Origin: SAR324 cluster bacterium
Lineage (GTDB): Bacteria; SAR324; NAC60-12
DNA length: 64,000 bases
Assembly: GCA_014382365.1 (NCBI GenBank)
Contig: JACNJW010000028.1
Coordinates: 1-64,000 of the forward strand
Reading direction: 5' to 3'
Positions 1-64,000 of the stretch are shown here, in pieces; positions within the stretch are counted from its first letter, which is position 1, and every line of letters starts with the position of its first letter. The notes below the pieces were generated by a model. That model had not been told where the DNA came from and searched no databases. It saw only the letters and a program-made list of their open reading frames with translations. A program made the translations under genes and the position numbers.

Positions 1-90
1 GTTGGCTTCTAATACAAACTTGTACTTCAGTTAAATTTTTCTGTGATCTTGGAAACTTCCGGAACATAATTTTTCACTAGAAGAATACCA

Positions 91-1452
91 ATGAGAGCTT
101 CTCAAAAAGCACTTTTGACTAAAGGTACCGTCGGAAAAACACTGGTTGATCTTACTATTCCAATGGTTCTAGGAATGCTCGGTATGGTTGTTTTTAATCT
201 GGCTGATACTTACTTTGTCGGGCAACTTGGAAAAAATGAGTTGGCAGCAATGAGTTTCACCTTTCCCGTCATTATGATTGTTGGCAGTATCGCAATGGGA
301 ATGGGGATTGGAACATCGGCCTTGGTCTCACGTGCTATCGGAGAAGGAAATCAACAAAAAGTAAAACGGTTGACCACTGATAGCCTGATCTTATCATTAT
401 TGGTAGTCATGGTCTTTGTTGTCACTGGAATACTAACGATTGATCCCGTTTTTCGATTTCTTGGAGCTAACGAGGAAGTCCTCCAGTTAATTAGAGAATA
501 TATGACAATATGGTATGCGGGAATGATCGCTATTGTTATTCCTATGGTGGGAAATAATGTGATTCGAGCGACAGGGGATACAAAAACACCAAGCAATGTA
601 ATGTTGATCGCTGCTGTTACAAATATTATATTAGACCCTCTTTTGATCTTTGGACTTGGGCCATTTCCCAAGTTAGAGCTCGAAGGTGCAGCAATTGCTA
701 CTGTTTGTGCACGAACGATAACTCTTCTCGTGGCATTATGGATTCTTTATTATAGAGAGCGCTTGATTAGCTTTACCATTCCTAAACTTAAGGAAATGTT
801 ACACTCCTGGAAGCAGGTTCTTTATATTGGGATTCCTATGGCCGGAACCAATATGCTCACCTCTGTTGCTTCAGGTCTGATTACTAAATTGATTGCGTTT
901 TATGGCTCTGCCGCAGTAGCCGCTTTTGGAGTGGCAAGCCGTATTGAGGGATTTGCCCTAATGCTCCTTATGGCACTGGGTTCCGCCCTTAGTCCTTTTG
1001 TTGGCCAGAATTTGGGAGCAAAAAAATTCGATAGAGTCGAGTTAAGCATAAAATACAGCCAACTGTTTTCTATTGGTTGGGGCTTGGCGGTATTAATAAT
1101 CTTGGCGATCACTGGGAAATATTTAGCTTCGATTTTTAGTAGTGATCCGGAGGTCATTTCCACAGTAATAATCTACTTCTGGATTGTTCCTCTAGGTTAT
1201 GGGTTCCAAGGAGTACTTAAACTCGTTTCCACCATTCTAAACGTTTTAAACAAACCACTACACTCTTCCATATTAATGCTGATTCAAACATTTGCCTTAT
1301 ATATCCCTTTAGCGTATTTAGGCACTGAATTAATTGGCTTGAAAGGAATTTTTGGCGCAGCTGCGCTATCGTATATCATTTCAGGTATCTCTGCTTATTT
1401 CCTGCTGAAAAAAAATCTGGCCGATTCTATGGATTACGACTTTATACGGTGA
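91..1452 (+). CDS. MATE family multidrug/toxin efflux transporter
   Basis: A 453-residue integral membrane protein with about 12 hydrophobic segments and the two-fold MatE repeat. The N-terminal half runs from about residue 15 (IPMVLGMLGMVVFNLADTYF) and the second repeat begins near residue 240 (VLYIGIPMAGTN). The length is normal for MATE exporters, which swap Na+ or H+ for cationic drugs or metabolites across the inner membrane. The ATG at 91 fits the usual short cytoplasmic N-terminus. The gene lies on the same strand as the downstream cassette genes, but no attC-like site separates it from the lipoprotein gene. It is either outside the cassette array or shares a cassette with it. The window edge (GTTGGCT at position 1) could be the tail of a further attC site, but this cannot be decided. 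The substrate is unknown. Confidence 0.9.
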   Translation: MRASQKALLTKGTVGKTLVDLTIPMVLGMLGMVVFNLADTYFVGQLGKNELAAMSFTFPVIMIVGSIAMGMGIGTSALVSRAIGEGNQQKVKRLTTDSLILSLLVVMVFVVTGILTIDPVFRFLGANEEVLQLIREYMTIWYAGMIAIVIPMVGNNVIRATGDTKTPSNVMLIAAVTNIILDPLLIFGLGPFPKLELEGAAIATVCARTITLLVALWILYYRERLISFTIPKLKEMLHSWKQVLYIGIPMAGTNMLTSVASGLITKLIAFYGSAAVAAFGVASRIEGFALMLLMALGSALSPFVGQNLGAKKFDRVELSIKYSQLFSIGWGLAVLIILAITGKYLASIFSSDPEVISTVIIYFWIVPLGYGFQGVLKLVSTILNVLNKPLHSSILMLIQTFALYIPLAYLGTELIGLKGIFGAAALSYIISGISAYFLLKKNLADSMDYDFIR

Positions 1453-1646
1453 GTGGTTACCGTTGAGCAGATCGAAGATTCAACTACTTCATGAGGAACG
1501 AGACACTGCACTCCTCTTATTAAAAAAATGTACGCTAGTGCTGAATCATCAGATGAAGCTTTAGCCACTAACATTTACAACGGAAACAAGCAATAGGATA
1601 CAAATCAAAACAGTATTAAGAACCAGATTCATTTCAAGGAATTATC

Positions 1647-2264
1647 ATGAAAATAATAAGTTGTTTATTTTTGCTTGTGTTGATCATTGGAGGTTGTTCA
1701 AATCATCAAACAAAAATTCATACTCATGAAGAGAATTCACATAATACTGAATCACCATATATTGGACAGGAAAAATGGGAGATTAAATCTCTTTCACCGG
1801 ATGATGTGAAGGGATTACTTGAAGGACTTGGTACTCCTTTCGGCGGTATGGCAAAACTTGGAGAGTTAAACGGTTATCCCGGACCAAGGCATGTATTGGA
1901 TCTATCAGAAAAAATGAACCTCACCGAGAGTCAGAAAATTCAGATAGAAGGCATATTCAATGAAATGAAAATAGAATCTATCAAATTGGGAAGGCAGATA
2001 ATTGAGGTTGAAAAACAAATGAATGAGGAGTTTGGCAACCAGTCTATTTCAAAAGAGAGTCTTCAAATCAAACTCAAGAAAAGTGCTAAGATTTATGGAC
2101 AGCTTCGTTTTGTGCATTTGAAAGCACACTTACAAATGATTCAAATACTCAGTCAAAGACAAATCATATTGTATAATCAACTACGAGGCTACTCTTCAAA
2201 AGATTGTACTCCACCAGAAGGACATGATTCTGAAATTTGGAAACAACATCATGGTTGTGGTTAA
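1647..2264 (+). CDS. Lipoprotein of the Spy/CpxP or periplasmic metal-sensor type
   Basis: A 205-residue protein with a lipoprotein signal: hydrophobic residues 4-16 and a lipobox ending IGGC at Cys17. A His-rich stretch (HTHEENSH) follows the Cys. Residues about 90-175 form a long helical region with an LTESQ motif resembling the LTxxQ motif of Spy/CpxP and CnrX/ZraP-like periplasmic proteins. The C-terminus is Cys/His-rich (HHGCG). Inferred role: a periplasm-facing lipoprotein binding metal or stressed proteins. It is the first gene clearly followed by an attC-like site, so it is probably integron cassette cargo. The 194 bases between it and the MATE gene show no gene or attC site I can recognise. 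Confidence 0.65.
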   Translation: MKIISCLFLLVLIIGGCSNHQTKIHTHEENSHNTESPYIGQEKWEIKSLSPDDVKGLLEGLGTPFGGMAKLGELNGYPGPRHVLDLSEKMNLTESQKIQIEGIFNEMKIESIKLGRQIIEVEKQMNEEFGNQSISKESLQIKLKKSAKIYGQLRFVHLKAHLQMIQILSQRQIILYNQLRGYSSKDCTPPEGHDSEIWKQHHGCG

Positions 2265-2284
2265 CTCAACTTACAGAAAATTTA

Positions 2285-2373
2285 AGCCAACAAAAGAATG
2301 GAGAAGGATTTCGTGGGGCCGCCGCTCGTTCCTCGCTTTGTTCCCACAAAACCTCTCATTCTAGGCGTTATCC
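2285..2373 (+). repeat. attC-like site 1, after the lipoprotein gene
   Basis: The site starts AGCCAAC and ends GCGTTATCC. Its arms AGAATGGAGAAGG and CCTCTCATTCT are nearly complementary, as are GTGGG and CCCAC further in. About 89 bp long, within the attC range, 21 bases after the lipoprotein stop codon. Core sequences are slightly degenerate. Confidence 0.7.
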
Positions 2374-2425
2374 CAGTTCGTTCCGCTTAGCGCGAAACGA
2401 ACTGGGATAATGCCGAGCTGAGCGG
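2366..2425 (+). repeat. 60-bp palindromic repeat, copy 1
   Basis: A 60-bp segment starting CGTTATCCCAGTTCGTT and ending CCGAGCTGAGCGG. It recurs at 6517-6576 with only two adjacent base differences by eye. It contains a hairpin: the arm TTATCCCAGTTCGTT is complementary to AACGAACTGGGATAA around a short loop. It begins in the right core of attC-like site 1, so it probably came from an attC structure. The copies mark two cassette junctions about 4.1 kb apart. Confidence 0.75.
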
Positions 2426-2569
2426 TACTCCACTCCAGCGAATTGTCATCGCACCGTTTCGCTTCGCTACACTATGCGATAACAATACGCTAGAGAGGAC
2501 AAAACAACCTGATAATTCGCCTCCGCCGGAGTCGATTATCAGGTCATTTCGCCGCTCAGCTCGGCATTA
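2408..2569 (+). repeat. Gene-less attC-like region with nested inverted repeats
   Basis: This occupies most of the 362-base gap before the CNNM gene and contains no gene I can support. An 18-bp perfect inverted repeat (TAATGCCGAGCTGAGCGG at 2408-2425 against 2552-2569) encloses two further imperfect hairpins. One has arms AGCGAATTGTCATCGCA and TGCGATAACAATACGCT. The other has arms ACCTGATAATTCG and CGATTATCAGGT. The right end is GCATTAGATA, which resembles a degenerate GTTAGAY core. Interpreted as one or two attC-like sites from cassettes that carry no gene. Confidence 0.55.
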
Positions 2570-2626
2570 GATAACCAATTCTATTAATAGATCCGTTCTC
2601 TTTACACTATCAATTATCTTGCCAGC

Positions 2627-3691
2627 ATGACTTTACTCATCGTTTATGTGACCATCGCCTTACTCTTTTCATTTATATGTTCAATTTCAGAAGCCGTACT
2701 GCTGAGTGTTACTACGGCTCATATTAGCGTACTTGAACAGGAAGGCAAAAGCTCTGGTACACTGCTGCGTGAGCTCAAGGGGGATATCAACAAGCCGTTG
2801 GCTGCGATCCTGACGCTTAACACTATAGCACACACGGTAGGCGCTGTTGGCGCTGGAGCGCAAGCAGCCGAAGTGTTTGGTAGCAAATGGGTAGGACTGA
2901 TTTCTGCAATTCTGACGCTGATGATCCTAATATTTTCGGAGATTATCCCTAAAACACTGGGCGCAACTTACTGGCGTGTGCTGTCAGGGATAACGGCGTC
3001 TTGGCTCAAGTTCTTGGTATGGATCCTGTACCCATTTGTAATGCTGTCTGAGTTACTAACGCGCAGTCTTTCTCGAGGTATGATAATTGAAGGCTTCAGC
3101 CGCAAGGAGTTTGCCGCTATGGCCGAACTCGGCGAGCAGGAAGGTCAACTGGAAGAGCAAGAATCACGCATCCTGAAAAACATGTTCCTGCTGCACGAAA
3201 CAAAGGTCACTGATGTGATGACGCCGCGCCCGGTTGTGTTTTCATTACCCGAATCGCTGACGGTTTACGAGTATTTCGATAAACACTATGACTCTCGCTT
3301 CTCACGCATTCCAGTTTATGTCGAAAACGACGAATTGTTAACCGGCTTTGTGCTAAAGAATGATCTGTTACTGGCACAGGCACGCGGCAATACGGACAAC
3401 ACCCTGGAAAACTATCGACGTGATCTGCATACATTATCATCCAAAACCTTATTATCTGATGCATTTGATGAAGTGCTACACCTGCGCACGCACATCATGG
3501 TAATTATCGATGAATACGGAGGCATGGAGGGTATTATCACCATGGAAGATATCCTGGAAACCCTGCTTGGGCTGGAGATAATGGACGAAAGCGATAAGAC
3601 AGCTGACATGCAACAATACGCTCGGCGCATGTGGAAAAAGCGGGCCCAGGCAATGGGGATTTCGCTGCCCAAAAATGAAGAATCAACTTGA
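2627..3691 (+). CDS. CNNM/CorC family membrane protein with CBS pair
   Basis: A 354-residue protein. The N-terminal DUF21/CNNM transmembrane domain covers about residues 1-150, with hydrophobic segments near 1-22, 60-80, 90-115 and 125-145. A CBS pair covers about 195-315 (TDVMTPRPVV, the family-typical SRFSRIPVY, then MVIIDEYGGMEGIITMEDI). Family members are linked to Mg2+/Co2+ efflux or ion homeostasis and are often annotated as hemolysin-like. The C-terminal transporter-associated domain of longer CorC proteins is absent. As cassette cargo it is unusually large. An attC-like site follows 6 bases after the stop codon. Ion specificity cannot be read from sequence. Confidence 0.85.
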   Translation: MTLLIVYVTIALLFSFICSISEAVLLSVTTAHISVLEQEGKSSGTLLRELKGDINKPLAAILTLNTIAHTVGAVGAGAQAAEVFGSKWVGLISAILTLMILIFSEIIPKTLGATYWRVLSGITASWLKFLVWILYPFVMLSELLTRSLSRGMIIEGFSRKEFAAMAELGEQEGQLEEQESRILKNMFLLHETKVTDVMTPRPVVFSLPESLTVYEYFDKHYDSRFSRIPVYVENDELLTGFVLKNDLLLAQARGNTDNTLENYRRDLHTLSSKTLLSDAFDEVLHLRTHIMVIIDEYGGMEGIITMEDILETLLGLEIMDESDKTADMQQYARRMWKKRAQAMGISLPKNEEST

Positions 3692-3697
3692 TTAAAT

Positions 3698-3778
3698 GCC
3701 TAACAATGCACTCAACTGTATTTTTTTCCTGCTCTCCTTCGTCGCTTCGGTCAAAAAACAGTTAGTTTTGCGTTAGCT
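3698..3778 (+). repeat. attC-like site 2, after the CNNM gene
   Basis: An 81-bp site starting GCCTAAC and ending GCGTTAGCT, near-ideal cores. Complementary inner arms include CAACTG near the left end and CAGTTAG near the right, with TTTTTTCC and GGTCAAAAAA further in. It begins 6 bases after the CNNM stop codon. Confidence 0.85.
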
Positions 3779-3808
3779 GCAATAAGCACCAAAATAGCAT
3801 AGCCAAAA

Positions 3809-3826
3809 GTTAACTTATATGTTAAC
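3809..3826. promoter_or_regulatory. Candidate operator of the HigBA-like module
   Basis: Two GTTAAC palindromes at 3809-3814 and 3821-3826 flank TTATAT, giving an inverted repeat ending 9 bases before the toxin ATG. Toxin-antitoxin modules are commonly autorepressed at such palindromes by the XRE antitoxin. The overlap with a TTATAT promoter-like box fits repression, but this is inference from position and symmetry only. Confidence 0.4.
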
Positions 3827-3835
3827 CTTATTGAT

Positions 3836-4189
3836 ATGAGAGAAATCCATTTTTATCGTACTGAATCAAATAACTGTCCTATCGAAGAATTTCTGGATTC
3901 ACTTTCATGGCAACAGGCTCAAAAAGTTGCTTGGGTTCTCCAGCTAGTTGAAGAAATGAATATTGTTCCTAGACAATATTTTAAGAAACTTGTTAATACA
4001 GATGATTTATGGGAAGTACGAGTGCAGGCAGGAAGCAACATATTCCGCTTGCTTGGCTTTCTTGATGGTAAGGATATTGTTATCTTAAATCATGCTTTTC
4101 AAAAGAAAACGCAGAAAACCCCAAGGAAAGAAATCAAGATAGCAGAAGCTCGAAAAAAAGATTACCTTAAGAGGAAACTACTAACATGA
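3836..4189 (+). CDS. higB: HigB-like toxin, RelE/ParE superfamily (Gp49 type)
   Basis: A 117-residue basic protein of the phage Gp49/HigB-like family. The signature is the central LWEVRVQAGSNIFRLLGF segment (about residues 55-75), then an aliphatic strand (IVILNHAFQKKTQKTP). Relatives are ribosome-dependent mRNA interferases that cut translated mRNA. The reading frame is intact and its TGA overlaps the antitoxin ATG in an ATGA, implying coupled translation. The toxin-first order is characteristic of HigBA. As a cassette-borne module it would help stabilise the array by post-segregational killing. The promoter probably lies within the cassette (see the palindrome at 3809). Confidence 0.85.
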   Translation: MREIHFYRTESNNCPIEEFLDSLSWQQAQKVAWVLQLVEEMNIVPRQYFKKLVNTDDLWEVRVQAGSNIFRLLGFLDGKDIVILNHAFQKKTQKTPRKEIKIAEARKKDYLKRKLLT

Positions 4190-4461
4190 GTGATTTACAA
4201 AAATATATCAGTCAAAGAAAAAAAGAAGACTTTGAGTTCAAGGAAGGGTTTGAGGAAGGCTATGAAGCTTTTAAAATTGGAGCCATGCTAAAACAAATAA
4301 GAGAAACATCAGGCTTTACCCAAGAAGAAATGGCAAAGCAACTTCATACTAAGAAATCCGCAATTTCACGGATAGAAAACCATGCTCAGGATATTAAGTT
4401 ATCTACTCTTGAAAAATTTGCTATGGTACTGGGTAAAAAACTAGAAGTATCAATAAACTAA
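4186..4461 (+). CDS. higA: HigA-like XRE antitoxin
   Basis: A 91-residue protein with an XRE helix-turn-helix at about residues 35-88 (MLKQIRETSGFTQEEMAKQL, then KSAISRIENH). The preceding acidic/basic helical N-terminus probably contacts the toxin. It overlaps the toxin stop codon by four bases. Expected role: neutralise the HigB-like toxin and repress the shared promoter. An attC-like site starts 6 bases downstream, so toxin and antitoxin form one cassette. Confidence 0.85.
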   Translation: MSDLQKYISQRKKEDFEFKEGFEEGYEAFKIGAMLKQIRETSGFTQEEMAKQLHTKKSAISRIENHAQDIKLSTLEKFAMVLGKKLEVSIN

Positions 4462-4467
4462 ACAAGC

Positions 4468-4529
4468 AGCTAACAAAAGCATCCAATTGACCTCCGCTAC
4501 GCTGCGGCAATTGATGCAAGGCGTTATGT
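4468..4529 (+). repeat. attC-like site 3, after the HigBA pair
   Basis: A 62-bp site starting AGCTAAC and ending GCGTTATGT. The inner arms GCATCCAATTG and CAATTGATGC are almost perfectly complementary around a GC-rich centre (CCGCTACGCTGCGG). This is a textbook attC layout. The next start codon lies 18 bases further on. Confidence 0.9.
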
Positions 4530-4547
4530 GTCAAATGAGGAGATGAA

Positions 4548-5465
4548 ATGATTCCAAAATATCAAGAAATAATGTTGCCATTCCTTAAGTATTTAGAAGA
4601 CGGTAAAGAACATGGACTGAGTGAAACTCATGATGCCTTGGCAGAGCAATTCAAATTGACTGACGATGAACTGAGAGAATTTTTGCCAAGTGGACGACAA
4701 CCTGTTTTCAGAAACAGAGTGGGCTGGGCAAGAACTTATTTAAAAAAGGCAGGGCTACTAACTTCCCCTAAAAGAGCCCATTTTAGAATTAGTGACAAAG
4801 GGCTATCACTTCTGAAAGAAAATCCAAATGAAATAACTTCTAAATTCTTAACACGATATGATGATTTTGTAGAGTTTCAGTCAATAAAGAAAGATAAAAA
4901 AGACAATGGGAGTTTATTGCAACCTCACATTGTCGATAACGCTGACCAAACGCCAGAAGAATCCCTTGAGTACGCTTACCAAATACTTCATTCCGAATTA
5001 TCTAAAGAATTACTCGATATTGTAAAATCATGCTCCCCGGAATTTTTTGAAAGACTTGTTGTAGATTTGCTTATAACAATGGGTTACGGAGGTTCAAGAA
5101 AAGAAGCGGGACAAGCAATGGGGAAATCAGGGGACGGGGGAATCGACGGAATAATTAATGAAGATAAGCTCGGCCTTGATATTATATATCTCCAAGCAAA
5201 AAGGTGGGAAAACTCTGTTCCTGTAAAAGAAATTCGTGATTTTACGGGGGCACTTGCATCTAAGAAGGCGAAAAAAGGGATATTTATTACAACTTCGAGT
5301 TTTCCAAAAAGTGTTTACGAGTTTGTCGAACAAGTAGAGTACAAAATTATCCTGATTGATGGAGATCGTCTTGCAAACTTGATGATTGAACATAGTATCG
5401 GCCTATCGACGGTAAACACCTATCATGTTAAGACAATTGACTCTGATTACTTTGAAGAAAATTGA
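4548..5465 (+). CDS. Mrr-family type IV restriction endonuclease
   Basis: A 305-residue protein with an N-terminal Mrr-type winged helix (about residues 5-95; GRQPVFRNRVGWARTYLKKA is typical). The C-terminal Mrr catalytic domain covers about 165-295. The PD-(D/E)xK core is visible as GDGGIDGII followed by IIYLQAKRW, which carries the QxK signature of Mrr nucleases. Mrr enzymes cleave DNA carrying modified bases, so the likely role is defence against modified or foreign DNA. A Shine-Dalgarno-like GAGGAG precedes the ATG. The RhuM gene starts only 6 bases after the stop codon, so the two probably form one cassette. Confidence 0.88.
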   Translation: MIPKYQEIMLPFLKYLEDGKEHGLSETHDALAEQFKLTDDELREFLPSGRQPVFRNRVGWARTYLKKAGLLTSPKRAHFRISDKGLSLLKENPNEITSKFLTRYDDFVEFQSIKKDKKDNGSLLQPHIVDNADQTPEESLEYAYQILHSELSKELLDIVKSCSPEFFERLVVDLLITMGYGGSRKEAGQAMGKSGDGGIDGIINEDKLGLDIIYLQAKRWENSVPVKEIRDFTGALASKKAKKGIFITTSSFPKSVYEFVEQVEYKIILIDGDRLANLMIEHSIGLSTVNTYHVKTIDSDYFEEN

Positions 5466-5471
5466 TAATAA

Positions 5472-6383
5472 ATGGCTAAGGAAAAAAAACTAACAATAAA
5501 AAACGAATTAACCGAATTTTTGCTTTATAGCACACCGGACGGAAAAATTAAGGTTGAGATATTTTTTCTCAATGAGAATATCTGGCTGACCCAAAAACGA
5601 ATGGCAGAGCTTTTTGGCGTTAATGTACCTGCTATTAGCAAACACTTGAAAAATGTATTTGAAAGCGGTGAATTAGAAGAAAAATCAGTTGTTTCCATTT
5701 TGGAAACAACTGCCGATGACGGTAAAGAGTATAAAACAAAAAATTACAACCTTGATACCATTATATCTGTTGGCTACAGGGTAAACTCATCTCAGGCGAC
5801 AAAATTTAGAATTTGGGCAACAGAGCGACTAAGAGAGTATATGATCAAAGGTTTTGTACTTGATGATGAAAGGCTTAAAAACGGCAGATATTTTGGCAAA
5901 GATTATTTTCGGGAATTGCTCGAAAGAGTCCGTTCCATTCGTGCAAGTGAACGTAGGATTTATCAGCAAATAACCGATATTTTTGCTGAATGCAGTATAG
6001 ATTACGATCCAAAATCAGATATTACAAAAGAATTTTATGCTACAATACAGAACAAATTTCATTTTGCCATTTCAGGACAAACAGCAGCCGAGATTGTACA
6101 CAGTAGCGCTGATTCCGATAAAGGATTTATGGGATTAACTACCTGGAAAAATTCACCCGATGGCAGAATATTAAAATCGGATGCAAAAATTGCCAAAAAC
6201 TATCTTCAGGAAAAAGAAATTAAAAGATTGGAAAGGACTATTTCCGGTTTTTTCGACTATGTAGAAAACATTATAGAAAACAGAATTTCTTTTACAATGG
6301 AAGAGTTTGCTCAAAGCGTAAATAAATTTCTTTCCTTTAACGAATATAAAGTATTGGCTGGAAAGGGCAGTATTTCGCACTAG
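5472..6383 (+). CDS. RhuM-family protein truncated by an in-frame amber codon
   Basis: A 303-residue open frame of the virulence RhuM family. There is an HTH-like segment near residues 37-60 (LTQKRMAELFGVNVPAISKH) and a conserved central region (YNLDTIISVGYRVNSSQATKFRIWAT). RhuM genes often accompany restriction systems. Their biochemical role is poorly known. The frame stops at TAG (6381-6383), but translation in the same frame continues sensibly for another 35 codons to a TGA at 6489-6491, including the stretch EYDKFNKVQKIESDFDREIK. That matches the usual RhuM C-terminus as I recall it. This is most simply a nonsense mutation removing the C-terminal helix. Suppression or sequencing error are alternatives. 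Confidence 0.75.
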   Translation: MAKEKKLTIKNELTEFLLYSTPDGKIKVEIFFLNENIWLTQKRMAELFGVNVPAISKHLKNVFESGELEEKSVVSILETTADDGKEYKTKNYNLDTIISVGYRVNSSQATKFRIWATERLREYMIKGFVLDDERLKNGRYFGKDYFRELLERVRSIRASERRIYQQITDIFAECSIDYDPKSDITKEFYATIQNKFHFAISGQTAAEIVHSSADSDKGFMGLTTWKNSPDGRILKSDAKIAKNYLQEKEIKRLERTISGFFDYVENIIENRISFTMEEFAQSVNKFLSFNEYKVLAGKGSISH

Positions 6384-6516
6384 CAAGCAATGGAAAAAGC
6401 ATCAGTAGAATATGATAAGTTTAATAAAGTACAAAAAATAGAATCGGATTTTGACCGTGAAATAAAAAAGCTTTTGAAAAACAGTGGCTGAGCTCCAAAA
6501 TGCAGGTGAACTCAAT

Positions 6517-6583
6517 CGTTATCCCGATTCGTTCCGCTTAGCGCGAAACGAACTGGGATAATGCCGAGCTGAGCGGCATTAGA
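6517..6583 (+). repeat. 60-bp palindromic repeat, copy 2, with collapsed attC-like end
   Basis: Positions 6517-6576 repeat 2366-2425 with two adjacent substitutions (CCCGATTCG for CCCAGTTCG). Here GAGCTGAGC is followed directly by GGCATTAGAT, as if the interior of the 2408-2569 element had been deleted. This leaves a short TAATGCC/GGCATTA hairpin. It separates the Mrr-RhuM cassette from the PhzF cassette and takes the place of an attC site. Confidence 0.7.
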
Positions 6584-6603
6584 TTTCAAGTAAGGAGATT
6601 GAT

Positions 6604-7476
6604 ATGAAAGTTGAAGTCCAGATCGTCAACGCATTCGTTGACGAGAATGTCGGAGGCAACCCTGCTGGTGTAGTACTCAATGCCCATCAGTACACCCGAG
6701 GTGAAAAGCAACGTATCACCGCAGCCGTCGGACTTTCAGAAACGGCGTTTGTCTCACCATCGTCTATAGCGAATTTTAAGCTCGAGTTTTTCACACCAAC
6801 CCGTCAGATTGCTCATTGTGGTCATGCCACAATCGCAACGTTTGGCTATTTGCGTCAGACCGGTGCACTGCCAAATGACCAAACCTCTAAGGAGACCATT
6901 GATGGTCGCCGCGAAATTCTTATGGAAGACGATTATGCCTACATGGAACAGTTGGCACCTCGATATACAGAATTGAGTCAAGAGCATCGGCTTTGCGTAC
7001 TTGATTCGCTTGGCCTCAAACCATCAGACCTCTTGGCGGATGCTCAACCATGTGTTGTCAATACTGGCAATTCATTTCTGGTAATTGCACTCCGGAACTC
7101 GGACATCATCAAATTCGTCAACCCGAATAAAAAATTCATTTCTGTAATCAGCGAAAAATATGATTTGATTGGATATTACGCCTTCTCGCCAGAAACCGTC
7201 AAAGAAGGTCGGGATGCTGGTGCTCGCATGTTCGCACCGCGTTATGGTATCAATGAAGAGTCGGCAACCGGAATGGCAGCGGGGCCACTTGCTTGCTATT
7301 TGTATGACAAACTAAAGAATGAAAAGCGCGAATTTCTGATTGAACAGGGTCATTTAATGTTTCCAGGCTCTCCAAGCGTAATTACTGTAAGACTCCGAGT
7401 TAAAGATGGCTCTATCTCAAGTCTCATGGCCGGAGGAAAAGCAGCAGTCAGCAAGGTGAGGTATGTTGAAATCTAA
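6604..7476 (+). CDS. PhzF-family isomerase/epimerase
   Basis: A 290-residue protein of the PhzF fold (two similar halves). The N-terminus is typical (VNAFVDENVGGNPAGVVLNA). The conserved catalytic Glu is in GLSETAF (about residue 46). HCGHATIATFGYL follows, and the C-terminal half has ESATGMAAGPLACYL. Members catalyse proton shifts on small hydrophobic substrates, as PhzF does in phenazine synthesis. Most bacterial homologues, like this one, have no known substrate. A good ribosome binding site (TAAGGAG) lies 8 bases before the ATG. The stop codon is embedded in the left core of an attC-like site, so this is a single-gene cassette. Confidence 0.88.
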   Translation: MKVEVQIVNAFVDENVGGNPAGVVLNAHQYTRGEKQRITAAVGLSETAFVSPSSIANFKLEFFTPTRQIAHCGHATIATFGYLRQTGALPNDQTSKETIDGRREILMEDDYAYMEQLAPRYTELSQEHRLCVLDSLGLKPSDLLADAQPCVVNTGNSFLVIALRNSDIIKFVNPNKKFISVISEKYDLIGYYAFSPETVKEGRDAGARMFAPRYGINEESATGMAAGPLACYLYDKLKNEKREFLIEQGHLMFPGSPSVITVRLRVKDGSISSLMAGGKAAVSKVRYVEI

Positions 7477-7530
7477 CAATGCCATGCAGCACACGCTCGT
7501 ACCTCGCGCGGCTGATAGCAAACGTTATAA
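7471..7530 (+). repeat. attC-like site 4, after the phzF-like gene
   Basis: A 60-bp site starting ATCTAAC (overlapping the stop codon) and ending AACGTTATAA. Arms AATGCCATGCAGC and GCTGATAGCAAACG pair imperfectly around a GC-rich centre. The short form is typical of mobile-integron attC sites. Confidence 0.85.
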
Positions 7531-7565
7531 AGCGCACCAACATTATAGTTGTTGATAATTTTTTA

Positions 7566-7711
7566 GGGTATCCATCTAAGGCGGGACAAAAAAGAGCGGA
7601 TTATTTTGTCTCTCCAGCATCAACATATCAGAGATTGGCGGTAGACCAAGGTTCTGGTAAATCCTCTCAAAGCCTTGTAAACACTGGCTGTCCCGCCTTA
7701 GATGGATACCC
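7566..7711. mobile_element. 146-bp MITE with perfect 23-bp ends and 8-bp target duplication
   Basis: The left end begins GGGTATCCATCTAAGGCGGG (7566-7588). The right end (7689-7711) is its exact reverse complement over 23 bp. The element is flanked by identical ATTTTTTA copies at 7558-7565 and 7712-7719, a clean 8-bp target-site duplication. The interior has no transposase, so it must be mobilised in trans. The 8-bp duplication and GGG-starting ends would suit an IS1595-like partner, but that is inference. With attC site 4 it fills most of the gene-free gap between the phzF-like gene and the broken toxin. A plus-strand frame across it is not a gene. Confidence 0.9.
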
Positions 7712-7787
7712 ATTTTTTACTATTTAAAATTTTTACTTAATAAAGTTCATTGACAAACTGTCTTTTATTGGCGACAATTGGGTTGTG

Positions 7788-8080
7788 ATGTACGAGATAA
7801 AAAAGACAACACAATTTCAGAAATGGTTTAAAATCTTAAAGATATTAAGATAAAAGCCAGAATAACTTTAAGACTTAAAAGTGTATCTCTAGGAAATTTT
7901 GGAGATCATAAATCTCTTGGGGAAAATCTTTTTGAATTACGTTTTTTCTTTGGTAGTGGTTATCGTATTTATTACACAATAAAAAGTGGTCAAGTTATTT
8001 TTTTGCTAATAGGTGGTGACAAATCATCACAAAATAAAGATATAAATAAAGCAAAGACGCTATGCAAAATACTGGAGTAA
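7788..8080 (+). pseudogene. Frameshifted RelE-like toxin (type II addiction module killer protein)
   Basis: The ATG at 7788 opens MYEIKKTTQFQKWFKILK and then hits a TAA at about residue 22. One base removed or added in the A/T run near 7832-7842 restores the typical rest of the family in another frame: KARITLRL, then LGNFGDHKSLGENLFELRFF, then GYRIYYT, then LLIGGDKSSQNKDINKAK, ending at a TAA at 8078. This matches the RelE-like partner of HI1420-type antitoxins. One missing A in the run TTTAAAATC would explain it. The antitoxin ATG follows the stop codon directly. Likely a decayed toxin. Programmed frameshifting or assembly error are less likely alternatives. Confidence 0.8.
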
Positions 8081-8371
8081 ATGAACATGGAAACTGAAGT
8101 TAGCAATTGGGATGCAAGCGAGTATCTTGATAGCCCAGAAATGATAAAAGAATATATTAATGCTGCAATTGAGGATGGAAGTCCTGAATTATTACAAGCT
8201 GCTTTAGGTGATGTAGCTAAAGCTCAGGGTATGACTGATATTGCAAAAAAAGCAAATGTAAGTAGACAAAACCTTTATAAGACATTTTCTACTGATAGCA
8301 ATCCAAGATTAGACACAATTCAAAAAGTAATTCATTCTCTTGGACTTAAACTTAAAGTTGAAACACTGTAA
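8081..8371 (+). CDS. Antitoxin of the HI1420 (addiction module antidote) type
   Basis: A 96-residue protein with the hallmark order of this family. NWDASEYLDSPEMIKEYINA is followed by EDGSPELLQAALGDVAKAQG and an HTH at about residues 50-92 (TDIAKKANVSRQNLYKTFS). It binds DNA and the RelE-like toxin. The ATG at 8081 abuts the toxin stop codon. A second ATG two codons on (8087) is equally plausible. The frame is intact although the toxin is broken, so it now stands as an orphan antitoxin, possibly protecting against a related module. An attC-like site follows the stop codon. Confidence 0.85.
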   Translation: MNMETEVSNWDASEYLDSPEMIKEYINAAIEDGSPELLQAALGDVAKAQGMTDIAKKANVSRQNLYKTFSTDSNPRLDTIQKVIHSLGLKLKVETL

Positions 8372-8377
8372 TTTGCT

Positions 8378-8435
8378 TTATAACAAAAAAATGCAGTGGA
8401 TGCAAAAAGACGCACCACTGATTTAGGTGTTAGAG
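8378..8435 (+). repeat. attC-like site 5, after the HI1420-type antitoxin
   Basis: A 58-bp site starting TTATAAC and ending GGTGTTAGAG. CAGTGG at 8394-8399 pairs with CCACTG at 8415-8420. It begins 6 bases after the stop codon, and the next gene starts 9 bases beyond its end. Confidence 0.8.
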
Positions 8436-8444
8436 CTTTAAGAT

Positions 8445-8924
8445 ATGGATAAACTAATAATTGAGTTAATAGCTGATCATCCAGAAGCACTAGCCGTGCT
8501 CAAAGGCCTTTTTGAGTCTGAGTGGGAACCATATTACGGAGCATCAGGAGCAGGTGATGCCGAAACAGATATAAAAAATTCAGCCAACCGAACTGAGTTA
8601 CCAATTGCTGTCGTTGCTATCTTTGATGGAAATATTTGTGGTACTGCTGCCCTAAAGATGGAGTCAGTAACAACATACCCTGATTTCTTCCCTTGGCTTG
8701 CTGGTTTACTTGTTGCTCCAGAATATCGAAGGCAAGGAATTGGAGAACAACTTATTATAGAAATAGAAAAACTCGCAAAACAACTTGGGTATGAAAATAT
8801 CTATGTTGGTACCGGTGAAAAATCTGGAATGTCAGAAATTACCTTAGATAAGCGAAACTGGAAGTATGTAGACAAGAGCGAATATTTTGTGTCAGAAGCG
8901 AGTGTATACAAGAAAAAGCTCTAA
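8445..8924 (+). CDS. GNAT-family N-acetyltransferase
   Basis: A 159-residue GNAT protein. The acetyl-CoA-binding motif A is clear at about residues 85-105 (AGLLVAPEYRRQGIGEQLI, the R/Q-x-x-G-x-G/A loop). The preceding strand carries GTAALKMESV. The substrate (amine, amino acid, antibiotic or protein) cannot be read from sequence, although GNATs are common integron cargo. It is a single-gene cassette between two attC-like sites. The stop codon TAA overlaps the left core (CTCTAAC) of the next site. The start at 8445 is the ATG nearest the preceding attC. Confidence 0.88.
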   Translation: MDKLIIELIADHPEALAVLKGLFESEWEPYYGASGAGDAETDIKNSANRTELPIAVVAIFDGNICGTAALKMESVTTYPDFFPWLAGLLVAPEYRRQGIGEQLIIEIEKLAKQLGYENIYVGTGEKSGMSEITLDKRNWKYVDKSEYFVSEASVYKKKL

Positions 8925-9002
8925 CAAGCCAATCAAGATCGCACGCAAAAAGTGCGTGCAGGGTCCGCCAAACTACGGAGCCCCCTTATTGAAGCGTTAG
9001 CT
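8919..9002 (+). repeat. attC-like site 6, after the GNAT gene
   Basis: An 84-bp site starting CTCTAAC and ending GCGTTAGCT. It includes an internal hairpin, GCACGCAAAAAGTGCGTGC (8941-8959). The outer arms (CAATCAAG and CTTATTG) pair imperfectly. It overlaps the GNAT stop codon. Confidence 0.82.
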
Positions 9003-9024
9003 GAAATAAATACAGGATAATAAA

Positions 9025-9408
9025 ATGAGCATATTACACGAAATACCAGATGTTTCGAGCACCAATGCGCCCAGTGTTACTTATTCTCATGTTGTGCGAG
9101 CAGGGAATGTCCTCTATGTAGCAGGACAGGCCGGCATGGATTACAGGACTGGAGAGATACCTGATGACTTTGAATCTCAAGCTCGGCAAGCTTTTGAAAA
9201 CCTCTCATCATTGCTCGATGCATCTGGAAGCAGTTTGGACAAAGTTGTGAAAACTACAATCTGGCTTTGTAATGCAAATAATTTTGCAAAACTAAATGAG
9301 CTTTATTCAGAATTTTTTCCTGACAATCCACCAACACGCTCAACTCCAATCGTCTGTCTACCACTCAAGGAATTGCACATTTCGATAGAGTGTATTGCTC
9401 TGGTTTAA
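9025..9408 (+). CDS. ridA: RidA/YjgF/YER057c family enamine/imine deaminase
   Basis: A 127-residue protein of normal RidA length. The conserved substrate-binding Arg is at residue 105 in PPTRSTPIVC and the family's C-terminal Glu is in IECIALV (about residue 122). RidA hydrolyses reactive 2-aminoacrylate-type enamines released by PLP enzymes, or has a related role. It is the last gene of the cassette array. No clean attC follows it. GGCATTATACC at 9421-9431 may be the remnant of a right core. Whether it acts with the amino-acid enzymes elsewhere in the window is unknown. Confidence 0.88.
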   Translation: MSILHEIPDVSSTNAPSVTYSHVVRAGNVLYVAGQAGMDYRTGEIPDDFESQARQAFENLSSLLDASGSSLDKVVKTTIWLCNANNFAKLNELYSEFFPDNPPTRSTPIVCLPLKELHISIECIALV

Positions 9409-9522
9409 AATTATCAATTAGGCATTATACCTGAGGCTCAATAATAATTAGGGTCAGAGTAATATAATCAACATTCGAACGATACAACTTATTACTTCAT
9501 AGCAAGTTGCGGGGAGCTAAAA

Positions 9523-9549
9523 CAGGCTCTTTCCACGCCTGTGAGCCTG
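9523..9549. terminator. Weak hairpin between the cassette array and the M48 gene
   Basis: CAGGCTC (9523-9529) pairs with GAGCCTG (9543-9549) around a 13-base loop in the gap between convergent genes. There is no strong T-run on either side, so terminator function is only a possibility. The rest of the 145-base gap shows nothing else. Confidence 0.3.
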
Positions 9550-9553
9550 GTCG

Positions 9554-10609
9554 TTAATTTACAATTTGACAAATATTCTGCAGATCTTTCCAGCTCTTTG
9601 CAGATAGAACAGGTTTGCTTTCATAATCTGCTTCAAGTTCAATCAGTTCTTTTAACTTTTGGAGTCGGAAAGACATATCCGGATGGCTTAAAAGGACATC
9701 CGGCAGGGATGAAGAATTATTCTGTAAAACCTTAAACATGGTCAGCATTTCTTCAGGATTAATCTCGGCTTGAGACAAAAGCTGCAGAGCTGAAGAGTCT
9801 GCTTCCAGTTCCAGTGCACGGGTATATTTTAGCAATGAGAGTACCTGAACACCTGCAAAAAGAGTTTCTGCAATTGCATTCTCTTCTACTGTCAGCAGTT
9901 TAAAAACTCCAAACAAGGCAGCCTGATTCAATAAATTTTCTGTTCCATGTCGCTGCAGAACATGCTGCATCTCATGCGCGAGTACTCCTGACAGGGCTTC
10001 CGCAGAAGGGCTTTTTTCAAGCAGTCCCCGGAAAATTAAAATAGAACCTCCAGGAAAAGCAATCGCGTTTACCAATGTTGAATCTATTACCTCTACCTGA
10101 AATTCGTAAGTAGAGTCTGCAGGAGTTAGGCGTGAAACCAGTTTTTCTAGTGCCGGTTTTCCTGCAGTAGACTCACATATTTTACGCTCTGCAAACAATT
10201 CATTTATCACATATTGTCCCAACTGTTTTTCTATAGAAACTGGAACAAATTTTGCGACCAGTCCGGAAGCCAGCGGAAGTGCCCAGTAGATTGTTGCTGG
10301 AACTAACAACACTGTCAGCAAAGCCAATCCCCATAATTTAAGCGGAGATTTTCCGGAGATTTTGTTTCCAAATCCTTCACTGAACTTAGGATCTTCAACT
10401 TCCAGTATTTCAGGTGGGAACGCACCATATTCCAAGCGTAGCGGACCTTGAGAACGATCCTGCAGTACACGAAATTTTTCATTTTCCCAAATTCGTGAAG
10501 TACCGTCTTCAAACTCAATTTTTACGTCCTGTCTCTGCAGGTGAACATCCACGTTTTGGTGAGTTGCAGTGCGGCCGTCAAAAAAGCGTGCCTTAAATAC
10601 TTGAGGCAT
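9554..10609 (-). CDS. M48-family membrane zinc metallopeptidase
   Basis: A 351-residue protein with a soluble N-terminal beta-rich part (1-85), one transmembrane segment at about 91-113 and an M48 catalytic domain. The zinc motif HEMQH is at 212-216, and the third ligand is probably Glu269 in ALELEADSSAL. M48 peptidases such as HtpX, BepA and LoiP cleave misfolded envelope proteins. The gene follows the DUF898 gene with a 2-base gap, so the two are co-transcribed. DUF898 plus M48 is a recurring proteobacterial pairing. It marks the return to ordinary chromosome after the cassette array. Confidence 0.88.
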   Translation of the reverse strand: MPQVFKARFFDGRTATHQNVDVHLQRQDVKIEFEDGTSRIWENEKFRVLQDRSQGPLRLEYGAFPPEILEVEDPKFSEGFGNKISGKSPLKLWGLALLTVLLVPATIYWALPLASGLVAKFVPVSIEKQLGQYVINELFAERKICESTAGKPALEKLVSRLTPADSTYEFQVEVIDSTLVNAIAFPGGSILIFRGLLEKSPSAEALSGVLAHEMQHVLQRHGTENLLNQAALFGVFKLLTVEENAIAETLFAGVQVLSLLKYTRALELEADSSALQLLSQAEINPEEMLTMFKVLQNNSSSLPDVLLSHPDMSFRLQKLKELIELEADYESKPVLSAKSWKDLQNICQIVN

Positions 10610-10611
10610 CT

Positions 10612-11685
10612 CTACATTTCCACATCAAAATAATCTGCCATGCCTTCACCGGTTGCATTTGACAATTTAGCTTCAGCCTGTTTTATTGCAGCAAGATCAA
10701 TTATCCCCTCTAAGCACAATGTTCCCAGATAGAATTTTTTATAGCGGACTATTGCCCAGGCTCGCCCCATGCCCAAAGTAAGAATCATAATCAGCAAAAA
10801 TATCAGTGATTCTTTCAACCATCTTCCTCCATAGAGCCTGGAAACTATGCTGGCCTGAGCATAACTGGTGTGACTCCAAAAGTAGCGCTGCAGATTTGCT
10901 CTCAACCAGAACGAATATAGTCCAAAAGTCAGCACTGTCAACAGCATCCCTTTGAGCCAGATGCGGAAAACCTCTTTGCCTTCTCCGTCATAACTAAAGG
11001 CTATGTTTCCGAAAGTTGTTGTTGAAATCCAATATTCCTGGAAACGATTAAGATAGTATGGATAATAAAACCCCAAACTCAGCAACGTCAGTAACCAGCC
11101 CTTTACAATGAGAATTCCTGTGTCTTTAAAAGTTCCCAGAAAACGAAACCTAATTCCTCGCCACGATGTGCGACTCATCCGGTAGCGTCGCACACCAACT
11201 GAAGCAAACAGCATGAGCAGCATAAAAATTAAAAAATACAAAAAACCAATAAAAAACAGCATCCCCTCTTCAAATACTCCTGCAAGAATTCCCTCGTAGA
11301 TAAAATCCAGAATCAGTAATACGCCAAATACCTTTAAAAGACCAATAAACATTTCAGCTCCGGTTCCATGAAATTGAAAATCACTATCATGAATTCTGCT
11401 AGAACCGTAATAGAAACGTAGCTGCGTGGCTTTTGCCCAGGGATAATAGATGCCCAGTGTCAAGATATTCAAAAATAAATTTTTAATTAATATTCCAAAC
11501 AGTTCTCCACCCTCACCCTCAAATGACAGAGGCCAGCTTCCTTCAAGCAGTGAACGTTCTGCTTCAACTTCTGCAGTTTGTTGAGCTTCTTCCTGTGTGT
11601 TTTCGGAGTCTTTTAACTCCTGCCGGCTCAGCAGTTCATTAAACTCTACTTTTTCTTTATCATCTTTAGACATTTTAACCTTCAT
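10612..11685 (-). CDS. YjgN/DUF898 family membrane protein
   Basis: A 357-residue integral membrane protein. The charged, Glu/Gln-rich N-terminus (1-50) precedes the DUF898 core. The core contains repeated segments of the LGIYYPWAKATQLRF type near residues 75-95, LGFYYPYYLNRFQEYW near 205-220, and GLYSFWLRANLQRYFW near 255-270. These Y/W-rich repeats are diagnostic of the family, whose function is unknown. It is the first gene of a two-gene operon with the M48 peptidase, which suggests an envelope protein-quality or lipid-related role. The ATG at 11685 follows a GGGAGG sequence very closely. An ATG at 11673 is an alternative. Confidence 0.85.
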   Translation of the reverse strand: MKVKMSKDDKEKVEFNELLSRQELKDSENTQEEAQQTAEVEAERSLLEGSWPLSFEGEGGELFGILIKNLFLNILTLGIYYPWAKATQLRFYYGSSRIHDSDFQFHGTGAEMFIGLLKVFGVLLILDFIYEGILAGVFEEGMLFFIGFLYFLIFMLLMLFASVGVRRYRMSRTSWRGIRFRFLGTFKDTGILIVKGWLLTLLSLGFYYPYYLNRFQEYWISTTTFGNIAFSYDGEGKEVFRIWLKGMLLTVLTFGLYSFWLRANLQRYFWSHTSYAQASIVSRLYGGRWLKESLIFLLIMILTLGMGRAWAIVRYKKFYLGTLCLEGIIDLAAIKQAEAKLSNATGEGMADYFDVEM

Positions 11686-11913
11686 TCCCTCCCAAAAGGA
11701 GATAATTTAGTGAGCATATTGTGAATTGTCACACATTAAAGCTAATAATAAATAACTACAAGGGGAAAATCTTCAGAAAAATATTAATTATAGAAATCAG
11801 ACATTTATTTGCTGGTAGAAAACACAAAAACAGCTTGAAAGTATTTGTATTTATGAGTAAAATTTTAAGTTCGAATGAAGGAAAAAAACAGAGAGGATGG
11901 CCAATTTTTCTAA

Positions 11914-11938
11914 GCTGTTTCCGGAGAGAATAAACAGC
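11914..11938 (+). promoter_or_regulatory. Hairpin holding a Shine-Dalgarno-like loop before apbE
   Basis: GCTGTTT (11914-11920) pairs with AAACAGC (11932-11938). The loop holds CCGGAGAG, a Shine-Dalgarno-like sequence, and apbE starts 4 bases after the stem. This could tune translation. Alternatively a GTG at 11958 with ATGGAG upstream may be the real start. The rest of the 257-base gap between divergent genes is AT-rich with no further signal I can support. Confidence 0.3.
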
Positions 11939-11942
11939 GACA

Positions 11943-12977
11943 ATGATGGAGATACTAGTGAAAAATAACGAACAAAAAAGTGGGCTGTCAGCTAAATATC
12001 CGCGCAGGACAATGCTAAAATGGGGCGGAGCAGCAGTACTTGTTGCCGCCGGAGCTGGATTTGGACCAACTCTTTTCCGAAACCGACAGATTTTCCGCAG
12101 GACGGAATTGTTGATGGGTTCATTTGGCGAAATTCAAATCGTACACGATGATGCTGTCAAAGCTACTGCATTACTGGATCAGGCTTTTGCTGAAGCACGG
12201 CGGATCGAAATGCTGATGAGTCGTTTTCAGACAGACAGTGACATCGGACGAATAAATCTACATGCACAAACTGAAGCTGTTGTCATCTCCGCAGAAACTG
12301 CTGCTGTACTGCAGCGCGCACTGCATTGGTCAAAAGTTACTGAAGGCCGCTTCGACCCCGCAATTGGACATCTTTCAAAATTATGGAACTTGGAAGATGA
12401 ATCTCCAGTTCCGGAAAAATCCCAACTCGAGTTATTGGCATCACAGAGTTTTTTCAAAGACATCAAACTCGAAAATAATTCCAACTCTCAGACTGTGAGT
12501 TTTTTAAGTTCTGAAATGCAACTGGATTTGGGTGGGATTGCTAAAGGCTATGCCGTGGATCAAGTGGCTGCTGTTTTACAAAATTCCGGTATTGAACAAG
12601 CACTGATTAATTTTGGTGGAGACTTAATGGCACTCGGAGGACGAGATGAGTCAAAAGCTTGGCGGGTTGGAATCAAAGATCCAAATAAACCTGAAAAAAT
12701 TTCTCAGGTTTTGAATTTGAGGAATCAGGCAGTTGCAACTTCCGGAAACTATGAACAGTTCCGTAGATCAGAAAATGGCGAGTTGTTGTCGCACCATTTA
12801 ATTGATCCTCAAAGTGCACGTCCCGGACGTCTGAAGTTTCATGGACTTTCGGTGATTGGCTCCAACTGCATGGATACAGACGCACTGGCTACGGGCTTGT
12901 TTTTCCAAGACAGATCCCAGGCACAGCAGCTTTTGGAAGATTTTACCACTGGATTCAGTACAATCAGACTCGGCTGA
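11943..12977 (+). CDS. apbE: FAD:protein FMN transferase ApbE
   Basis: A 344-residue ApbE-family protein that covalently attaches FMN to Thr of (S/T)GAT motifs in RnfD and RnfG. The N-terminus has a Tat-like signal (twin Arg at 21-22, then TMLKWGGAAVLVAAGAG), so it acts outside the inner membrane, where the Rnf FMN sites face. Family motifs include LMGSFGEI (about 57-64), the FDPAIG segment, MQLDLGGIAKGYAVDQV (about 192-209), the strand ALINFGGDLMALG and, near the C-terminus, GSNCMDTDALATGLF, the metal-binding part. It is transcribed towards the end of the rnf operon, whose RnfD and RnfG carry the target motifs. Confidence 0.92.
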   Translation: MMEILVKNNEQKSGLSAKYPRRTMLKWGGAAVLVAAGAGFGPTLFRNRQIFRRTELLMGSFGEIQIVHDDAVKATALLDQAFAEARRIEMLMSRFQTDSDIGRINLHAQTEAVVISAETAAVLQRALHWSKVTEGRFDPAIGHLSKLWNLEDESPVPEKSQLELLASQSFFKDIKLENNSNSQTVSFLSSEMQLDLGGIAKGYAVDQVAAVLQNSGIEQALINFGGDLMALGGRDESKAWRVGIKDPNKPEKISQVLNLRNQAVATSGNYEQFRRSENGELLSHHLIDPQSARPGRLKFHGLSVIGSNCMDTDALATGLFFQDRSQAQQLLEDFTTGFSTIRLG

Positions 12978-12990
12978 ATCAAAGTTTGCT

Positions 12991-13033
12991 GGGAGACTAA
13001 TGACTCACTTTTAAGCTGAAGACTCAGTCTCCC
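12991..13033. terminator. Possible bidirectional terminator between apbE and the rnf operon
   Basis: GGGAGACT at 12991-12998 is the exact complement of AGTCTCCC at 13026-13033, across a 27-base loop containing GACTC repeats. It lies where apbE (plus) and the rnf operon (minus) converge. The large loop, the absence of a clear T-run and overlap with the last codons of the small Cys-rich gene weaken the call. Confidence 0.3.
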
Positions 13034-13208
13034 TGGTACATGCTCCTCCGGCAGCACACATACAATTTTTTCCGCAACCAGAGCCTTCTTCCCTGCTTGC
13101 TCCCAACTCAGGATGAGTTTCTGCAAACCTCCTTGCCATGTGCTGTACTACAATCCATCCCAACAATATCAACAAAATAGCTGTAATCGCAGTCAAATAT
13201 TTCAACAT
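13011..13208 (-). CDS. Small Cys-rich single-pass membrane protein at the end of the rnf operon
   Basis: A 65-residue protein. The N-terminal transmembrane helix covers about residues 5-25 (LTAITAILLILLGWIVVQHM). A short charged stretch and a Cys-rich tail GCGKNCMCAAGGAC (about 44-57) follow. It starts 39 bases after rnfA on the same strand, so it is probably the last gene of the operon. The layout resembles NqrM, the small membrane protein needed to insert iron into Na+-NQR, and FeoB-associated Cys-rich proteins. The exact Cys motif differs from those I recall. Inference: it helps mature the iron site between RnfA and RnfE. Not assigned to a known family. Confidence 0.65.
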   Translation of the reverse strand: MLKYLTAITAILLILLGWIVVQHMARRFAETHPELGASREEGSGCGKNCMCAAGGACTRETESSA

Positions 13209-13247
13209 GGTCTTTTAATTTTGATTATTGCTTGATCCGTTTTTTTC

Positions 13248-13829
13248 TCAATTTCCAAGTCCGGCAAATCCCATAAAACTCAAAGACAGCAAACCTGCCA
13301 GCATCAAACTCATCGCTGCACCCTGACTGACATTTGGCACATCCGAAAGTTGCAAACGCTCCCGCAAACCAGCCATCAAAATCAGGGCTAGTGTAAATCC
13401 TGCTCCAGCACCTAAACTGTATGCTACGCTCTGAAGAAAATTATATTCACGGAAAGTCTGAAAAAGGGCCAAACCTAAAATTGCACAATTGGTGGTAATC
13501 AGTGGTAGAAATATTCCAAGTGCACGAAACAGTACAGGACTGAATTTTTTAAGTGTCATTTCAACCAACTGTACTGCCGAAGCAATTACTGCAATGTAAC
13601 AAATCAAACGCAGGAATTCCAGCTGAAATTCAATCAGCAGCAAATTGATGCCGTAAGCACAAAGGGAGCTGACAAACATCACAAAGGTAGTTGCTAAACC
13701 CATGTTCCAGGCTGTTGACAATTTTCCGGATACTCCCAGGAAAGGACAAATTCCGAGAAATGAACTCAGTACAAAATTGTTTATGATGCAGGCATTTAAA
13801 AACACAAACATCATTGAGTCAGTAGCCAT
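13248..13829 (-). CDS. rnfA: Rnf complex membrane subunit RnfA
   Basis: A 193-residue protein with six predicted membrane segments, typical of RnfA/NqrE. It has the family sequences NACIINNFVLSSFLGICPFLGVS near the N-terminus and LPLITTNCAILGLALF near residues 108-123. The Cys residues in these two half-helices (CPFLG and NCAILG) bind the shared iron site with RnfE. It starts 40 bases after rnfE. Ordinary in length and motifs. Confidence 0.95.
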   Translation of the reverse strand: MATDSMMFVFLNACIINNFVLSSFLGICPFLGVSGKLSTAWNMGLATTFVMFVSSLCAYGINLLLIEFQLEFLRLICYIAVIASAVQLVEMTLKKFSPVLFRALGIFLPLITTNCAILGLALFQTFREYNFLQSVAYSLGAGAGFTLALILMAGLRERLQLSDVPNVSQGAAMSLMLAGLLSLSFMGFAGLGN

Positions 13830-13869
13830 TTTTTATTTCGTTAAGTTTTGAAAATTAAACATTTTCTTA

Positions 13870-14559
13870 TTAGTTTTTGGTTTCAGCTAATTGCAAATCA
13901 GGACTCAAGGCTTTCATATCTTTGCGTTCTTTGAGCCAATTAAACAACAGTAGCCATGCACCTAAAACAAAAAAACCTCCAGGCGGTAAAATCATTACGG
14001 ACCATGCTTGAAAATTTTCGCCAAACAAAGATATTCCCAAAAATGTTCCGTTGCCTAAAATTTCACGAACACCTCCCAGACAGAGCAGTGCCAGTGTAAA
14101 TCCAATTCCCATCCCAAGTGCGTCCAGCATGGCTGCACCAACTTTGTTTTTTGATGCAAAGGCTTCGGCACGTCCCAAAATAATGCAGTTTACAACAATT
14201 AGCTGGATGAAGGCACCAAGCGCGTTGTAGAGATCAAGACTGATGGCCTGGATAACGTAATCTACCACTGTGACAAAGGTCGCGATGATCACGATGTAGG
14301 AGGCAATTCGTACCTGTTTTGGAATAAAGTTCCGCAGCAGAGCAACCAAAGTATTGGAGCAGAAGAGTACAAACAAAGAGGCAATCCCCATTGCCAGTGC
14401 ATTGACAACTGAGTTGGTAACAGCCAGCACAGGACACATGCCCAGCAGCATCACAAAGACCGGATTGTCCTGCCAGATTCCCCGCAGAAAAGTATCCATT
14501 GAATCAGGCTGGCTTTTTAATTTAACTTCACTGTGAGCAGCAGAAGTGTTTGTAGTCAT
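13870..14559 (-). CDS. rnfE: Rnf complex membrane subunit RnfE
   Basis: A 229-residue membrane protein homologous to RnfA. The conserved half-helices NPVFVMLLGMCPVLAVTNS (about 31-49) and QLIVVNCIILGRAEAFA (about 118-134) supply the Cys ligands. A further ILPPGGFFVLGAWLLL segment lies at the C-terminus. It forms the RnfA-RnfE core that carries electrons across the membrane. The ATG overlaps the rnfG stop codon as ATGA, showing translational coupling. Confidence 0.95.
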   Translation of the reverse strand: MTTNTSAAHSEVKLKSQPDSMDTFLRGIWQDNPVFVMLLGMCPVLAVTNSVVNALAMGIASLFVLFCSNTLVALLRNFIPKQVRIASYIVIIATFVTVVDYVIQAISLDLYNALGAFIQLIVVNCIILGRAEAFASKNKVGAAMLDALGMGIGFTLALLCLGGVREILGNGTFLGISLFGENFQAWSVMILPPGGFFVLGAWLLLFNWLKERKDMKALSPDLQLAETKN

Positions 14560-15317
14560 GATTTTATTATTTTATGCAGATGTTTGATTAACAGAGGCAG
14601 CATTTTTTTAGTACTTTCACGCAGCATCTTACCAATGGCATTGGAAGAAACTGTGGCACCTGAAATACTGTCAATTTGCCAATCTGCAGTTTTTCTGCCG
14701 TGTTTGACTGTTTCGATCGGATTCAACAGTGCCGTTTTTTCCTGATTAAGTTTTGCGTCAAGTGCAATAAAATTTGCAAGAAATTTTAGATCTGTGCCAA
14801 TTTTATCACCCAGACCCGGTGTTTCAGTACTTTTAAGAATTGAAATTCCGGTGATGCATTCGCATTCCGGTGAGTAGCCGTATAAAATTCGAATGACATC
14901 CTGATAGCCCTGTGCTGCAGCTTCCATGGCAATACCAACTAATTTACCGGATGCATCAAAAGCTGCGTAAATAGTTTCAGTCGAAACTTGAGAAACTGTA
15001 GAAGATCCACTGCTTTCTGATTCATTAAATTCTGTTTCCAGCATCAATGCCTGTTCGTTCAACAGATAACTTGTTCTGTTTACTGCTCCCGGAACTACCT
15101 GATAAATCGCCTTCTCAATTGCTCTGCGTTTATTTTCTGCAATATAAGGCTGGGTAAACTGAAAAACAAAAACAATAATAACTCCGGCAATTGTCGCAAT
15201 TCCACCCAGTGCCCGGATCATCACTGTGTTTGACGGTAAATTTTGCACCGGAGGAGGAGTCTCACTCTTTTTTTGCTGACCGCTTGATTCAGAGTTGTTG
15301 TTAGCAGAAACCGTCAT
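14556..15317 (-). CDS. rnfG: Rnf complex FMN-carrying subunit RnfG
   Basis: A 253-residue protein. After a polar Pro/Ser-rich N-terminus, one membrane helix lies at about residues 33-55, followed by an FMN-binding domain outside the membrane. The covalent FMN site is SGAT at 219-222 (Thr222) in DSISGATVSSNAIG, the target of ApbE. GYSPECECITGISILKSTETPGLG is the family signature. The polar first 30 residues and a Ser-rich insert around 98-112 make it a little longer than many RnfG proteins. Its ATG overlaps the rnfD stop codon. Confidence 0.95.
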   Translation of the reverse strand: MTVSANNNSESSGQQKKSETPPPVQNLPSNTVMIRALGGIATIAGVIIVFVFQFTQPYIAENKRRAIEKAIYQVVPGAVNRTSYLLNEQALMLETEFNESESSGSSTVSQVSTETIYAAFDASGKLVGIAMEAAAQGYQDVIRILYGYSPECECITGISILKSTETPGLGDKIGTDLKFLANFIALDAKLNQEKTALLNPIETVKHGRKTADWQIDSISGATVSSNAIGKMLRESTKKMLPLLIKHLHKIIKS

Positions 15318-16372
15318 CAGTCTACTTTCTTTCCAAATATTTTGGCTTCAGTAACACCGTAAACTCTTGGCTGAGTTGCTGCATCAATCAGGGGCGAAGC
15401 TGCATTTCCCAACAAAATTGCGTACATGATTCCTTCATTCAGACCACCAAAAAGTCGGATGATAATTGTTAAAAACCCAATCAATAATCCAAAAATCCAA
15501 ACACCAACTGGTGTCACAGGAGAGCCAACCATATCTGAAGCCATAAACATTGCACCCAGCATCAAACCTCCGGAAAAAAGCATAAACCACGGATCAGGAA
15601 ATCTTGCTGAATCAAATAAATGGAAAGCCTCTTCTGTCAAAAACGCACCCAATAGAACCGCTGCCGGAATACGCCAGTCCAGCATATTACGAAATATAAG
15701 ATATAGACCGCACAGCAAAATTAATAAGGCTGATGTTTCACCTGCTGATCCGGCGGTTGTGCCAAATAGTAAAAGGAATGTATCTGTTGGGATGTTTTCA
15801 AATTTACTCAATGCCAAGGGGGTTGCACCGGAAAAAGCATCCACTGCAACTTGAGCATTCCACTGATCAACTGCTGCCGGAACGGCAAAGGGGAAAGTCA
15901 GTGTGGAAGGAATAAACTCTGTAAATCGTGCTGCGGTCAATGACGGTGTCCAAGTTGTGATTGCTACCGGAAACGCTGCCTGTACAAAAGCACGGCCCAC
16001 CAGGGCGGGATTAAAAACGTTGAAACCCAGACCACCAAATAATTTTTTCCCCAAGGCAATTGCAATAAATCCTGCCACTGCTGCCATCCATAAAGGAAAA
16101 CCAGGCGGCAGGGTCAATGCCAGTAGAACTCCGGTGATGACTGCACTAAAATCTCCAAGTGAATCGGAGGTTCCGGAAATACGGTTAAAAAATGATTCTG
16201 TAAAAATACAGGCTAATGTCGTGACTATTATCAATGCCACTGCACTTAACCCAAATTGATAAGTTGCAAAAATGCAGATTGGCAAAAGTGCATAAACAAC
16301 ATTGCGCATGATTGTCGCTACACTTGGTGCGCCGTGAACGTGAGGTGAGGTGCGTACTTCTACGGTTTCCAT
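15317..16372 (-). CDS. rnfD: Rnf complex membrane subunit RnfD
   Basis: A 351-residue integral membrane protein of the NqrB/RnfD family. It starts with the typical SPHVHGAPSVATIMRNVVYAL. KLFGGLGFNVFNPALVGRAF lies at about 110-129. The covalent FMN attachment motif SGAT is at 181-184 (Thr184). RnfD, the NqrB homologue, is thought to carry out or couple ion translocation. The operon order rnfC-D-G-E-A is the standard one. The ATG sits 3 bases after the rnfC stop codon. Confidence 0.95.
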   Translation of the reverse strand: METVEVRTSPHVHGAPSVATIMRNVVYALLPICIFATYQFGLSAVALIIVTTLACIFTESFFNRISGTSDSLGDFSAVITGVLLALTLPPGFPLWMAAVAGFIAIALGKKLFGGLGFNVFNPALVGRAFVQAAFPVAITTWTPSLTAARFTEFIPSTLTFPFAVPAAVDQWNAQVAVDAFSGATPLALSKFENIPTDTFLLLFGTTAGSAGETSALLILLCGLYLIFRNMLDWRIPAAVLLGAFLTEEAFHLFDSARFPDPWFMLFSGGLMLGAMFMASDMVGSPVTPVGVWIFGLLIGFLTIIIRLFGGLNEGIMYAILLGNAASPLIDAATQPRVYGVTEAKIFGKKVD

Positions 16373-16375
16373 CTT

Positions 16376-17698
16376 TTAATTCTTGAGAACAGCTTTTGCG
16401 ATGCGGAAATATTGCACCAGCGGAATTCCGGATGGACAGACAAAACTGCAGCTGCCGCATTCAAAACAATCAAAGAGATTAAATTTGTCGGCCATTACAG
16501 TATATTCACGTTTGTGTGCGAGCATTCCCAAATACGAGGGATTGAGCTGAATCGGACAGGCTTTGACGCAGGATGAACACTTGATGCAGGGATGAACAGT
16601 GTGTGGACGCTTAGATGCATCTTCTTCAGTCATTACCAAAATTCCGCCGATGCCTTTTGTTATCGGTACATCCAGAGAGGCCGCTGTCTGTCCCATCATT
16701 GGTCCACCAAGAATTAACTGTCCGGCGCCACCGTTGAAACCAGCATATTCCATCACAAAACGTATTGGTGTACCAAGAGCCACCAGGTAATTTCCAGGTT
16801 TTTTAACACCAGGACCAGTAACTGTAACGACCCGTTCAATCAGTCCACGACTATGCGGGAGCAGCCGGCCAAGTTCTGCCAAAGTTGCCACATTAAAAAC
16901 GCTGACTCCAATTGCAGACGGAAAACCTCCGGATGGAACTTCTCTGTTGAGAATTGCTTTGGTCAGCATTTTTTCTGCACCCTGCGGATATTTAGTTGGA
17001 ACTGTCTGAATACTGATCGAATCGTCTTGTGGAAGTACAGCACGAATTTCCTTTACTGCATCAAGTTTATTGTCCTCTACTCCAATGACCGCCTTTTTTG
17101 CCCCAACTGTACGCATGGCAATCCGGATTCCGGCCAACAAATCATCCGGCTGTTCCAGCATTACCCGATGATCGGTTGTCAAATATGGCTCACATTCACA
17201 ACCATTTACCAGAACAGTATCAACCTGATGTTCTTCAGGAACACGCATTTTAACATGTGTTGGAAAAGAAGCACCTCCCAGCCCAACCATTCCGGTTTCC
17301 TGCACGGCATCCACAAGTTCTTCCTGAGTCATCTTGCTGATTTCTTGCGGCAAATCATAGAGTACCTCCTGAGCTGCACCCGGATGAACCTTCAACACAA
17401 TCGCTTCCGTTTTTGGACCACGTGCAGTGCGCATCAACTCAATCCTGTCAACCGTTCCGGTCGCCGGAGCATGAAGAGGTACGGACATAAAACCGTCAGC
17501 TTTCGCAAGTGGTTCACCGCGCACTACCTCCTGTCCTGCATGTACCAGCGAAGTTGACGCTTTACCAAAATGCTGAGACAACGGCAAAACTAATTCTGGA
17601 GCAAAGGGTAGTCTGCGAACAGGTTTCGCTTGAGTCTTCGACTTATGCGTCGGCGGATGCACTCCGTGCGGGAATGTTTTTTCAAAAAAACTTAGCAT
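16376..17698 (-). CDS. rnfC: Rnf complex peripheral Fe-S/FMN subunit RnfC
   Basis: A 440-residue protein. The start is typical (HGVHPPTHKS). A flavin/NADH-binding NuoF-like region runs from about 130 (MVGLGGASFPTHVKM, then VNGCECEPYLTTDHR). A SLBB-like part follows, then two [4Fe-4S] motifs near the C-terminus (CIKCSSCVKACP and CFECGSCSFVCP). RnfC is the NADH-side subunit. Length fits the compact RnfC type without the long C-terminal repeats of E. coli RsxC. It lies 76 bases after the amino-acid-dehydrogenase-like gene. Confidence 0.95.
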   Translation of the reverse strand: MLSFFEKTFPHGVHPPTHKSKTQAKPVRRLPFAPELVLPLSQHFGKASTSLVHAGQEVVRGEPLAKADGFMSVPLHAPATGTVDRIELMRTARGPKTEAIVLKVHPGAAQEVLYDLPQEISKMTQEELVDAVQETGMVGLGGASFPTHVKMRVPEEHQVDTVLVNGCECEPYLTTDHRVMLEQPDDLLAGIRIAMRTVGAKKAVIGVEDNKLDAVKEIRAVLPQDDSISIQTVPTKYPQGAEKMLTKAILNREVPSGGFPSAIGVSVFNVATLAELGRLLPHSRGLIERVVTVTGPGVKKPGNYLVALGTPIRFVMEYAGFNGGAGQLILGGPMMGQTAASLDVPITKGIGGILVMTEEDASKRPHTVHPCIKCSSCVKACPIQLNPSYLGMLAHKREYTVMADKFNLFDCFECGSCSFVCPSGIPLVQYFRIAKAVLKN

Positions 17699-17774
17699 TT
17701 TTTACTGTTTCAGGAAAGGACTCTGCTGCTCCTGCAAAGAAATTCACTCTGCATGTTAATATCTCAGGTTCAAC

Positions 17775-19022
17775 TTAATTATAGAATCGTTCGGGGCTTA
17801 AAGCTTTCAGATCTATTGACGGTTGTTCATTGGCCATTATTTGTGCAACCAGCTTACCCGTTATTAAACTGTGCGTCATACCCAACGTACCGTGTCCGGT
17901 CGCCAGAACTAGATTTTCATACTTTTCACTGCGCCCGATAATCGGCAGGTCATCTGGAGTTGCAGGCCTATATCCGGACCAGACTGTTTCATCTTCTAAT
18001 TCATCCATTCCAGATAAGTATTCTTGCGCAGAACTACGAATCATTTCCAGTCGGCGTTGATTGACTGAAGGATCAAAACCTACCAACTCAAAAGTACTGG
18101 TAAAGCGCAACTTCTCACCCATTGGTGTAACCGCCACTTTTCTTTCAGACAATGATAGGGGCAGTTGCGGACTGTTTGGGGGGCATTTGTAAGTGAGACT
18201 ATAGCCCTTTGCAGGTTGAATGGGCAGTCTCAATTTTAAACTGCCGACAATCTCCGGAGACCAGGCTCCTCCTGCCAAAACAATCTGATCTGCTGAATAC
18301 GAATCTTCTGCAGTGACTACCGTAGTAATTTTTTGAGCAGACTTTTCAAATCCATTAACGGCAGTTGCGGTTTTAATCTCTACCCCCTGCACTGCTGCCA
18401 AGCGTGCCATTTTATGTGTAAAAAGATCCGGACTAACATGTCCATAAGAAGAACAGAAGATTCCGTGCTTGACTGTCGGCATCACATTGGGCTCAAACTG
18501 ACGAACACCTTCTGCATCCAATAAGCTGGCCTCCACACCAAACTCAGCTAACAATTTTACATCTGCCATCCCGCTTGCAAAACTTTTTTCACTGCTAAAA
18601 AGAATCAAACGACCTTTGCGTTCGTAATCGAATTTTATTTTTTCAGTAGCCAGCAGTTCATCAAAGAGTTCAAAACTACCCTGTCCCAAAGCTAATAATA
18701 TTCTGATTGAACGCTGCATCTGCTTTTCATTACATGCATTATGAAATTTCCACAACCAGCGAAGAAGTTCCAGATTCAGACGTGGCTTGATGTAAAACGG
18801 ACCGCTTGAATCCAGCATCATTTTTATACCCTGAATTGCAGCACCTGGTGCAGCCAGCGGAATTGCAAAACCATTGGCAATCAAACCGGCATTACCATGC
18901 GATGCACCGGCACAAACTTTATCTTTCTCGATCAACATCACGGACCTGCCCTGCAAAGCCAGATAGTATGCCGAAGCAACACCGATAATGCCTCCACCTA
19001 TTACAATAACGTCCTTTTTCAT
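17775..19022 (-). CDS. FAD-dependent D-amino-acid dehydrogenase-like oxidoreductase (DadA type)
   Basis: A DAO-superfamily flavoprotein. Starting at the ATG at 19022 puts the dinucleotide-binding GGGIIGVASAYYLA directly after MKKDVIVI, as expected. The longer open frame to 19166 would run back into nifJ and adds no conserved sequence, so I reject it. Other motifs are IEKDKVCAGASHGNAGLI, the substrate-domain segment SGYRPATPDDLPIIG and ATGHGTLGMTHSLITGKLV at the C-terminus, as in DadA. DadA oxidises D-amino acids to 2-oxoacids and passes electrons to the membrane. Its place between PFOR and rnfC suggests that 2-oxoacids from amino acids feed the same ferredoxin/Rnf chain. The substrate is unproven. 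Confidence 0.85.
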   Translation of the reverse strand: MKKDVIVIGGGIIGVASAYYLALQGRSVMLIEKDKVCAGASHGNAGLIANGFAIPLAAPGAAIQGIKMMLDSSGPFYIKPRLNLELLRWLWKFHNACNEKQMQRSIRILLALGQGSFELFDELLATEKIKFDYERKGRLILFSSEKSFASGMADVKLLAEFGVEASLLDAEGVRQFEPNVMPTVKHGIFCSSYGHVSPDLFTHKMARLAAVQGVEIKTATAVNGFEKSAQKITTVVTAEDSYSADQIVLAGGAWSPEIVGSLKLRLPIQPAKGYSLTYKCPPNSPQLPLSLSERKVAVTPMGEKLRFTSTFELVGFDPSVNQRRLEMIRSSAQEYLSGMDELEDETVWSGYRPATPDDLPIIGRSEKYENLVLATGHGTLGMTHSLITGKLVAQIMANEQPSIDLKALSPERFYN

Positions 19023-19053
19023 TTTCAAATAAGCTTTCTTTTGAGACCATAAT

Positions 19054-22000
19054 TTACTGGAACTTTGCAGCCCTTTTGAGCAGCTTATCAAGACCCTTCT
19101 CTGCAGGATTAAAAGGTGTTCCTGGATGGATACAACTGGCAGTACATTTTTCCGCAGCCTTGACAATATCTTTAAAAGTACCTGCTTTTGAATCTACAAC
19201 ATAGGCCAGTTTCTTGTCATTATAAGCAAACATTTTCGGATTTATATCCACACACTCATCGCAGGTAGTACACTCCGGTGTTTCAATCCAAACCGGTTCG
19301 TAGCCGTTTGCTGCTGCTGCACCTGTAGCAACTGGGACTGCAGTTTCAAGAGTACTTCCAACTGTTGCTGCAACAGCAGAAGAACTGCTGACTGCAGCAC
19401 CAAGAGTTGTTGCCAAATCTCCTGCATTTCCTCCGGTAGACAATGAAAGCAAGGTATTGGACAAGTTTTGCGCCATTTCCGTTCGGACTTGATTCCGGAT
19501 TTGGTCGGTATCCACTGTTTCGACTTCTCCGGCAACTGATTTGAGCAAACGCCAAAAATCACGCCGTTCTTCGGTTGACGTTACCATTTCATCTGAAACA
19601 ATAACCCGTATCAAGTGCTTATTTTTATCCACGGCCCAAATGTACGGCACCTGTTCCTCCCGGTCATCGGCTTCCAACTCGAGAAACTCATGTAGCGGCA
19701 GCATTTCATCAGTCCAGTTTTCCGGTTTAGTTTTGCGGAAATTTTTGCGGAAACGACCTTCGGTTAAAGCAAAATCAGCAAAAGTCATCGGTACTTGGAG
19801 TTTGTCTAAGCTACCCTTGCCGGACGTTCCAGCATCCTCTTTTTCATACTCAATGCTGTACGACGGCCAATCTTCCTCCATCGCCGGATTGCCTTCCAAA
19901 GTAACGCATTCTTCCCAAGTTGTGCCTTCATCAGGATCAAAACGCAATAACGGATAGGCTCTTGATTCCACTGCTAATTTGCTTTGCAGTTCAGCAACAT
20001 CATCAGCTACGCCGTGTTCCGGCTGACAAACCGCATAAATATTGAACAACGCTGGACGGCGTGAATTTAAGCCGTCAATGAAACCTTCCAGCAAATGACT
20101 GACATGAGACATGGAGCCTTGCAAAGTGTAGGTTGTGCGGTGCGCCATGCTGATCAAACTCATTTCTTTGCGCGTTTCCTCTTTGCCTTTCCATACTTTT
20201 CCGAAAGGAGCCATATCCGAAACTTGGCCAATGAAACCGGAAGTACAGGCTTGTCCTCCGGTATTGGAATAAACCTGAGTGTCAAGAACCAAAGCCTTAA
20301 TCGGCATGCCGGACATCAACATTCGTGATAAATTTTGAAATCCAATATCGTACATGGCACCGTCTCCACCAACAGCTACAACTGGAGGACACAAACGGAA
20401 TTCTTCATCACTGAAATTTGTCCAATTGAAATAAGTGAAGAAATTATCATGTTCTTCTTTGTTGAATATGCCTTCAACTTCCAACTCTGCCATACGGATA
20501 TTTTTAAAACCAGCAGCCATTTTTGTCATGTGACCTTCAAACAGGCCCATGGCCACAGACGGAGAATCCTGAAAAAGATGACTGGACCATGGAAAGGGAT
20601 ATGGATTGAACGGAAATGTTGAACCCCAAACTGAAGTACAACCGGTAGCATTGATGAACCCCATTTCACTTCGGCCATTTCCACTGGGGCCGTGAGTATA
20701 TTGCCAGCGTAAATATTTTAGTTTTGACAACAACTGTGTTACCCAATGCAGCCATTCCGAATCTACCGGCGTTGCGCCTTTCTTTGAATCCAGAGCAGTG
20801 GCCAGTCCGGATAAAGTTAAATCGGTGTCCTTGTGACCGGAAATCGCATTTGAGATTCCGGCAGTGTCACTGAGATCCAGTGTTGACGCCAGTTTGAGTC
20901 GAATGTGTTTTTCCAGACGTTCGATCAAACCGTCCAATTTCTGCAACTGTTTTTTGACTCTGGACTGCATCATGGCAGTCACGGTTCCGGTGAATAAATG
21001 AATCACTGTTTTTTCACCACAACCGTTGCAGGCTCCATCACCGCAATTCATTGAATCATAATTTTTCTTATCCAATAAAAGCGTTTCGAGTGCACCAATT
21101 TTCTCGTCCAAATCGTCAATACGAATGTAATCCGGAGAAGTAGTCGGCAGGCTTTTCCAGTAGTCCCAATCTTTGCGGAGTGTTTTGACGGCTTCCGGAG
21201 TTTGCCTTGCAATTTCAAGTGCCTTGTCATCACAAACTGTAACGCATTCCATACAGCCTTTGCAGGTGTAAGGATTGACGGTGATCGAAAATAACCCACC
21301 GCTGCCTTTTGCCCGTTTTTCTTTTGTCGAAAAATAAGGCTTAGTGATGGCGAACTTAAACCCATCCATCGACTTGCGGAACCACTCAAATTCCTGCTCC
21401 ATTTCCTGTTGTTCTAAAGATTCAATACCGGCTTCGGCTATGGTTCCGTTGATGGCTTGTTCCAGCAGTTCGTTCACATTTACGCCTTCACCTGAGGCTT
21501 GGCAATCGGCACGTAATTTTTTCTCTACAGTACGTACTGCACGACGTAAGTGTCTAGTTTGTTTGCCTGATTTTTCAACATTCAGAATTGTTGTTTCAAA
21601 TACTTCGGCAAAAGAATTAACCAATCCTGGAATAGCACTATCCGGACACATTGTATAACAATCTCCGCAGGCAGTACACAATTCTGGCTTAAATACAGGA
21701 TATTCAAAACGAATTTGTGTCATATCACGAAACAATCCGGTTGAAGCCGGAATCACACCAAGAGCACTGAACGGATCCGCCAAGTTGTCAGAGCCTTTTC
21801 CGGATGCATAAAAGCGGCCGGTCTGTTCCCAAAAACGGTGTCTATCTGAGCGTTTGTCCTCGCCGACCGGCATTTGCAAAAGTGAGGACGGCATCAACGG
21901 TTCGCGTCGTTTTCCAGTTTGTTCAGTCAAAGGCGTACGGTCTTCAATTTCCCAAATTTCCTCAAAACCGCGCCGAACCACACGCAAATTATCTTCAACA

Positions 22001-24054
22001 ACTCGCACACCTTTTGAGCCGAACTTGGCATTTAATTGATCTTCAATGGCTTTGAAAAGTGATTCTTCATTTAAGTTTGCGGTTTCCATTACTGGAGAGG
22101 CCGCAAAAAATGCCCCTTGAAAAGCATTACCCTGCATCCGGAACTGTAACTCAGTGTCGCTGGCTTCTTCGCGTGCAATCTTGAAAGCATCAACATAAAA
22201 AACTCGGATGTCATTTTTTTCAATAAATTTTTGTGCATAAAGCGGAATTGTAGCCCACACTTTATCTGCAATTTCCAGGTCACTTTGAATAATGAAAAGT
22301 CCACCTTTTTTCAAACCGTTTAGCGGATTTGAATGTTCAAAAACATTGGGATCGGGCGACAAAACAACATCAACATAAATGTATTCCGAGTTAATACGAA
22401 TCGGTTCCGGAGCTGCCGATAAATAATAAGTTGTCGGTTGACCTTTCTTTTCCGAACCATATTTCGGATTGGCTTTAATATCGAAATCCAGCAAATCAAA
22501 CAGCGTCATCGCCAAATTTTTACCAGTGGTTATTGCACCCCAACCACCGACCGAGTGGATGCGCGCCGTGATACATCCTTTTGGCATCAAATTCGGATTC
22601 TCACTGCCGTGTATGCTGAGATTTTTGACTTCCGGATAGGCTTCTGAAATGTCATCCTGATGAATTTCCTGCTTCGGCGTGTAAGCATTTTCTCGAATAA
22701 ATTCAATAGAAAGATAGAAAAATTTTTTCTTTGCACCATTCGGCAACATATTTTCAATCGCACCGATTATGCCTTCAGGTTGCAAATCGCGACTGCCCAA
22801 CCCAAACGATCCGGAATACAAGGCCGGGGAATCCTGCGGTTTGTCATAAGTCGGATAAGTCGGGTAGGGCAAAGCTGCTTTTGAGTTTCGTTTTTTTCTG
22901 AACCCTGCGTTTTCAAGACACTTGCTGACGGTGGCACGAATTTCACGCATCAAGGGCAAATCCTCTGCCAAGGGTTGATCGGTGCGTTCCAAAACAACTA
23001 CGCCTTTACGGCCCTGCAAAACTTTTCCCAATAAATCTCCGGGAAAAGGCCGGAACATGGTCATGTTGACCACGCCGACTTTTATTTTGCGGGTTTCCCG
23101 TAAATAATCTGCTACAGCTTCAGCAGATCCGATTAAACTTCCTTGTCCCAAAATGATGTAATCTGCATCGTCCGTTTTGTAAGTACCAATACGGTCGTAA
23201 CGTCTTCCAGTGAGTTCATAAAATTCATCCATACACTGTTCGGTTATTTCGACCAAATGGTCGAAAAAGAATGGGCGTTGTGAAGCCACGCTTTGCATAT
23301 AAGCATCCTGATTTTGTACACTTCCGGAAACCATCGGATTATCGACATCCCAAATTTCCGGAATCCGGCGGCGTTTCGGCCCGTAAAGCAATCGTTGTGC
23401 AGGAGTCGGTGTGTCGATCAAATCATCGGGAAGTCCCAAAAATTCCCGAATCAGTTCACGTTCAGGAACTTGGAGAGGTTCAATCAAATGTGTGGTCAAA
23501 AATCCATCCTGTCCCACAATTCCTGGATTCAAAGTCAGTTCGGCAATTTTGTGCGCAATGATATTCAAATCGGCAGCTTCCTGTGCATTTTTTCCCAAGA
23601 CCTGAAAGAACCCGGTATCGTCTACAGAGTGATAATCGTCATGTCCGCAATGCACATTTAAACTGGCTTTAGTTATCGCCCGGCAACCCACATTTAAAAC
23701 ATAGGTCAGGCGTTTACCGACGGCGGCATACAGTGATTCATGCATGTAGGCAATGCCCTGTCCGGAAGAAAAATTTGTAGCCCGTAAACCTGTCATGGCC
23801 ATGCCGGCAGTTACTCCGGCGGCGGCATGTTCACCTTCTGGCTCAATAAAAATCAACGGTCGTTCCGAAATATTGACATGACCTTTTGCGGTTTCTTCCG
23901 CCCAGTATTCCCCCATTTGTGTTGAAGGCGTAATTGGATACGCCCCAGCTGCGTCGCTTGATTCACGCTCGCACATGATGACAGCAGTATTGCCGTCCAT
24001 TGCCTGGCGAATGCCTGGATATTTGAATTCTTTTTTGTCTTTTTTCTTGAACAT
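19054..24054 (-). CDS. nifJ: Giant pyruvate:ferredoxin oxidoreductase with fused C-terminal ferredoxin domain
   Basis: A 1666-residue single-chain PFOR. Most NifJ proteins are about 1170-1200 residues. Order: pyruvate/TPP pyrimidine domain (1-240, YPITPSTQMGEYW at 40-51), transketolase-C-like domain (about 295-390), gamma domain (about 490-700, HSVGGWGAITTGKNL). [4Fe-4S] motifs follow at 793-804 and 931-941, the proximal cluster Cys at 1004, 1009 and 1012, and the TPP domain with GDG at 1230-1232. Extra parts: helical inserts at about 820-900 and 1030-1115, an Ala/Ser-rich linker at 1545-1583, and a ferredoxin-like domain (CTTCDEC at 1595-1601, CTASCIHPG at 1637-1645). The tethered ferredoxin may pass electrons to RnfB. 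A GGAGA ribosome binding site precedes the ATG. Confidence 0.93.
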   Translation of the reverse strand: MFKKKDKKEFKYPGIRQAMDGNTAVIMCERESSDAAGAYPITPSTQMGEYWAEETAKGHVNISERPLIFIEPEGEHAAAGVTAGMAMTGLRATNFSSGQGIAYMHESLYAAVGKRLTYVLNVGCRAITKASLNVHCGHDDYHSVDDTGFFQVLGKNAQEAADLNIIAHKIAELTLNPGIVGQDGFLTTHLIEPLQVPERELIREFLGLPDDLIDTPTPAQRLLYGPKRRRIPEIWDVDNPMVSGSVQNQDAYMQSVASQRPFFFDHLVEITEQCMDEFYELTGRRYDRIGTYKTDDADYIILGQGSLIGSAEAVADYLRETRKIKVGVVNMTMFRPFPGDLLGKVLQGRKGVVVLERTDQPLAEDLPLMREIRATVSKCLENAGFRKKRNSKAALPYPTYPTYDKPQDSPALYSGSFGLGSRDLQPEGIIGAIENMLPNGAKKKFFYLSIEFIRENAYTPKQEIHQDDISEAYPEVKNLSIHGSENPNLMPKGCITARIHSVGGWGAITTGKNLAMTLFDLLDFDIKANPKYGSEKKGQPTTYYLSAAPEPIRINSEYIYVDVVLSPDPNVFEHSNPLNGLKKGGLFIIQSDLEIADKVWATIPLYAQKFIEKNDIRVFYVDAFKIAREEASDTELQFRMQGNAFQGAFFAASPVMETANLNEESLFKAIEDQLNAKFGSKGVRVVEDNLRVVRRGFEEIWEIEDRTPLTEQTGKRREPLMPSSLLQMPVGEDKRSDRHRFWEQTGRFYASGKGSDNLADPFSALGVIPASTGLFRDMTQIRFEYPVFKPELCTACGDCYTMCPDSAIPGLVNSFAEVFETTILNVEKSGKQTRHLRRAVRTVEKKLRADCQASGEGVNVNELLEQAINGTIAEAGIESLEQQEMEQEFEWFRKSMDGFKFAITKPYFSTKEKRAKGSGGLFSITVNPYTCKGCMECVTVCDDKALEIARQTPEAVKTLRKDWDYWKSLPTTSPDYIRIDDLDEKIGALETLLLDKKNYDSMNCGDGACNGCGEKTVIHLFTGTVTAMMQSRVKKQLQKLDGLIERLEKHIRLKLASTLDLSDTAGISNAISGHKDTDLTLSGLATALDSKKGATPVDSEWLHWVTQLLSKLKYLRWQYTHGPSGNGRSEMGFINATGCTSVWGSTFPFNPYPFPWSSHLFQDSPSVAMGLFEGHMTKMAAGFKNIRMAELEVEGIFNKEEHDNFFTYFNWTNFSDEEFRLCPPVVAVGGDGAMYDIGFQNLSRMLMSGMPIKALVLDTQVYSNTGGQACTSGFIGQVSDMAPFGKVWKGKEETRKEMSLISMAHRTTYTLQGSMSHVSHLLEGFIDGLNSRRPALFNIYAVCQPEHGVADDVAELQSKLAVESRAYPLLRFDPDEGTTWEECVTLEGNPAMEEDWPSYSIEYEKEDAGTSGKGSLDKLQVPMTFADFALTEGRFRKNFRKTKPENWTDEMLPLHEFLELEADDREEQVPYIWAVDKNKHLIRVIVSDEMVTSTEERRDFWRLLKSVAGEVETVDTDQIRNQVRTEMAQNLSNTLLSLSTGGNAGDLATTLGAAVSSSSAVAATVGSTLETAVPVATGAAAANGYEPVWIETPECTTCDECVDINPKMFAYNDKKLAYVVDSKAGTFKDIVKAAEKCTASCIHPGTPFNPAEKGLDKLLKRAAKFQ

Positions 24055-24082
24055 TATTTTCTCCGTTATTTTATTAAAACTC

Positions 24083-24649
24083 TTAACCCCTTTGTTTCAG
24101 CACCACATAAAACGAATCGTCTTTTTCCATTTCTGTATATTTTTCAAATTCCACAATTTCCAAATCTTCCGGAACTAATTTCTCAATGCTTGCTTTCGTA
24201 TAATAAACTGTTCTCAATCCATGATGGTTTTCTTCTTTGTCGCCGTACCAGAAAGAGTGTAATAAGACCCCATCATCGTTTAATATTTCAGACTGTCGTT
24301 TAAATGATTGTTTCAATCCTGTTTGACTGAGATGTTGCAAAACTTTATTGCTAAAAACACCGTTAAAACTTTTTTCTATCTCAATTGTAACTGCATCAAG
24401 TACAAGAACATTTGCGTTCGGATGAGTTTCCAGATAAATTTTCACAAAACCGTCTGCGCTGTCAGAGCCTGTCACCTGAAAAAACTCCTCTAACAAACCA
24501 AAATCAATTCCCGGCCCCATACCCAGTTCCAACAAAGTAGAGTTTTCCGGTAATAATGACTTTAATACTTCAATCAGCTGGGCCCCATCGTAGCCGGCTG
24601 CCATTTTGATGTAATCCCTGACATTATTGAGATTGTCAAAATATTCCAT
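24083..24649 (-). CDS. Class I SAM-dependent methyltransferase
   Basis: A 188-residue protein. Motif I is LLELGMGPGIDFGLLEEF (about 37-55). The acidic residue after strand 2 is in VTGSDSADGF, and motif IV-like GVFSNKVLQHLSQ lies near 95-107. The substrate is unknown. It starts one base after the rnfB stop codon and ends 28 bases before nifJ, so it is embedded in the rnfB-nifJ-rnfCDGEA operon, an unusual neighbour. It might modify a small molecule or a protein of this redox chain, or simply be a hitch-hiking gene. Confidence 0.8.
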   Translation of the reverse strand: MEYFDNLNNVRDYIKMAAGYDGAQLIEVLKSLLPENSTLLELGMGPGIDFGLLEEFFQVTGSDSADGFVKIYLETHPNANVLVLDAVTIEIEKSFNGVFSNKVLQHLSQTGLKQSFKRQSEILNDDGVLLHSFWYGDKEENHHGLRTVYYTKASIEKLVPEDLEIVEFEKYTEMEKDDSFYVVLKQRG

Positions 24650-24650
24650 T

Positions 24651-25529
24651 TCAAGCTACTCTCGGCAAAGGTTCCATGCGGATCACTTTTTTTGCACCTG
24701 TGCCTTTGATGATTGAGTCTCCACCTTTTTTCAACCAGACAATTGCACCTGTTGGACATCGTTCAATGGCAACTTTTGAGGCCAATTCGTTTTTTTCATA
24801 ATCTATGATTGCCAGGTTGTTCCTGATTTTGATTAGACCTTCCGGTGCATCAACCGCACAACGTTCGCAAGCCGTGCAGACAACTTCGCAGTCGGCTTCA
24901 ACTTCATCACCAAAACCCAAACTTTTACAGGCCACCCATAGTTGATGGCTGACGGGTTGAAGCGAGAATAAATCTTTTGGACAGGAATCCACACAATCAC
25001 TGCAGGCCACACATAAATTTTCATTGACAACCGGTAAGCCGAATTTGTTCATTTGAATTGCATCAAAGTCACATGAAGTTTCGCAATCCGCCAACCCCAG
25101 ACAGCCCCAGGTACAGCCCTTTCCGCCTCCGGCAACAGCTGCGGCACGACAGGACTTGAGTCCTTCGTATTTTGCACGAAAATAAGCAACATGACTACCT
25201 CCGGCACAAGCCAAGCGGGCTACTTGTTTATCGTGATCTCCCACGTCTACACCCAAATAATCCGCAACAGACTGAGTCATTTCAACCGTGTTGACTGTGC
25301 ATTTTCCGGGTTCGGCCTCTTTATTAACCAACACCTCTGCGAAAGAGCGGCAACCGGGTTCACCACAGGCACCACAATTGGAGTGGGGCAGCATTTCTTC
25401 AACTGCGTCAATGCGAGGATCTTCCTCTACATACAGTTTACGATTGGCATACGCCAACAGTGCCGCAAGGCTAAAACCCAAACCGCCCATGAATAATCCT
25501 GCGGTAGCTATCCCTGCAAGTGCTGTCAT
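24651..25529 (-). CDS. rnfB: Rnf complex ferredoxin-like subunit RnfB
   Basis: A 292-residue protein with an N-terminal membrane anchor (about 5-27). The RnfB-type 4Fe-4S domain is seen as NCGACGEPGCRSFAE (52-66), followed by Cys-rich segments (CAGG, then CTWGCLGLADCETSC) and ferredoxin motifs CVACSDCVDSCP and CTACERCAVDAP. RnfB accepts electrons from reduced ferredoxin. Here it is the first gene of the operon, apart from rnfCDGEA and directly upstream of PFOR. The second motif ends in AP rather than CP, so one cluster may be unusual. Confidence 0.93.
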   Translation of the reverse strand: MTALAGIATAGLFMGGLGFSLAALLAYANRKLYVEEDPRIDAVEEMLPHSNCGACGEPGCRSFAEVLVNKEAEPGKCTVNTVEMTQSVADYLGVDVGDHDKQVARLACAGGSHVAYFRAKYEGLKSCRAAAVAGGGKGCTWGCLGLADCETSCDFDAIQMNKFGLPVVNENLCVACSDCVDSCPKDLFSLQPVSHQLWVACKSLGFGDEVEADCEVVCTACERCAVDAPEGLIKIRNNLAIIDYEKNELASKVAIERCPTGAIVWLKKGGDSIIKGTGAKKVIRMEPLPRVA

Positions 25530-25687
25530 TTTTTAATTTATTAGTGCTACAATTGTTAAATATGAATTTATATTGTATCAGGTACTTTAATACTATATAT
25601 TATACAAACAACACAGTTAAAACTAAAATTTAAATTTAATTCCTGCGCTTAACTGGTGATATTTATTGATTTAAAAGAAAATACATA

Positions 25688-25713
25688 CAATTTAGCGAAT
25701 TTTCGCTAAATTG
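25688..25713. promoter_or_regulatory. 12-bp perfect inverted repeat in the divergent rnfB/ligase promoter region
   Basis: CAATTTAGCGAA (25688-25699) and TTCGCTAAATTG (25702-25713) are exact reverse complements with a TT spacer. They lie in the 252-base AT-rich gap between divergent rnfB and the CoA ligase gene, 68 bases before the ligase ATG. Probably an operator for a dimeric regulator. Because a T-run follows on the plus strand, an attenuator-like terminator is an alternative. The rest of the gap holds only AT-rich promoter-like sequence. Confidence 0.55.
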
Positions 25714-25781
25714 CAAGTTTTTTTATTAATATTTAAAAATATTCAGCTTTTCACAAAATACTACTTTCAATAAGGAGAAAG

Positions 25782-27632
25782 ATGAGCAAAATAAACCAAT
25801 GGCAGCAAACTGAAATAAACATTACTAAAAACGAAGACGGTAGTTTAATTCTACAAAACAAAATTCCACTGGCTGAATGCCCAGACAACATTTGCTGTTG
25901 GCTTCATAAAAATGCTGAGAGTGTTCCCAATAAAAAGTATTTCCAGGAACGTGATGCAGAAGGCATCTGGAAGGGACTGACTCATGCGGAAGCCCTGGCG
26001 CAAGTCAATCGTATCAGCAATCGACTAATTTCAATGGAAATGGATACTACCCGTCCAGTAGCTATACTGTCCGAAAACTGTATTAATTTTGCTTTGACGC
26101 AGATGGCAGTAATGCAGATTGGACTGGCAGTGACTCCCATCAGTTTTGCTTATTCAGCAGGTTCCCAAACCGGTGGACACATCAAACACATCCTTGACGT
26201 CTCTAAGGCTTCGGCGCTGATAATGTCGGATGCTGATCTGCATATGCCGAAATTTAATCAATGGGATTTAGGAGACTTACAACTTTTTGCTTTTAGCAAC
26301 AGTCAAAAACATTCCGGAGTTCAAGACTTTGAAAATTTATTTGCAGTAGAAACAGAGCTTTCTGCTGAAGCTCAGCTTCGTTTTAAGGCAGTTAATCCCG
26401 AGACTCTGGCTAAAGTTCAATTCACTTCAGGTTCCACCAACCTGCCGAAAGGTGTAAAAGTCACTCACAGTATGATGACCAGTAATCAGGTCGGTATTGG
26501 ACAAATGTGGCCGTTTTTAACTGAAGACGAAGTAATTATAGATTGGCTACCATGGAATCATACTTTTGGTGGAAATTTTGTTTTCAACATGATGCTGATG
26601 TGCGGCGGAAGTTTTTATATCGACAATGGGAATCCAACTCCGCTTGGACTGCAAAAGACCATTGAAAACATCAAAGACATTTCACCCACCATTTATTTCA
26701 GCGTACCTCGTGGTTACACCTCACTCTATGCTAAAATGCAGGAAGATGAAGAATTGAAGCAGGCTTTTTTCAAAAATCTAAAATTTATATTTACGGCAGC
26801 TGCTGCACTTGATCAAGCCACTTTTTCGGGTTTAAAAGCAATGAGTCGTGAAGTACTGGGGGAGGAGATTCCTTTCTTTGCAGGCTGGGGCACTACCGAA
26901 ACTGCTCCGGATGCAACTCTTGTATATTGGCCCATGGAAGATGCCAGAGTGATCGGCCTGCCGATTCCAGGAGTTGAAATCAAAATGACACCCGATCCAT
27001 CCGGCAAAACTGAACTGAGGGTAAAAGGTGCCTGCATCACTAACGGATATTTCAATAACCCGGAAGCCACCACCAAAGCCTTTGATGAAACTGGTTATTA
27101 TAAGACTCAAGACGGAGGAAAGTTTCTTGATCAGCAAAATCCTGAAGCAGGATTACTTTTTGACGGCCGTACCTCTGAAGATTTCAAACTTAATACTGGA
27201 ACCTGGGTTTTCAATAGTGGATTACGTAACAGTATCAATGCACTTGGACAGCCTTCCATGTTGGAAGTAGTCGTTGCTGCACCAAACAAAGCTTTTCTGG
27301 CTGCCATGGTTTTTCCCAACATACCAATCTTACGCAAGCAGTTCGAACAGGCCAGTACTGCAAATACTGATAATAATGATTTTCTGCAATGCAGTGAAGT
27401 CATTGAGTTTTTTCGCCATGTTTTTCAGCAGCACAACTCTACACACAAAGGCAGCAGCACTCGATTTGAACGATTCACTTTACTTCGTGAACCTCCACGT
27501 ATCGATAAAAATGAAACTACCGACAAGGGTTACATCAACCAGATGGCAGTGCTGAGTCAACGCGCTGAGATTGTAGAAAGCCTCTATGCCGAAACTCTTG
27601 CGCAGGAAGTGTTTCTTGTGGAAAATCTCTAG
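25782..27632 (+). CDS. Feruloyl-CoA-synthetase-like AMP-forming acid:CoA ligase
   Basis: A 616-residue ANL-superfamily enzyme. The phosphate-binding loop is FTSGSTNLPKGVKVTH (about 215-230) and the core motif WGTTETAPDATL lies near 370. The AMP-ribose Asp lies in GLLFDGRTSEDF, with no canonical hinge and a remodelled C-terminal domain. This late GRTSEDFKLNTGTWV arrangement and the length resemble feruloyl/coumaroyl-CoA synthetases as I recall them rather than 4CL-type ligases. A role activating an aryl-acrylate (cinnamate or coumarate) would fit the MIO ammonia lyases downstream. A good ribosome binding site (AAGGAG) precedes the ATG. Divergent from rnfB. Confidence 0.8.
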   Translation: MSKINQWQQTEINITKNEDGSLILQNKIPLAECPDNICCWLHKNAESVPNKKYFQERDAEGIWKGLTHAEALAQVNRISNRLISMEMDTTRPVAILSENCINFALTQMAVMQIGLAVTPISFAYSAGSQTGGHIKHILDVSKASALIMSDADLHMPKFNQWDLGDLQLFAFSNSQKHSGVQDFENLFAVETELSAEAQLRFKAVNPETLAKVQFTSGSTNLPKGVKVTHSMMTSNQVGIGQMWPFLTEDEVIIDWLPWNHTFGGNFVFNMMLMCGGSFYIDNGNPTPLGLQKTIENIKDISPTIYFSVPRGYTSLYAKMQEDEELKQAFFKNLKFIFTAAAALDQATFSGLKAMSREVLGEEIPFFAGWGTTETAPDATLVYWPMEDARVIGLPIPGVEIKMTPDPSGKTELRVKGACITNGYFNNPEATTKAFDETGYYKTQDGGKFLDQQNPEAGLLFDGRTSEDFKLNTGTWVFNSGLRNSINALGQPSMLEVVVAAPNKAFLAAMVFPNIPILRKQFEQASTANTDNNDFLQCSEVIEFFRHVFQQHNSTHKGSSTRFERFTLLREPPRIDKNETTDKGYINQMAVLSQRAEIVESLYAETLAQEVFLVENL

Positions 27633-27773
27633 AACAAAAATCTCTGCCTACTTATTTATAATAGTTATTAACAGGACTACTTTCTCCAAAGGTTTTCAGA
27701 CAAAAAACCGGATAGAGCAGAATAATTCATTTTGATCCGCTTTTCCTGCTAAACCATTTTTATAGCTAAACAC

Positions 27774-28250
27774 TCAAATCAGATGTTTCAGAGGCATTAT
27801 CGTTGAGTCTTTAAGTTCCCGCAATAAGATATTTGAGCGTACTCCACCTACCATTGAAAGCCCTAGTAATTTCTTGAGCAAAAAATTTGAAAATTCATCT
27901 AAATTTGGAGCTATTGCACGCAACAAATAATCCTCTTCTCCGGTAACTGCCCAGCATTCCAGAATTTCCTCCCAATTCTGAATTGCTTCCGCAAATGCAT
28001 CTGCAGCGTCTTGTCCGTTTTTTTCCAGTGTCACATATACAAAGGCTTGAACTCCCAGTCCAATGGCCTGTGAATCCAGCAAAGCAGCATAGCTTTTGAT
28101 GACACCGGTTTTTTCCAGATGCCGCAGACGTCGCAGACACTGTGACGGTGAAAGAAAAACTTGCTGAGCCAATTCACTATTAGGCAAACGGCCATCCTTT
28201 TGTAAAATCTTCAAAATCTTTAAATCTATTTCATCTGGCACATGAGACAT
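27774..28250 (-). CDS. Lrp/AsnC-family transcriptional regulator
   Basis: A 158-residue protein with an N-terminal winged HTH (about 7-60: IDLKILKILQKDGRLPNSELAQ, then LSPSQCLRRLRHLEKTGVI). A C-terminal RAM effector-binding domain follows (about 70-150, with a GEEDYLLRAI segment). Lrp/AsnC proteins sense amino acids. It is transcribed divergently from the ammonia-lyase/aminotransferase genes, with a 166-base shared region containing palindromes, so it is probably their local regulator, responding to the substrate amino acid. It converges on the upstream ligase gene. Confidence 0.9.
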   Translation of the reverse strand: MSHVPDEIDLKILKILQKDGRLPNSELAQQVFLSPSQCLRRLRHLEKTGVIKSYAALLDSQAIGLGVQAFVYVTLEKNGQDAADAFAEAIQNWEEILECWAVTGEEDYLLRAIAPNLDEFSNFLLKKLLGLSMVGGVRSNILLRELKDSTIMPLKHLI

Positions 28251-28277
28251 AATTTATCTTAATTAAGGTTAATAACG

Positions 28278-28310
28278 CAATAATATTGTATAAAGATGAC
28301 ATTTAGTCAT
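28278..28310. promoter_or_regulatory. Palindromes in the lrp/ammonia-lyase divergent promoter
   Basis: Two perfect symmetric sites lie close to the regulator gene: CAATAATATTG (28278-28288) and ATGACATTTAGTCAT (28296-28310). The second is 15 bp with an AT-rich centre, the size and style of Lrp/AsnC sites. They would suit autoregulation and control of the divergent catabolic genes. Functional assignment is inference. Confidence 0.5.
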
Positions 28311-28416
28311 TCATTACGCAAGACAACTTCACAGCTTTACTGTTAATATTTTAGATACAAATGATTGTTCGTCAGGCAGTCAAAATTCTTCACATTTTTA
28401 CTTTTGGTGTACAACT

Positions 28417-29997
28417 ATGATATTGGACGGAAACACATTAACTATTAATACTGTTGCCGAAATGGCACGGAATCATGAATTGAAAGTAGAAATCAATTCA
28501 ACCATTGAAAAACGCGTCAAAGCTTCCAGAAAATTATTGGACAGTTTTGTTGAATCAGGAAGGGTTATTTATGGTGTAACCACAGGAGTAGGTGGTTTCG
28601 TTAACTGGTTGATTCCGGCAGAATTGGCAGAACAACTTCAAAACAACATCCTGCGTGGTGTTTCTTCCAATGTTGGTGATTATCTGGATGATGATTATTC
28701 ACGTGCATCGATGCTGGCCCGGATAAATTCACTTGGTCGCGGAGTTTCTGCAATATCGTGGGAAAACTATCAAAAATATGTAGCAATGTATAACTCCGGA
28801 ATTATTCCCTGCATTCCGGAAAAAGGTTCTCTTGGAGCAAGTGGAGATCTTGGTCCCTTAGCATACATTGCATTGGTTGGCACAGGACATTGGTGGGCTA
28901 AATACAAAGGTGAAAAAATGAGTGGCGGAGAAGCCCTGAAACGAGCTGGTTTGGAACCAATGATACTTGATTACAAAGAAGGCCTGGCACTGATCAACGG
29001 AACCTCTGTAATGACCGGAGTTGCTGCATGTGTGATTGCTGATGCCAAGCAACTGGTCAAAAATTATTTGCTGATTTCCAGCATGAGCATCGAAACGCTG
29101 AAAGGCAAAATCATGCCTTTCCATGCCGCAGCACATGAAAACAAACCCCATCCCGGACAGGCTAAAGCAGCTGCAACAATTTTTTCAACGCTTGAAGACA
29201 GCAAAATGGTGGTGCAGGATGAAGAAGTGGAAAGCTGGCTCAGGAATCTGCGCAGCGGAGAACCGCAGGGAATGGATCAACAAATTGAAGATGCTTATTC
29301 AATCAGGGCCACACCGCAAATTTTGGGCCCTGTTATTGATACAATCCTGAGTGCAGAAAAAACTTTGGAGATTGAATTGAATTCAACCAATGACAATCCG
29401 CTGGTTGTGGTGGAGCGTGGAGACGCCTTTCATAATGCAAATTTTCATGGACAATACGTTTCAAATGCCATGGATCAACTCTCCATTGTTTTGACAACGA
29501 TGTGCAATCTTGCTGACAGAAGGACCGATAGGTTCCTCGACCCTTTTCACGGCAACGGACTGCCTCCGTTTTTGTGCAAAGAAAATCCGGGCTTACGTCA
29601 CGGATTAATGGGAGGACAATATTGTGCGACATCTTTAACTGCTGAAAATCGTTCTTTGTGTACACCGGTTTCCATTCAAACTCTGACTTCAACCGGAGAT
29701 TTTCAGGATCATGTTTCCTTTGGACTTGTAGCTGCAAGACGCGCCCGTGACATTTTGCGAAACAGTTATTATGTTTTAGCTTTTGAGTTGATTTGCGGTA
29801 GTCAGGCTGCAGATTTCCGCGGTATTAATAAGTTGAGCACAACAACTTCCGCAATCTACAAAACAGTACGTGAACGAGTTCCCTATCTCGATCACGATGA
29901 ATCACTGACACCACATATTGAAGCAATTGCGGACTTACTTAAATCTAATAAATTACTAAATGCAGTTCCTGTTGGCAATTCAAGCTTTGATTGGTAA
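28417..29997 (+). CDS. MIO-type aromatic amino acid ammonia lyase or 2,3-aminomutase, copy 1
   Basis: A 526-residue member of the HAL/PAL/TAL family. The Ala-Ser-Gly triad that cyclises to the MIO electrophile is at 141-143 (GSLGASGDLGPL). The catalytic Tyr is Tyr52 in VIYGVTTGVGG. Other conserved parts are NGTSVMTGV, the substrate-carboxylate-binding RATPQILGP and ELNSTNDNPLVV. The dipeptide that sets side-chain specificity (Ser-His in HAL, His-Leu in TAL, Phe-Leu in PAL as I recall) aligns to Gly81-Val82 here. That matches none of these, so histidase should not be assumed. The product is an arylacrylate plus ammonia, or a beta-amino acid if it is a mutase. It begins an operon with the aminotransferase. 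Confidence 0.85.
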   Translation: MILDGNTLTINTVAEMARNHELKVEINSTIEKRVKASRKLLDSFVESGRVIYGVTTGVGGFVNWLIPAELAEQLQNNILRGVSSNVGDYLDDDYSRASMLARINSLGRGVSAISWENYQKYVAMYNSGIIPCIPEKGSLGASGDLGPLAYIALVGTGHWWAKYKGEKMSGGEALKRAGLEPMILDYKEGLALINGTSVMTGVAACVIADAKQLVKNYLLISSMSIETLKGKIMPFHAAAHENKPHPGQAKAAATIFSTLEDSKMVVQDEEVESWLRNLRSGEPQGMDQQIEDAYSIRATPQILGPVIDTILSAEKTLEIELNSTNDNPLVVVERGDAFHNANFHGQYVSNAMDQLSIVLTTMCNLADRRTDRFLDPFHGNGLPPFLCKENPGLRHGLMGGQYCATSLTAENRSLCTPVSIQTLTSTGDFQDHVSFGLVAARRARDILRNSYYVLAFELICGSQAADFRGINKLSTTTSAIYKTVRERVPYLDHDESLTPHIEAIADLLKSNKLLNAVPVGNSSFDW

Positions 29998-30041
29998 TAA
30001 TCATATCTTTGTTGTAATTATAAAATCATCAAAGGAGGATC

Positions 30042-31421
30042 ATGATTAACTACGATGCAGAAAAAGTGGCAGGTTCAATTTTTGAGCGCTACGCAGAAAG
30101 AAGTAAGGGGTCTCTATTAAAACACATGCGGGCTAAAGTCTGTTTTCCAGGCGGAGATTCCCGCTCTGCAACTTATTTTAAACCGCATCCACTCTATATG
30201 GAACGTGGCTCCGGCTGCAAAATTACAGATTGTGATGGAAATGTTTATCTCGATTTGTTGAATAATTACTCGTCACTGATTCATGGACATGCTCATCCTG
30301 AAGTCCTGCAGCAAACTCAACAAAAACTGGAGCGCGGTTTTGTTTTCGGTGCACCTTCTGAAGAACAAATATTGCTGGCAAATCATCTATGTGAGCGCAT
30401 TCCGTCACTCGAAAGTCTGCGATATTGTAACTCTGGAACTGAAGCCACTATGTTTGCCCTGCGGACCGCCCGTGCCCATACTGGATGTGACAAAATCATC
30501 AAGGTGGACGGAGGTTATCACGGTACACATGATTTTGCAGAAGTCAGTGTTCATGCCACAGCAGAACCTGAAAAATCGTCCGTTTCACGTCTCAACAGCC
30601 GTGGTGTTCCAGCCTCAGTTTTGGGCGATGTTTTAGTTGCACCTTTCAATGATCTACAGGCAATGGAATCTGTACTTTCCGCAAATACTGGACTTGTTGC
30701 GGCAATCATTGTCGAACCAATGTTGGGAGCCGGTGGAGTTGTGCCTGCTACAGATAATTATTTGCAGGGCTTACGTGAGTTGGCCGATAAATACGGTGTC
30801 CTCTTGATTTTTGATGAAGTGATAACTTTCCGTTTAAATTACGGAGGAATGCAGAAGAAGAAGGCAGTTCGTCCAGATTTAACTGCATTTGGAAAAATTA
30901 TTGGCGGCGGTTTAGCGATTGGAGCTTTTGGAGGTAGCCGTGAAATTATGGAATTATTTAATCCAGAACATCCGGATTCTATTTCCCATTCAGGTACTTT
31001 TAACGGCAATCATGTAACAATGGCCGCGGGCTTAAGCACTCTTGAGTTGTACGATACTGTTGCAATTGAAAGACTGAATAAACTAGGTGATAAAATGATA
31101 AGTGGATTTTCAAATGCATTTGCCGAGAACGGAATACAAGCCCAGGTAACTGGCATCGGCTCCGTGATTGGAGTTCACTGGACAGGAGATAAAATCATAA
31201 ATGCCGGTAATGTTGCTCAAGCGGGAAATACATCCGGAAATCTTTTACAACTTTTACATTTGGAGTTACTCAACCAGGGTATTTTTTCCAGCAGTCGTGG
31301 CATGTACATTCTTTCCACACCTATGAACGATGATAATGTTGATTATATTGTTGAAATATTTGATCAAACATTAGCCTTATTGAAACCTTGTGTTGCAGAA
31401 ACAGCTCCGCATTTGTTGTGA
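30042..31421 (+). CDS. Class III aminotransferase, beta-phenylalanine aminotransferase/GSA type
   Basis: A 459-residue fold-type I PLP enzyme of the glutamate-1-semialdehyde aminotransferase group. The PLP Lys is Lys285 (TAFGKIIGGGLAIGAFGG) and the pyridine-N Asp is Asp258 in LLIFDEV. The segment FPGGDSRSATYF places Arg41 where, as I recall, beta-phenylalanine aminotransferase (VpAT) has its substrate-binding Arg41. SSRGMYILSTPM puts Arg419 near the VpAT C-terminal Arg. True GSA aminomutases serve haem synthesis and would not sit between two MIO enzymes. Inference: it transaminates a beta-aryl-beta-amino acid made by a neighbouring aminomutase. The very strong ribosome binding site AAAGGAGG indicates high expression. 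Confidence 0.8.
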   Translation: MINYDAEKVAGSIFERYAERSKGSLLKHMRAKVCFPGGDSRSATYFKPHPLYMERGSGCKITDCDGNVYLDLLNNYSSLIHGHAHPEVLQQTQQKLERGFVFGAPSEEQILLANHLCERIPSLESLRYCNSGTEATMFALRTARAHTGCDKIIKVDGGYHGTHDFAEVSVHATAEPEKSSVSRLNSRGVPASVLGDVLVAPFNDLQAMESVLSANTGLVAAIIVEPMLGAGGVVPATDNYLQGLRELADKYGVLLIFDEVITFRLNYGGMQKKKAVRPDLTAFGKIIGGGLAIGAFGGSREIMELFNPEHPDSISHSGTFNGNHVTMAAGLSTLELYDTVAIERLNKLGDKMISGFSNAFAENGIQAQVTGIGSVIGVHWTGDKIINAGNVAQAGNTSGNLLQLLHLELLNQGIFSSSRGMYILSTPMNDDNVDYIVEIFDQTLALLKPCVAETAPHLL

Positions 31422-31543
31422 GCAAACAGTATGTTTTTTAATCACACTTTTAACACATGCAGGAGCCAATACTTTTTGCCGTTTTTTATTTGCAGAGTAC
31501 TTCAAGGTTTTACAAATAATTTTAATCCATTATTAAAGGGAAT

Positions 31544-33127
31544 ATGATACTTGATGGCAAGACAGTGTCCGTTGAATCCATTGCCGAAATGGCTCGGAAT
31601 CCTGAAATGAAAGTAGAAATCTCACCCGAAATTGAAGCCAGAGTGAAGGCGTCCCGCAAGCTGTTAAATGAGTTCGTGGACTCAGGACGGGTGATTTATG
31701 GAGTTACCACCGGCGTTGGTGGTTTTGTCAATTGGCTGGTTCCGCCTGAATATCAGGAGCGTCTGCAAAATAACATGTTGCGCTCAGTGGCTTCAAATGT
31801 CGGACCCCTGTTGGAAGATGATTTCGTACGTGCCACAATGCTGGCGCGTATCAATTCCCTCGGGCGGGGTGCGTCGGCGATTGCTTTTGAAAATTATGAA
31901 AAATATGTTGCCATGTACAATGCCGGAATTTTACCATGCATTCCGGAAAAAGGATCTCTGGGTGCAAGTGGAGATCTGGGTCCACTGGCATTTGTGGGGA
32001 TGGTTGGTACCGGTTATTGGCGGGCAAAATATCAGGGAAAAATCATACCCGCTGCAGATGCACTCAAGAAAGCCGGAATTGAACCCATGCGCTTGGGATG
32101 CAAAGAAGGTCTGGCTCTGATGAACGGAACCTCAGCCATGGTCGGAGTTGGCTCCTGCCTCATCTCTGATGCAAAAAAATTGATTAAAAGTAATTTGTTA
32201 ATTTCTGCATTGAGCATTGAGGCACTACGGGGAAAAGTGATGCCGTTTCATCCTGCTCCCCATGAAAACAAACCACATCCAGGTCAAATAAAAGCGGCAG
32301 CGGCTTTGTTTGCCACCTTGGCAGACAGTAAGATGGCTGTTCAAGATGAAGAAGTGGAAGAGTGGCTGAAAAAAATCGGCACGGGAAAACCACAGGGATT
32401 GGATCAGCAAATTGAAGATGCCTACTCCATCCGCGCCACTCCGCAAATCCTTGGCCCAGTCATTGATACCACGAAGTTTGTGGAACAGACGGTAGAAATT
32501 GAACTGAACTCAACCAATGACAATCCCCTGATTTTGGTGGATTATCAAGAGGCTTTTCATAATGCCAACTTTCACGGACAATATATGGCCAATGGAATGG
32601 ACCAAATGTCAATTGTGTTAACCACCTTGTGCAACCTTTCTGACCGCCGAACTGACCGCATGCTTGACCCTGCGAACAGTGCCGGATTACCTGCATTTCT
32701 CTGTAAAGAAGATCCAGGCATGCGCTTGGGTTTAATGGGAGGACAGTTTTCCAGCACCTCCATCATGGCAGAGTTGCGTTCCCTCTGCGTCCCGCTATCC
32801 ATTCAGACCTTACCGACGACCGGTGATTTCCAGGATCATGTCTCAATGGGTTTGATTGCTGCCAGGCGCACTCGGGATATCATGCGCAATGCTTATTACA
32901 TTTTGGCCTTTGAAGTGATTTGTGCGTGTCAGGGTGCTGACCAAAGAAGCGGACCGGATGATCTGAGTTCCTCCACACGAGGAGTCTATGAACAGGTTCG
33001 TGAACTCGTTCCTTACCTCGATTACGATATGCCTTTTACTGATCCTATTGAGTCTGTTGCAGAAATGATTCAATCGGGAGCACTACTGAATTGTCTGCCG
33101 GAAGATACTGGAGGTTTTGATTGGTGA
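31544..33127 (+). CDS. MIO-type aromatic amino acid ammonia lyase or 2,3-aminomutase, copy 2
   Basis: A 527-residue paralogue of the enzyme at 28417, aligned from end to end by eye. The MIO triad ASG is at 141-143 and the catalytic Tyr is Tyr52. The specificity pair is Ser81-Val82, where copy 1 has Gly-Val. Base composition is more GC-rich than copy 1 although the proteins are alike, so the duplication is not recent. Two diverged copies around an aminotransferase suggest division of labour: lyase against mutase, or two amino-acid substrates. The 122-base gap after the aminotransferase shows no gene. Convergent with the minus-strand ligase. Confidence 0.85.
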   Translation: MILDGKTVSVESIAEMARNPEMKVEISPEIEARVKASRKLLNEFVDSGRVIYGVTTGVGGFVNWLVPPEYQERLQNNMLRSVASNVGPLLEDDFVRATMLARINSLGRGASAIAFENYEKYVAMYNAGILPCIPEKGSLGASGDLGPLAFVGMVGTGYWRAKYQGKIIPAADALKKAGIEPMRLGCKEGLALMNGTSAMVGVGSCLISDAKKLIKSNLLISALSIEALRGKVMPFHPAPHENKPHPGQIKAAAALFATLADSKMAVQDEEVEEWLKKIGTGKPQGLDQQIEDAYSIRATPQILGPVIDTTKFVEQTVEIELNSTNDNPLILVDYQEAFHNANFHGQYMANGMDQMSIVLTTLCNLSDRRTDRMLDPANSAGLPAFLCKEDPGMRLGLMGGQFSSTSIMAELRSLCVPLSIQTLPTTGDFQDHVSMGLIAARRTRDIMRNAYYILAFEVICACQGADQRSGPDDLSSSTRGVYEQVRELVPYLDYDMPFTDPIESVAEMIQSGALLNCLPEDTGGFDW

Positions 33128-33216
33128 GTTTTCCTGTCGGTTATAAATATATTATAGAATGTTGCAGGGTAAAGAGGATTGAAATTAAAAATATTTAAAT
33201 GTCTCAGTTTTTCAAT

Positions 33217-34782
33217 TTAATTGCTGCTTTTGTTAGCTTCAGCAATTTCCCTTAATTCATATTTCAGCACTTTCCCCATTGTGTTGCGTGGTAATGCATC
33301 AAGAAAAAAAACTGCTTTTGGTTGTTTGAAACGGGCGATTGATTTGCTCAAATAAAGCAGAATATCACTTTCAGACAATTCACTTTCCGGAATTATGACC
33401 ACATAGGCCACTGGAACTTCACCCCACTCCGGATCAGTTTTTCCCACAACTGCAACATCAAAAATAGCCTCATGCTCTCTCAAAACTGCTTCAATTTCTG
33501 CCGGATAAATATTTTCACTTCCGGAAATTATGATATCCCGCTTTCGATCATTGATAAAAAGGAAACCGTCTTCATCAAAATAGCCTACATCTCCAGTTGA
33601 ATACCAATCGTTGACAAAAACTTTTTCTGTCTCTGCAGGATTATTCCAATATTGACTCATCACATTTGGTCCACGCACCTGCAACTCCCCGGATTCTCCA
33701 ACCGTAACGTTTCTTCCATTTTCGTCCACCACACGGAGCTCACAGTGGAGTGCAGCTTTTCCAGTTGAACCTATTTTACTAATTGCATCTTCTGCACACA
33801 AATAAGCGGCAATCGGACAAGTTTCGGTTGAACCATATACTTGTCCCACCGGAATATTTCGTTGATGAAAACCTTCCAGTAAATCTATAGGAACAACCGA
33901 AGAACCTGTTGTCACTGTTCTTAAACTGCTGCAGTTAGTTTGTTTCCAATTCGGATGTTGTAAAATTGCCTGCATCGTGACAGGTACCAATAAAATTAGC
34001 GAAGGCCGCTCGGTTTCAATTAAATCTAAGGTTTGGGCAGCGTCAAATTTTGCGGTGAGTGTGATTGTTGAACCAACATAAAAAGCAGGTACTGTCTGGA
34101 TATTCAGTGGCCCTACATGAAAAAGCGGTAGTACCGAAAGGACATGGTCCTCGCTGGTTAAATCGTGTAGATGAATACTGTTGAGTGCATTCCAAAATAG
34201 TGCATTCTGTGTCAACACTGCACCTTTGGGACGGCCGGTTGTTCCTGAAGTGTAAATTATGAGGATTGGAGCTTCCTGAGATATCTCCAAATTTTTTTCA
34301 CACGCAGTAGAATCTGTTAACAAGTCATCAAATCCTGACCAGCCTTCAGCAGAAAAATCATACGCAATTAATTTGCAGGCTGGATTTTGAGTACGTGCTC
34401 TTTCTGCATTCTCACGGAAATCTGCTTCGCAAACAAGTAGTGTTGCTGCAGAGTCCTGAAGAATATATGCGTGTTCTGCTGCTGCCAGACGCCAGTTTAA
34501 GGGAACCAAAACAGCACCCAAACCGGCACAGGCAAAAAGTAGTGCCAGCATGTCAGGATTGTTGTAACCTAAAAATGCGACCCTGTCACCGGCCTTCACC
34601 TTGAAATTCTGCTGCAATCCAAAGCGTATTCTCCGGATTCTGTTTTCAAATTGCGAATAACTCCAAACCTGAATTGCAGCAGAAATTCCTGCTGAGACAG
34701 CATTTGAATCTTTGACAAAACGGATGGCCGGTTTTTCAGGAGTGAAATCTGCGTGTTTTTCAATCCAGTTTGAAATGTTCAT
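33217..34782 (-). CDS. AMP-forming acyl-CoA synthetase (ANL superfamily)
   Basis: A 521-residue ANL ligase of standard fatty-acid/4CL layout. P-loop IYTSGTTGRPKGAVLT (about 176-191), core motif QVYGSTETCPIAAYL (about 318-332), ATP/hinge region WYSTGDVGYFDEDGFLFINDRKRDIIISGSE and the catalytic Lys near the C-terminus in RNTMGKVLKYEL. It forms an acyl-CoA from a carboxylic acid, CoA and ATP. In context a candidate to activate an aryl-3-oxo- or aryl-acrylic acid, but fatty acids are possible. It starts a minus-strand run with the SDR and CoA-transferase genes. Confidence 0.85.
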   Translation of the reverse strand: MNISNWIEKHADFTPEKPAIRFVKDSNAVSAGISAAIQVWSYSQFENRIRRIRFGLQQNFKVKAGDRVAFLGYNNPDMLALLFACAGLGAVLVPLNWRLAAAEHAYILQDSAATLLVCEADFRENAERARTQNPACKLIAYDFSAEGWSGFDDLLTDSTACEKNLEISQEAPILIIYTSGTTGRPKGAVLTQNALFWNALNSIHLHDLTSEDHVLSVLPLFHVGPLNIQTVPAFYVGSTITLTAKFDAAQTLDLIETERPSLILLVPVTMQAILQHPNWKQTNCSSLRTVTTGSSVVPIDLLEGFHQRNIPVGQVYGSTETCPIAAYLCAEDAISKIGSTGKAALHCELRVVDENGRNVTVGESGELQVRGPNVMSQYWNNPAETEKVFVNDWYSTGDVGYFDEDGFLFINDRKRDIIISGSENIYPAEIEAVLREHEAIFDVAVVGKTDPEWGEVPVAYVVIIPESELSESDILLYLSKSIARFKQPKAVFFLDALPRNTMGKVLKYELREIAEANKSSN

Positions 34783-34828
34783 GCTGTATTAGTTAATATG
34801 TTCAAGAGACAACTTTTTTGGCAACAAT

Positions 34829-35656
34829 CTACATTATCAAACCACCGCTCGCCAGCAAAATCTGCCCGCTGATGTAATTCGATTCTGGAGTGCAAAGAAG
34901 ATAAACCGCTCCTGCAGCTTCTTCCGGAGTTCCACCGCGTCCCAGTGGAATCATCTGGTTCATAGCCTGAATCATTTCCGGTCGAATCCCCATCTTGATT
35001 TCATTTTCACCAATGTTTGCTGTCACAGCTGCTCCATCAAGTGCCTGTGTCATACGAGTTTCTATCAAACCAAAAGCAACACAGTTAACATTCACATTAT
35101 AACGCCCCCACTCTTTGGCCAATGTACGAGTCATACCAACCATCGAAGCTTTTCCGGCTGCATAAGCCATTTGTCCGGCATTGCCGTAGAGTCCAGCAAT
35201 CGAAGATACATTGACTACTTTACGGTACACAGCCTGGCCCTCTGCTTTCTCCTTTTTTGCCAGTTCGCGAATTGGACCGGCTGCAGCCCGTAAAATACGG
35301 AACGGAGCCACTGTGTGCACATCCAGCATGGCTTGAAACTGCTCGTCAGACATTTTCTGAATCACCGAGTCCCAGGGATAACCTGCGTTATTGATTATGA
35401 TATCCAGAGCACCAAAATTTTCCATTGCAGTTTTGACAAACTGCTCACCAAAACCTGCTTCTGTCACATCACCCACACAAACTGCTGCCTGTGCACCAAG
35501 TTTATTGATTTTCATCAAAGTCTCATCAGCAGGAGCTTTGTCTAAATCATTGATCACAATACTTGCTCCTTCTTCAGCCAATTTCAACGCAATTGCCTGT
35601 CCAATACCACGCCCTGATCCTGAGACCAAGGCAACTTTTCCTGCTAACTTTTTCAT
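34829..35656 (-). CDS. Short-chain dehydrogenase/reductase
   Basis: A 275-residue classical SDR. Cofactor loop SGSGRGIG (12-19), NNAG (89-92), and the catalytic Ser (151/152), Tyr165 and Lys169 in YAAGK. Asp37 after strand 2 favours NAD(H) rather than NADP(H). The typical FabG-like C-terminus is present (NYISGQILLASGGLIM), but a segment around residues 225-245 (NIGENEIKMGIRPEMIQAMN) is longer than in FabG. It probably interconverts a 3-hydroxyacyl and 3-oxoacyl compound in the neighbouring CoA pathway. Confidence 0.82.
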   Translation of the reverse strand: MKKLAGKVALVSGSGRGIGQAIALKLAEEGASIVINDLDKAPADETLMKINKLGAQAAVCVGDVTEAGFGEQFVKTAMENFGALDIIINNAGYPWDSVIQKMSDEQFQAMLDVHTVAPFRILRAAAGPIRELAKKEKAEGQAVYRKVVNVSSIAGLYGNAGQMAYAAGKASMVGMTRTLAKEWGRYNVNVNCVAFGLIETRMTQALDGAAVTANIGENEIKMGIRPEMIQAMNQMIPLGRGGTPEEAAGAVYLLCTPESNYISGQILLASGGLIM

Positions 35657-35721
35657 CTTATTTCCTTTTCTTGAATTATTATTTACAAACTATACTTTTA
35701 ACAGATCTTCAAAAAACAATT

Positions 35722-36192
35722 TTAAATCTGAGCCAGCAAAACAACATAATTCCTGCCATATTTTTTTGCACATTTTGGACAGGTTGTGTAGTAAAAATAT
35801 AATTTTTTCATTTCTTTACTACTACTTGTCACATATTCTTTCATCTCTTTGACCCAGGAACTGATATCCTTGTAGGGGCCTTCAAAAACCTTACTCAGGA
35901 AAGTTCCAGACAGTGTTACCATGTTGACGTCCTCAACATTTTTTGTAACATGAATATAAACATCAGCACCCCACAAAGAATTCTCATCTGAAAGCAAAAG
36001 CTGCTCATCTGCTTTGGCTCCGGTAGCCTCTATTTTTGACATATTTCTTGTCATGACCGTCCCAAAATTCAAAGGAATATGGAAAATACTCTTCACCCTG
36101 TCACGGACAAATAATTTGTTTTCCCAGTTGATTTCTTGATCTGCCCAAGGATCAGGATTAAATTTAGGACAGCATTCATCATTCACACTCAT
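35722..36192 (-). CDS. Conserved protein of unknown function with CC and CPKC motifs
   Basis: A 156-residue soluble protein. The N-terminus has DECCPKFNPDPWADQEI and the C-terminus TTCPKCAKKYGRNYVVLLAQ. It resembles a widespread conserved family that I cannot name with confidence. The two Cys pairs might bind a metal, but the intervening region (HIPLNFGTVMTRN, GPYKDISSWVKEM) looks like a small-molecule-binding fold. It sits between the SDR and CoA-transferase genes on the same strand with short gaps. Confidence 0.6.
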   Translation of the reverse strand: MSVNDECCPKFNPDPWADQEINWENKLFVRDRVKSIFHIPLNFGTVMTRNMSKIEATGAKADEQLLLSDENSLWGADVYIHVTKNVEDVNMVTLSGTFLSKVFEGPYKDISSWVKEMKEYVTSSSKEMKKLYFYYTTCPKCAKKYGRNYVVLLAQI

Positions 36193-36226
36193 TTTTTTCT
36201 CCTGTTACAGGTTCGTATTACCATTG

Positions 36227-37420
36227 TCAGCCACCTGCCGCTACGCCACTTTCCAACAATTTTAGTATTTCATCTGCAGAGTATCCTGCCTCTTCCAGCA
36301 CACTCCTGGTTTGCTCTGCATATTTTGGCGGAAAGTCGAACTCAGTTTGTGAGTTTTCTATGTCAATTGCCATTGGCTGCATTCTAATTTTTTTACCTCC
36401 CGGAGTGGTGGTGGTTGTGCGCTTCTCCTGTAGAGCTTCCAACTCTCCCACCTGCGTAATATTCAGAATCGGTGCGTTTGGCAAAGACGCTTGTGCCAGT
36501 TCTGCAGTTAATTCTGAACTGGAAACTGTGCAGCTAATATCCGCAATGTCTTTGTGAAGCTGGATTCGATCCGCCAAACGCCCGTTATTGGTGACTCGGT
36601 TTTCATGTGCAATGGAACGGAAACGGGAGATTTCCGTCAGTCGCCGCCACTGTGCGTCACTGCCGATGGCCATCAACAAGAATCCATCTGAACAGGGATA
36701 AACATTGGTTGGTATAAACTTACGGTGTTCATTTCCGGAACGGCTGATTTCGGAAGGATCGCAATCAATATCGACTAAAGGCAAAGTCGTTATCAGCCAG
36801 GAAGCGGCGGCCTGCAGCATGGAAACATCAATCCGTGAACCATTACCACTCATTGCCCGCTCTGCCAGAGCCAGACAAACTCCGGCATAAACTTCATCTC
36901 CGGCTTTGAGATCAATCAAGGGAATTCCGGAAAGCATGGGTGAGCCATCCGGATCACCGGTAAGTTCCATGTGTCCGGCCATGGCCTGCATGATTGGATC
37001 ATAACCTGGAATATTGGGATAGTCCGGACCCATTGCCGAAATACCGGCCCAGATCAAATCCGGTTTCACTGCACTCAGCGTCTCATAATCAATACCAAAC
37101 TGCTCATATCGACCAGGTAGAGTGTTGCAGCAAAACACATCAACATCCAATTCTTTGATAATTCTCCGGATGGCCTCATGTGCTTCCGGACTTTTCAAAT
37201 TCAGCGCAATCGATTCCTTGCCAACATTCGGCGCGACAAAATAGCTGTGCCGTGTTTCATCCGCGACCTTTGCACCGATGTACCGATTAGGATCGCCGGG
37301 TAAATGCTTACCGATAGGAGCCGCCTCAATCCGAATAACCCGCCACCCCAAGTGCACGAACCGCAAAGTGGCATACGGCATCGAAAGTGCCTGTTCAAAA
37401 GATAGTATTGTGCCTTTCAT
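36227..37420 (-). CDS. CaiB/BaiF (class III) CoA-transferase family protein
   Basis: A 397-residue family III CoA-transferase. The conserved catalytic Asp is Asp141 in [14 protein letters not shown]. Other family parts are the strand [21 protein letters not shown] and the C-terminal [19 protein letters not shown]. These enzymes move CoA between carboxylates. The family includes cinnamoyl-CoA:phenyllactate CoA-transferase FldA and benzylsuccinate CoA-transferase, which makes an aromatic acid plausible here. The length is normal. The substrate is unproven. Confidence 0.85.
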
Positions 37421-37541
37421 TTTACCTGAATTATTTAAATTTTCTCAAAACTACACTTACAGATTTAGGATACTTGTAGAAATATAATTGACTCGATTAA
37501 GTATTTAGAATTAAAAAACAAACAATTCTTCGTATAATAAT

Positions 37542-38030
37542 TTAACCCTTTCCCAACAAAATAATATCGACAAACAGAAATGATCCTATTGGCAAAATCC
37601 AATAAAGGGCTCCGGATAATGTTCCCATTAAAAGTAGTTTTGTATTTAATAATTTTAATTCTTTGAGTTTCTGCAAGCCAAGAACGAACAGTAGTAAGAA
37701 AATAAAGCTGGAAAGTAAACCTGGAGAATATTCTATAAATATGATCGAAAATACAGCGTGATTCAAAAAATTTAAGAACCCCCAAACTAATATCCCCAAG
37801 CCAAGTGATAACAATTTTTTTTCATTCACATAGTAGAATGACCAGCCCAGTATAAGATAAAATATGAAATAGTAATTATGAGACAACCACATTTCCATAT
37901 CAAATTTTGGGATACCCCATCTGGTTTGCACCCACTTTGGAAAACCGAAATATCCTTCTTCAATAAGATGTAGTGAAATGTAAATCTGAATACAAAAAAG
38001 TGGTAAATATTTAAATTGAATATTTTTCAT
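37542..38030 (-). CDS. HXXEE-motif membrane protein
   Basis: A 162-residue protein with about five hydrophobic segments. The name-giving motif is HLIEE at residues 21-25, with the later pair of polar residues in FLNHAVFS, as in the HXXEE family of small integral membrane proteins of unknown function. The gene is clearly more AT-rich than the CoA-pathway genes on either side. Together with the following two genes it looks like an accessory insertion between the CoA-transferase and the mutase operon. Confidence 0.65.
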   Translation of the reverse strand: MKNIQFKYLPLFCIQIYISLHLIEEGYFGFPKWVQTRWGIPKFDMEMWLSHNYYFIFYLILGWSFYYVNEKKLLSLGLGILVWGFLNFLNHAVFSIIFIEYSPGLLSSFIFLLLFVLGLQKLKELKLLNTKLLLMGTLSGALYWILPIGSFLFVDIILLGKG

Positions 38031-38057
38031 TTTAAATTTTCACTGTGACTACTCTAT

Positions 38058-39173
38058 TTATCTGTCTGTTATAAAAGTTTGTATCTTGACGTTCATTCTT
38101 TCCATATCTTTAAACAATCTATCCGGATCCACTATGTGTCCCATCATCCAAAGACCTGGTTTACGGATAGAACCATCAAAATACTGCTGCAAACATGAAA
38201 TCACAGGAATTGCAGTAAAATCATAACCGTTTTCGTGCTCTGAAAATATTTCGACTTTTCGCAGTTTTCCGTTCTTTTCTCCTTCAGCCTTGAGTAAAAA
38301 CATAACTCCCTCCTGATCACTTGAAAAATGGTTCATTCCAAAAACAAGCAGTTTTGCCCAGAAATTTCTAAATGAATTTTTTTTGAGCTTATGGGAGAGC
38401 ATCATCAGAGGGAACAAAACATAATCTGTAAACCAGTTAAATCCTGTCGTAAAAACTCCTGTTTCCCGCAAACTAAACATTTTCGGTAATGTTTTGATTT
38501 CAACCATATCCAGCGGCATACTACTCTTGACACCAAACCTCTTCCCATAGTCGATCATAATGGCATCTTTATATGTCCCGATTTTCCATTTTCCATTTTG
38601 AAAGAACTCCGGTTTGTAATCAGCAATAGAATCAATAATTTCTAAAACTGACTCAGATTCTTCAATTCGGGCATTCATTGCAAAAGCTACGATGGCCTTA
38701 TCATATCTATCGAAATACTGCGCTCCTTTTCTAATATACACAGCCGGCAATCCTGGATGAAAACCTGCCTGCGTGATGAAGCTTCTTCCTGCAGCTTTTA
38801 TCTTTTGCTGCATGCTTTCCAAAACTGGATAAACATCCTGCTGAAAGTAAATATCCAGATAATCAATGTTTGCTACAAGTGCTGCTTCAGCAATCTGCTT
38901 CGCCCACCTTGTTGTGGTGGATGCTACCAGCACAAAGTTTATGCCCTGAAATGCAATGCGCATACTCTCAATATCTGAAGCATCCACATACCGGACAGAA
39001 ATCCGATCTGACGAAAATTCCTTTTTCAATTTGTCAGCCAATTCTTCGGCTTTTTCTAGTCTCCTGCCGGCAACGATCACATTTACATTGGTTTCCTTGA
39101 GTAGATACCGACAAAACACTTTTCCTGTTCCTCCGTAACCGCCAAACACCATGATTGTAATGTTCTTTTTCAT
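38058..39173 (-). CDS. Saccharopine-dehydrogenase-like NAD(P)-binding oxidoreductase
   Basis: A 371-residue protein with an N-terminal Rossmann fold of the saccharopine dehydrogenase type (IMVFGGYGGTGKVFCRYLL, about 7-25; VNVIVAGRRLEKAEELADKL follows). Then come FVLVASTTTRWAKQIAEAAL and DYLDIYFQQ. The family includes saccharopine reductases and trans-acting enoyl reductases, so the substrate cannot be assigned. The C-terminal half has two hydrophobic stretches that might contact membrane or lipid. AT-rich, 27 bases upstream of the HXXEE gene on the same strand. Confidence 0.72.
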   Translation of the reverse strand: MKKNITIMVFGGYGGTGKVFCRYLLKETNVNVIVAGRRLEKAEELADKLKKEFSSDRISVRYVDASDIESMRIAFQGINFVLVASTTTRWAKQIAEAALVANIDYLDIYFQQDVYPVLESMQQKIKAAGRSFITQAGFHPGLPAVYIRKGAQYFDRYDKAIVAFAMNARIEESESVLEIIDSIADYKPEFFQNGKWKIGTYKDAIMIDYGKRFGVKSSMPLDMVEIKTLPKMFSLRETGVFTTGFNWFTDYVLFPLMMLSHKLKKNSFRNFWAKLLVFGMNHFSSDQEGVMFLLKAEGEKNGKLRKVEIFSEHENGYDFTAIPVISCLQQYFDGSIRKPGLWMMGHIVDPDRLFKDMERMNVKIQTFITDR

Positions 39174-39321
39174 AATCTTTTAAGGGCTTTCATCTCACCC
39201 AGCGTCTCTATGATTTCAACGAGCAGGCTGGTAGTATGTGTTGTTACCCGGCAGGGAAGTTGATTGCTCATCATGCAACCGTTCTTTCACCTTTCGTCAG
39301 TTTTGAGTATGAGTTTGTAAA

Positions 39322-39789
39322 TCACTCTCTGAAATCTTTGATAAACAAATCAGAATTGTGATCAGCTTGGAAGCCACAGCTTTTGAGCGTGTTTTGTGAT
39401 CGTGTATTTTCCATTTCCGGGTCCGCAATAATGCGTCTTGGATTAAAAGAACACTCCAGATATTCAACAAAATCATTAACCAGTTTCACTCCGTTACCGT
39501 TTCCAAGTAAAGAAGGCTCACCAAGAAAGAAATCAATCCCCAAGGTCCCCGGTGGTTGCGTGCTCCAACTCCCTTGAGGTGCTTTGGCAGTATCGTAACA
39601 TTGCACAAATCCTGCTGGTGTAGAGTTCAAATCTGCTCTAAACTGCCAAACCCAATCAGAATGCAGGTTTTCTGAAATTTCCTTTACCCAAACACTTTTA
39701 TCAAACCACTTTTTCACATGAGGCTGCACCAGCCATTTTTCAATTAAAGTCAAATCTGACTCAAATATACGGATAAATATGAATTCCAT
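39322..39789 (-). CDS. GNAT acetyltransferase, AAC(6')-like
   Basis: A roughly 155-residue GNAT starting at the ATG at 39789. The longer frame to 39855 overlaps the end of the mutase gene and adds no family sequence. Family features are FIRIFESDLTLIEKWL, HVKKWFDKSVW, TLGIDFFLGEPSLLGNGNGVKL (acetyl-CoA loop) and RIIADPEMENTRSQNTLKSCGF. This order is that of AAC(6')-Ib/siderophore-type acetyltransferases. Actual antibiotic substrate use is not implied. It lies 25 bases after the mutase stop codon, but its AT-rich composition suggests separate acquisition. Confidence 0.75.
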   Translation of the reverse strand: MEFIFIRIFESDLTLIEKWLVQPHVKKWFDKSVWVKEISENLHSDWVWQFRADLNSTPAGFVQCYDTAKAPQGSWSTQPPGTLGIDFFLGEPSLLGNGNGVKLVNDFVEYLECSFNPRRIIADPEMENTRSQNTLKSCGFQADHNSDLFIKDFRE

Positions 39790-39814
39790 ATTTGACTGTA
39801 ATAACCTCAAATAT

Positions 39815-41488
39815 TTAAAACCGAATCGGCTCTTGATAACGTCCGTAAACTTCAATCATTACATTTGTCATTTCACCAACCGTCGCATAAGCCTTGACTG
39901 CTTCAATCAGGGCTGGCATTACATTTTTATCGACCTGCGCGTCTGTTTTCAGACGGGCGAGGGTATTTTCTACTTGGCTGTTGTCGCGTGTTTTGCGGAC
40001 TTCCTGGAGGCTGATAATTTGTGATTCCGCGTCTTTTTCATCGTAGGGATGCAATTCGACATCCGGCGCTTCTTCGTCCTCATCGACATAACAATTCACA
40101 CCAACTTTGTGAAATTCTCCGGATTCTAATTTGCGTTGATGTTGGTAAGCCTGAATGGAAACTTGTTCCTGAATGCGTCCTTCGGCGACAGCCTGAACAA
40201 TTCCGCCCTGTGCGTTAACTTCTTTCATCGCCTTGACCATCTCCTGTTCCATTTGATTGGTCAGGGTTTCCACATAATAACTTCCGGCCAACGGGTCCAC
40301 CGTGTCCGCCAAACCGATTTCTTCAACAAGCAACTGCATGGTACGTAATGAGATGTGCTGTGCTTTTGGACTGGGGATGGTGTAAGCCTCATCGTAACAG
40401 CACAAAGCCATTGTCTGTGCACCTGAAAGCGCACCGATCAGCGCATAGTAGGCTCCTCGCACAATGTTGTTTTCCGGTTGCTGAATCGTCAAACCGCTAC
40501 CGCCTCCCCCGGCAATCATGCGTAACCAACCGGATTTAGGATTTTTCGCGCCGTAGTCCTCCAAAATGATTTTCCCCCAAAGTCTCCGCGCCGCCCGGAA
40601 CTTAGCGACTTGCTCAAATAAATTTCCGAAAATATTGAAATTAAACGAAAGCCGTCCGGCAAATTCGTCAATGTCCAAACCGCGTTTCAAAACATCGTCA
40701 ATGTAGGCTTTGGCGATGCAGAATGCATAGCCCATTTCCTGCGCCGGATTTGCTCCGGATTCCCGAATGTGATAACCGCAAACGCTGACTGGACTGTATT
40801 TTAGCGCATTTGCCGCACAGTATTCCACCGTATCGGCCACCAATTTCATCGAAGGTTCAACCGGAAAAATCCAGGTTCCGCGCCCGATGAATTCTTTGAG
40901 AATATCGTTTTGTGCGGTTCCGCGCAGTCCTTTCAAATCGTAACTTCGTTTTTCCGCCATCGCCAAATACATGGCAATCAAAATAGCCGCCGAGCCGTTG
41001 ATGGTCAAGGAAACCGTAATTTTATCAAGGTCAATGCCCTCAAACGCAATTTCAAAATCACGCAACGAATCCACCGCCATTCCGACCCGTCCGACTTCTC
41101 CGGAAGCTTCCGGAGCATCCGAATCGTATCCGCATTGAGTCGGCAAATCGAAAGCGACATTCAAACCGGTTTGTCCGTTTTTGATCAAATACTGAAAACG
41201 CTCATTTGTATCTGCAGCATTTGCGAATCCGGTGTATTGACGCATCGTCCATGGACGTTTGCGGTACATTTCCGCATGAATACCGCGTGTGAACGGTGGT
41301 TCACCGGGCAAACTGCGGTCCACTCCGCCCGTGCGCTCCACATCTTCGGCAGTGTAAACCGATTTGATTTCAATTCCTGATTCGTTAATCACCGCCGGAC
41401 CGTCCGGTGCGACTTTTACGGAGGATTTATCGGAAGATTCCGATTTTTTTTCGGCTTCAATTTTTCTTTTCACAGGTCGCATTGTCAT
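39815..41488 (-). CDS. B12-dependent acyl-CoA mutase, large (catalytic) subunit
   Basis: A 557-residue methylmalonyl-CoA mutase-family TIM-barrel subunit with no B12 domain of its own. The active-site segment WTMRQYTGFANAADTN carries Tyr85, the residue that favours methylmalonyl-CoA. Isobutyryl- and 2-hydroxyisobutyryl-CoA mutases have Phe or Ile there, as I recall. FDLPTQCGYDSDAPEASGEV is the usual MCM segment, with CGYDSDAP for the common MGYDSDHP. The charged N-terminal 40 residues are extra. It overlaps the small-subunit gene by an ATGA. It may interconvert methylmalonyl- and succinyl-CoA, or rearrange another acyl-CoA of this operon. Confidence 0.85.
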   Translation of the reverse strand: MTMRPVKRKIEAEKKSESSDKSSVKVAPDGPAVINESGIEIKSVYTAEDVERTGGVDRSLPGEPPFTRGIHAEMYRKRPWTMRQYTGFANAADTNERFQYLIKNGQTGLNVAFDLPTQCGYDSDAPEASGEVGRVGMAVDSLRDFEIAFEGIDLDKITVSLTINGSAAILIAMYLAMAEKRSYDLKGLRGTAQNDILKEFIGRGTWIFPVEPSMKLVADTVEYCAANALKYSPVSVCGYHIRESGANPAQEMGYAFCIAKAYIDDVLKRGLDIDEFAGRLSFNFNIFGNLFEQVAKFRAARRLWGKIILEDYGAKNPKSGWLRMIAGGGGSGLTIQQPENNIVRGAYYALIGALSGAQTMALCCYDEAYTIPSPKAQHISLRTMQLLVEEIGLADTVDPLAGSYYVETLTNQMEQEMVKAMKEVNAQGGIVQAVAEGRIQEQVSIQAYQHQRKLESGEFHKVGVNCYVDEDEEAPDVELHPYDEKDAESQIISLQEVRKTRDNSQVENTLARLKTDAQVDKNVMPALIEAVKAYATVGEMTNVMIEVYGRYQEPIRF

Positions 41489-41877
41489 TGTAATTTCTCC
41501 CGAATCGTGTTGCTGATTTCATCCAAAAGAGTTCCGGTGGGAAACACGCCGTCAAAGCCCAAGTCCCGAAGTTTGTCCCGATCTGCCAAGGGTATGTTTC
41601 CGCCAACCATCCAGAATTTATCATTCAGTCCCTTTGCCGACAACAAATTCCGGAGCTTATTACAAATCGTCAAATGCGCTCCGGAAAGCACTGAAATCCC
41701 GATGACATCAACATTGTGTTCTTTGGCCGCTTCGGCAATCCGTTCCGGAGTTTGCCGCAAACCTAAATAAATCACCTCAAACCCGGCGGCTTTCAAACCC
41801 TGCACCACCACTTTCGCACCGACATCATGTCCGTCAAGTCCGGGTTTGGCCATTAAAATTTTTATTTTATTTTTCAT
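41485..41877 (-). CDS. B12-binding small subunit of the acyl-CoA mutase
   Basis: A 130-residue cobalamin-binding domain with the DxHxxG motif Asp15-Gly-His17-Asp-Val-Gly20, His17 being the lower cobalt ligand. ISVLSGAHLT and GGNIP complete the three B12 loops (SxL and GG). It overlaps both neighbours by four bases (ATGA), so it is translationally coupled in a single operon. The split arrangement is typical of archaeal and many bacterial MCM-like mutases. Confidence 0.92.
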   Translation of the reverse strand: MKNKIKILMAKPGLDGHDVGAKVVVQGLKAAGFEVIYLGLRQTPERIAEAAKEHNVDVIGISVLSGAHLTICNKLRNLLSAKGLNDKFWMVGGNIPLADRDKLRDLGFDGVFPTGTLLDEISNTIREKLQ

Positions 41878-43004
41878 ATTGAAAGCCCTTTCGCGATAAT
41901 CAATTTTAGAATATCGCTTGTTCCACCGCCGATTAAAGTAAAGCGAATGTCTCGCAAATAACGCTGAACAGGATACTCCATTGCATAGCCATACGAGGCT
42001 AAAACCCGTGCCGCTTTTTCACAAACAGTGGCCGCGCTTTCAGAGGCAAAGAGTTTGGCCATTGCGGATTCCTGATGATGTGGACGATCGTTGTCGTGGA
42101 GCCATGCTGCATATTGCACCAAATGAATTGCCGCTTCCAAATCAGTTGCCATTTCCGCCAAACGGATTTGCACGGCTTGAAAACGATTGATCGGCTTGCC
42201 GAATTGCTGCCGTTCTCCAGCGTAGCGCACGGCTTCGGCGAGTGCGGCTTGCGCTGTGCCGATAGCCATTGCTCCGGTGATGATGCGGATTTCCGCCAGT
42301 AATTTTCGCAAATGCCCTTCGCCGTCACCTTCTTCGCTAAGGCGGTGACTGTCCGGAACAAAACATTCCACAAAAGTAACTTCCGAAGTCGGCAAAGCCC
42401 AAACCCCCATTTTTTCAATCGAACGCCCGACCGAAATTCCTTCAAAATTCTTTTCAACTAAAAATATAGTTAATTTTTTTTCATCTCCAGCTTTGGCAAA
42501 AACAGTGAAAAAATCGGCGACCGGTGCAGATGTCACCCAGCTTTTTTGACCGTTGAGCAAATAACCGTTTTCCGTTTTTTTTGCAGTGGTGGCGATGCTT
42601 CCCAAATCACTTCCAGCGTTTGGTTCCGTCATGCAGATTGCGCCGATTTTCTCACCCCGCAAAGCTGGTTTTAGCAAGCGTTCCCGAATATCCTGGTTGC
42701 CTAGCATTTCCAATAATTTGGTTCCCATCAGCGACTGCATCGCGGAACATCCGGCCACCGAAAGAGACCCCCTCGCAATTTCCGTCAACCCCAAACAAAA
42801 GGTCTGCAAATCTGCACCGACTCCGCCCACTTCTTCCGGATAACGCATGGCGAAAAATCCCAAATCGCCGAGCTTCCGGAAAAGCTCCATTGGAAATTGA
42901 TGCGCCTCGTCCAGCTTTCCGGCTTGCGGAGCAATCTGCTCATCGCTGAAACGGGCAAAAGTATCACGGACGAGTTCTTGTTCTTCTGACAAATTAAAAT
43001 CCAT
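41874..43004 (-). CDS. Acyl-CoA dehydrogenase family flavoprotein
   Basis: A 376-residue acyl-CoA dehydrogenase. The signature segments are ICMTEPNAGSDLGSIATTA (about 120-138), AEAVRYAGERQQFGKPI (about 247-263) and RYLRDIRFTLIGGGTSDI near the C-terminus. The usual catalytic Glu (as in YEGTS of medium-chain enzymes) is Gly360 here. Isovaleryl-type enzymes also have Gly there and use a Glu in helix G. The nearest candidate here is the Glu in LLAEIRIITG, which is not in perfect register. The substrate is therefore likely branched or unusual. The gene is coupled to the mutase small subunit. Confidence 0.88.
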   Translation of the reverse strand: MDFNLSEEQELVRDTFARFSDEQIAPQAGKLDEAHQFPMELFRKLGDLGFFAMRYPEEVGGVGADLQTFCLGLTEIARGSLSVAGCSAMQSLMGTKLLEMLGNQDIRERLLKPALRGEKIGAICMTEPNAGSDLGSIATTAKKTENGYLLNGQKSWVTSAPVADFFTVFAKAGDEKKLTIFLVEKNFEGISVGRSIEKMGVWALPTSEVTFVECFVPDSHRLSEEGDGEGHLRKLLAEIRIITGAMAIGTAQAALAEAVRYAGERQQFGKPINRFQAVQIRLAEMATDLEAAIHLVQYAAWLHDNDRPHHQESAMAKLFASESAATVCEKAARVLASYGYAMEYPVQRYLRDIRFTLIGGGTSDILKLIIAKGLSI

Positions 43005-43012
43005 AAATTTTA

Positions 43013-44695
43013 TTATTTGTTAATGTCCACCCCATAATCTGTTTTTGCAGCCTCCGGAGAAATAACTCCGTTCCGGACTTCCGCTTTAATTTTTTCACGG
43101 GCACGTTTTTTCGGATTGCCGTATCCGCCGCCGCCGCCGGCGATTTGGTGATAGTGTGTGCCTTTGGGAACACCGAGAATCAGGTCTTTGTTTTTGGGGA
43201 CAACTTTTTCCCCGTCCGGATAGGTCAGTTCGATGGTGTTCAAAATGCTGTCTTGACCTTCAAACAAACCGAAAGCCGGTTCAAAATCGCCGTCACCGAA
43301 AATCACCACCTGCGTGTCTTCGGAACCGATGCGGAAATCGGTTTCCACGCCCAAACCACCGCGCCATTCTCCGGCTCCGGCGGAGTCGGTGATGTATTCG
43401 TGTTTGAGCAAAAGGTGCGGGGTTTGTTGTTCAAACATTTCGTAATCCTGATCGAGCAAACCTCCGGAAGCGTCAATCATACCGATATGGTCGTAGCCGT
43501 CTGTGCCGTGCATGGCTCCGGAACCGCCTTTGAGTCCCATGAAACCGATGTCCACATAGCGGTCATTTTTTTCCGGATCGGTGCCGGTCGTCAGCGAACA
43601 CAATAAATTATTCCAACCCGCCGTTACCCGTTCCGGAATAACCGCAGACAAAGCACGGATAATCGCATCTGCATTCGGTGGACAAAGATGATTGCCGAAT
43701 GTCGTTGCTTTCGGATAGGAGGCATTGAGCAAATTGCCTTCCGGAATGTTGATTGTGATTGGACGAATCATGCCTTCATTGTGCGGAATGTCAGGATTGA
43801 CCATTTGCAAAAAAGTCAGCAAAGTTGCCGACGCGCTGGAAGTGTAAGTGCCGTTCACGAAGCCGTTGGTTTGTGCATCGGTTTCGGAATAATCAAAGAC
43901 TACCTTCTTGTCCTCCACCGTAATTTTGACGCGAATGGTGAACTCGCTTCCTTCGTGGTGGCCATCAAAATAAACCATCCCTTCGCCACAATAAACGCCG
44001 TTTGGAATTTGTGCAATTTCGGCTTCCATCATTTTTTGCGTGGCCTCAAACAAAGCCGATTTGTGATTTTCGTAGCTTTCCGTTCCGTATTTTTTCAGCA
44101 ATTCCAGCACCCGCCGCTCACCGACTTTGCAAGCTCCCATTTGCGCTTTCATGTCGTGCTGAACTATTTCCAAACGAATGTTGGCAAAAATAAAATCCCA
44201 CACATCTTGACGCAACTTTCCTTTTTCATAAACCTTGACCGGAGGAATCCGTAAAGCCTCCTGCCAAACTTCGGTGGCATTCGGATTGTAGCCACCCTGA
44301 ACATTGCCGCCGATGTCCGCCTGATGCCCCTTAACCGCCGTCCACGCTACCAGTTCGCCTTCAAAAAAAACAGGCCGAAAAACTGCCACATCATTGTTTT
44401 GATTGCCGTAACTGAAAACATCATTATGAAAAATGACATCGCCCTCATAAATTTCATCACCAAAATATTCCAGTAAATAACGGCAAACCGGAGCCAACGA
44501 AAAGGCCAAAATCGGCAAATTCTCGGTTTGTTCCAGCATATTTCCTTGTGCATCATAAAGGCCGGTAACAAAATCTTTGGCCTCACACAAAATCGGCGAG
44601 CGTGTCGATTTTTCCACGACTATACTCATTTCATCGGTAATCGACTTAAAAGTATTCGCATACACCGAAAGCAGGATGGGGTCAGTTTGGCTCAT
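43013..44695 (-). CDS. hyuB: HyuB-type hydantoinase/oxoprolinase/acetone carboxylase beta-like subunit
   Basis: A 560-residue HydantoinaseB-family subunit. The family motif KGHQADIGGNVQGG is near residues 121-134. VFHNDVF-like FHNDVFSYGNQNNDVAVF precedes it. A Gly-rich IAGGGGGYGNPKKR lies near the C-terminus. HyuA/HyuB pairs include N-methylhydantoinases, 5-oxoprolinases and the ATP-dependent acetone and acetophenone carboxylases. No gamma subunit gene is present, which argues against a classical acetone carboxylase. It lies 8 bases after the dehydrogenase start in the same operon. Confidence 0.88.
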   Translation of the reverse strand: MSQTDPILLSVYANTFKSITDEMSIVVEKSTRSPILCEAKDFVTGLYDAQGNMLEQTENLPILAFSLAPVCRYLLEYFGDEIYEGDVIFHNDVFSYGNQNNDVAVFRPVFFEGELVAWTAVKGHQADIGGNVQGGYNPNATEVWQEALRIPPVKVYEKGKLRQDVWDFIFANIRLEIVQHDMKAQMGACKVGERRVLELLKKYGTESYENHKSALFEATQKMMEAEIAQIPNGVYCGEGMVYFDGHHEGSEFTIRVKITVEDKKVVFDYSETDAQTNGFVNGTYTSSASATLLTFLQMVNPDIPHNEGMIRPITINIPEGNLLNASYPKATTFGNHLCPPNADAIIRALSAVIPERVTAGWNNLLCSLTTGTDPEKNDRYVDIGFMGLKGGSGAMHGTDGYDHIGMIDASGGLLDQDYEMFEQQTPHLLLKHEYITDSAGAGEWRGGLGVETDFRIGSEDTQVVIFGDGDFEPAFGLFEGQDSILNTIELTYPDGEKVVPKNKDLILGVPKGTHYHQIAGGGGGYGNPKKRAREKIKAEVRNGVISPEAAKTDYGVDINK

Positions 44696-44722
44696 GTTAT
44701 TTTCGTGTTATTTTGAACTGGT

Positions 44723-46825
44723 TTAATCTTCAGAACCTTTGCGAAACAACGCCAAAGAACCGTAAGGATCACAAAGGCAATCGAATGCTTTGCTGACGAA
44801 AATTGCGGTAGTGATTTGCTCAATCATGGCCGGGCCGGAAATGCGGTGTCCGGAACGCAAACGGTGTCCGTCAAAAACCGGAATTTCCTCAAAATTTTCA
44901 TTTTCAAAAACATAAATTTGCCGTTTTCCTTTCAATGCTTCGGAAGGGTCGGCAGTGCCTGTGGTTTCTTCGTGCGGTTGCGGTTTTTCGGTCTGCCCGA
45001 TTGCTTGCACCCGGACATTGATGATTTCGATGGCCGCGCCCTCCGCCTCCAAAGTATAGCCGTAAAGCCGGTTGTGTTCCGCATGAAAGGCTTTGATTAT
45101 TTGCTCCAAGTCGCGCATCCGGAATGCTTCACGGGGAACCGGAAACGAAACCTCGTGGTATTGCTTGAGGTAGCGGCAATCAAATTTAATCACGTTTTCC
45201 TGCTGTTCTTCCGGAATGCCTTCGTCGCTCAACAAACGTCTTCCGTTATCCTCCATTTCGGCGACCAAACTTTCCAGTTTTTCCCAATCAAGATTTTCCA
45301 AACGCGCAACAAAAGTGCGGATGAAATCGTGTTTAATGTCGCTCATCAACATACCGACAGCGCACAAAATCGAAGATTCACGGGGAATAATTTGAAACGG
45401 AATTTCGAGTTCATCGCAAATCAAACAGGAATGAATCGGTCCCGCACCTCCGGCCACTACCAACGGAAATTCACGGGGATCAAAACCGCGCTTAATTGAA
45501 ATTTCACGCACTCCCTGCGCCATGTTAGTGCAGGCAATGCGGTACATTCCCGCCGCCGCTCGTTCGATGTCCATACCCAAAGGTTTGGCAATATGTTCCT
45601 CAACTGCTTTTCTGGCCGCATCCATGTCCAAACGGATTTGCCCTCCCGCGAAAAAATCCGGATTCAAAAAACCGAGAATCAAGTTTGCATCGGTGGTCGT
45701 CGGCAAACGTCCGCCCGCACCGGACGTTCCGGCTTTTTGGTAACAGGCCGGGCCCGGGTCAGCTCCCGCGCTTTGTGGCCCCATGCGGAGCAAACCGCCT
45801 TTGTCAATCCAACCGATGGAGCCGCCGCCCGCGCCGATGGTGTGAATGTCGAGCATCGGCAAAGCAAGATGATGACGGTCGATTTTTCCGGAATTGGCGA
45901 CAATCGGGCTGTCCACCACCAAGGCCGCTTCAAAACTGGTTCCACCCATATCGACCACAATGCACTTGCTTTGCCCGTGAATTTTAGCATACACCAAACC
46001 CGCGCCCGGCCCGGAAGAGGGCCCGGAAAGTAAAGTTTGCGCCGCGCTTTTCCGTGCCAATTCCGGAGTCATCACGCCGCCGTTTGACTGCATAATCAGC
46101 AACAACCCACTGAATCCGGCTTTTTGCAAACGGTCTTTAAGCTGATTCAAATACCAGTCTAGTTTTGGCCCCACATAAGAATTGAGTGCGGTGGTGCTGA
46201 CGCGCTCATAAAAACGAATCGAAGGCAACAAATCAGTGGAAACGCTCAAATAGGCATTCGGCAATTCCTTCCGGACCAGTTCGGCGGCCTGCTGTTCGTG
46301 TTCCGGATTGGCAAAAGCGTTCATAAAACAAATCGAAACCGCTTCCACGCTTTCTTCTTTGAACAGCTCAATCGCCTGCCGCACTTCATCCAAATTCAAA
46401 GGTGTAATTTCCTGTCCGTTGCGGTCCAAACGTCCCTCCACACCAATCCGCAAATAACGCGGCACCAGCGGCTCAACATTCGTGTAACGGTTGTTGTATT
46501 GTTCCTCGCGAATTCCCCGCCGCATTTCCAGCGCATCCCGCACGCCTTGCGTGGTAATCAATCCGGACTTGGCTCCGGTGCGTGTCAAAGTGGTGTTGGT
46601 GGTCACGGTTGTGCCGTGAACAATCGTCTCAATCGAAGCAATGAACTCACTCGCAGAAAGTGGAGAATCCCCAATTTTCGCCAATTCCTCCAAACCACGC
46701 ACCACCGCCAACGACGGGTCTTCCGGAGTTGAAAGGACTTTGTGAATCACCGGAGCTTGGCCCTTGCGGACATAAAAAAAGTCCGTGAATGTTCCACCGA
46801 CATCAATGCCGATTTTCAGGTTCAT
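44723..46825 (-). CDS. hyuA: HyuA-type ATP-dependent hydantoinase/oxoprolinase subunit
   Basis: A 700-residue HydantoinaseA-family protein with the actin-like ATPase phosphate motif IGIDVGGTFTDFF at the N-terminus, VHGTTVTTNTTLTRTGAKS, GPSSGPGAGLVYA and IVVDMGGTSFEAALV (second phosphate motif). The metal-site region HTIGAGGGSIGWID follows. With HyuB it forms the ATP-hydrolysing enzyme that either opens a cyclic amide or activates and carboxylates a substrate. The pairing with a B12 mutase, dehydrogenase and hydratase suggests its product enters a CoA pathway. The substrate is unknown. Confidence 0.9.
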   Translation of the reverse strand: MNLKIGIDVGGTFTDFFYVRKGQAPVIHKVLSTPEDPSLAVVRGLEELAKIGDSPLSASEFIASIETIVHGTTVTTNTTLTRTGAKSGLITTQGVRDALEMRRGIREEQYNNRYTNVEPLVPRYLRIGVEGRLDRNGQEITPLNLDEVRQAIELFKEESVEAVSICFMNAFANPEHEQQAAELVRKELPNAYLSVSTDLLPSIRFYERVSTTALNSYVGPKLDWYLNQLKDRLQKAGFSGLLLIMQSNGGVMTPELARKSAAQTLLSGPSSGPGAGLVYAKIHGQSKCIVVDMGGTSFEAALVVDSPIVANSGKIDRHHLALPMLDIHTIGAGGGSIGWIDKGGLLRMGPQSAGADPGPACYQKAGTSGAGGRLPTTTDANLILGFLNPDFFAGGQIRLDMDAARKAVEEHIAKPLGMDIERAAAGMYRIACTNMAQGVREISIKRGFDPREFPLVVAGGAGPIHSCLICDELEIPFQIIPRESSILCAVGMLMSDIKHDFIRTFVARLENLDWEKLESLVAEMEDNGRRLLSDEGIPEEQQENVIKFDCRYLKQYHEVSFPVPREAFRMRDLEQIIKAFHAEHNRLYGYTLEAEGAAIEIINVRVQAIGQTEKPQPHEETTGTADPSEALKGKRQIYVFENENFEEIPVFDGHRLRSGHRISGPAMIEQITTAIFVSKAFDCLCDPYGSLALFRKGSED

Positions 46826-46831
46826 GCTTTG

Positions 46832-46857
46832 TTTTTTTGACAGGATTACGGGATTAA
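46832..46857 (+). repeat. Short dispersed repeat, copy A
   Basis: TTTTTTTGACAGGATTACGG followed by GATTAA. One of four copies of a GACAGGATTAC-type repeat in this window (others at 48699, 51032 and 51664). It fills the gap between the MaoC stop codon and the hyuA start. Function unknown. Confidence 0.75.
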
Positions 46858-46864
46858 GCGGATT

Positions 46865-47290
46865 TTAACTCTTTACGGCAACAGTTGCATTACCCTTCAA
46901 CAAAATTTCCCCATTTTGATTTTCTGCAAGCAAATCTAATTCAAGTAAATTTTCACCTTTTTCTTTAACTTTTCCGGAAACAACTCCTTTGCAGGTGATG
47001 ACATCGCCTGGATACGCCATGGCCGCAAAGCGGGTGCTGAAACTCCGGACTGCTCTTTGCGGCAACCACTCGGTCAGGACCTGTCCTAAAAACGCCATGT
47101 TCAGCATTCCGTGCGCAATCACTCCGTCCAACCCTCCGGCTTGAGCTTCCGCATCGTCAAGGTGGATGGGGTTGTGATCTCCGGACGCTCCGGCAAACAA
47201 TGCCAGTTGTGTGCGGGTGATCGGTTCTTTGACCAATTCCGGAATGGAATCGCCAATCTTTAGTGTTTCAAAATCTATTTTTTTCGACAT
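46865..47290 (-). CDS. MaoC-like (R)-specific hydratase, catalytic half
   Basis: A protein of about 141 residues with a hot-dog MaoC fold. The hydratase-2 motif is intact: FAGASGDHNPIHLDDAEAQ, with the catalytic Asp/His pair, and GVIAHGMLNMAFLG. The ATG at 47290 is preferred to the upstream TTG at 47317, which would add nine residues without family sequence. It probably pairs with the second MaoC-like protein encoded just upstream to make a heterodimeric (R)-hydratase acting on an enoyl-CoA. Confidence 0.85.
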   Translation of the reverse strand: MSKKIDFETLKIGDSIPELVKEPITRTQLALFAGASGDHNPIHLDDAEAQAGGLDGVIAHGMLNMAFLGQVLTEWLPQRAVRSFSTRFAAMAYPGDVITCKGVVSGKVKEKGENLLELDLLAENQNGEILLKGNATVAVKS

Positions 47291-47325
47291 GCTATTTTCT
47301 TCAATTCTGTGTTTCAAAATACTTC

Positions 47326-47519
47326 ATATTTTGGTAGTGGTTATCTTGTAACTGCTACTAATCGTTCCCACGCTCTGCGTGGGGATGCAGACAGCACCGC
47401 TCCGGCGGTGCAACATGGGACGCAGAGCGTCCGCTAGGCATTCCCACGCAGAGCGTGGGAATGATTTGGGAACGATTGGAAAATCGTTATCATTTACAAG
47501 ATAACCACTACCCAAATAT
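47326..47519. repeat. 194-bp palindromic REP/MITE-like element between the two maoC genes
   Basis: The outer arms at 47326-47351 and 47494-47519 are 26-bp inverted repeats with one mismatch (GGTAGTGGTTATCTTGTAA on the left is exact). Inside are further palindromes built on TTCCCACGCTCTGCGTGGG and its partner TTCCCACGCAGAGCGTGGGA. Its translation gives FPRSAWECL and QSVGT-type peptides that are often mis-annotated as proteins in many genomes, as I recall. It begins directly after the upstream maoC-like stop codon. Confidence 0.85.
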
Positions 47520-47963
47520 TTACCCGTTCCGAACCACAATTGTTGATTGCAGATCGCAAACCGGTTCATTGCGTTGATTGCTCAAGCTGATTTCGGTAAC
47601 AATGAACAAAAGCGCACCCCCTTTTTTTTCGTAAATATCGACGATTTTTTGTTGACCCGTTACCACATCATCGGCACAAATCGGTTTATGATAAATGAAG
47701 CCCTGTTCGCCATGCACCGCTTTGGTTTTGGGGATCCCCATGTCTTCCAGCACATTAAAGGACTGTCCAGCATCCATCGTGATTGAAAATGGAAAAGTCA
47801 GTGGAGCAGGAATCGACTCATAACCCGCTTCCTGAGCGGTAGATTCTTCTTGATAAATCGGATTTTGTTCACCGATTGCTTGTGCGAAAAAGCGCAGGCG
47901 TCCTTTTTCTACTTCTATGGTGAATGGCTCATAGGTCTTGTTGATGTAATTTTTGTAATCCAT
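47520..47963 (-). CDS. MaoC-like N-terminal (non-catalytic) dehydratase half
   Basis: A 147-residue hot-dog protein of the FAS1-type N-terminal MaoC domain. The position of the hydratase motif reads AIGEQNPIYQEE, so the catalytic Asp and His are replaced by Glu and Tyr. It therefore looks like the structural/substrate-binding partner, as in mycobacterial HadA with HadB. It is the first gene of the minus-strand mutase operon, divergent from the TetR gene. Confidence 0.8.
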   Translation of the reverse strand: MDYKNYINKTYEPFTIEVEKGRLRFFAQAIGEQNPIYQEESTAQEAGYESIPAPLTFPFSITMDAGQSFNVLEDMGIPKTKAVHGEQGFIYHKPICADDVVTGQQKIVDIYEKKGGALLFIVTEISLSNQRNEPVCDLQSTIVVRNG

Positions 47964-47987
47964 TTTATTCTAAAGATAGTGATTTTT

Positions 47988-48031
47988 AAAAGTGAAACTT
48001 GAACATGTAGACCATAATCAAGTACACTTTT
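47988..48031. promoter_or_regulatory. Candidate TetR operator in the maoC/tetR divergent region
   Basis: AAAAGTGAAACTTGA (47988-48002) and TCAAGTACACTTTT (48018-48031) form an imperfect inverted repeat (CTTGA/TCAAG and AAAGTG/CACTTT). It is centred between the divergent start codons at 47963 and 48067. Position and symmetry fit binding by the adjacent TetR-family protein. Inference only. Confidence 0.45.
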
Positions 48032-48066
48032 TATAAACTGTAAAATTATTGAAATTCATCTTTCCA

Positions 48067-48639
48067 ATGAAAAGAAAAGAAGAAATCATCCGCCGGGCCA
48101 CCGAAGTCTTTGAACGCAAAGGAGTTTCCGGAGCATCCTTTGAAGACATTGCGGAAGCAGTCGGCATTAAGCGCGAAGGCTTATATTATTATTTCCGAGA
48201 CCGTGCCGCAATTCTGGTGGAAATCACGCTCGAACCCAGCCGCAAATTACTCAACGGCTTGCAAAATATTATCGACTCAAATCAAACCTTCCGCGATAAA
48301 TTACGTTTAGCTTTGGAAAACCACCTCGACCGTTTTGACCCGAATTATCTGGAAATGGCAGTTGCTCTGCGTGAACATCACATTTACGAAACCAACGATG
48401 AAATGGAAGCACTCCGCCAAGTCTGGAAAGAATACAGTGACTTATGGGTCGCGCTCATCCGTAATGGTCAAGCCGAAGGAACTTTCCAATCCGGACAAAA
48501 CCCCAAACTTGTAGCTTACGGTGTTCTCGGCATGTGCAACTGGCTTTCACGCTGGTACGATCCCGCAAAAGACATTCCGGTTACAGAAGTCATCGACACA
48601 TATTTCAGCATGATTCTCAATGGCATTTCCAAAACCTGA
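48067..48639 (+). CDS. TetR-family transcriptional regulator
   Basis: A 190-residue protein from the ATG at 48067. A TTG six codons upstream is less likely. The N-terminal HTH is canonical: KEEIIRRATEVFERKGVSGAS, then FEDIAEAVGIKREGLYYYF. The C-terminal domain resembles the KstR2/AcrR-like regulators that bind CoA thioesters. Divergent from the mutase-HyuAB operon, so probably its repressor with a CoA ester as inducer. Confidence 0.9.
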   Translation: MKRKEEIIRRATEVFERKGVSGASFEDIAEAVGIKREGLYYYFRDRAAILVEITLEPSRKLLNGLQNIIDSNQTFRDKLRLALENHLDRFDPNYLEMAVALREHHIYETNDEMEALRQVWKEYSDLWVALIRNGQAEGTFQSGQNPKLVAYGVLGMCNWLSRWYDPAKDIPVTEVIDTYFSMILNGISKT

Positions 48640-48698
48640 TATTTTTTGACAGAAAGATCAGGTTTTTGCTTTGCGTTGTCTCAAGCATAAAATTCTTG

Positions 48699-48722
48699 TT
48701 AATCCAGTAATCCTGTCAAAAA
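48699..48722 (-). repeat. Short dispersed repeat, copy B
   Basis: TTAATCCAGTAATCCTGTCA, the reverse complement of the GACAGGATTAC-type repeat. It abuts the stop codon of the molybdenum hydroxylase large subunit. Confidence 0.7.
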
Positions 48723-50990
48723 TCACCCAGCCGCTTTGGTATCCAAAGCCGCTAAAACTCGTTCCGGCGTCATCGGCGGTTGCGTCAAGCGAACTCCGAC
48801 TGCATCGTAAATAGCATTTGTAACCGCCGCCGCCACACAACTGCTTCCCATTTCGCCGATTCCTTTTGCACCGAACGGCCCTTCCGGATCATTGCTTTCA
48901 ATCATAATGTTTTCAATTTCCGGCATATCGGCAGATGTGAACAGCCGATAATCAACAAAATTCGGATTCATCACTTTGCCCTCTTTGATCACGACTTCCT
49001 CGCTCAAAGCATAGCCCAAACCCATTTGTGCACCGCCTTCGATTTGGCCTTCGACGGCCATGGGGTTGATGGCGCGTCCGATGTCTTTGGCGCAAATCAA
49101 TTTCAACACCCGCACTTGTCCGGTTTCGGTATCGACTTCGACATCCGCCATTTGCATTCCAAAACCATAGGCTGGAGAAATGTTGCCGTGATAGCTGTCC
49201 TTGTCCACCAATTCCGTGGGTGGATCGTAGAACGCCTGCCCGAAAACCATTTGACCTCCGGAACGAAAGTGCCGACTGCGGACTACTTTGCTCAAGCTGA
49301 CCGATTTTCCGTCCGGCGCAATAATTTGTCCGTTTTCGGCTTTGAGCGAATCCGGAGACGCGCCGAGTAATTCGGAAGCAGTTTCAAAGATTTGTCCGAG
49401 TGCTTCTTTTGCGGCAAGACAAGCGGCGTTTCCGGCAATAAAAGTTGTGCGACTGGCGTGAACGCCGACATCCCACATTTTTACATCGGTATCGCTGTTG
49501 ATGACGCGCACATCGTCAACCGGAACACTTAGTATTTCCGCCACCATTTGCGCCAATACGGTTTCCGAACCCTGTCCGATTTCAGTGGATCCGGTAATCA
49601 GTGAAACATGGCCGAAATCATCAACTTTCACGGTTGCGCCACAGCCGTCACTGCGATAAATCCGCGCGCCTCCGCCTACATTTAAAGTACCGCCGACTCC
49701 GCGTCCGCGCTTCAAATGCGGTTGCGCCGCAGGTTCAAGTTTTGTTTCCGCCCGTTCCGCCAAAGCTTTGAGGCAATCCTCCAATCCGCAGCTGGTAATT
49801 TTCAAGCCTTGTTCGGTGATGGTATTCGGTTGATTTGCATTTTGAATTCGGAATTGAATCGGGTCCATCCCCAGCTTTTCGGCCAACATATCCATTGCGC
49901 TTTCCACATAAAACGAAGATTGCGGATTGCCGTAACCACGCATTGCGCCAGTGATTAAATTATTGGTATAAACGCAATCGGCTTTGAAACGCACATGCGG
50001 AACACGATAAAATGAAGCGGTGGTTTCCATCATCACCATCGGCGTAGTCGAACCCCACGAAACATAAGCCCCCACATCCAGCGTCATGCTCACATCCCGG
50101 AAAGTCAAATCGCCGTTGTTTTTTGCTCCGGCGCGGATGGTGACTTCAACCGGCTGGCGTTGCGGCCCCGCCCGAAATTCTTCCTCCCGCGAAAAACAAA
50201 GGCGCACCGGAACTTGTGCTTTTTTAGCCATGATGGCTGCAATCGGATGATAGGGATAAATATCAAGTTCGCGTCCAAACGCTCCGCCGATGGTCGGTTG
50301 AAGAATGCGAATATTTTTTGGTGACATCCCCAAAGCCGCCCCCAAATCTTTTTGCAATAAAAACGGAATTTGTGTTGTACTCCACAGCGTCAAGTTTTGC
50401 GAATGGTCAAACTTAGCCACAATTACACAGGTTTCCATGCTTGCATGATTGACATACGGCAGTTTGCAGGTTACTTCTACCACCACATCCGATTCCGCTT
50501 CGCCCTGCTCCACATCGCCGTGATTGTAGGTGTTTGTAATCAGATGATTGCTGTCCCTATTCGGCTGAATCAAAGGCGCATTTTCCGCCATTGCATCCGC
50601 CACATTGAAAACGGCAGGTAAAATTTCATATTCAATTTTAATCAGTTTTACCGCTTGTCGGGCAATCATTTCGTTGACGGCCACCACTCCGGCGATTTCG
50701 TCCCGATGACTGCGCACCACATCTTTTTTGAGCGGCATATTGTCTTTGTAAAAACCAAAGCGCGTTTCCGGAACATCATCCGCCGTAACCACACATTTCA
50801 CGCCTTCGAGGGCTTCGGCTTTGGAAGTGTCGATATTCAAAATTCGGGCGTGCGCGTGGTCGGAATACCGAATTGCGCCGTGCAACATTCCGGGCAACTT
50901 AAAGTCCTGTCCGTAAGTTGCGCGTCCGGTTACTTTGTCAGGTGCGTCCGTTTTCGGAATTCGTTTGCCGACTGCGGAAAATTCTTTCAT
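48723..50990 (-). CDS. Xanthine dehydrogenase-family molybdopterin subunit
   Basis: A 755-residue molybdenum-binding subunit. KVTGRATYGQDFKLPGMLHG is the N-terminal aldehyde oxidase a/b-hammerhead signature. GGAFGRELDIYPYHP, AMRGYGNPQSSF and GSTEIGQGSETVL are cofactor segments. The proposed base is the Glu in GAKGIGEMGSSCV near the C-terminus. Members hydroxylate N-heterocycles, oxidise aldehydes or reduce 4-hydroxybenzoyl-CoA. The FAD subunit here lacks the extra cluster loop of 4-hydroxybenzoyl-CoA reductase, so the substrate stays open. Its partner subunits lie upstream, separated from it by a foreign-looking gene. Confidence 0.9.
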   Translation of the reverse strand: MKEFSAVGKRIPKTDAPDKVTGRATYGQDFKLPGMLHGAIRYSDHAHARILNIDTSKAEALEGVKCVVTADDVPETRFGFYKDNMPLKKDVVRSHRDEIAGVVAVNEMIARQAVKLIKIEYEILPAVFNVADAMAENAPLIQPNRDSNHLITNTYNHGDVEQGEAESDVVVEVTCKLPYVNHASMETCVIVAKFDHSQNLTLWSTTQIPFLLQKDLGAALGMSPKNIRILQPTIGGAFGRELDIYPYHPIAAIMAKKAQVPVRLCFSREEEFRAGPQRQPVEVTIRAGAKNNGDLTFRDVSMTLDVGAYVSWGSTTPMVMMETTASFYRVPHVRFKADCVYTNNLITGAMRGYGNPQSSFYVESAMDMLAEKLGMDPIQFRIQNANQPNTITEQGLKITSCGLEDCLKALAERAETKLEPAAQPHLKRGRGVGGTLNVGGGARIYRSDGCGATVKVDDFGHVSLITGSTEIGQGSETVLAQMVAEILSVPVDDVRVINSDTDVKMWDVGVHASRTTFIAGNAACLAAKEALGQIFETASELLGASPDSLKAENGQIIAPDGKSVSLSKVVRSRHFRSGGQMVFGQAFYDPPTELVDKDSYHGNISPAYGFGMQMADVEVDTETGQVRVLKLICAKDIGRAINPMAVEGQIEGGAQMGLGYALSEEVVIKEGKVMNPNFVDYRLFTSADMPEIENIMIESNDPEGPFGAKGIGEMGSSCVAAAVTNAIYDAVGVRLTQPPMTPERVLAALDTKAAG

Positions 50991-51031
50991 TGTACTTCTC
51001 TTTTTTTGTTTTTTAACAAGATTTACAAATA

Positions 51032-51057
51032 TTTTTTTGACAGGATTACGAGATTAA
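51032..51057 (+). repeat. Short dispersed repeat, copy C
   Basis: TTTTTTTGACAGGATTACGA followed by GATTAA. It lies between the DUF2867-like gene and the hydroxylase large subunit, 2 bases after the former's stop codon. With copy D, in opposite orientation, it brackets that gene. Confidence 0.75.
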
Positions 51058-51059
51058 CA

Positions 51060-51599
51060 TCAGTTATTTTTTTCTAAATACTTTGTCATCCTTTTTAAAA
51101 TTTTTTTCATATATAATTTATGGAATGGGCGAACAAAAAAGAAATATATTTTACCAAATATATTATGAAATTTTACTATTGTTGCTAGTTCTATAATAGA
51201 GTTATTGTTTTTTATATAACTAATAAACGATAGATTAAAATCCAAATGTCTATCCGTTTGTCCGGTCAACAATTCAATATCGTTTTTTTCTAAAACCTCA
51301 AAAATTGCAATGCTATCTCCAATATTTCCTTCAAATCTATCCAGTAATTTATTTCTTTCATCATTTGTTATTTCATTCGCAGTTTTTAAACCTAATTTTT
51401 TAGCAATAATTTCTCTTGTTATAATCAATCTCGTTAATAACGGAGGGAATGACCTAAAGAAGGCGATCATGCAATCTTTAGGTTGAGGAATCTCTCCAAC
51501 TACTTCTCTCGTTGATTGAAAAACGTCACAATAATCAAAATCTTCAATATGCCTCGCAATCAATAATTCATTATTCAATTCAACTTCAATTATATCCAT
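51060..51599 (-). CDS. DUF2867-like protein, probable insertion in the hydroxylase operon
   Basis: A 179-residue protein. HIEDFDYCDVFQSTREV, the LTGQTDRHLDFNLSFI strand and the final FHKLYMKKILKRMTKYL are like DUF2867 proteins, whose function is unknown. The gene is much more AT-rich than the hydroxylase genes around it. It is flanked by inverted copies of the GACAGGATTAC repeat (51032 and 51664). It therefore looks like an insertion between the Fe-S and Mo subunits, with its own AT-rich upstream region. Confidence 0.65.
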   Translation of the reverse strand: MDIIEVELNNELLIARHIEDFDYCDVFQSTREVVGEIPQPKDCMIAFFRSFPPLLTRLIITREIIAKKLGLKTANEITNDERNKLLDRFEGNIGDSIAIFEVLEKNDIELLTGQTDRHLDFNLSFISYIKNNNSIIELATIVKFHNIFGKIYFFFVRPFHKLYMKKILKRMTKYLEKNN

Positions 51600-51663
51600 T
51601 GCTGTCTTGTATAATTTAAACTAAACAAGAAGACAGGTGAATAAGTTGTAGAATCATATCTTG

Positions 51664-51687
51664 TTTATCCTGTAATCCTGTCTAAAT
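51664..51687 (-). repeat. Short dispersed repeat, copy D, forming the end of a gene
   Basis: TTTATCCTGTAATCCTGTCT, the reverse complement of the repeat. It overlaps the 3' end of the 2Fe-2S subunit gene and supplies its stop codon and last residues (DRITG). This suggests the original gene end was replaced when the repeat arrived. Confidence 0.7.
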
Positions 51688-52141
51688 TTTTTACATCCAT
51701 CACCGCCTCTACGATTTTGGCATATCCGGTACAGCGGCAGAGATTTCCGGAAAGAGCATGCCGAACTTCGGACTCGGTCGGTTGCGGATTTTCCCGTAGC
51801 AAAGCCAGGCTGTTCATCACCATTCCGGGAGTGCAGAATCCGCATTGAATGCCGCCCTTCTCGACCATGCTTTGTTGCAAAGGATGCAGTTTGTCATCCT
51901 GCTGAACACCCTCGACTGTGGTGATTTCCGAGCCTTCGCAATCCGCCGCCAGCACCAGACATGAAGTTACCGGCTCACCGTTCAAAAGCACCGTGCAGGC
52001 TCCGCAGTCTCCACCGCCGCAGCCCAAATGCACCCCCATCAACTCCAAATCTTCACGCAACATTTTGAGCAAGGTTTTGCGGGTATCCAAATACAATTCT
52101 TGTTTGACACCGTTGATGGTGCAGGAAATTATTTTTTTCAT
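51665..52141 (-). CDS. [2Fe-2S] subunit of a molybdenum hydroxylase
   Basis: A protein of about 158 residues from the ATG at 52141 (a TTG at 52147 is less likely). The plant-type cluster motif is GGGDCGACTVLLNGEPVTSC. The second cluster motif is GIQCGFCTPGM followed by GNLCRCTGYAKIVEAV. Typical of xanthine dehydrogenase/CO dehydrogenase small subunits of about 160 residues. Electrons pass from Mo through these clusters to FAD. The last residues derive from a dispersed repeat. Confidence 0.92.
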   Translation of the reverse strand: MKKIISCTINGVKQELYLDTRKTLLKMLREDLELMGVHLGCGGGDCGACTVLLNGEPVTSCLVLAADCEGSEITTVEGVQQDDKLHPLQQSMVEKGGIQCGFCTPGMVMNSLALLRENPQPTESEVRHALSGNLCRCTGYAKIVEAVMDVKNLDRITG

Positions 52142-52148
52142 ACTCAAT

Positions 52149-52988
52149 TTATTCTAATTTTTTTAAAGCAGTAAACTTAACACTGGCCACTTTTCCTTCG
52201 ACTAGCAGACGATCTTCCTCGCTGGGAGGAGGAGTAAATTTGTCCCCGGGACAACAAGCCATTGCCTCCAGTTCTTCAGGTGTGAGATTCTGTTTTGCCA
52301 CAATCTTAATTTTTGTAAAACCGCTACTTTTCACTGTTTGCCAATAATCTTCTTCAGAAATCGCACCGCCTAAACATCCTGACCAAGTTGATTGAAACCG
52401 CTGGTGTAATTGTGAGTCTATTCCTTTTGTGAAAACAATGTCTGAAATAGCCAGCCGTCCGCCGGTTTTTAGTAACCGAAATGCTTCTTTATAGACGGCA
52501 TCTTTGTCAGGACAAAGATTGATGACACAGTTGGAAATTATAACATCAGCAAAACAGTCGGCAAGTTGCGTTTTCGTCAAATCGGCAACAAGGAGTTCAA
52601 TATTTCTTTCATGAAATCCGGCATCAATTACAGATTGTTTGGCCCGTTCAATCATTTGTGGAGTAAAATCGACTCCAAAAACACAGCCGGTTTCCCCGAC
52701 TTTAATAGAAGTCAAAACCACATCAATTCCACCACCGCAACCAAAATCCACGACCACTTCACCTGTTTTTAACTTGGCAAAACCAGTGGGATTACCGCAG
52801 CCACGGGAAAGATTAAGCGCAGACTTTGGCACAGAATCAAGGTCTGATTGACCATAGAATCCAGAATCAATTGCATAGCCAGAACCTGGCTGCCGTTTGC
52901 TCATTCAACAGGATTCCTGATTCCCACCGCTTTCTGCGAAGTCGCCATAGCGGATTTGTACTAACTGTTTGATTTCATCAGTTCTCAT
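52149..52988 (-). CDS. ArsM-like SAM methyltransferase with in-frame UGA; candidate selenoprotein
   Basis: The uninterrupted frame starts at 52904, but the 28 codons upstream are in frame and family-like. The ATG at 52988 has a GAGGG ribosome binding site and encodes MRTDEIKQLVQIRYGDFAES, then GGNQESC. A UGA follows at 52907-52905 and then MSKRQPGSGYA. ArsM-type enzymes begin in this way and usually have a CC pair at this point, so the motif becomes Cys27-Sec28. A SECIS-like hairpin follows at the right distance. The rest is intact: VDFGCGGGIDVV (motif I), and Cys residues in SRGCGNPTG, ISNCVINLCPDK and SGCLGGA, like the arsenite-binding Cys. The end has MACCPGDKF. If Sec is not inserted, only the 251-residue product from 52904 is made. 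Confidence 0.75.
52873..52893 (-). promoter_or_regulatory. Candidate bacterial SECIS hairpin
   Basis: In the mRNA sense the sequence AGCCAGGTTCTGGCT forms a 6-bp stem with a GUU loop, or a 5-bp stem with a GGUUC loop. It can be extended by two GC pairs past a bulge. Nineteen bases separate the UGA from the GUU loop. Bacterial SECIS elements, as I recall, need a G in the first two loop bases and 16-37 bases of spacing, and the E. coli fdhF loop is GGUCU. All these conditions are met. Confidence 0.6.
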
Positions 52989-53050
52989 TTTCCCTCGGAA
53001 TTGTTCATTCGTAGAGTTGATTTGTTTTTGATTTTTCACTCCTTAACCAA

Positions 53051-53890
53051 TCATAAAAGAGCCTCCAAATTTCGTCTGACGTGAATTTTTATCATCCGTT
53101 TTCTGTACCAGGCAGAACCGCGAATGTCATCAATAGGTGAGCATTCATCAGCCGCCATTTCGCCTGCTTCCAGCATTAGTTTTGGTGTCAATGTTTTTCC
53201 GGTTAACAATGCTTCAGTCTTTTTAGCACGCAAGGGAGTCGGTCCAACTGCACCTAAGGCAACACGGGCTTCACGGACCATTCCTTGATTTTTCTGTAAT
53301 CTGACTGCAACACCAACCACTGCCAAATCCATGAATTGACGTGGTGCGTGTTTACTGTAAAACATGTTTCCGGAAGGTTGAGGAAGAAAAAGTGATAATA
53401 GAATTTCTCCGGATTTTAAAATGGTTTTACCCGGCCCTTTAAAGAAATCAGCCAAGGGAATATCACGTTGACCGTCACGACTGACAATGTGTGCCACAGC
53501 ATCCAGAGCCAGCAAAGGCGGTATTAAATCTGCACTTGGAGAAGCGTTGCAGATATTACCACCAACTGTAGCCAGCGAACGAATTTGCTCAGAAGCCACA
53601 ACACTTGCTGCATAGACAAGACCCGGGAAATGCTTTTTAAGCTCCGGGGATCGCGTTATCCCCCGCAAGGTCATTCCAGCACCAAGCCGGAACCTAGCCT
53701 TACGAGTCGCAAATCCCCGCAACTCCTCCACATTCTTCAAACTTATTACTGTATCCGGCTGAGCCGAACCTTGTTTCATTTGCAAAAGTAAGTCAGTTCC
53801 TCCGGCAATTAGTTTTGCTTTTGGTATTGACTGCAACAGATCAAGAACTTCTCCAACAGAATCCGGAGCAAAATGTTCAAAAGGTTTCAT
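53051..53890 (-). CDS. FAD-binding subunit of a molybdenum hydroxylase (CoxM type)
   Basis: A 279-residue FAD subunit. The first FAD motif is AKLIAGGTDLLLQMKQG (about 29-45) and the second ATVGGNICNASPSADLIP (about 106-123). It lacks the [4Fe-4S] loop found in 4-hydroxybenzoyl-CoA reductase beta subunits. It is the promoter-proximal member of the hydroxylase operon, now separated from the [2Fe-2S] gene by the methyltransferase. The 146-base gap up to the methyltransferase frame is largely explained by that gene's extended N-terminus. Confidence 0.9.
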   Translation of the reverse strand: MKPFEHFAPDSVGEVLDLLQSIPKAKLIAGGTDLLLQMKQGSAQPDTVISLKNVEELRGFATRKARFRLGAGMTLRGITRSPELKKHFPGLVYAASVVASEQIRSLATVGGNICNASPSADLIPPLLALDAVAHIVSRDGQRDIPLADFFKGPGKTILKSGEILLSLFLPQPSGNMFYSKHAPRQFMDLAVVGVAVRLQKNQGMVREARVALGAVGPTPLRAKKTEALLTGKTLTPKLMLEAGEMAADECSPIDDIRGSAWYRKRMIKIHVRRNLEALL

Positions 53891-54050
53891 AGTCTCATAG
53901 TTCCATATTTTAGAGTTATAACCCCGTTTTCCAAACAGAGATTTTCATGTTTCAGTTTTAAACAAATCCATCCCGCACTTAAAGCAACGCAGCGGTAATA
54001 TTTTTTGAAAAATATAAAAGCCCCATGCTGTTTTTGGCGAGTGGTAAAAC

Positions 54051-54590
54051 TCAAAAAGTGTTGTATCCAATTTCAATTGCTTTATTATTCAATTTCGCAG
54101 CCTTGGGTGACATCAACGCCACGCTTTCCTGCAAAGCTTCTTTAGTCAGTGAAACATTCGAAAGGGCAACTGTGCATCCTGCTAAAATCACATTTGCAGC
54201 AGTTGCTTTTCCCATTTTCCGGGCCAATTCTGTTGCATTAATGCTATGAGTTTTTATTTTCAACCGCTTCAGTTCAGTGCTTACTTCAGCTGGAAATTCA
54301 TCCTTTGAATTGACTATTACCATGCCTCCGGATTTGACAAAAGACAAGTTCCGTAAACCTTCCTGAGCATCCAAAGCCAACAGCAAATCCGCTCCGCCTT
54401 GTGAGACCAACGGTGATTCATGACTTCCCAGTCGCAAATGTAAAACAACAGATCCGCCACGTCGACTCATACCATGCGATTCCAAAGACATCACCGGAAA
54501 ACCTGCATCCATTGCAGCACGTGCCAGCAGTCGATTTAAAAACACGACTCCCTGTCCGCCAATTCCACATAGAATTATTTTTATGTCCAT
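54051..54590 (-). CDS. iorB: Indolepyruvate ferredoxin oxidoreductase beta subunit IorB, set 1
   Basis: A 179-residue IorB-type subunit. The start is the ATG at 54590, which lies inside the end of iorA (overlap 10 bases) with GGAGG just upstream. The longer frame to 54659 is only an overlap with iorA. Family motif: ILCGIGGQGVVFLNRLLARA near the N-terminus, then SHGMSRRGGSVVLHLRLG. With IorA it oxidises aryl-pyruvates to aryl-acetyl-CoA with ferredoxin as acceptor. Confidence 0.9.
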   Translation of the reverse strand: MDIKIILCGIGGQGVVFLNRLLARAAMDAGFPVMSLESHGMSRRGGSVVLHLRLGSHESPLVSQGGADLLLALDAQEGLRNLSFVKSGGMVIVNSKDEFPAEVSTELKRLKIKTHSINATELARKMGKATAANVILAGCTVALSNVSLTKEALQESVALMSPKAAKLNNKAIEIGYNTF

Positions 54591-56482
54591 GCTGCCTCCG
54601 GATCTGGAATTATAAATCCTTTGTGGCAAGAGTCTATGCACTGTCCACAATCGACACACAAGTCTTCGTTTAAATCAACCCTGCTGCCGTCTGTACTCAA
54701 AACCAGTGCCGGACACTCAAAAGCAATCAAACAATAACGGCAACCATCGCATTCTTCGGTAATTTGCACCGGACGATTCTCTACTGTTTCCGGTTCATGA
54801 AGACTGCATGAGCGTTCCGCAATCACCACTGCAACACGCCCTTGCGGACTTCGACAATGTTCATGAGCTTCCCGCAAAACATTTCGGAAATCATCATGCT
54901 GATAAGGATCCAGTTCCCTGACAAACTCAACTCCACAGGCACGAACAAGATCCGGAAATGAAACAGAACGACCTGGACTTCCGTTTGCTTCTTCCGGATT
55001 GGCCGGAGTCGGCTGAAAGCCGGTCATGGCGGTGGTGCGGTTGTCGAGAATCAGCAAAACAAAACGGGCATCCGTGTGAACAGCATTCATCAGTGGTTGT
55101 AGTCCGGAATGCAAAAATGTTGAATCTCCGATGGTGACCATGATCGGACGTTCTTTACCTCCGGAACGTCCGGTGCGACCCATTTTGTGCGCATGATAAA
55201 ATCCGGACGCAATGTCTGCTCCACTCCCCATATCAACACAAGTATCAACGGCATCCAAATTAGTACCCAAAGTATAGCAACCAATGTCTCCTGGATATAA
55301 AGTCCGTTTGCCGAATTCCCGCTTCATGGCGTAAAAAGCAGAACGGTGCGAGCATCCCGGGCAAAGTCTCGGCGGACGCGGAGGAGATTGATGTTTGGCA
55401 ATAGCAGCAACTAAACCACTATCTGCTGAAAACAACTTGTCCGTTGCAACTTGAACCTTACCCTTTGAAAACAATTCGGCTAACACCTTTCCCACCACGT
55501 CCGGGGTTAATTCACCGGCAGATGGAATGGTTCCGTCCAGACGTCCACGCACATTGCGGCGATCAGGTATTTGCAGTTCAATACAGTAATCTGTTTCTTC
55601 AAAAACAAGCACCTGCTCACAGTCAGCAATAAAATCACTCATTACTTTTTGCGGAAGTGGAAAAGGCGTGCCGATTTTCAACAGTGGTGCATCATAATTC
55701 AATTCTTTTAAAACTTGACGAACCACGTTGTAAACCATTCCTGAAGCAATTATTCCAATTTTTGCTGTACCAGCTTCAACATAATTGAGAGGTGATTCGG
55801 CAAACTCGTCTTCAATCTGCTTCAGTTTTTGATTGAGTTCAACATGCAGTCGAAACCGGTCTCGAGGGGTTGCCGCCCAGCGGTGTGGGTCTTTATCAAA
55901 TTTAACCTGCGGCATTTCTGTGGAGAAATCTTCATGATAATCAATATCCTGTACTGCATGGCAAATCTGACGAGTGGGTCGCAGCATTACCGGTAATTCA
56001 TGCCGTTCAGAAAGCTCCAGAGCATATTGTACAAATTCACGAGCTTCCTGAGGAGTTGAAGGATCAAAAACCGGTACCTTAGCGGTCAGTGCCATCAAGC
56101 GGGAATCTTGCTCTGTTTGTGAAGAAGAAGGACCGGGATCATCAGCAGGAATAATGATGAATCCGCCTTTAACACCCTGATAGGCCGCACTGAAAAATGC
56201 ATCAGAAGCAACGTTCAAACCAACTTGCTTCATAATTGCCGCAGAACGTAAACCGCTCCATGAACCGCCTAGTGCAACTTCAAAAGCAACTTTTTCATTG
56301 ACGGACCATTCTGCATGAAGATCACAATCCAAGCGTTTTTTTTGTTGTAAAACGCTAGCCATAATCTCGGAACTGGGTGTTCCGGGATAAGCACAGATCA
56401 TCCTACAGTTCTGCTCTACCAAACCCAAAGCGATTGCTTCGTTGCCAAGCATCAGGGATTTCCCCATTTGCGTCTCCTTCAT
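54581..56482 (-). CDS. iorA: Indolepyruvate ferredoxin oxidoreductase alpha subunit IorA, set 1
   Basis: A 633-residue TPP enzyme. The pyruvate-domain start CAYPGTPSSEIMASVL is near residues 31-46. The TPP-binding segment is MVTIGDSTFLHSGLQPLMNA, and two ferredoxin motifs sit at the C-terminus. The first (CDGCRYC from 578) has an atypical following FEC. The second (CVDCGQCIDSC from 609) is followed by His where Pro is usual. The substrate in the family is indolepyruvate, phenylpyruvate or 4-hydroxyphenylpyruvate, all transamination products of aromatic amino acids. Confidence 0.92.
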   Translation of the reverse strand: MKETQMGKSLMLGNEAIALGLVEQNCRMICAYPGTPSSEIMASVLQQKKRLDCDLHAEWSVNEKVAFEVALGGSWSGLRSAAIMKQVGLNVASDAFFSAAYQGVKGGFIIIPADDPGPSSSQTEQDSRLMALTAKVPVFDPSTPQEAREFVQYALELSERHELPVMLRPTRQICHAVQDIDYHEDFSTEMPQVKFDKDPHRWAATPRDRFRLHVELNQKLKQIEDEFAESPLNYVEAGTAKIGIIASGMVYNVVRQVLKELNYDAPLLKIGTPFPLPQKVMSDFIADCEQVLVFEETDYCIELQIPDRRNVRGRLDGTIPSAGELTPDVVGKVLAELFSKGKVQVATDKLFSADSGLVAAIAKHQSPPRPPRLCPGCSHRSAFYAMKREFGKRTLYPGDIGCYTLGTNLDAVDTCVDMGSGADIASGFYHAHKMGRTGRSGGKERPIMVTIGDSTFLHSGLQPLMNAVHTDARFVLLILDNRTTAMTGFQPTPANPEEANGSPGRSVSFPDLVRACGVEFVRELDPYQHDDFRNVLREAHEHCRSPQGRVAVVIAERSCSLHEPETVENRPVQITEECDGCRYCLIAFECPALVLSTDGSRVDLNEDLCVDCGQCIDSCHKGFIIPDPEAAWT

Positions 56483-56532
56483 TGGAATCAGTCTTTAAAC
56501 AAGTACTTAAATACCTGATACAAAATACTAGG

Positions 56533-56583
56533 CCTTGCAAGGTATGTCAACAATTATTTTACTTATTGTAAAAATAGTTGTTA
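56533..56583. promoter_or_regulatory. Palindromes upstream of iorA set 1
   Basis: CCTTGCAAGG (56533-56542) is a perfect 10-bp palindrome. A longer imperfect inverted repeat with arms AACAATTATTTTAC and GTAAAAATAGTTGTT follows at about 56549-56583. They lie in the 154-base gap between the 2-oxoacid oxidoreductase gamma gene and iorA, where an iorAB promoter would lie. Function inferred from position only. Confidence 0.3.
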
Positions 56584-56636
56584 AACGGGAATTTATTTTT
56601 TTGTTACTAGATTTTATGGGAAGCTAAGCTTGAATC

Positions 56637-57173
56637 TCAAGATAGCTTAGTGGCCATTTCAAAGCCGGTCTTCAGAGCTTCAATGTTCAACTCCAGAAAA
56701 GCACGGGGGGCATTTCTGCGTACAGCAGATTCTAGTGCAGCCGGTTTACATATATCACGCAGAGTTATCATTGCTCCAAGAGCAATAATGTTGGCAACCC
56801 TTGCACTGCCAAGTTTGAGTGCTGTTTCCGTGAGTGGCAATGCATGAAGATTAAAATCTCCTTTGGGAGGATCTTCGACCCGTTTGGAATCGGTAATCAC
56901 CAGGCCGCCTGGCTGTATTAAGTCAGTAGATGCATGTGCAGCCAGTTGATCCATGATCAACAGTGCACTCAAATTAGTTACCAGCGGATAATCAGGAATT
57001 TCATCTCCAATCACCAAATCAGCCCGACTTAATCCGCCACGTGAAGTTGGTTCATAACTTTGAGATTGAGCAATCTGGCAGCCTTCCTGTATCAGTGATT
57101 CGGCCAACATTTTTGCACTCAACTGCAGGCCCTGTCCTCCGGTGCCGCTGAGACGAATCTGTATTTCCTTCAT
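56637..57173 (-). CDS. 2-oxoacid:ferredoxin oxidoreductase gamma subunit
   Basis: A 178-residue gamma subunit with the CoA-binding-type motif LSGTGGQGLQLSAKMLAESL (about 8-27) and SQSYEPTSRGGLSRADLV. Its ATG overlaps the beta subunit stop codon (ATGA). Short, with no fused ferredoxin. A member of the alpha-beta-gamma set used for 2-oxoglutarate or branched/aromatic 2-oxoacids. Confidence 0.9.
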   Translation of the reverse strand: MKEIQIRLSGTGGQGLQLSAKMLAESLIQEGCQIAQSQSYEPTSRGGLSRADLVIGDEIPDYPLVTNLSALLIMDQLAAHASTDLIQPGGLVITDSKRVEDPPKGDFNLHALPLTETALKLGSARVANIIALGAMITLRDICKPAALESAVRRNAPRAFLELNIEALKTGFEMATKLS

Positions 57174-58015
57174 TTTTTCTCTTTTGATTTTAGTTGTCTT
57201 GCAACATGTTGCCGATAAGTAGCACTGTATTCCGGACGCTCATTCAGAGCCAGCACTCCAGTTTTCATAAAATTGGGCCGAAATGGTTCATCAACAATAT
57301 TTCCATACGAATCCGGACGCATCGAACTTTTCTGGTTGAGAATCATTTCCGGAGAAGTACCAAGTTGGTTTTTACGTCCAAATATTTCTGTACAATCCGA
57401 TATTACTTCCAGAAAGGAAAAACCGTCATACTGCAGACATTTTTTAAGCAAATTTTTGAGTGACGGCATTTGCAGAGTTACCTCACGTCCCACAAATCCT
57501 GCACCGGCAGCTTCTGCAAGTTTACAAGCATCAAAGACTGGTTCGATACTACCTTTAGGTGAAGTAGTGGTATATCTGGTTTGTGAGGTAGTCGGTGAAG
57601 CTTGTCCGCCTGTCATACCGTAAACCTCGTTATTAAGCATCATACAGGTCATTTTCAAATTTCTGCGGCAGGCATGAATCAAATGATTGCCGCCAATAGC
57701 TAAACTGTCTCCGTCACCAGTAATGACAACCACTTCCAAATCCGGACGCGCTAAAGCCAATCCGGTAGCAAAGGCCAGAGGTCGACCATGTGTTACATGA
57801 AAAGTATTGGCATCAATATATGCTCCAACTCTTCCTGAACAACCTATTCCGGAAACTATTGCTAGTTGATCTTTAGAGATTTCAAGTTCATGTACTGCCT
57901 GAAGTAACGCACGCAGTGCAATACCGTGGCCGCATCCCGGACATAAAAAATGCGGCATCAAATCTTCCCGTAAATAATCACGGATATTAAATTCTTTAGA
58001 TAAATTATTACTCAT
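57170..58015 (-). CDS. 2-oxoacid:ferredoxin oxidoreductase beta subunit
   Basis: A 281-residue TPP-binding subunit. FLCPGCGHGIALRAL holds the first cluster Cys pair. ITGDGDSLAIGGNHLIHACRRN is the TPP/Mg motif and NNEVYGMTGGQASPTTS completes it. The GGQ.SPTT loop is typical of KorB-like enzymes. It begins one base after the alpha subunit gene. Confidence 0.92.
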   Translation of the reverse strand: MSNNLSKEFNIRDYLREDLMPHFLCPGCGHGIALRALLQAVHELEISKDQLAIVSGIGCSGRVGAYIDANTFHVTHGRPLAFATGLALARPDLEVVVITGDGDSLAIGGNHLIHACRRNLKMTCMMLNNEVYGMTGGQASPTTSQTRYTTTSPKGSIEPVFDACKLAEAAGAGFVGREVTLQMPSLKNLLKKCLQYDGFSFLEVISDCTEIFGRKNQLGTSPEMILNQKSSMRPDSYGNIVDEPFRPNFMKTGVLALNERPEYSATYRQHVARQLKSKEKK

Positions 58016-58016
58016 G

Positions 58017-59153
58017 TTATTTTTTTGCCACTGATTGAAGAAGACTTAAAATTTCTTTAGGAGCAATGGCCTCTCCATCAATGCGATTGATGGATTTTAT
58101 TTTTGTCTTTTTGGGACAAAGCCGCTCCATTTCCAAACTTAATTGACCCGTATTCATTTCCGGCACTACAACCGTTTTAACCTTTGATATAATTTTTTTA
58201 AATGCTTTTTCGGGAAAAGGCCAAAGCGTTATCGGGCGAAATAGTCCGGCTTTAATTCCTTCTTGACGAGCAGTTTTAACAGCATGTTTTGCAGCGCGGG
58301 CACTGATTCCGACGGTCATTACCAGAACTTCAGCATCTTCACAACACACAGTTTCGTATGACTCAATTTCACTTTGATGCAACTCAAATTTGTCCAGCAT
58401 TCTCTTCATTGCTTTGACTACAGTTTCCGGATTTTGCGTCGGAAATCCGTCTTCAGCATGTGTTAAGCCTGTTGTGTGTGTACGGTAGCCGTCACCTGGA
58501 CGAGGCATTGGAGGAATCAAATCGGTAGTTTCAGCATATGGCATGAAAGTCTCTGGAGATTCATCCGCCCATTTCCGTTCAGTTATTTTATGAGCAGCTC
58601 CAGATAGTGGTAATGTTTCAACTAGATGCCCCAAGACTTCATCATACAAAACAATAACTGGTGTCCTAATTTTTTCAGACAATTGGAATGCACGCACCGT
58701 TTCGTCAAATATTTCCCTGACTGAACCCGGAGTAATTACAATCAAGGGATGTCCTCCATGACTTCCCCAACGGGCCTGCATTAAATCAGATTGAGCAGGA
58801 CGGGTAGGCATTCCTGTGCTGGGACCTCCCCGCATCACATTGGCAATCACACAAGGAATTTCTGCACCTGCCGCATAGCCGATATTTTCCTGTTTGAGTG
58901 AAAAACCGGGGCCACTGGTAGCAGTCATCGCTTTAACTCCGCCCATCGAAGCACCGAGAATTGCTCCCATAGAGGCAATTTCATCTTCCATCTGAATGAA
59001 AACGCCTTCATGTTTTGGCAGTTCCAAAGACATTCGTTCTGCTATTTCAGAAGAAGGAGTGATTGGATAGCCAGCAAAAAACCGGCATCCTGCAGCAATT
59101 GCACCCAATGCACAGGCATGATTTCCTTGTAGATTCTGATATTTAATGCTCAT
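58017..59153 (-). CDS. 2-oxoacid:ferredoxin oxidoreductase alpha subunit
   Basis: A 378-residue alpha subunit of KorA/VorB type. GYPITPSSEIAERM (about 29-42) and TATSGPGFSLKQENIGYA (about 78-95) are the pyruvate-domain signatures. The VMRGGPSTGMPTRPAQSDL segment is that of 2-oxoglutarate/2-oxoisovalerate enzymes. No delta (ferredoxin) subunit is encoded beside it. The IorB of set 2, upstream, carries such a domain and could fill that role. The exact 2-oxoacid cannot be told. Confidence 0.9.
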   Translation of the reverse strand: MSIKYQNLQGNHACALGAIAAGCRFFAGYPITPSSEIAERMSLELPKHEGVFIQMEDEIASMGAILGASMGGVKAMTATSGPGFSLKQENIGYAAGAEIPCVIANVMRGGPSTGMPTRPAQSDLMQARWGSHGGHPLIVITPGSVREIFDETVRAFQLSEKIRTPVIVLYDEVLGHLVETLPLSGAAHKITERKWADESPETFMPYAETTDLIPPMPRPGDGYRTHTTGLTHAEDGFPTQNPETVVKAMKRMLDKFELHQSEIESYETVCCEDAEVLVMTVGISARAAKHAVKTARQEGIKAGLFRPITLWPFPEKAFKKIISKVKTVVVPEMNTGQLSLEMERLCPKKTKIKSINRIDGEAIAPKEILSLLQSVAKK

Positions 59154-59294
59154 ATTTTTCTTGTGTTCTTACAAAAATTTGCTTTGTTTGAGTCAGAATT
59201 GCAGGCTGAAATGGATTAAATACACAACCGTCGGAAGATTACAAATTATCCAGTTTGTTCCTGTCAAATAATTTTATAATTCACTTCAACATTC

Positions 59295-60179
59295 TTATGA
59301 AATAAATACAGGTTTACGGATGTTAATCGCAAAGTCAGGACAAAGCCATTCACAAATTCTACAACCTGTACAATCATTTATATCCAGTATTTCCACTTTT
59401 TGATCCGGAGTCAGTTTGAGACAGCGTTCCGGACACATCTTCACACAGATATCACAGCCCTTACACCATTCAGGAATGAATTCCCATTCAACCAAACCTT
59501 TTTCTTCAGGAAAGAATTTTTGTTCATAAAGTTCTGAGACAGGTGCTACTTCTGAAGTACGAATTGCATTTTCAATCCATTGTCGTCCTATGTGAAATGC
59601 CTGTCGATTTAATTCCACGGTTTTTGGCGGAACGAACAAGTCTAGTGTTTCTTCCCAATCTTTAATTTCAAAATCCAAAGTAGTTGAAAGTATGCCCAGC
59701 AAAATAGTATTGGACGTTCGTTCATTGCCTAACTCCTGTGCCATTCCGGCTGCATCAAGAGCAAAACCATTGGGAACTTTTTTGATTATTTCCGCAGGTG
59801 TTTCCCTTGCATAAGTGTCCTCAGAGCCACGTTGACGGTTCCGGCAGGCAAAAGGGGGTACGATGTGCTGAGTGTCCGAAATAAATGTTCCACAATCCGG
59901 ATTCAAATATTCTAACCAACGCAGTCCTTCAGCCCATTCTAAAGCCACCAGGACATCGACTTCACCAGCAGGAATAGTTGGAGACCAAACTTGGGGACCA
60001 AAACGAATGTGACTGAAAACAGTACCACCGCGTTTTGCCATTCCGTGAATTTCACTTTGTTTCACCTGAAGGCCTTTGGACAAACACAATTGTGCCAATA
60101 CTTTTGAAACGAGAATCACTCCCTGTCCACCAACACCGACGACTAGTACATTTGTTGGACGTTCTTGAATTTTTGTCAT
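59295..60179 (-). CDS. iorB: IorB-type subunit fused to a 2[4Fe-4S] ferredoxin domain, set 2
   Basis: A 294-residue protein. Residues about 8-210 are IorB/gamma-like (VVGVGGQGVILVSKVLA, SEIHGMAKRGGTVFSHIRFG). Residues about 238-285 form a ferredoxin domain (CKGCDICVKMCPERC and CTGCRICEWLCPDF). IorB is normally about 190-200 residues with no clusters, so this is a fusion of IorB with a KorD-like ferredoxin. It lies between iorA set 2 and the alpha-beta-gamma set, so it may serve as electron-exit subunit for one or both. Confidence 0.88.
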   Translation of the reverse strand: MTKIQERPTNVLVVGVGGQGVILVSKVLAQLCLSKGLQVKQSEIHGMAKRGGTVFSHIRFGPQVWSPTIPAGEVDVLVALEWAEGLRWLEYLNPDCGTFISDTQHIVPPFACRNRQRGSEDTYARETPAEIIKKVPNGFALDAAGMAQELGNERTSNTILLGILSTTLDFEIKDWEETLDLFVPPKTVELNRQAFHIGRQWIENAIRTSEVAPVSELYEQKFFPEEKGLVEWEFIPEWCKGCDICVKMCPERCLKLTPDQKVEILDINDCTGCRICEWLCPDFAINIRKPVFIS

Positions 60180-60256
60180 TTACTCCTTTATAGCCACGGA
60201 TTTACCCAAATTGTTACGTAGTTGAAGCCTTGTTGTTTGCAAATAGTGGCCGTTTT

Positions 60257-62041
60257 TCACGATTCCATTTTCATAACAGGTTTAATACAGTCAGTTGGAC
60301 AAACTTGTGCACACAAGGAGCAACCAATACAACTGCTTGCTGTAATTTTAATTTTGTGGTGGCCTTCAAACATTTCAGCACTCCATGAAAGTGCCGGACA
60401 ACCCAAATTCATACAAGCCTGGCAGCCTGTACAAGACTCTGCAATCACTTCTAAAGGTTCACCTCTGAGTCTTACAGGATCCAAAACACAAGGCCGGTCA
60501 GAAATCACAACGGCAACACCTTTGAAGGCAATTGCTTCTCGAACTGTACGCAACAATGCACCCAAGTCATAAGAATCAACAGTCTTGACCCATTTAACTC
60601 CAGTTGCCCGTACAATGCTTTCATAATCTACTTTGTGGGTTTTTTCGCCACGCAGTGTTATGCCTGTACCTGGATGATGTTGTCCTCCGGTCATAGCTGT
60701 GATTTTATTATCCAACAGTAAAACTGTGATATCTGCATTGTTATAAACTGCATCAATCAAGGGTGGAATTCCGGAATGTAAAAATGTTGAATCGCCTATG
60801 GTTGCAATTATCGGTTTTGTTTCAGTTCCTGCTTTATCCATTCCAACAGCATTTGCAATGCTGGAGCCCATTGCCACAGTGGTATCAATGGCACTAAGTG
60901 GTTCGACTGCCGCCAGAGTATAACAACCGATGTCACCGGCTACTCTTGCGTCCACTGCATTCGCAACCATGAAACTGCTCATATGAGAACAGCCGGCACA
61001 TAAAACTGGTGGCCGGACAACAGGATTTATTTTTAGAGAGACTTTCTTTTTTTTATTTTTTAGTATGCCAGCATCTTCAAAACCGCTACGAACTGTTTCC
61101 GGAGAAAATTCTCCCAGTCTGGAAAAATACTTTTTTCCATCCACTGCCAAGCCCATTGCCCTCATTTCGTTTTCAACGATAGGCTCCAGTTCTTCAACCA
61201 CAAAGACCTGTTTTACTGATTCACAAAATTCACGAATTCGCTTTTCCGGCAGCGGATAAGACGCACCCAGTTTTAAAACAGAAGCTTCCGGAAGAACTTC
61301 TTTAACGTAAGTATAGGGAGGGCCCAGTGTGATTACGCCATAATCAGTGCTTCCTTTATCCCAACGAATGATTTCAGAGGAATCAAAATATGCTTTAAGT
61401 TTCGTTTCTCTTTCCAGCAGTTTGGGATGACGAAGCCGTGAATGTCCTGGAATCATCACATTTTTCTTAGGATCTTCCAAAAACCCCAGCGGTTTAGCTT
61501 CAGTACGTTTGCCAGGCTGAACCAAACTTCGTGTGTGTGAGAGACGGGTTGTGCTTCTTAAAATTACAGGAGTATCAAATTCTTCACTCAATTCATAACC
61601 GAGTTTCACAAAATCCAAAGCTTCCTGTGCATCGCTTGGCTCAAGAGTTGGCACCATGGCCAGACGGCTGTACATACGGGTATCCTGCTCATTTTGTGAA
61701 CTGTGAATACCCGGATCGTCACAAACAACAATCACCATGCCACCATTTATCCCAATGTAGGTTTGCGACATCAAAGTATCTGACGCTACATTCAGGCCCA
61801 CATGCTTCATTACCACAAAGGAACGAACTCCGGCAAAAGAAGCTCCACTGGCCACATCAAAAGCCACTTTTTCATTGGTTGCCCATTGTGCTTTAATGTC
61901 TGATTCCGGATAATTGGCAACATTTTCTAAAATTTCAGTACTTGGAGTACCAGGATAAGCCGAGGCCACCTGCACACCGGCTTCCCATGCACCCTGTGCT
62001 ATGGCCTCATTCCCCATCATTGGCCGAATTTTTATGTTCAT
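60257..62041 (-). CDS. iorA: Indolepyruvate ferredoxin oxidoreductase alpha subunit IorA, set 2
   Basis: A 594-residue paralogue of the set 1 IorA. ASAYPGTPSTEILENVA, TIGDSTFLHSGIPPLIDAVY (TPP motif), ITAMTGGQHHPGTG and two C-terminal ferredoxin motifs (CTGCQACMNLGCP and CIGCSLCAQVCPTDC). Both clusters look intact, unlike set 1. It starts 109 bases after paaK on the same strand. With PaaK the pair would make and recycle aryl-acetyl-CoA. Confidence 0.92.
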   Translation of the reverse strand: MNIKIRPMMGNEAIAQGAWEAGVQVASAYPGTPSTEILENVANYPESDIKAQWATNEKVAFDVASGASFAGVRSFVVMKHVGLNVASDTLMSQTYIGINGGMVIVVCDDPGIHSSQNEQDTRMYSRLAMVPTLEPSDAQEALDFVKLGYELSEEFDTPVILRSTTRLSHTRSLVQPGKRTEAKPLGFLEDPKKNVMIPGHSRLRHPKLLERETKLKAYFDSSEIIRWDKGSTDYGVITLGPPYTYVKEVLPEASVLKLGASYPLPEKRIREFCESVKQVFVVEELEPIVENEMRAMGLAVDGKKYFSRLGEFSPETVRSGFEDAGILKNKKKKVSLKINPVVRPPVLCAGCSHMSSFMVANAVDARVAGDIGCYTLAAVEPLSAIDTTVAMGSSIANAVGMDKAGTETKPIIATIGDSTFLHSGIPPLIDAVYNNADITVLLLDNKITAMTGGQHHPGTGITLRGEKTHKVDYESIVRATGVKWVKTVDSYDLGALLRTVREAIAFKGVAVVISDRPCVLDPVRLRGEPLEVIAESCTGCQACMNLGCPALSWSAEMFEGHHKIKITASSCIGCSLCAQVCPTDCIKPVMKMES

Positions 62042-62150
62042 CAGTCCTGTTATTTAATTGTTAGCAAAATTAGATTTCTGCATGAGAGTTTTTTTCAATA
62101 ATATTTAAAATCGTACAGAGGAGTTATAACCCAAAAGATTTTCCTGCTTA

Positions 62151-63449
62151 TTACTGAGTACGTTTATCAACAATTCTTTTGGCTTTGCCCATTGAACGTT
62201 CTACTCCACCTGCAGCTAATAAATTAATTCTTGTCGTTACACCAATTCTGTTTTTGATTTGTTGACGCAAATTATCTGCAATTTCATTTTGAGTTTTTTC
62301 CGGCACATCAACAGCTCTTGTTTCAACGAGAACTGTCATCTCATCGAGCCGGTCTTCACGAGTGAGTTCCAGTTGAAAATTAGGGGAGAGACGATCATCG
62401 GTCAGAATAATTTCTTCAACTTGTGTAGGAAAAACATTAACACCACGAATAATCATCATATCGTCAGAGCGTCCTGTAATTTTTTCCATTTTCCGCATTG
62501 TGCGGTTTCCACCAGCCAACAGACGAGTTAAGTCTCGGGTACGGTAGCGAATAATTGGAAAGGCTTCCTTAGTCAAAGAAGTAAAGACAAGTTCACCCTG
62601 TTCACCATCCGGCAGTACTTCACCTGTTTCAGGGTTAATTATTTCCGGATAAAAATGATCTTCCCAGACATAAAGTCCGTCTTTCTCACGGAAACATTCT
62701 CCTGAAACACCTGGACCAATGATTTCGGAAAGTCCATAAAGGTCTACTGCATCCAAATTAAATTTTTCTTCAATCTCCTTACGCATTGAGTTCGTCCAGG
62801 GTTCCGCTCCGAACATACCTATCCGCAATGAACATTTTCTACTGTCAAGTCCCTGTTCTTCAAATTCATCTGCAACTGCCAGCAGATATGACGGTGTAAC
62901 CATCATGATGTCCGGCTTAAAATCCTGAATCAACAGTACCTGCCTTTCGGTCATTCCGCCTGAAACAGGAATCACTGTACAGCCAAGTTTTTCTGCACCA
63001 TAATGTGCTCCCAGCCCTCCAGTGAAAAGTCCATAACCGTACGCTACATGTACAATATCTCCCGGACGACCCCCCGCAGCCCAAATAGAACGTGCCATCA
63101 CTTCGGCCCACATCTCAACATCATTTATGGTGTAACCAACAACTGTCGGTTGACCGGTGGTTCCACTTGAGGCATGAATTCGAGCCAATTTTTCCCTTGG
63201 TACTGCAAACATACCGAATGGATAATTTGCACGCAAATCGTTTTTGACCGTGAAAGGGAATTTGGCAAGATCAGACAAATTTATTAAATCATCAGGATGC
63301 ACACCATTTTCTTCAAAAGCCTTACGGTAATGCGGTACATTGTCATATGCATTTTTCAGTGAGCCCCGCATGCGCTCCAATTGCAGTGCACTCAATTCAT
63401 CCCTACTTGCGGTTTCAACCGGATGCAGGTTTATTGATTTGTGATTCAT
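62151..63449 (-). CDS. paaK: Phenylacetate-CoA ligase
   Basis: A 432-residue PaaK-type ANL ligase. ASSGTTGQPTVVGYT (P-loop, about 93-107), DLYGLSEIIGPGVSGEC (core), RTRDLTRLLAGG (AMP ribose region) and GRSDDMMIIRGVNVFPTQVEE (hinge). It activates phenylacetate, or a related aryl acetate, with ATP and CoA. The neighbouring IorAB sets make the same CoA thioester from aryl-pyruvate, so PaaK would also salvage free acid. Many archaea and anaerobes place IorAB next to such ligases. Confidence 0.93.
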   Translation of the reverse strand: MNHKSINLHPVETASRDELSALQLERMRGSLKNAYDNVPHYRKAFEENGVHPDDLINLSDLAKFPFTVKNDLRANYPFGMFAVPREKLARIHASSGTTGQPTVVGYTINDVEMWAEVMARSIWAAGGRPGDIVHVAYGYGLFTGGLGAHYGAEKLGCTVIPVSGGMTERQVLLIQDFKPDIMMVTPSYLLAVADEFEEQGLDSRKCSLRIGMFGAEPWTNSMRKEIEEKFNLDAVDLYGLSEIIGPGVSGECFREKDGLYVWEDHFYPEIINPETGEVLPDGEQGELVFTSLTKEAFPIIRYRTRDLTRLLAGGNRTMRKMEKITGRSDDMMIIRGVNVFPTQVEEIILTDDRLSPNFQLELTREDRLDEMTVLVETRAVDVPEKTQNEIADNLRQQIKNRIGVTTRINLLAAGGVERSMGKAKRIVDKRTQ

Positions 63450-63622
63450 TGTTTTCTCCTCTTTAAAATTTCTGCTGGTATTTTCATAGATATTTCTGGA
63501 GAATTTAAATTATAGATTCTGCATATTCAAAAATTCTGTTCTCCAAAATGATAACAGGTTCCCGTTGATATTGTCTTGCGAATTAAGGGGAAATTACTAC
63601 TATTAATGCTAGTTTATTGCGT

Positions 63623-63644
63623 AATACTTATAACATTAAGTATT
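63623..63644. promoter_or_regulatory. AT-rich 8-bp inverted repeat between dctM and paaK
   Basis: AATACTTA (63623-63630) and TAAGTATT (63637-63644) are exact inverse complements with a 6-base spacer, in the 232-base gap between the TRAP permease and paaK, both on the minus strand. It could be an operator for paaK or a weak terminator of dctM. No other signal is evident in the gap. Confidence 0.3.
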
Positions 63645-63681
63645 TTGTGCCGTAATAGCTAAATTAATAGATTTTTCATTG

Positions 63682-64000
63682 CTATGGCATGTATGATGGA
63701 AGAACTAGTACAAACCATGGAACAAAAACCAGCAAAGCCAGTCGAATCACATCAGCAATCAAAAATGGAATTATTCCCTTGAAGATAGTTTTCAGAGGAA
63801 CTTCCGGCAACACAGAGCGAATTACAAATACATTAAGACCAATTGGAGGTGTGATCAAACTGATTTCTGTTACAACAACAACAATTACTCCAAACCAAAT
63901 TAAATCAAACCCCAGCCCTTCAACGATGGGATAGAAAATTGGCACTGTAAGTAAAATCATTGACAGGCTTTCAAGTACTGCTCCAAGAACAAGATAGACT
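63682..64000 (-). CDS. dctM: TRAP transporter large permease, C-terminal part (cut by window edge)
   Basis: The C-terminus of a DctM-type permease. The frame runs off the window end: residues before the visible Met read VYLVLGAVLESLS, continuing as MILLTVPIFYPIVEGLG, the family's LGxxLExxSM...TVPI segment. TEISLITPPIGLNVFVIRSV is the next signature. TRAP transporters import organic acids with a periplasmic binding protein and an ion gradient. Here it could import an aryl or other carboxylate for paaK. Confidence 0.9.
   Translation of the reverse strand, partial: VYLVLGAVLESLSMILLTVPIFYPIVEGLGFDLIWFGVIVVVVTEISLITPPIGLNVFVIRSVLPEVPLKTIFKGIIPFLIADVIRLALLVFVPWFVLVLPSYMP

Follow-up and report, generated by a model that had tools for sequence, protein, structure and literature searches.

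A predicted ArsM-type methyltransferase with selenocysteine in an N-terminal Cys-Sec pair

Introduction

Arsenite methyltransferases (ArsM) containing selenocysteine (Sec) have already been catalogued, with Sec in a UxxG motif (PRK11873/NF008823, review PMC13188914). A GOS table comprises eight Sec-ArsM sequences and gives no motif for them. Three further NCBIfam selenoprotein models, NF041536 (ArsM_DUF2284_UU), NF041537 (ArsM_AhpD_UU) and NF047649 (MTase_UXPK_star), share a related methyltransferase domain. The first two describe ArsM fusions with profile lengths of 459 and 345, and their listed motif is UxxG. In human AS3MT, an enzyme without Sec, the N-terminal redox residue Cys32 forms a disulfide with Cys250, which reductants open prior to catalysis (PMC4211708). 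The hairpins that direct Sec insertion in bacteria (bSECIS) follow published rules: a loop of 3-9 nt, a stem of 4-16 bp, a G in the first two loop positions, a distance of 16-37 nt from the UGA and an MFE of at most -7.5 (PMC13188914).

Here we analyze a gene in a stretch of 64,000 nucleotides from a SAR324 cluster bacterium, referred to as the window (Table 1). Its predicted product belongs to the same methyltransferase family as the catalogued Sec-ArsM proteins, and in both cases Sec replaces a conserved Cys. The position differs: Sec would be residue 28, the second of an N-terminal pair, whereas the UxxG position of the window protein and of its UGA-containing homologues is Cys205 (GCLGGA), with no Sec there. 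In two relatives from the phylum (L065, L066) the UxxG motif reads TGUIAGAL and lies at window residue 205. The three related models score the window protein of 279 aa with 132-153 bits, compared to cut-offs of 460-575, and the protein stays below the cut-off of every NCBIfam selenoprotein model. The first-pass annotation of the window stated that a CU form of the enzyme is not known to have been characterized. This holds for the position of Sec, which is not the listed UxxG, but not for Sec-ArsM as such, which is known (PMC13188914). As far as the sources tell, with the motifs of the GOS proteins not given, Sec at an N-terminal CU pair is apparently unreported. It would represent a second Sec position within the ArsM family, and the role of the N-terminal cysteine becomes directly testable.

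Two side observations concern other members of the family. In L065 and L066 Gly replaces two of the arsenic-ligand cysteines (GTGNP, SNGVVNL), which makes their naming as arsenite methyltransferases doubtful. In L087 (G280:C153:20899-21696) an ArsM-like frame ends with CCCCS and a UGA, after which the frame continues into a second methyltransferase-like domain; this may be a Sec fusion or a pair of neighbouring genes.

Table 1. Features of the methyltransferase locus, with positions in the window.
Feature	Position	Strand	Basis
Predicted selenoprotein gene, ArsM-type SAM methyltransferase, 279 aa, Sec at residue 28	52149..52988	-	single TGA; 61-71% identical TGA homologues; NCBIfam match
GAGGG ribosome-binding site	52992..52996	-	direct reading; 3-nt spacer to ATG 52988-52986
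N-terminal 27 codons, usually lost in annotation	52908..52988	-	purifying selection equal to rest
Predicted Sec UGA codon (residue 28)	52905..52907	-	ten homologues share the UGA; Cys in nearly all without it
Predicted bSECIS hairpin	52873..52893; core stem 52891-52877, loop GUU 52885-52883	-	folding, conservation, published rules
Putative lateral insert, ~912 bp, between coxM and coxS	52149..53060	-	synteny with empty site in same-genus genome G019
coxM-like FAD subunit of molybdo-hydroxylase, upstream neighbour	53051..53890	-	NCBIfam XdhB-type matches
coxS-like [2Fe-2S] subunit, downstream neighbour	51665..52147	-	NCBIfam XdhC-type matches

Results and Discussion

The UGA codon and its homologues

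The first-pass annotation had described an ATG behind a GAGGG motif, followed by 27 codons, a UGA and the remainder of the enzyme in the same frame, and all of this is seen directly in the sequence. Direct reading and translation of positions 52988 to 52149 on the minus strand give a frame of 279 residues plus stop. It consists of 27 codons for MRTDEIKQLVQIRYGDFAESGGNQESC, the only in-frame UGA as codon 28, and 251 codons in frame that end at the TAA at 52149. The output of a mechanical ORF caller is just the 251-aa ORF from ATG 52904.

A scan of a species-genome collection for homologues led to 35 loci. In all of the nine most similar ones (L019-L027, 62-71% identity), column 28 is TGA, preceded by Cys and with Pro-Ser behind it, and their hosts include Chloroflexota, Thermodesulfobacteriota, Rokubacteria and others. 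A tenth UGA homologue with 61% identity (L086) was found in a search of 395 genomes from the phylum of L020. All ten, from several phyla and 61-71% identical, contain a single UGA in the identical column, within C-U-P-S. In nearly all homologues lacking the UGA, column 28 is Cys. The annotation had placed the UGA on the second Cys of a CC pair and named this very alignment as a check beforehand; the outcome agrees with it. On the tree one state change suffices for the eleven UGA proteins, on a weakly supported branch (66/77), and the end branch of the window copy is long (0.35). Searched viral contigs contained no relatives, and all relatives on the searched plasmids had less than 60% identity (38-43% among the matches listed).

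The assembly behind the window is a draft in 71 contigs, which would be compatible with a sequencing error at the UGA or with a pseudogene. This is refuted to near certainty, because homologues that were assembled independently, from several phyla, have the UGA at this codon and no other in-frame stop, and purifying selection is seen on both sides of it. For codons 2-27 the pooled pN was 0.23 and the pS 0.95; for codons 29-129 these values were 0.22 and 0.82. As both ratios are alike, the codons that precede the UGA are under the same protein-level constraint as codons 29-129. A genome-wide recoding of UGA was also considered and is ruled out, since TGA ends 7 out of the 16 window genes examined.

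Hairpin and selenocysteine machinery

The annotation had further noted a stem-loop with a GUU or GGUUC loop 18-19 nt after the UGA. It is present and conforms to the published bSECIS constraints: the stem AGCCAG-GUU-CUGGCU has 6 bp, the GUU loop lies 19 nt past the UGA (or 18 nt, counting it as a 5-nt GGUUC loop), and the energy is -9.1 kcal/mol. Taken alone, the window hairpin has a z-score of -1.7, and 14 out of 200 shuffles are equally good. The single-sequence folding z-scores in the window range from -0.2 to -1.7, which is weak, and the hairpin of one sequence alone would be weak evidence. An Rfam scan of the 64-kb window gave no family at the gathering threshold.

The comparison of homologues adds to this. 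Five core pairs are kept in 11 out of 11 sequences, four of them invariant, and the fifth is C-G in ten sequences and A-U in the window copy. The change from CCC/UCG to CCA/UCU is synonymous on both sides. This compensatory pair by itself is modest evidence, because a shuffle control attains one such change in 39 out of 500 cases. Within codons 4-128 the lowest synonymous variation is found in the six codons 32-37 (0.15 compared to a mean of 0.46, sd 0.09), and for codons 34-39 the P value against random sets of six codons is 0.0016. Together with the recurrence of the UGA at one column across ten further genomes, this synonymous minimum at the hairpin lifts the observation above chance.

All genes sought for Sec incorporation, selA, selB, selC (tRNA-Sec) and selD, are present in the genome of the window. 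Family searches gave 506 bits for selA, 394 bits for selB and 356 bits for selD, and the tRNA-Sec scored 55.6 bits, above gathering. Among the genomes of the UGA homologues L019-L027, selB exceeds the cut-off in 8 out of 9, compared to 0 out of 5 tested genomes of homologues without UGA. The selD of the window's genome (L088, G000:C41:74670-75593) has its own in-frame TGA (CGU-AAK), behind which lies a hairpin; its GGUC loop begins 17 nt past this UGA. SelD thus resembles the methyltransferase in its Sec UGA, nearby hairpin and GGU-type loop, although it is an unrelated protein and its loop lies 17 nt instead of 18-19 nt after the UGA.

The ATG directly behind the UGA needs separate consideration. 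It occurs in the window copy alone; in each of the ten UGA homologues the codon at this place is CCN (Pro), so that the base next to the UGA is A in the window copy and C in the others. An additional restart product from 52904 is possible due to this peculiarity. In the organism of the window the UGA might even mainly terminate, with a restart that yields a 251-aa enzyme free of Sec, either as the only product or together with an ancestral Sec form. Such a restart would fit the adjacency of UGA and AUG, which is confined to this copy, as well as the long end branch and a weak AGGA that precedes the ATG by about 10 nt. However, this AGGA belongs to conserved codons and is also seen where homologues lack the ATG, the hairpin was altered by a compensatory pair and has not decayed, codons 2-27 are constrained like the remainder, and the Sec machinery is complete. 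We regard predominant termination as quite improbable.

We propose with high confidence, from the comparison of sequences, that Sec is inserted at residue 28 of an ArsM-type enzyme. SelB carrying Sec-tRNA would bind the hairpin, the loop of which lies 19 nt after the UGA, and the product would possess a vicinal Cys27-Sec28 pair near its N-terminus. The earlier suggestion of a selenoprotein whose start is mis-set to 52904 is supported by column 28, the Sec genes and the bSECIS-compliant hairpin. Gene starts in the UGA clade are prone to such systematic mis-setting, by which Sec and the first 28 residues become hidden.

Fold, substrate and a potential role of the pair

The best NCBIfam match of the protein is arsenite methyltransferase (NF008823, residues 2-240), with 236 bits below the cut-off of 263. 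C64, C154 and C205 align with the arsenic-ligand cysteines C72, C174 and C224 of CmArsM. A structure model reached a pLDDT of 90 and a pTM of 0.90, and each of its 13 best PDB matches is an ArsM or AS3MT structure. The protein shares the fold (TM-score by query about 0.65-0.69) and the three arsenic-ligand cysteines with CmArsM and human AS3MT, but these lack Sec and have only about 27% sequence identity to it.

Since the fold and the three ligand cysteines are kept, a trivalent arsenical, bound by the thiols of C64, C154 and C205, would be the likely target of a SAM-dependent methylation. Arsenic as the substrate is what we infer from these conserved residues. The enzyme may instead act on another soft substrate, for example a different metalloid, a thiol or a selenol. 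No arsenic genes adjoin the gene in the neighbourhoods examined, acr3 was sought in the window's own genome and not found, and the score under the ArsM cut-off points in the same direction. This alternative, which leaves the selenoprotein assignment intact, is nevertheless unlikely, though it carries some weight: all three arsenic-ligand cysteines are kept, the solved structures nearest in fold are without exception ArsM or AS3MT, and acr3 is above the cut-off in 7 out of 10 genomes with UGA homologues.

The N-terminal pair may have a redox function. The Sec/Cys argument, which is used for finding catalytic redox cysteines, points to a redox-active pair. By analogy Cys27-Sec28 could be the counterpart of Cys32 of AS3MT, for a segment that lies outside the sequence alignment and in an N-terminal loop of low model confidence (pLDDT 55-58). 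Cys32 pairs with the remote Cys250 (PMC4211708), whereas the pair in the window protein is vicinal. The pair could reduce the oxidized enzyme or a pentavalent intermediate via a selenenylsulfide, which a cellular thiol reductant would reset. We consider this the most likely role, at about an even chance. The wider proposal is slightly less likely: a laterally spreading ArsM-like clade might carry Sec in the N-terminal redox pair and not as an arsenic ligand, with the selenenylsulfide driving the reductive step of arsenic methylation.

Genomic context and probable lateral origin

In the same-genus genome G019 coxM adjoins coxS, and the 912 bp with the gene are missing. Among 51 other genomes of the phylum no close homologue was found, the best matches having at most 44% identity. 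The homologue L024 lies in a different context, a 2-oxoacid oxidoreductase region, where the next gene downstream encodes a POR subunit. The empty site, the lack of a close homologue in the phylum and the different context of L024 point to a lateral acquisition of the gene, which now lies within a molybdo-hydroxylase operon; it would have arrived in the window lineage by lateral transfer. Contamination of the contig was considered and is ruled out, as both flanks are syntenic with the same-genus genome at 73-85% nucleotide identity.

Two further observations concern neighbouring genes. A DUF2867 gene (51060-51599, minus strand) between coxS and coxL is missing at the same site of G019 and has surroundings (50991-51664) with 27% GC; it is a putative second insert in the operon that contains the methyltransferase gene. 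The next downstream genes of L026 (3924-4616) and L027 (2501-3193) encode very similar proteins, and that of L026 matches Pfam MtrA (tetrahydromethanopterin S-methyltransferase subunit A).
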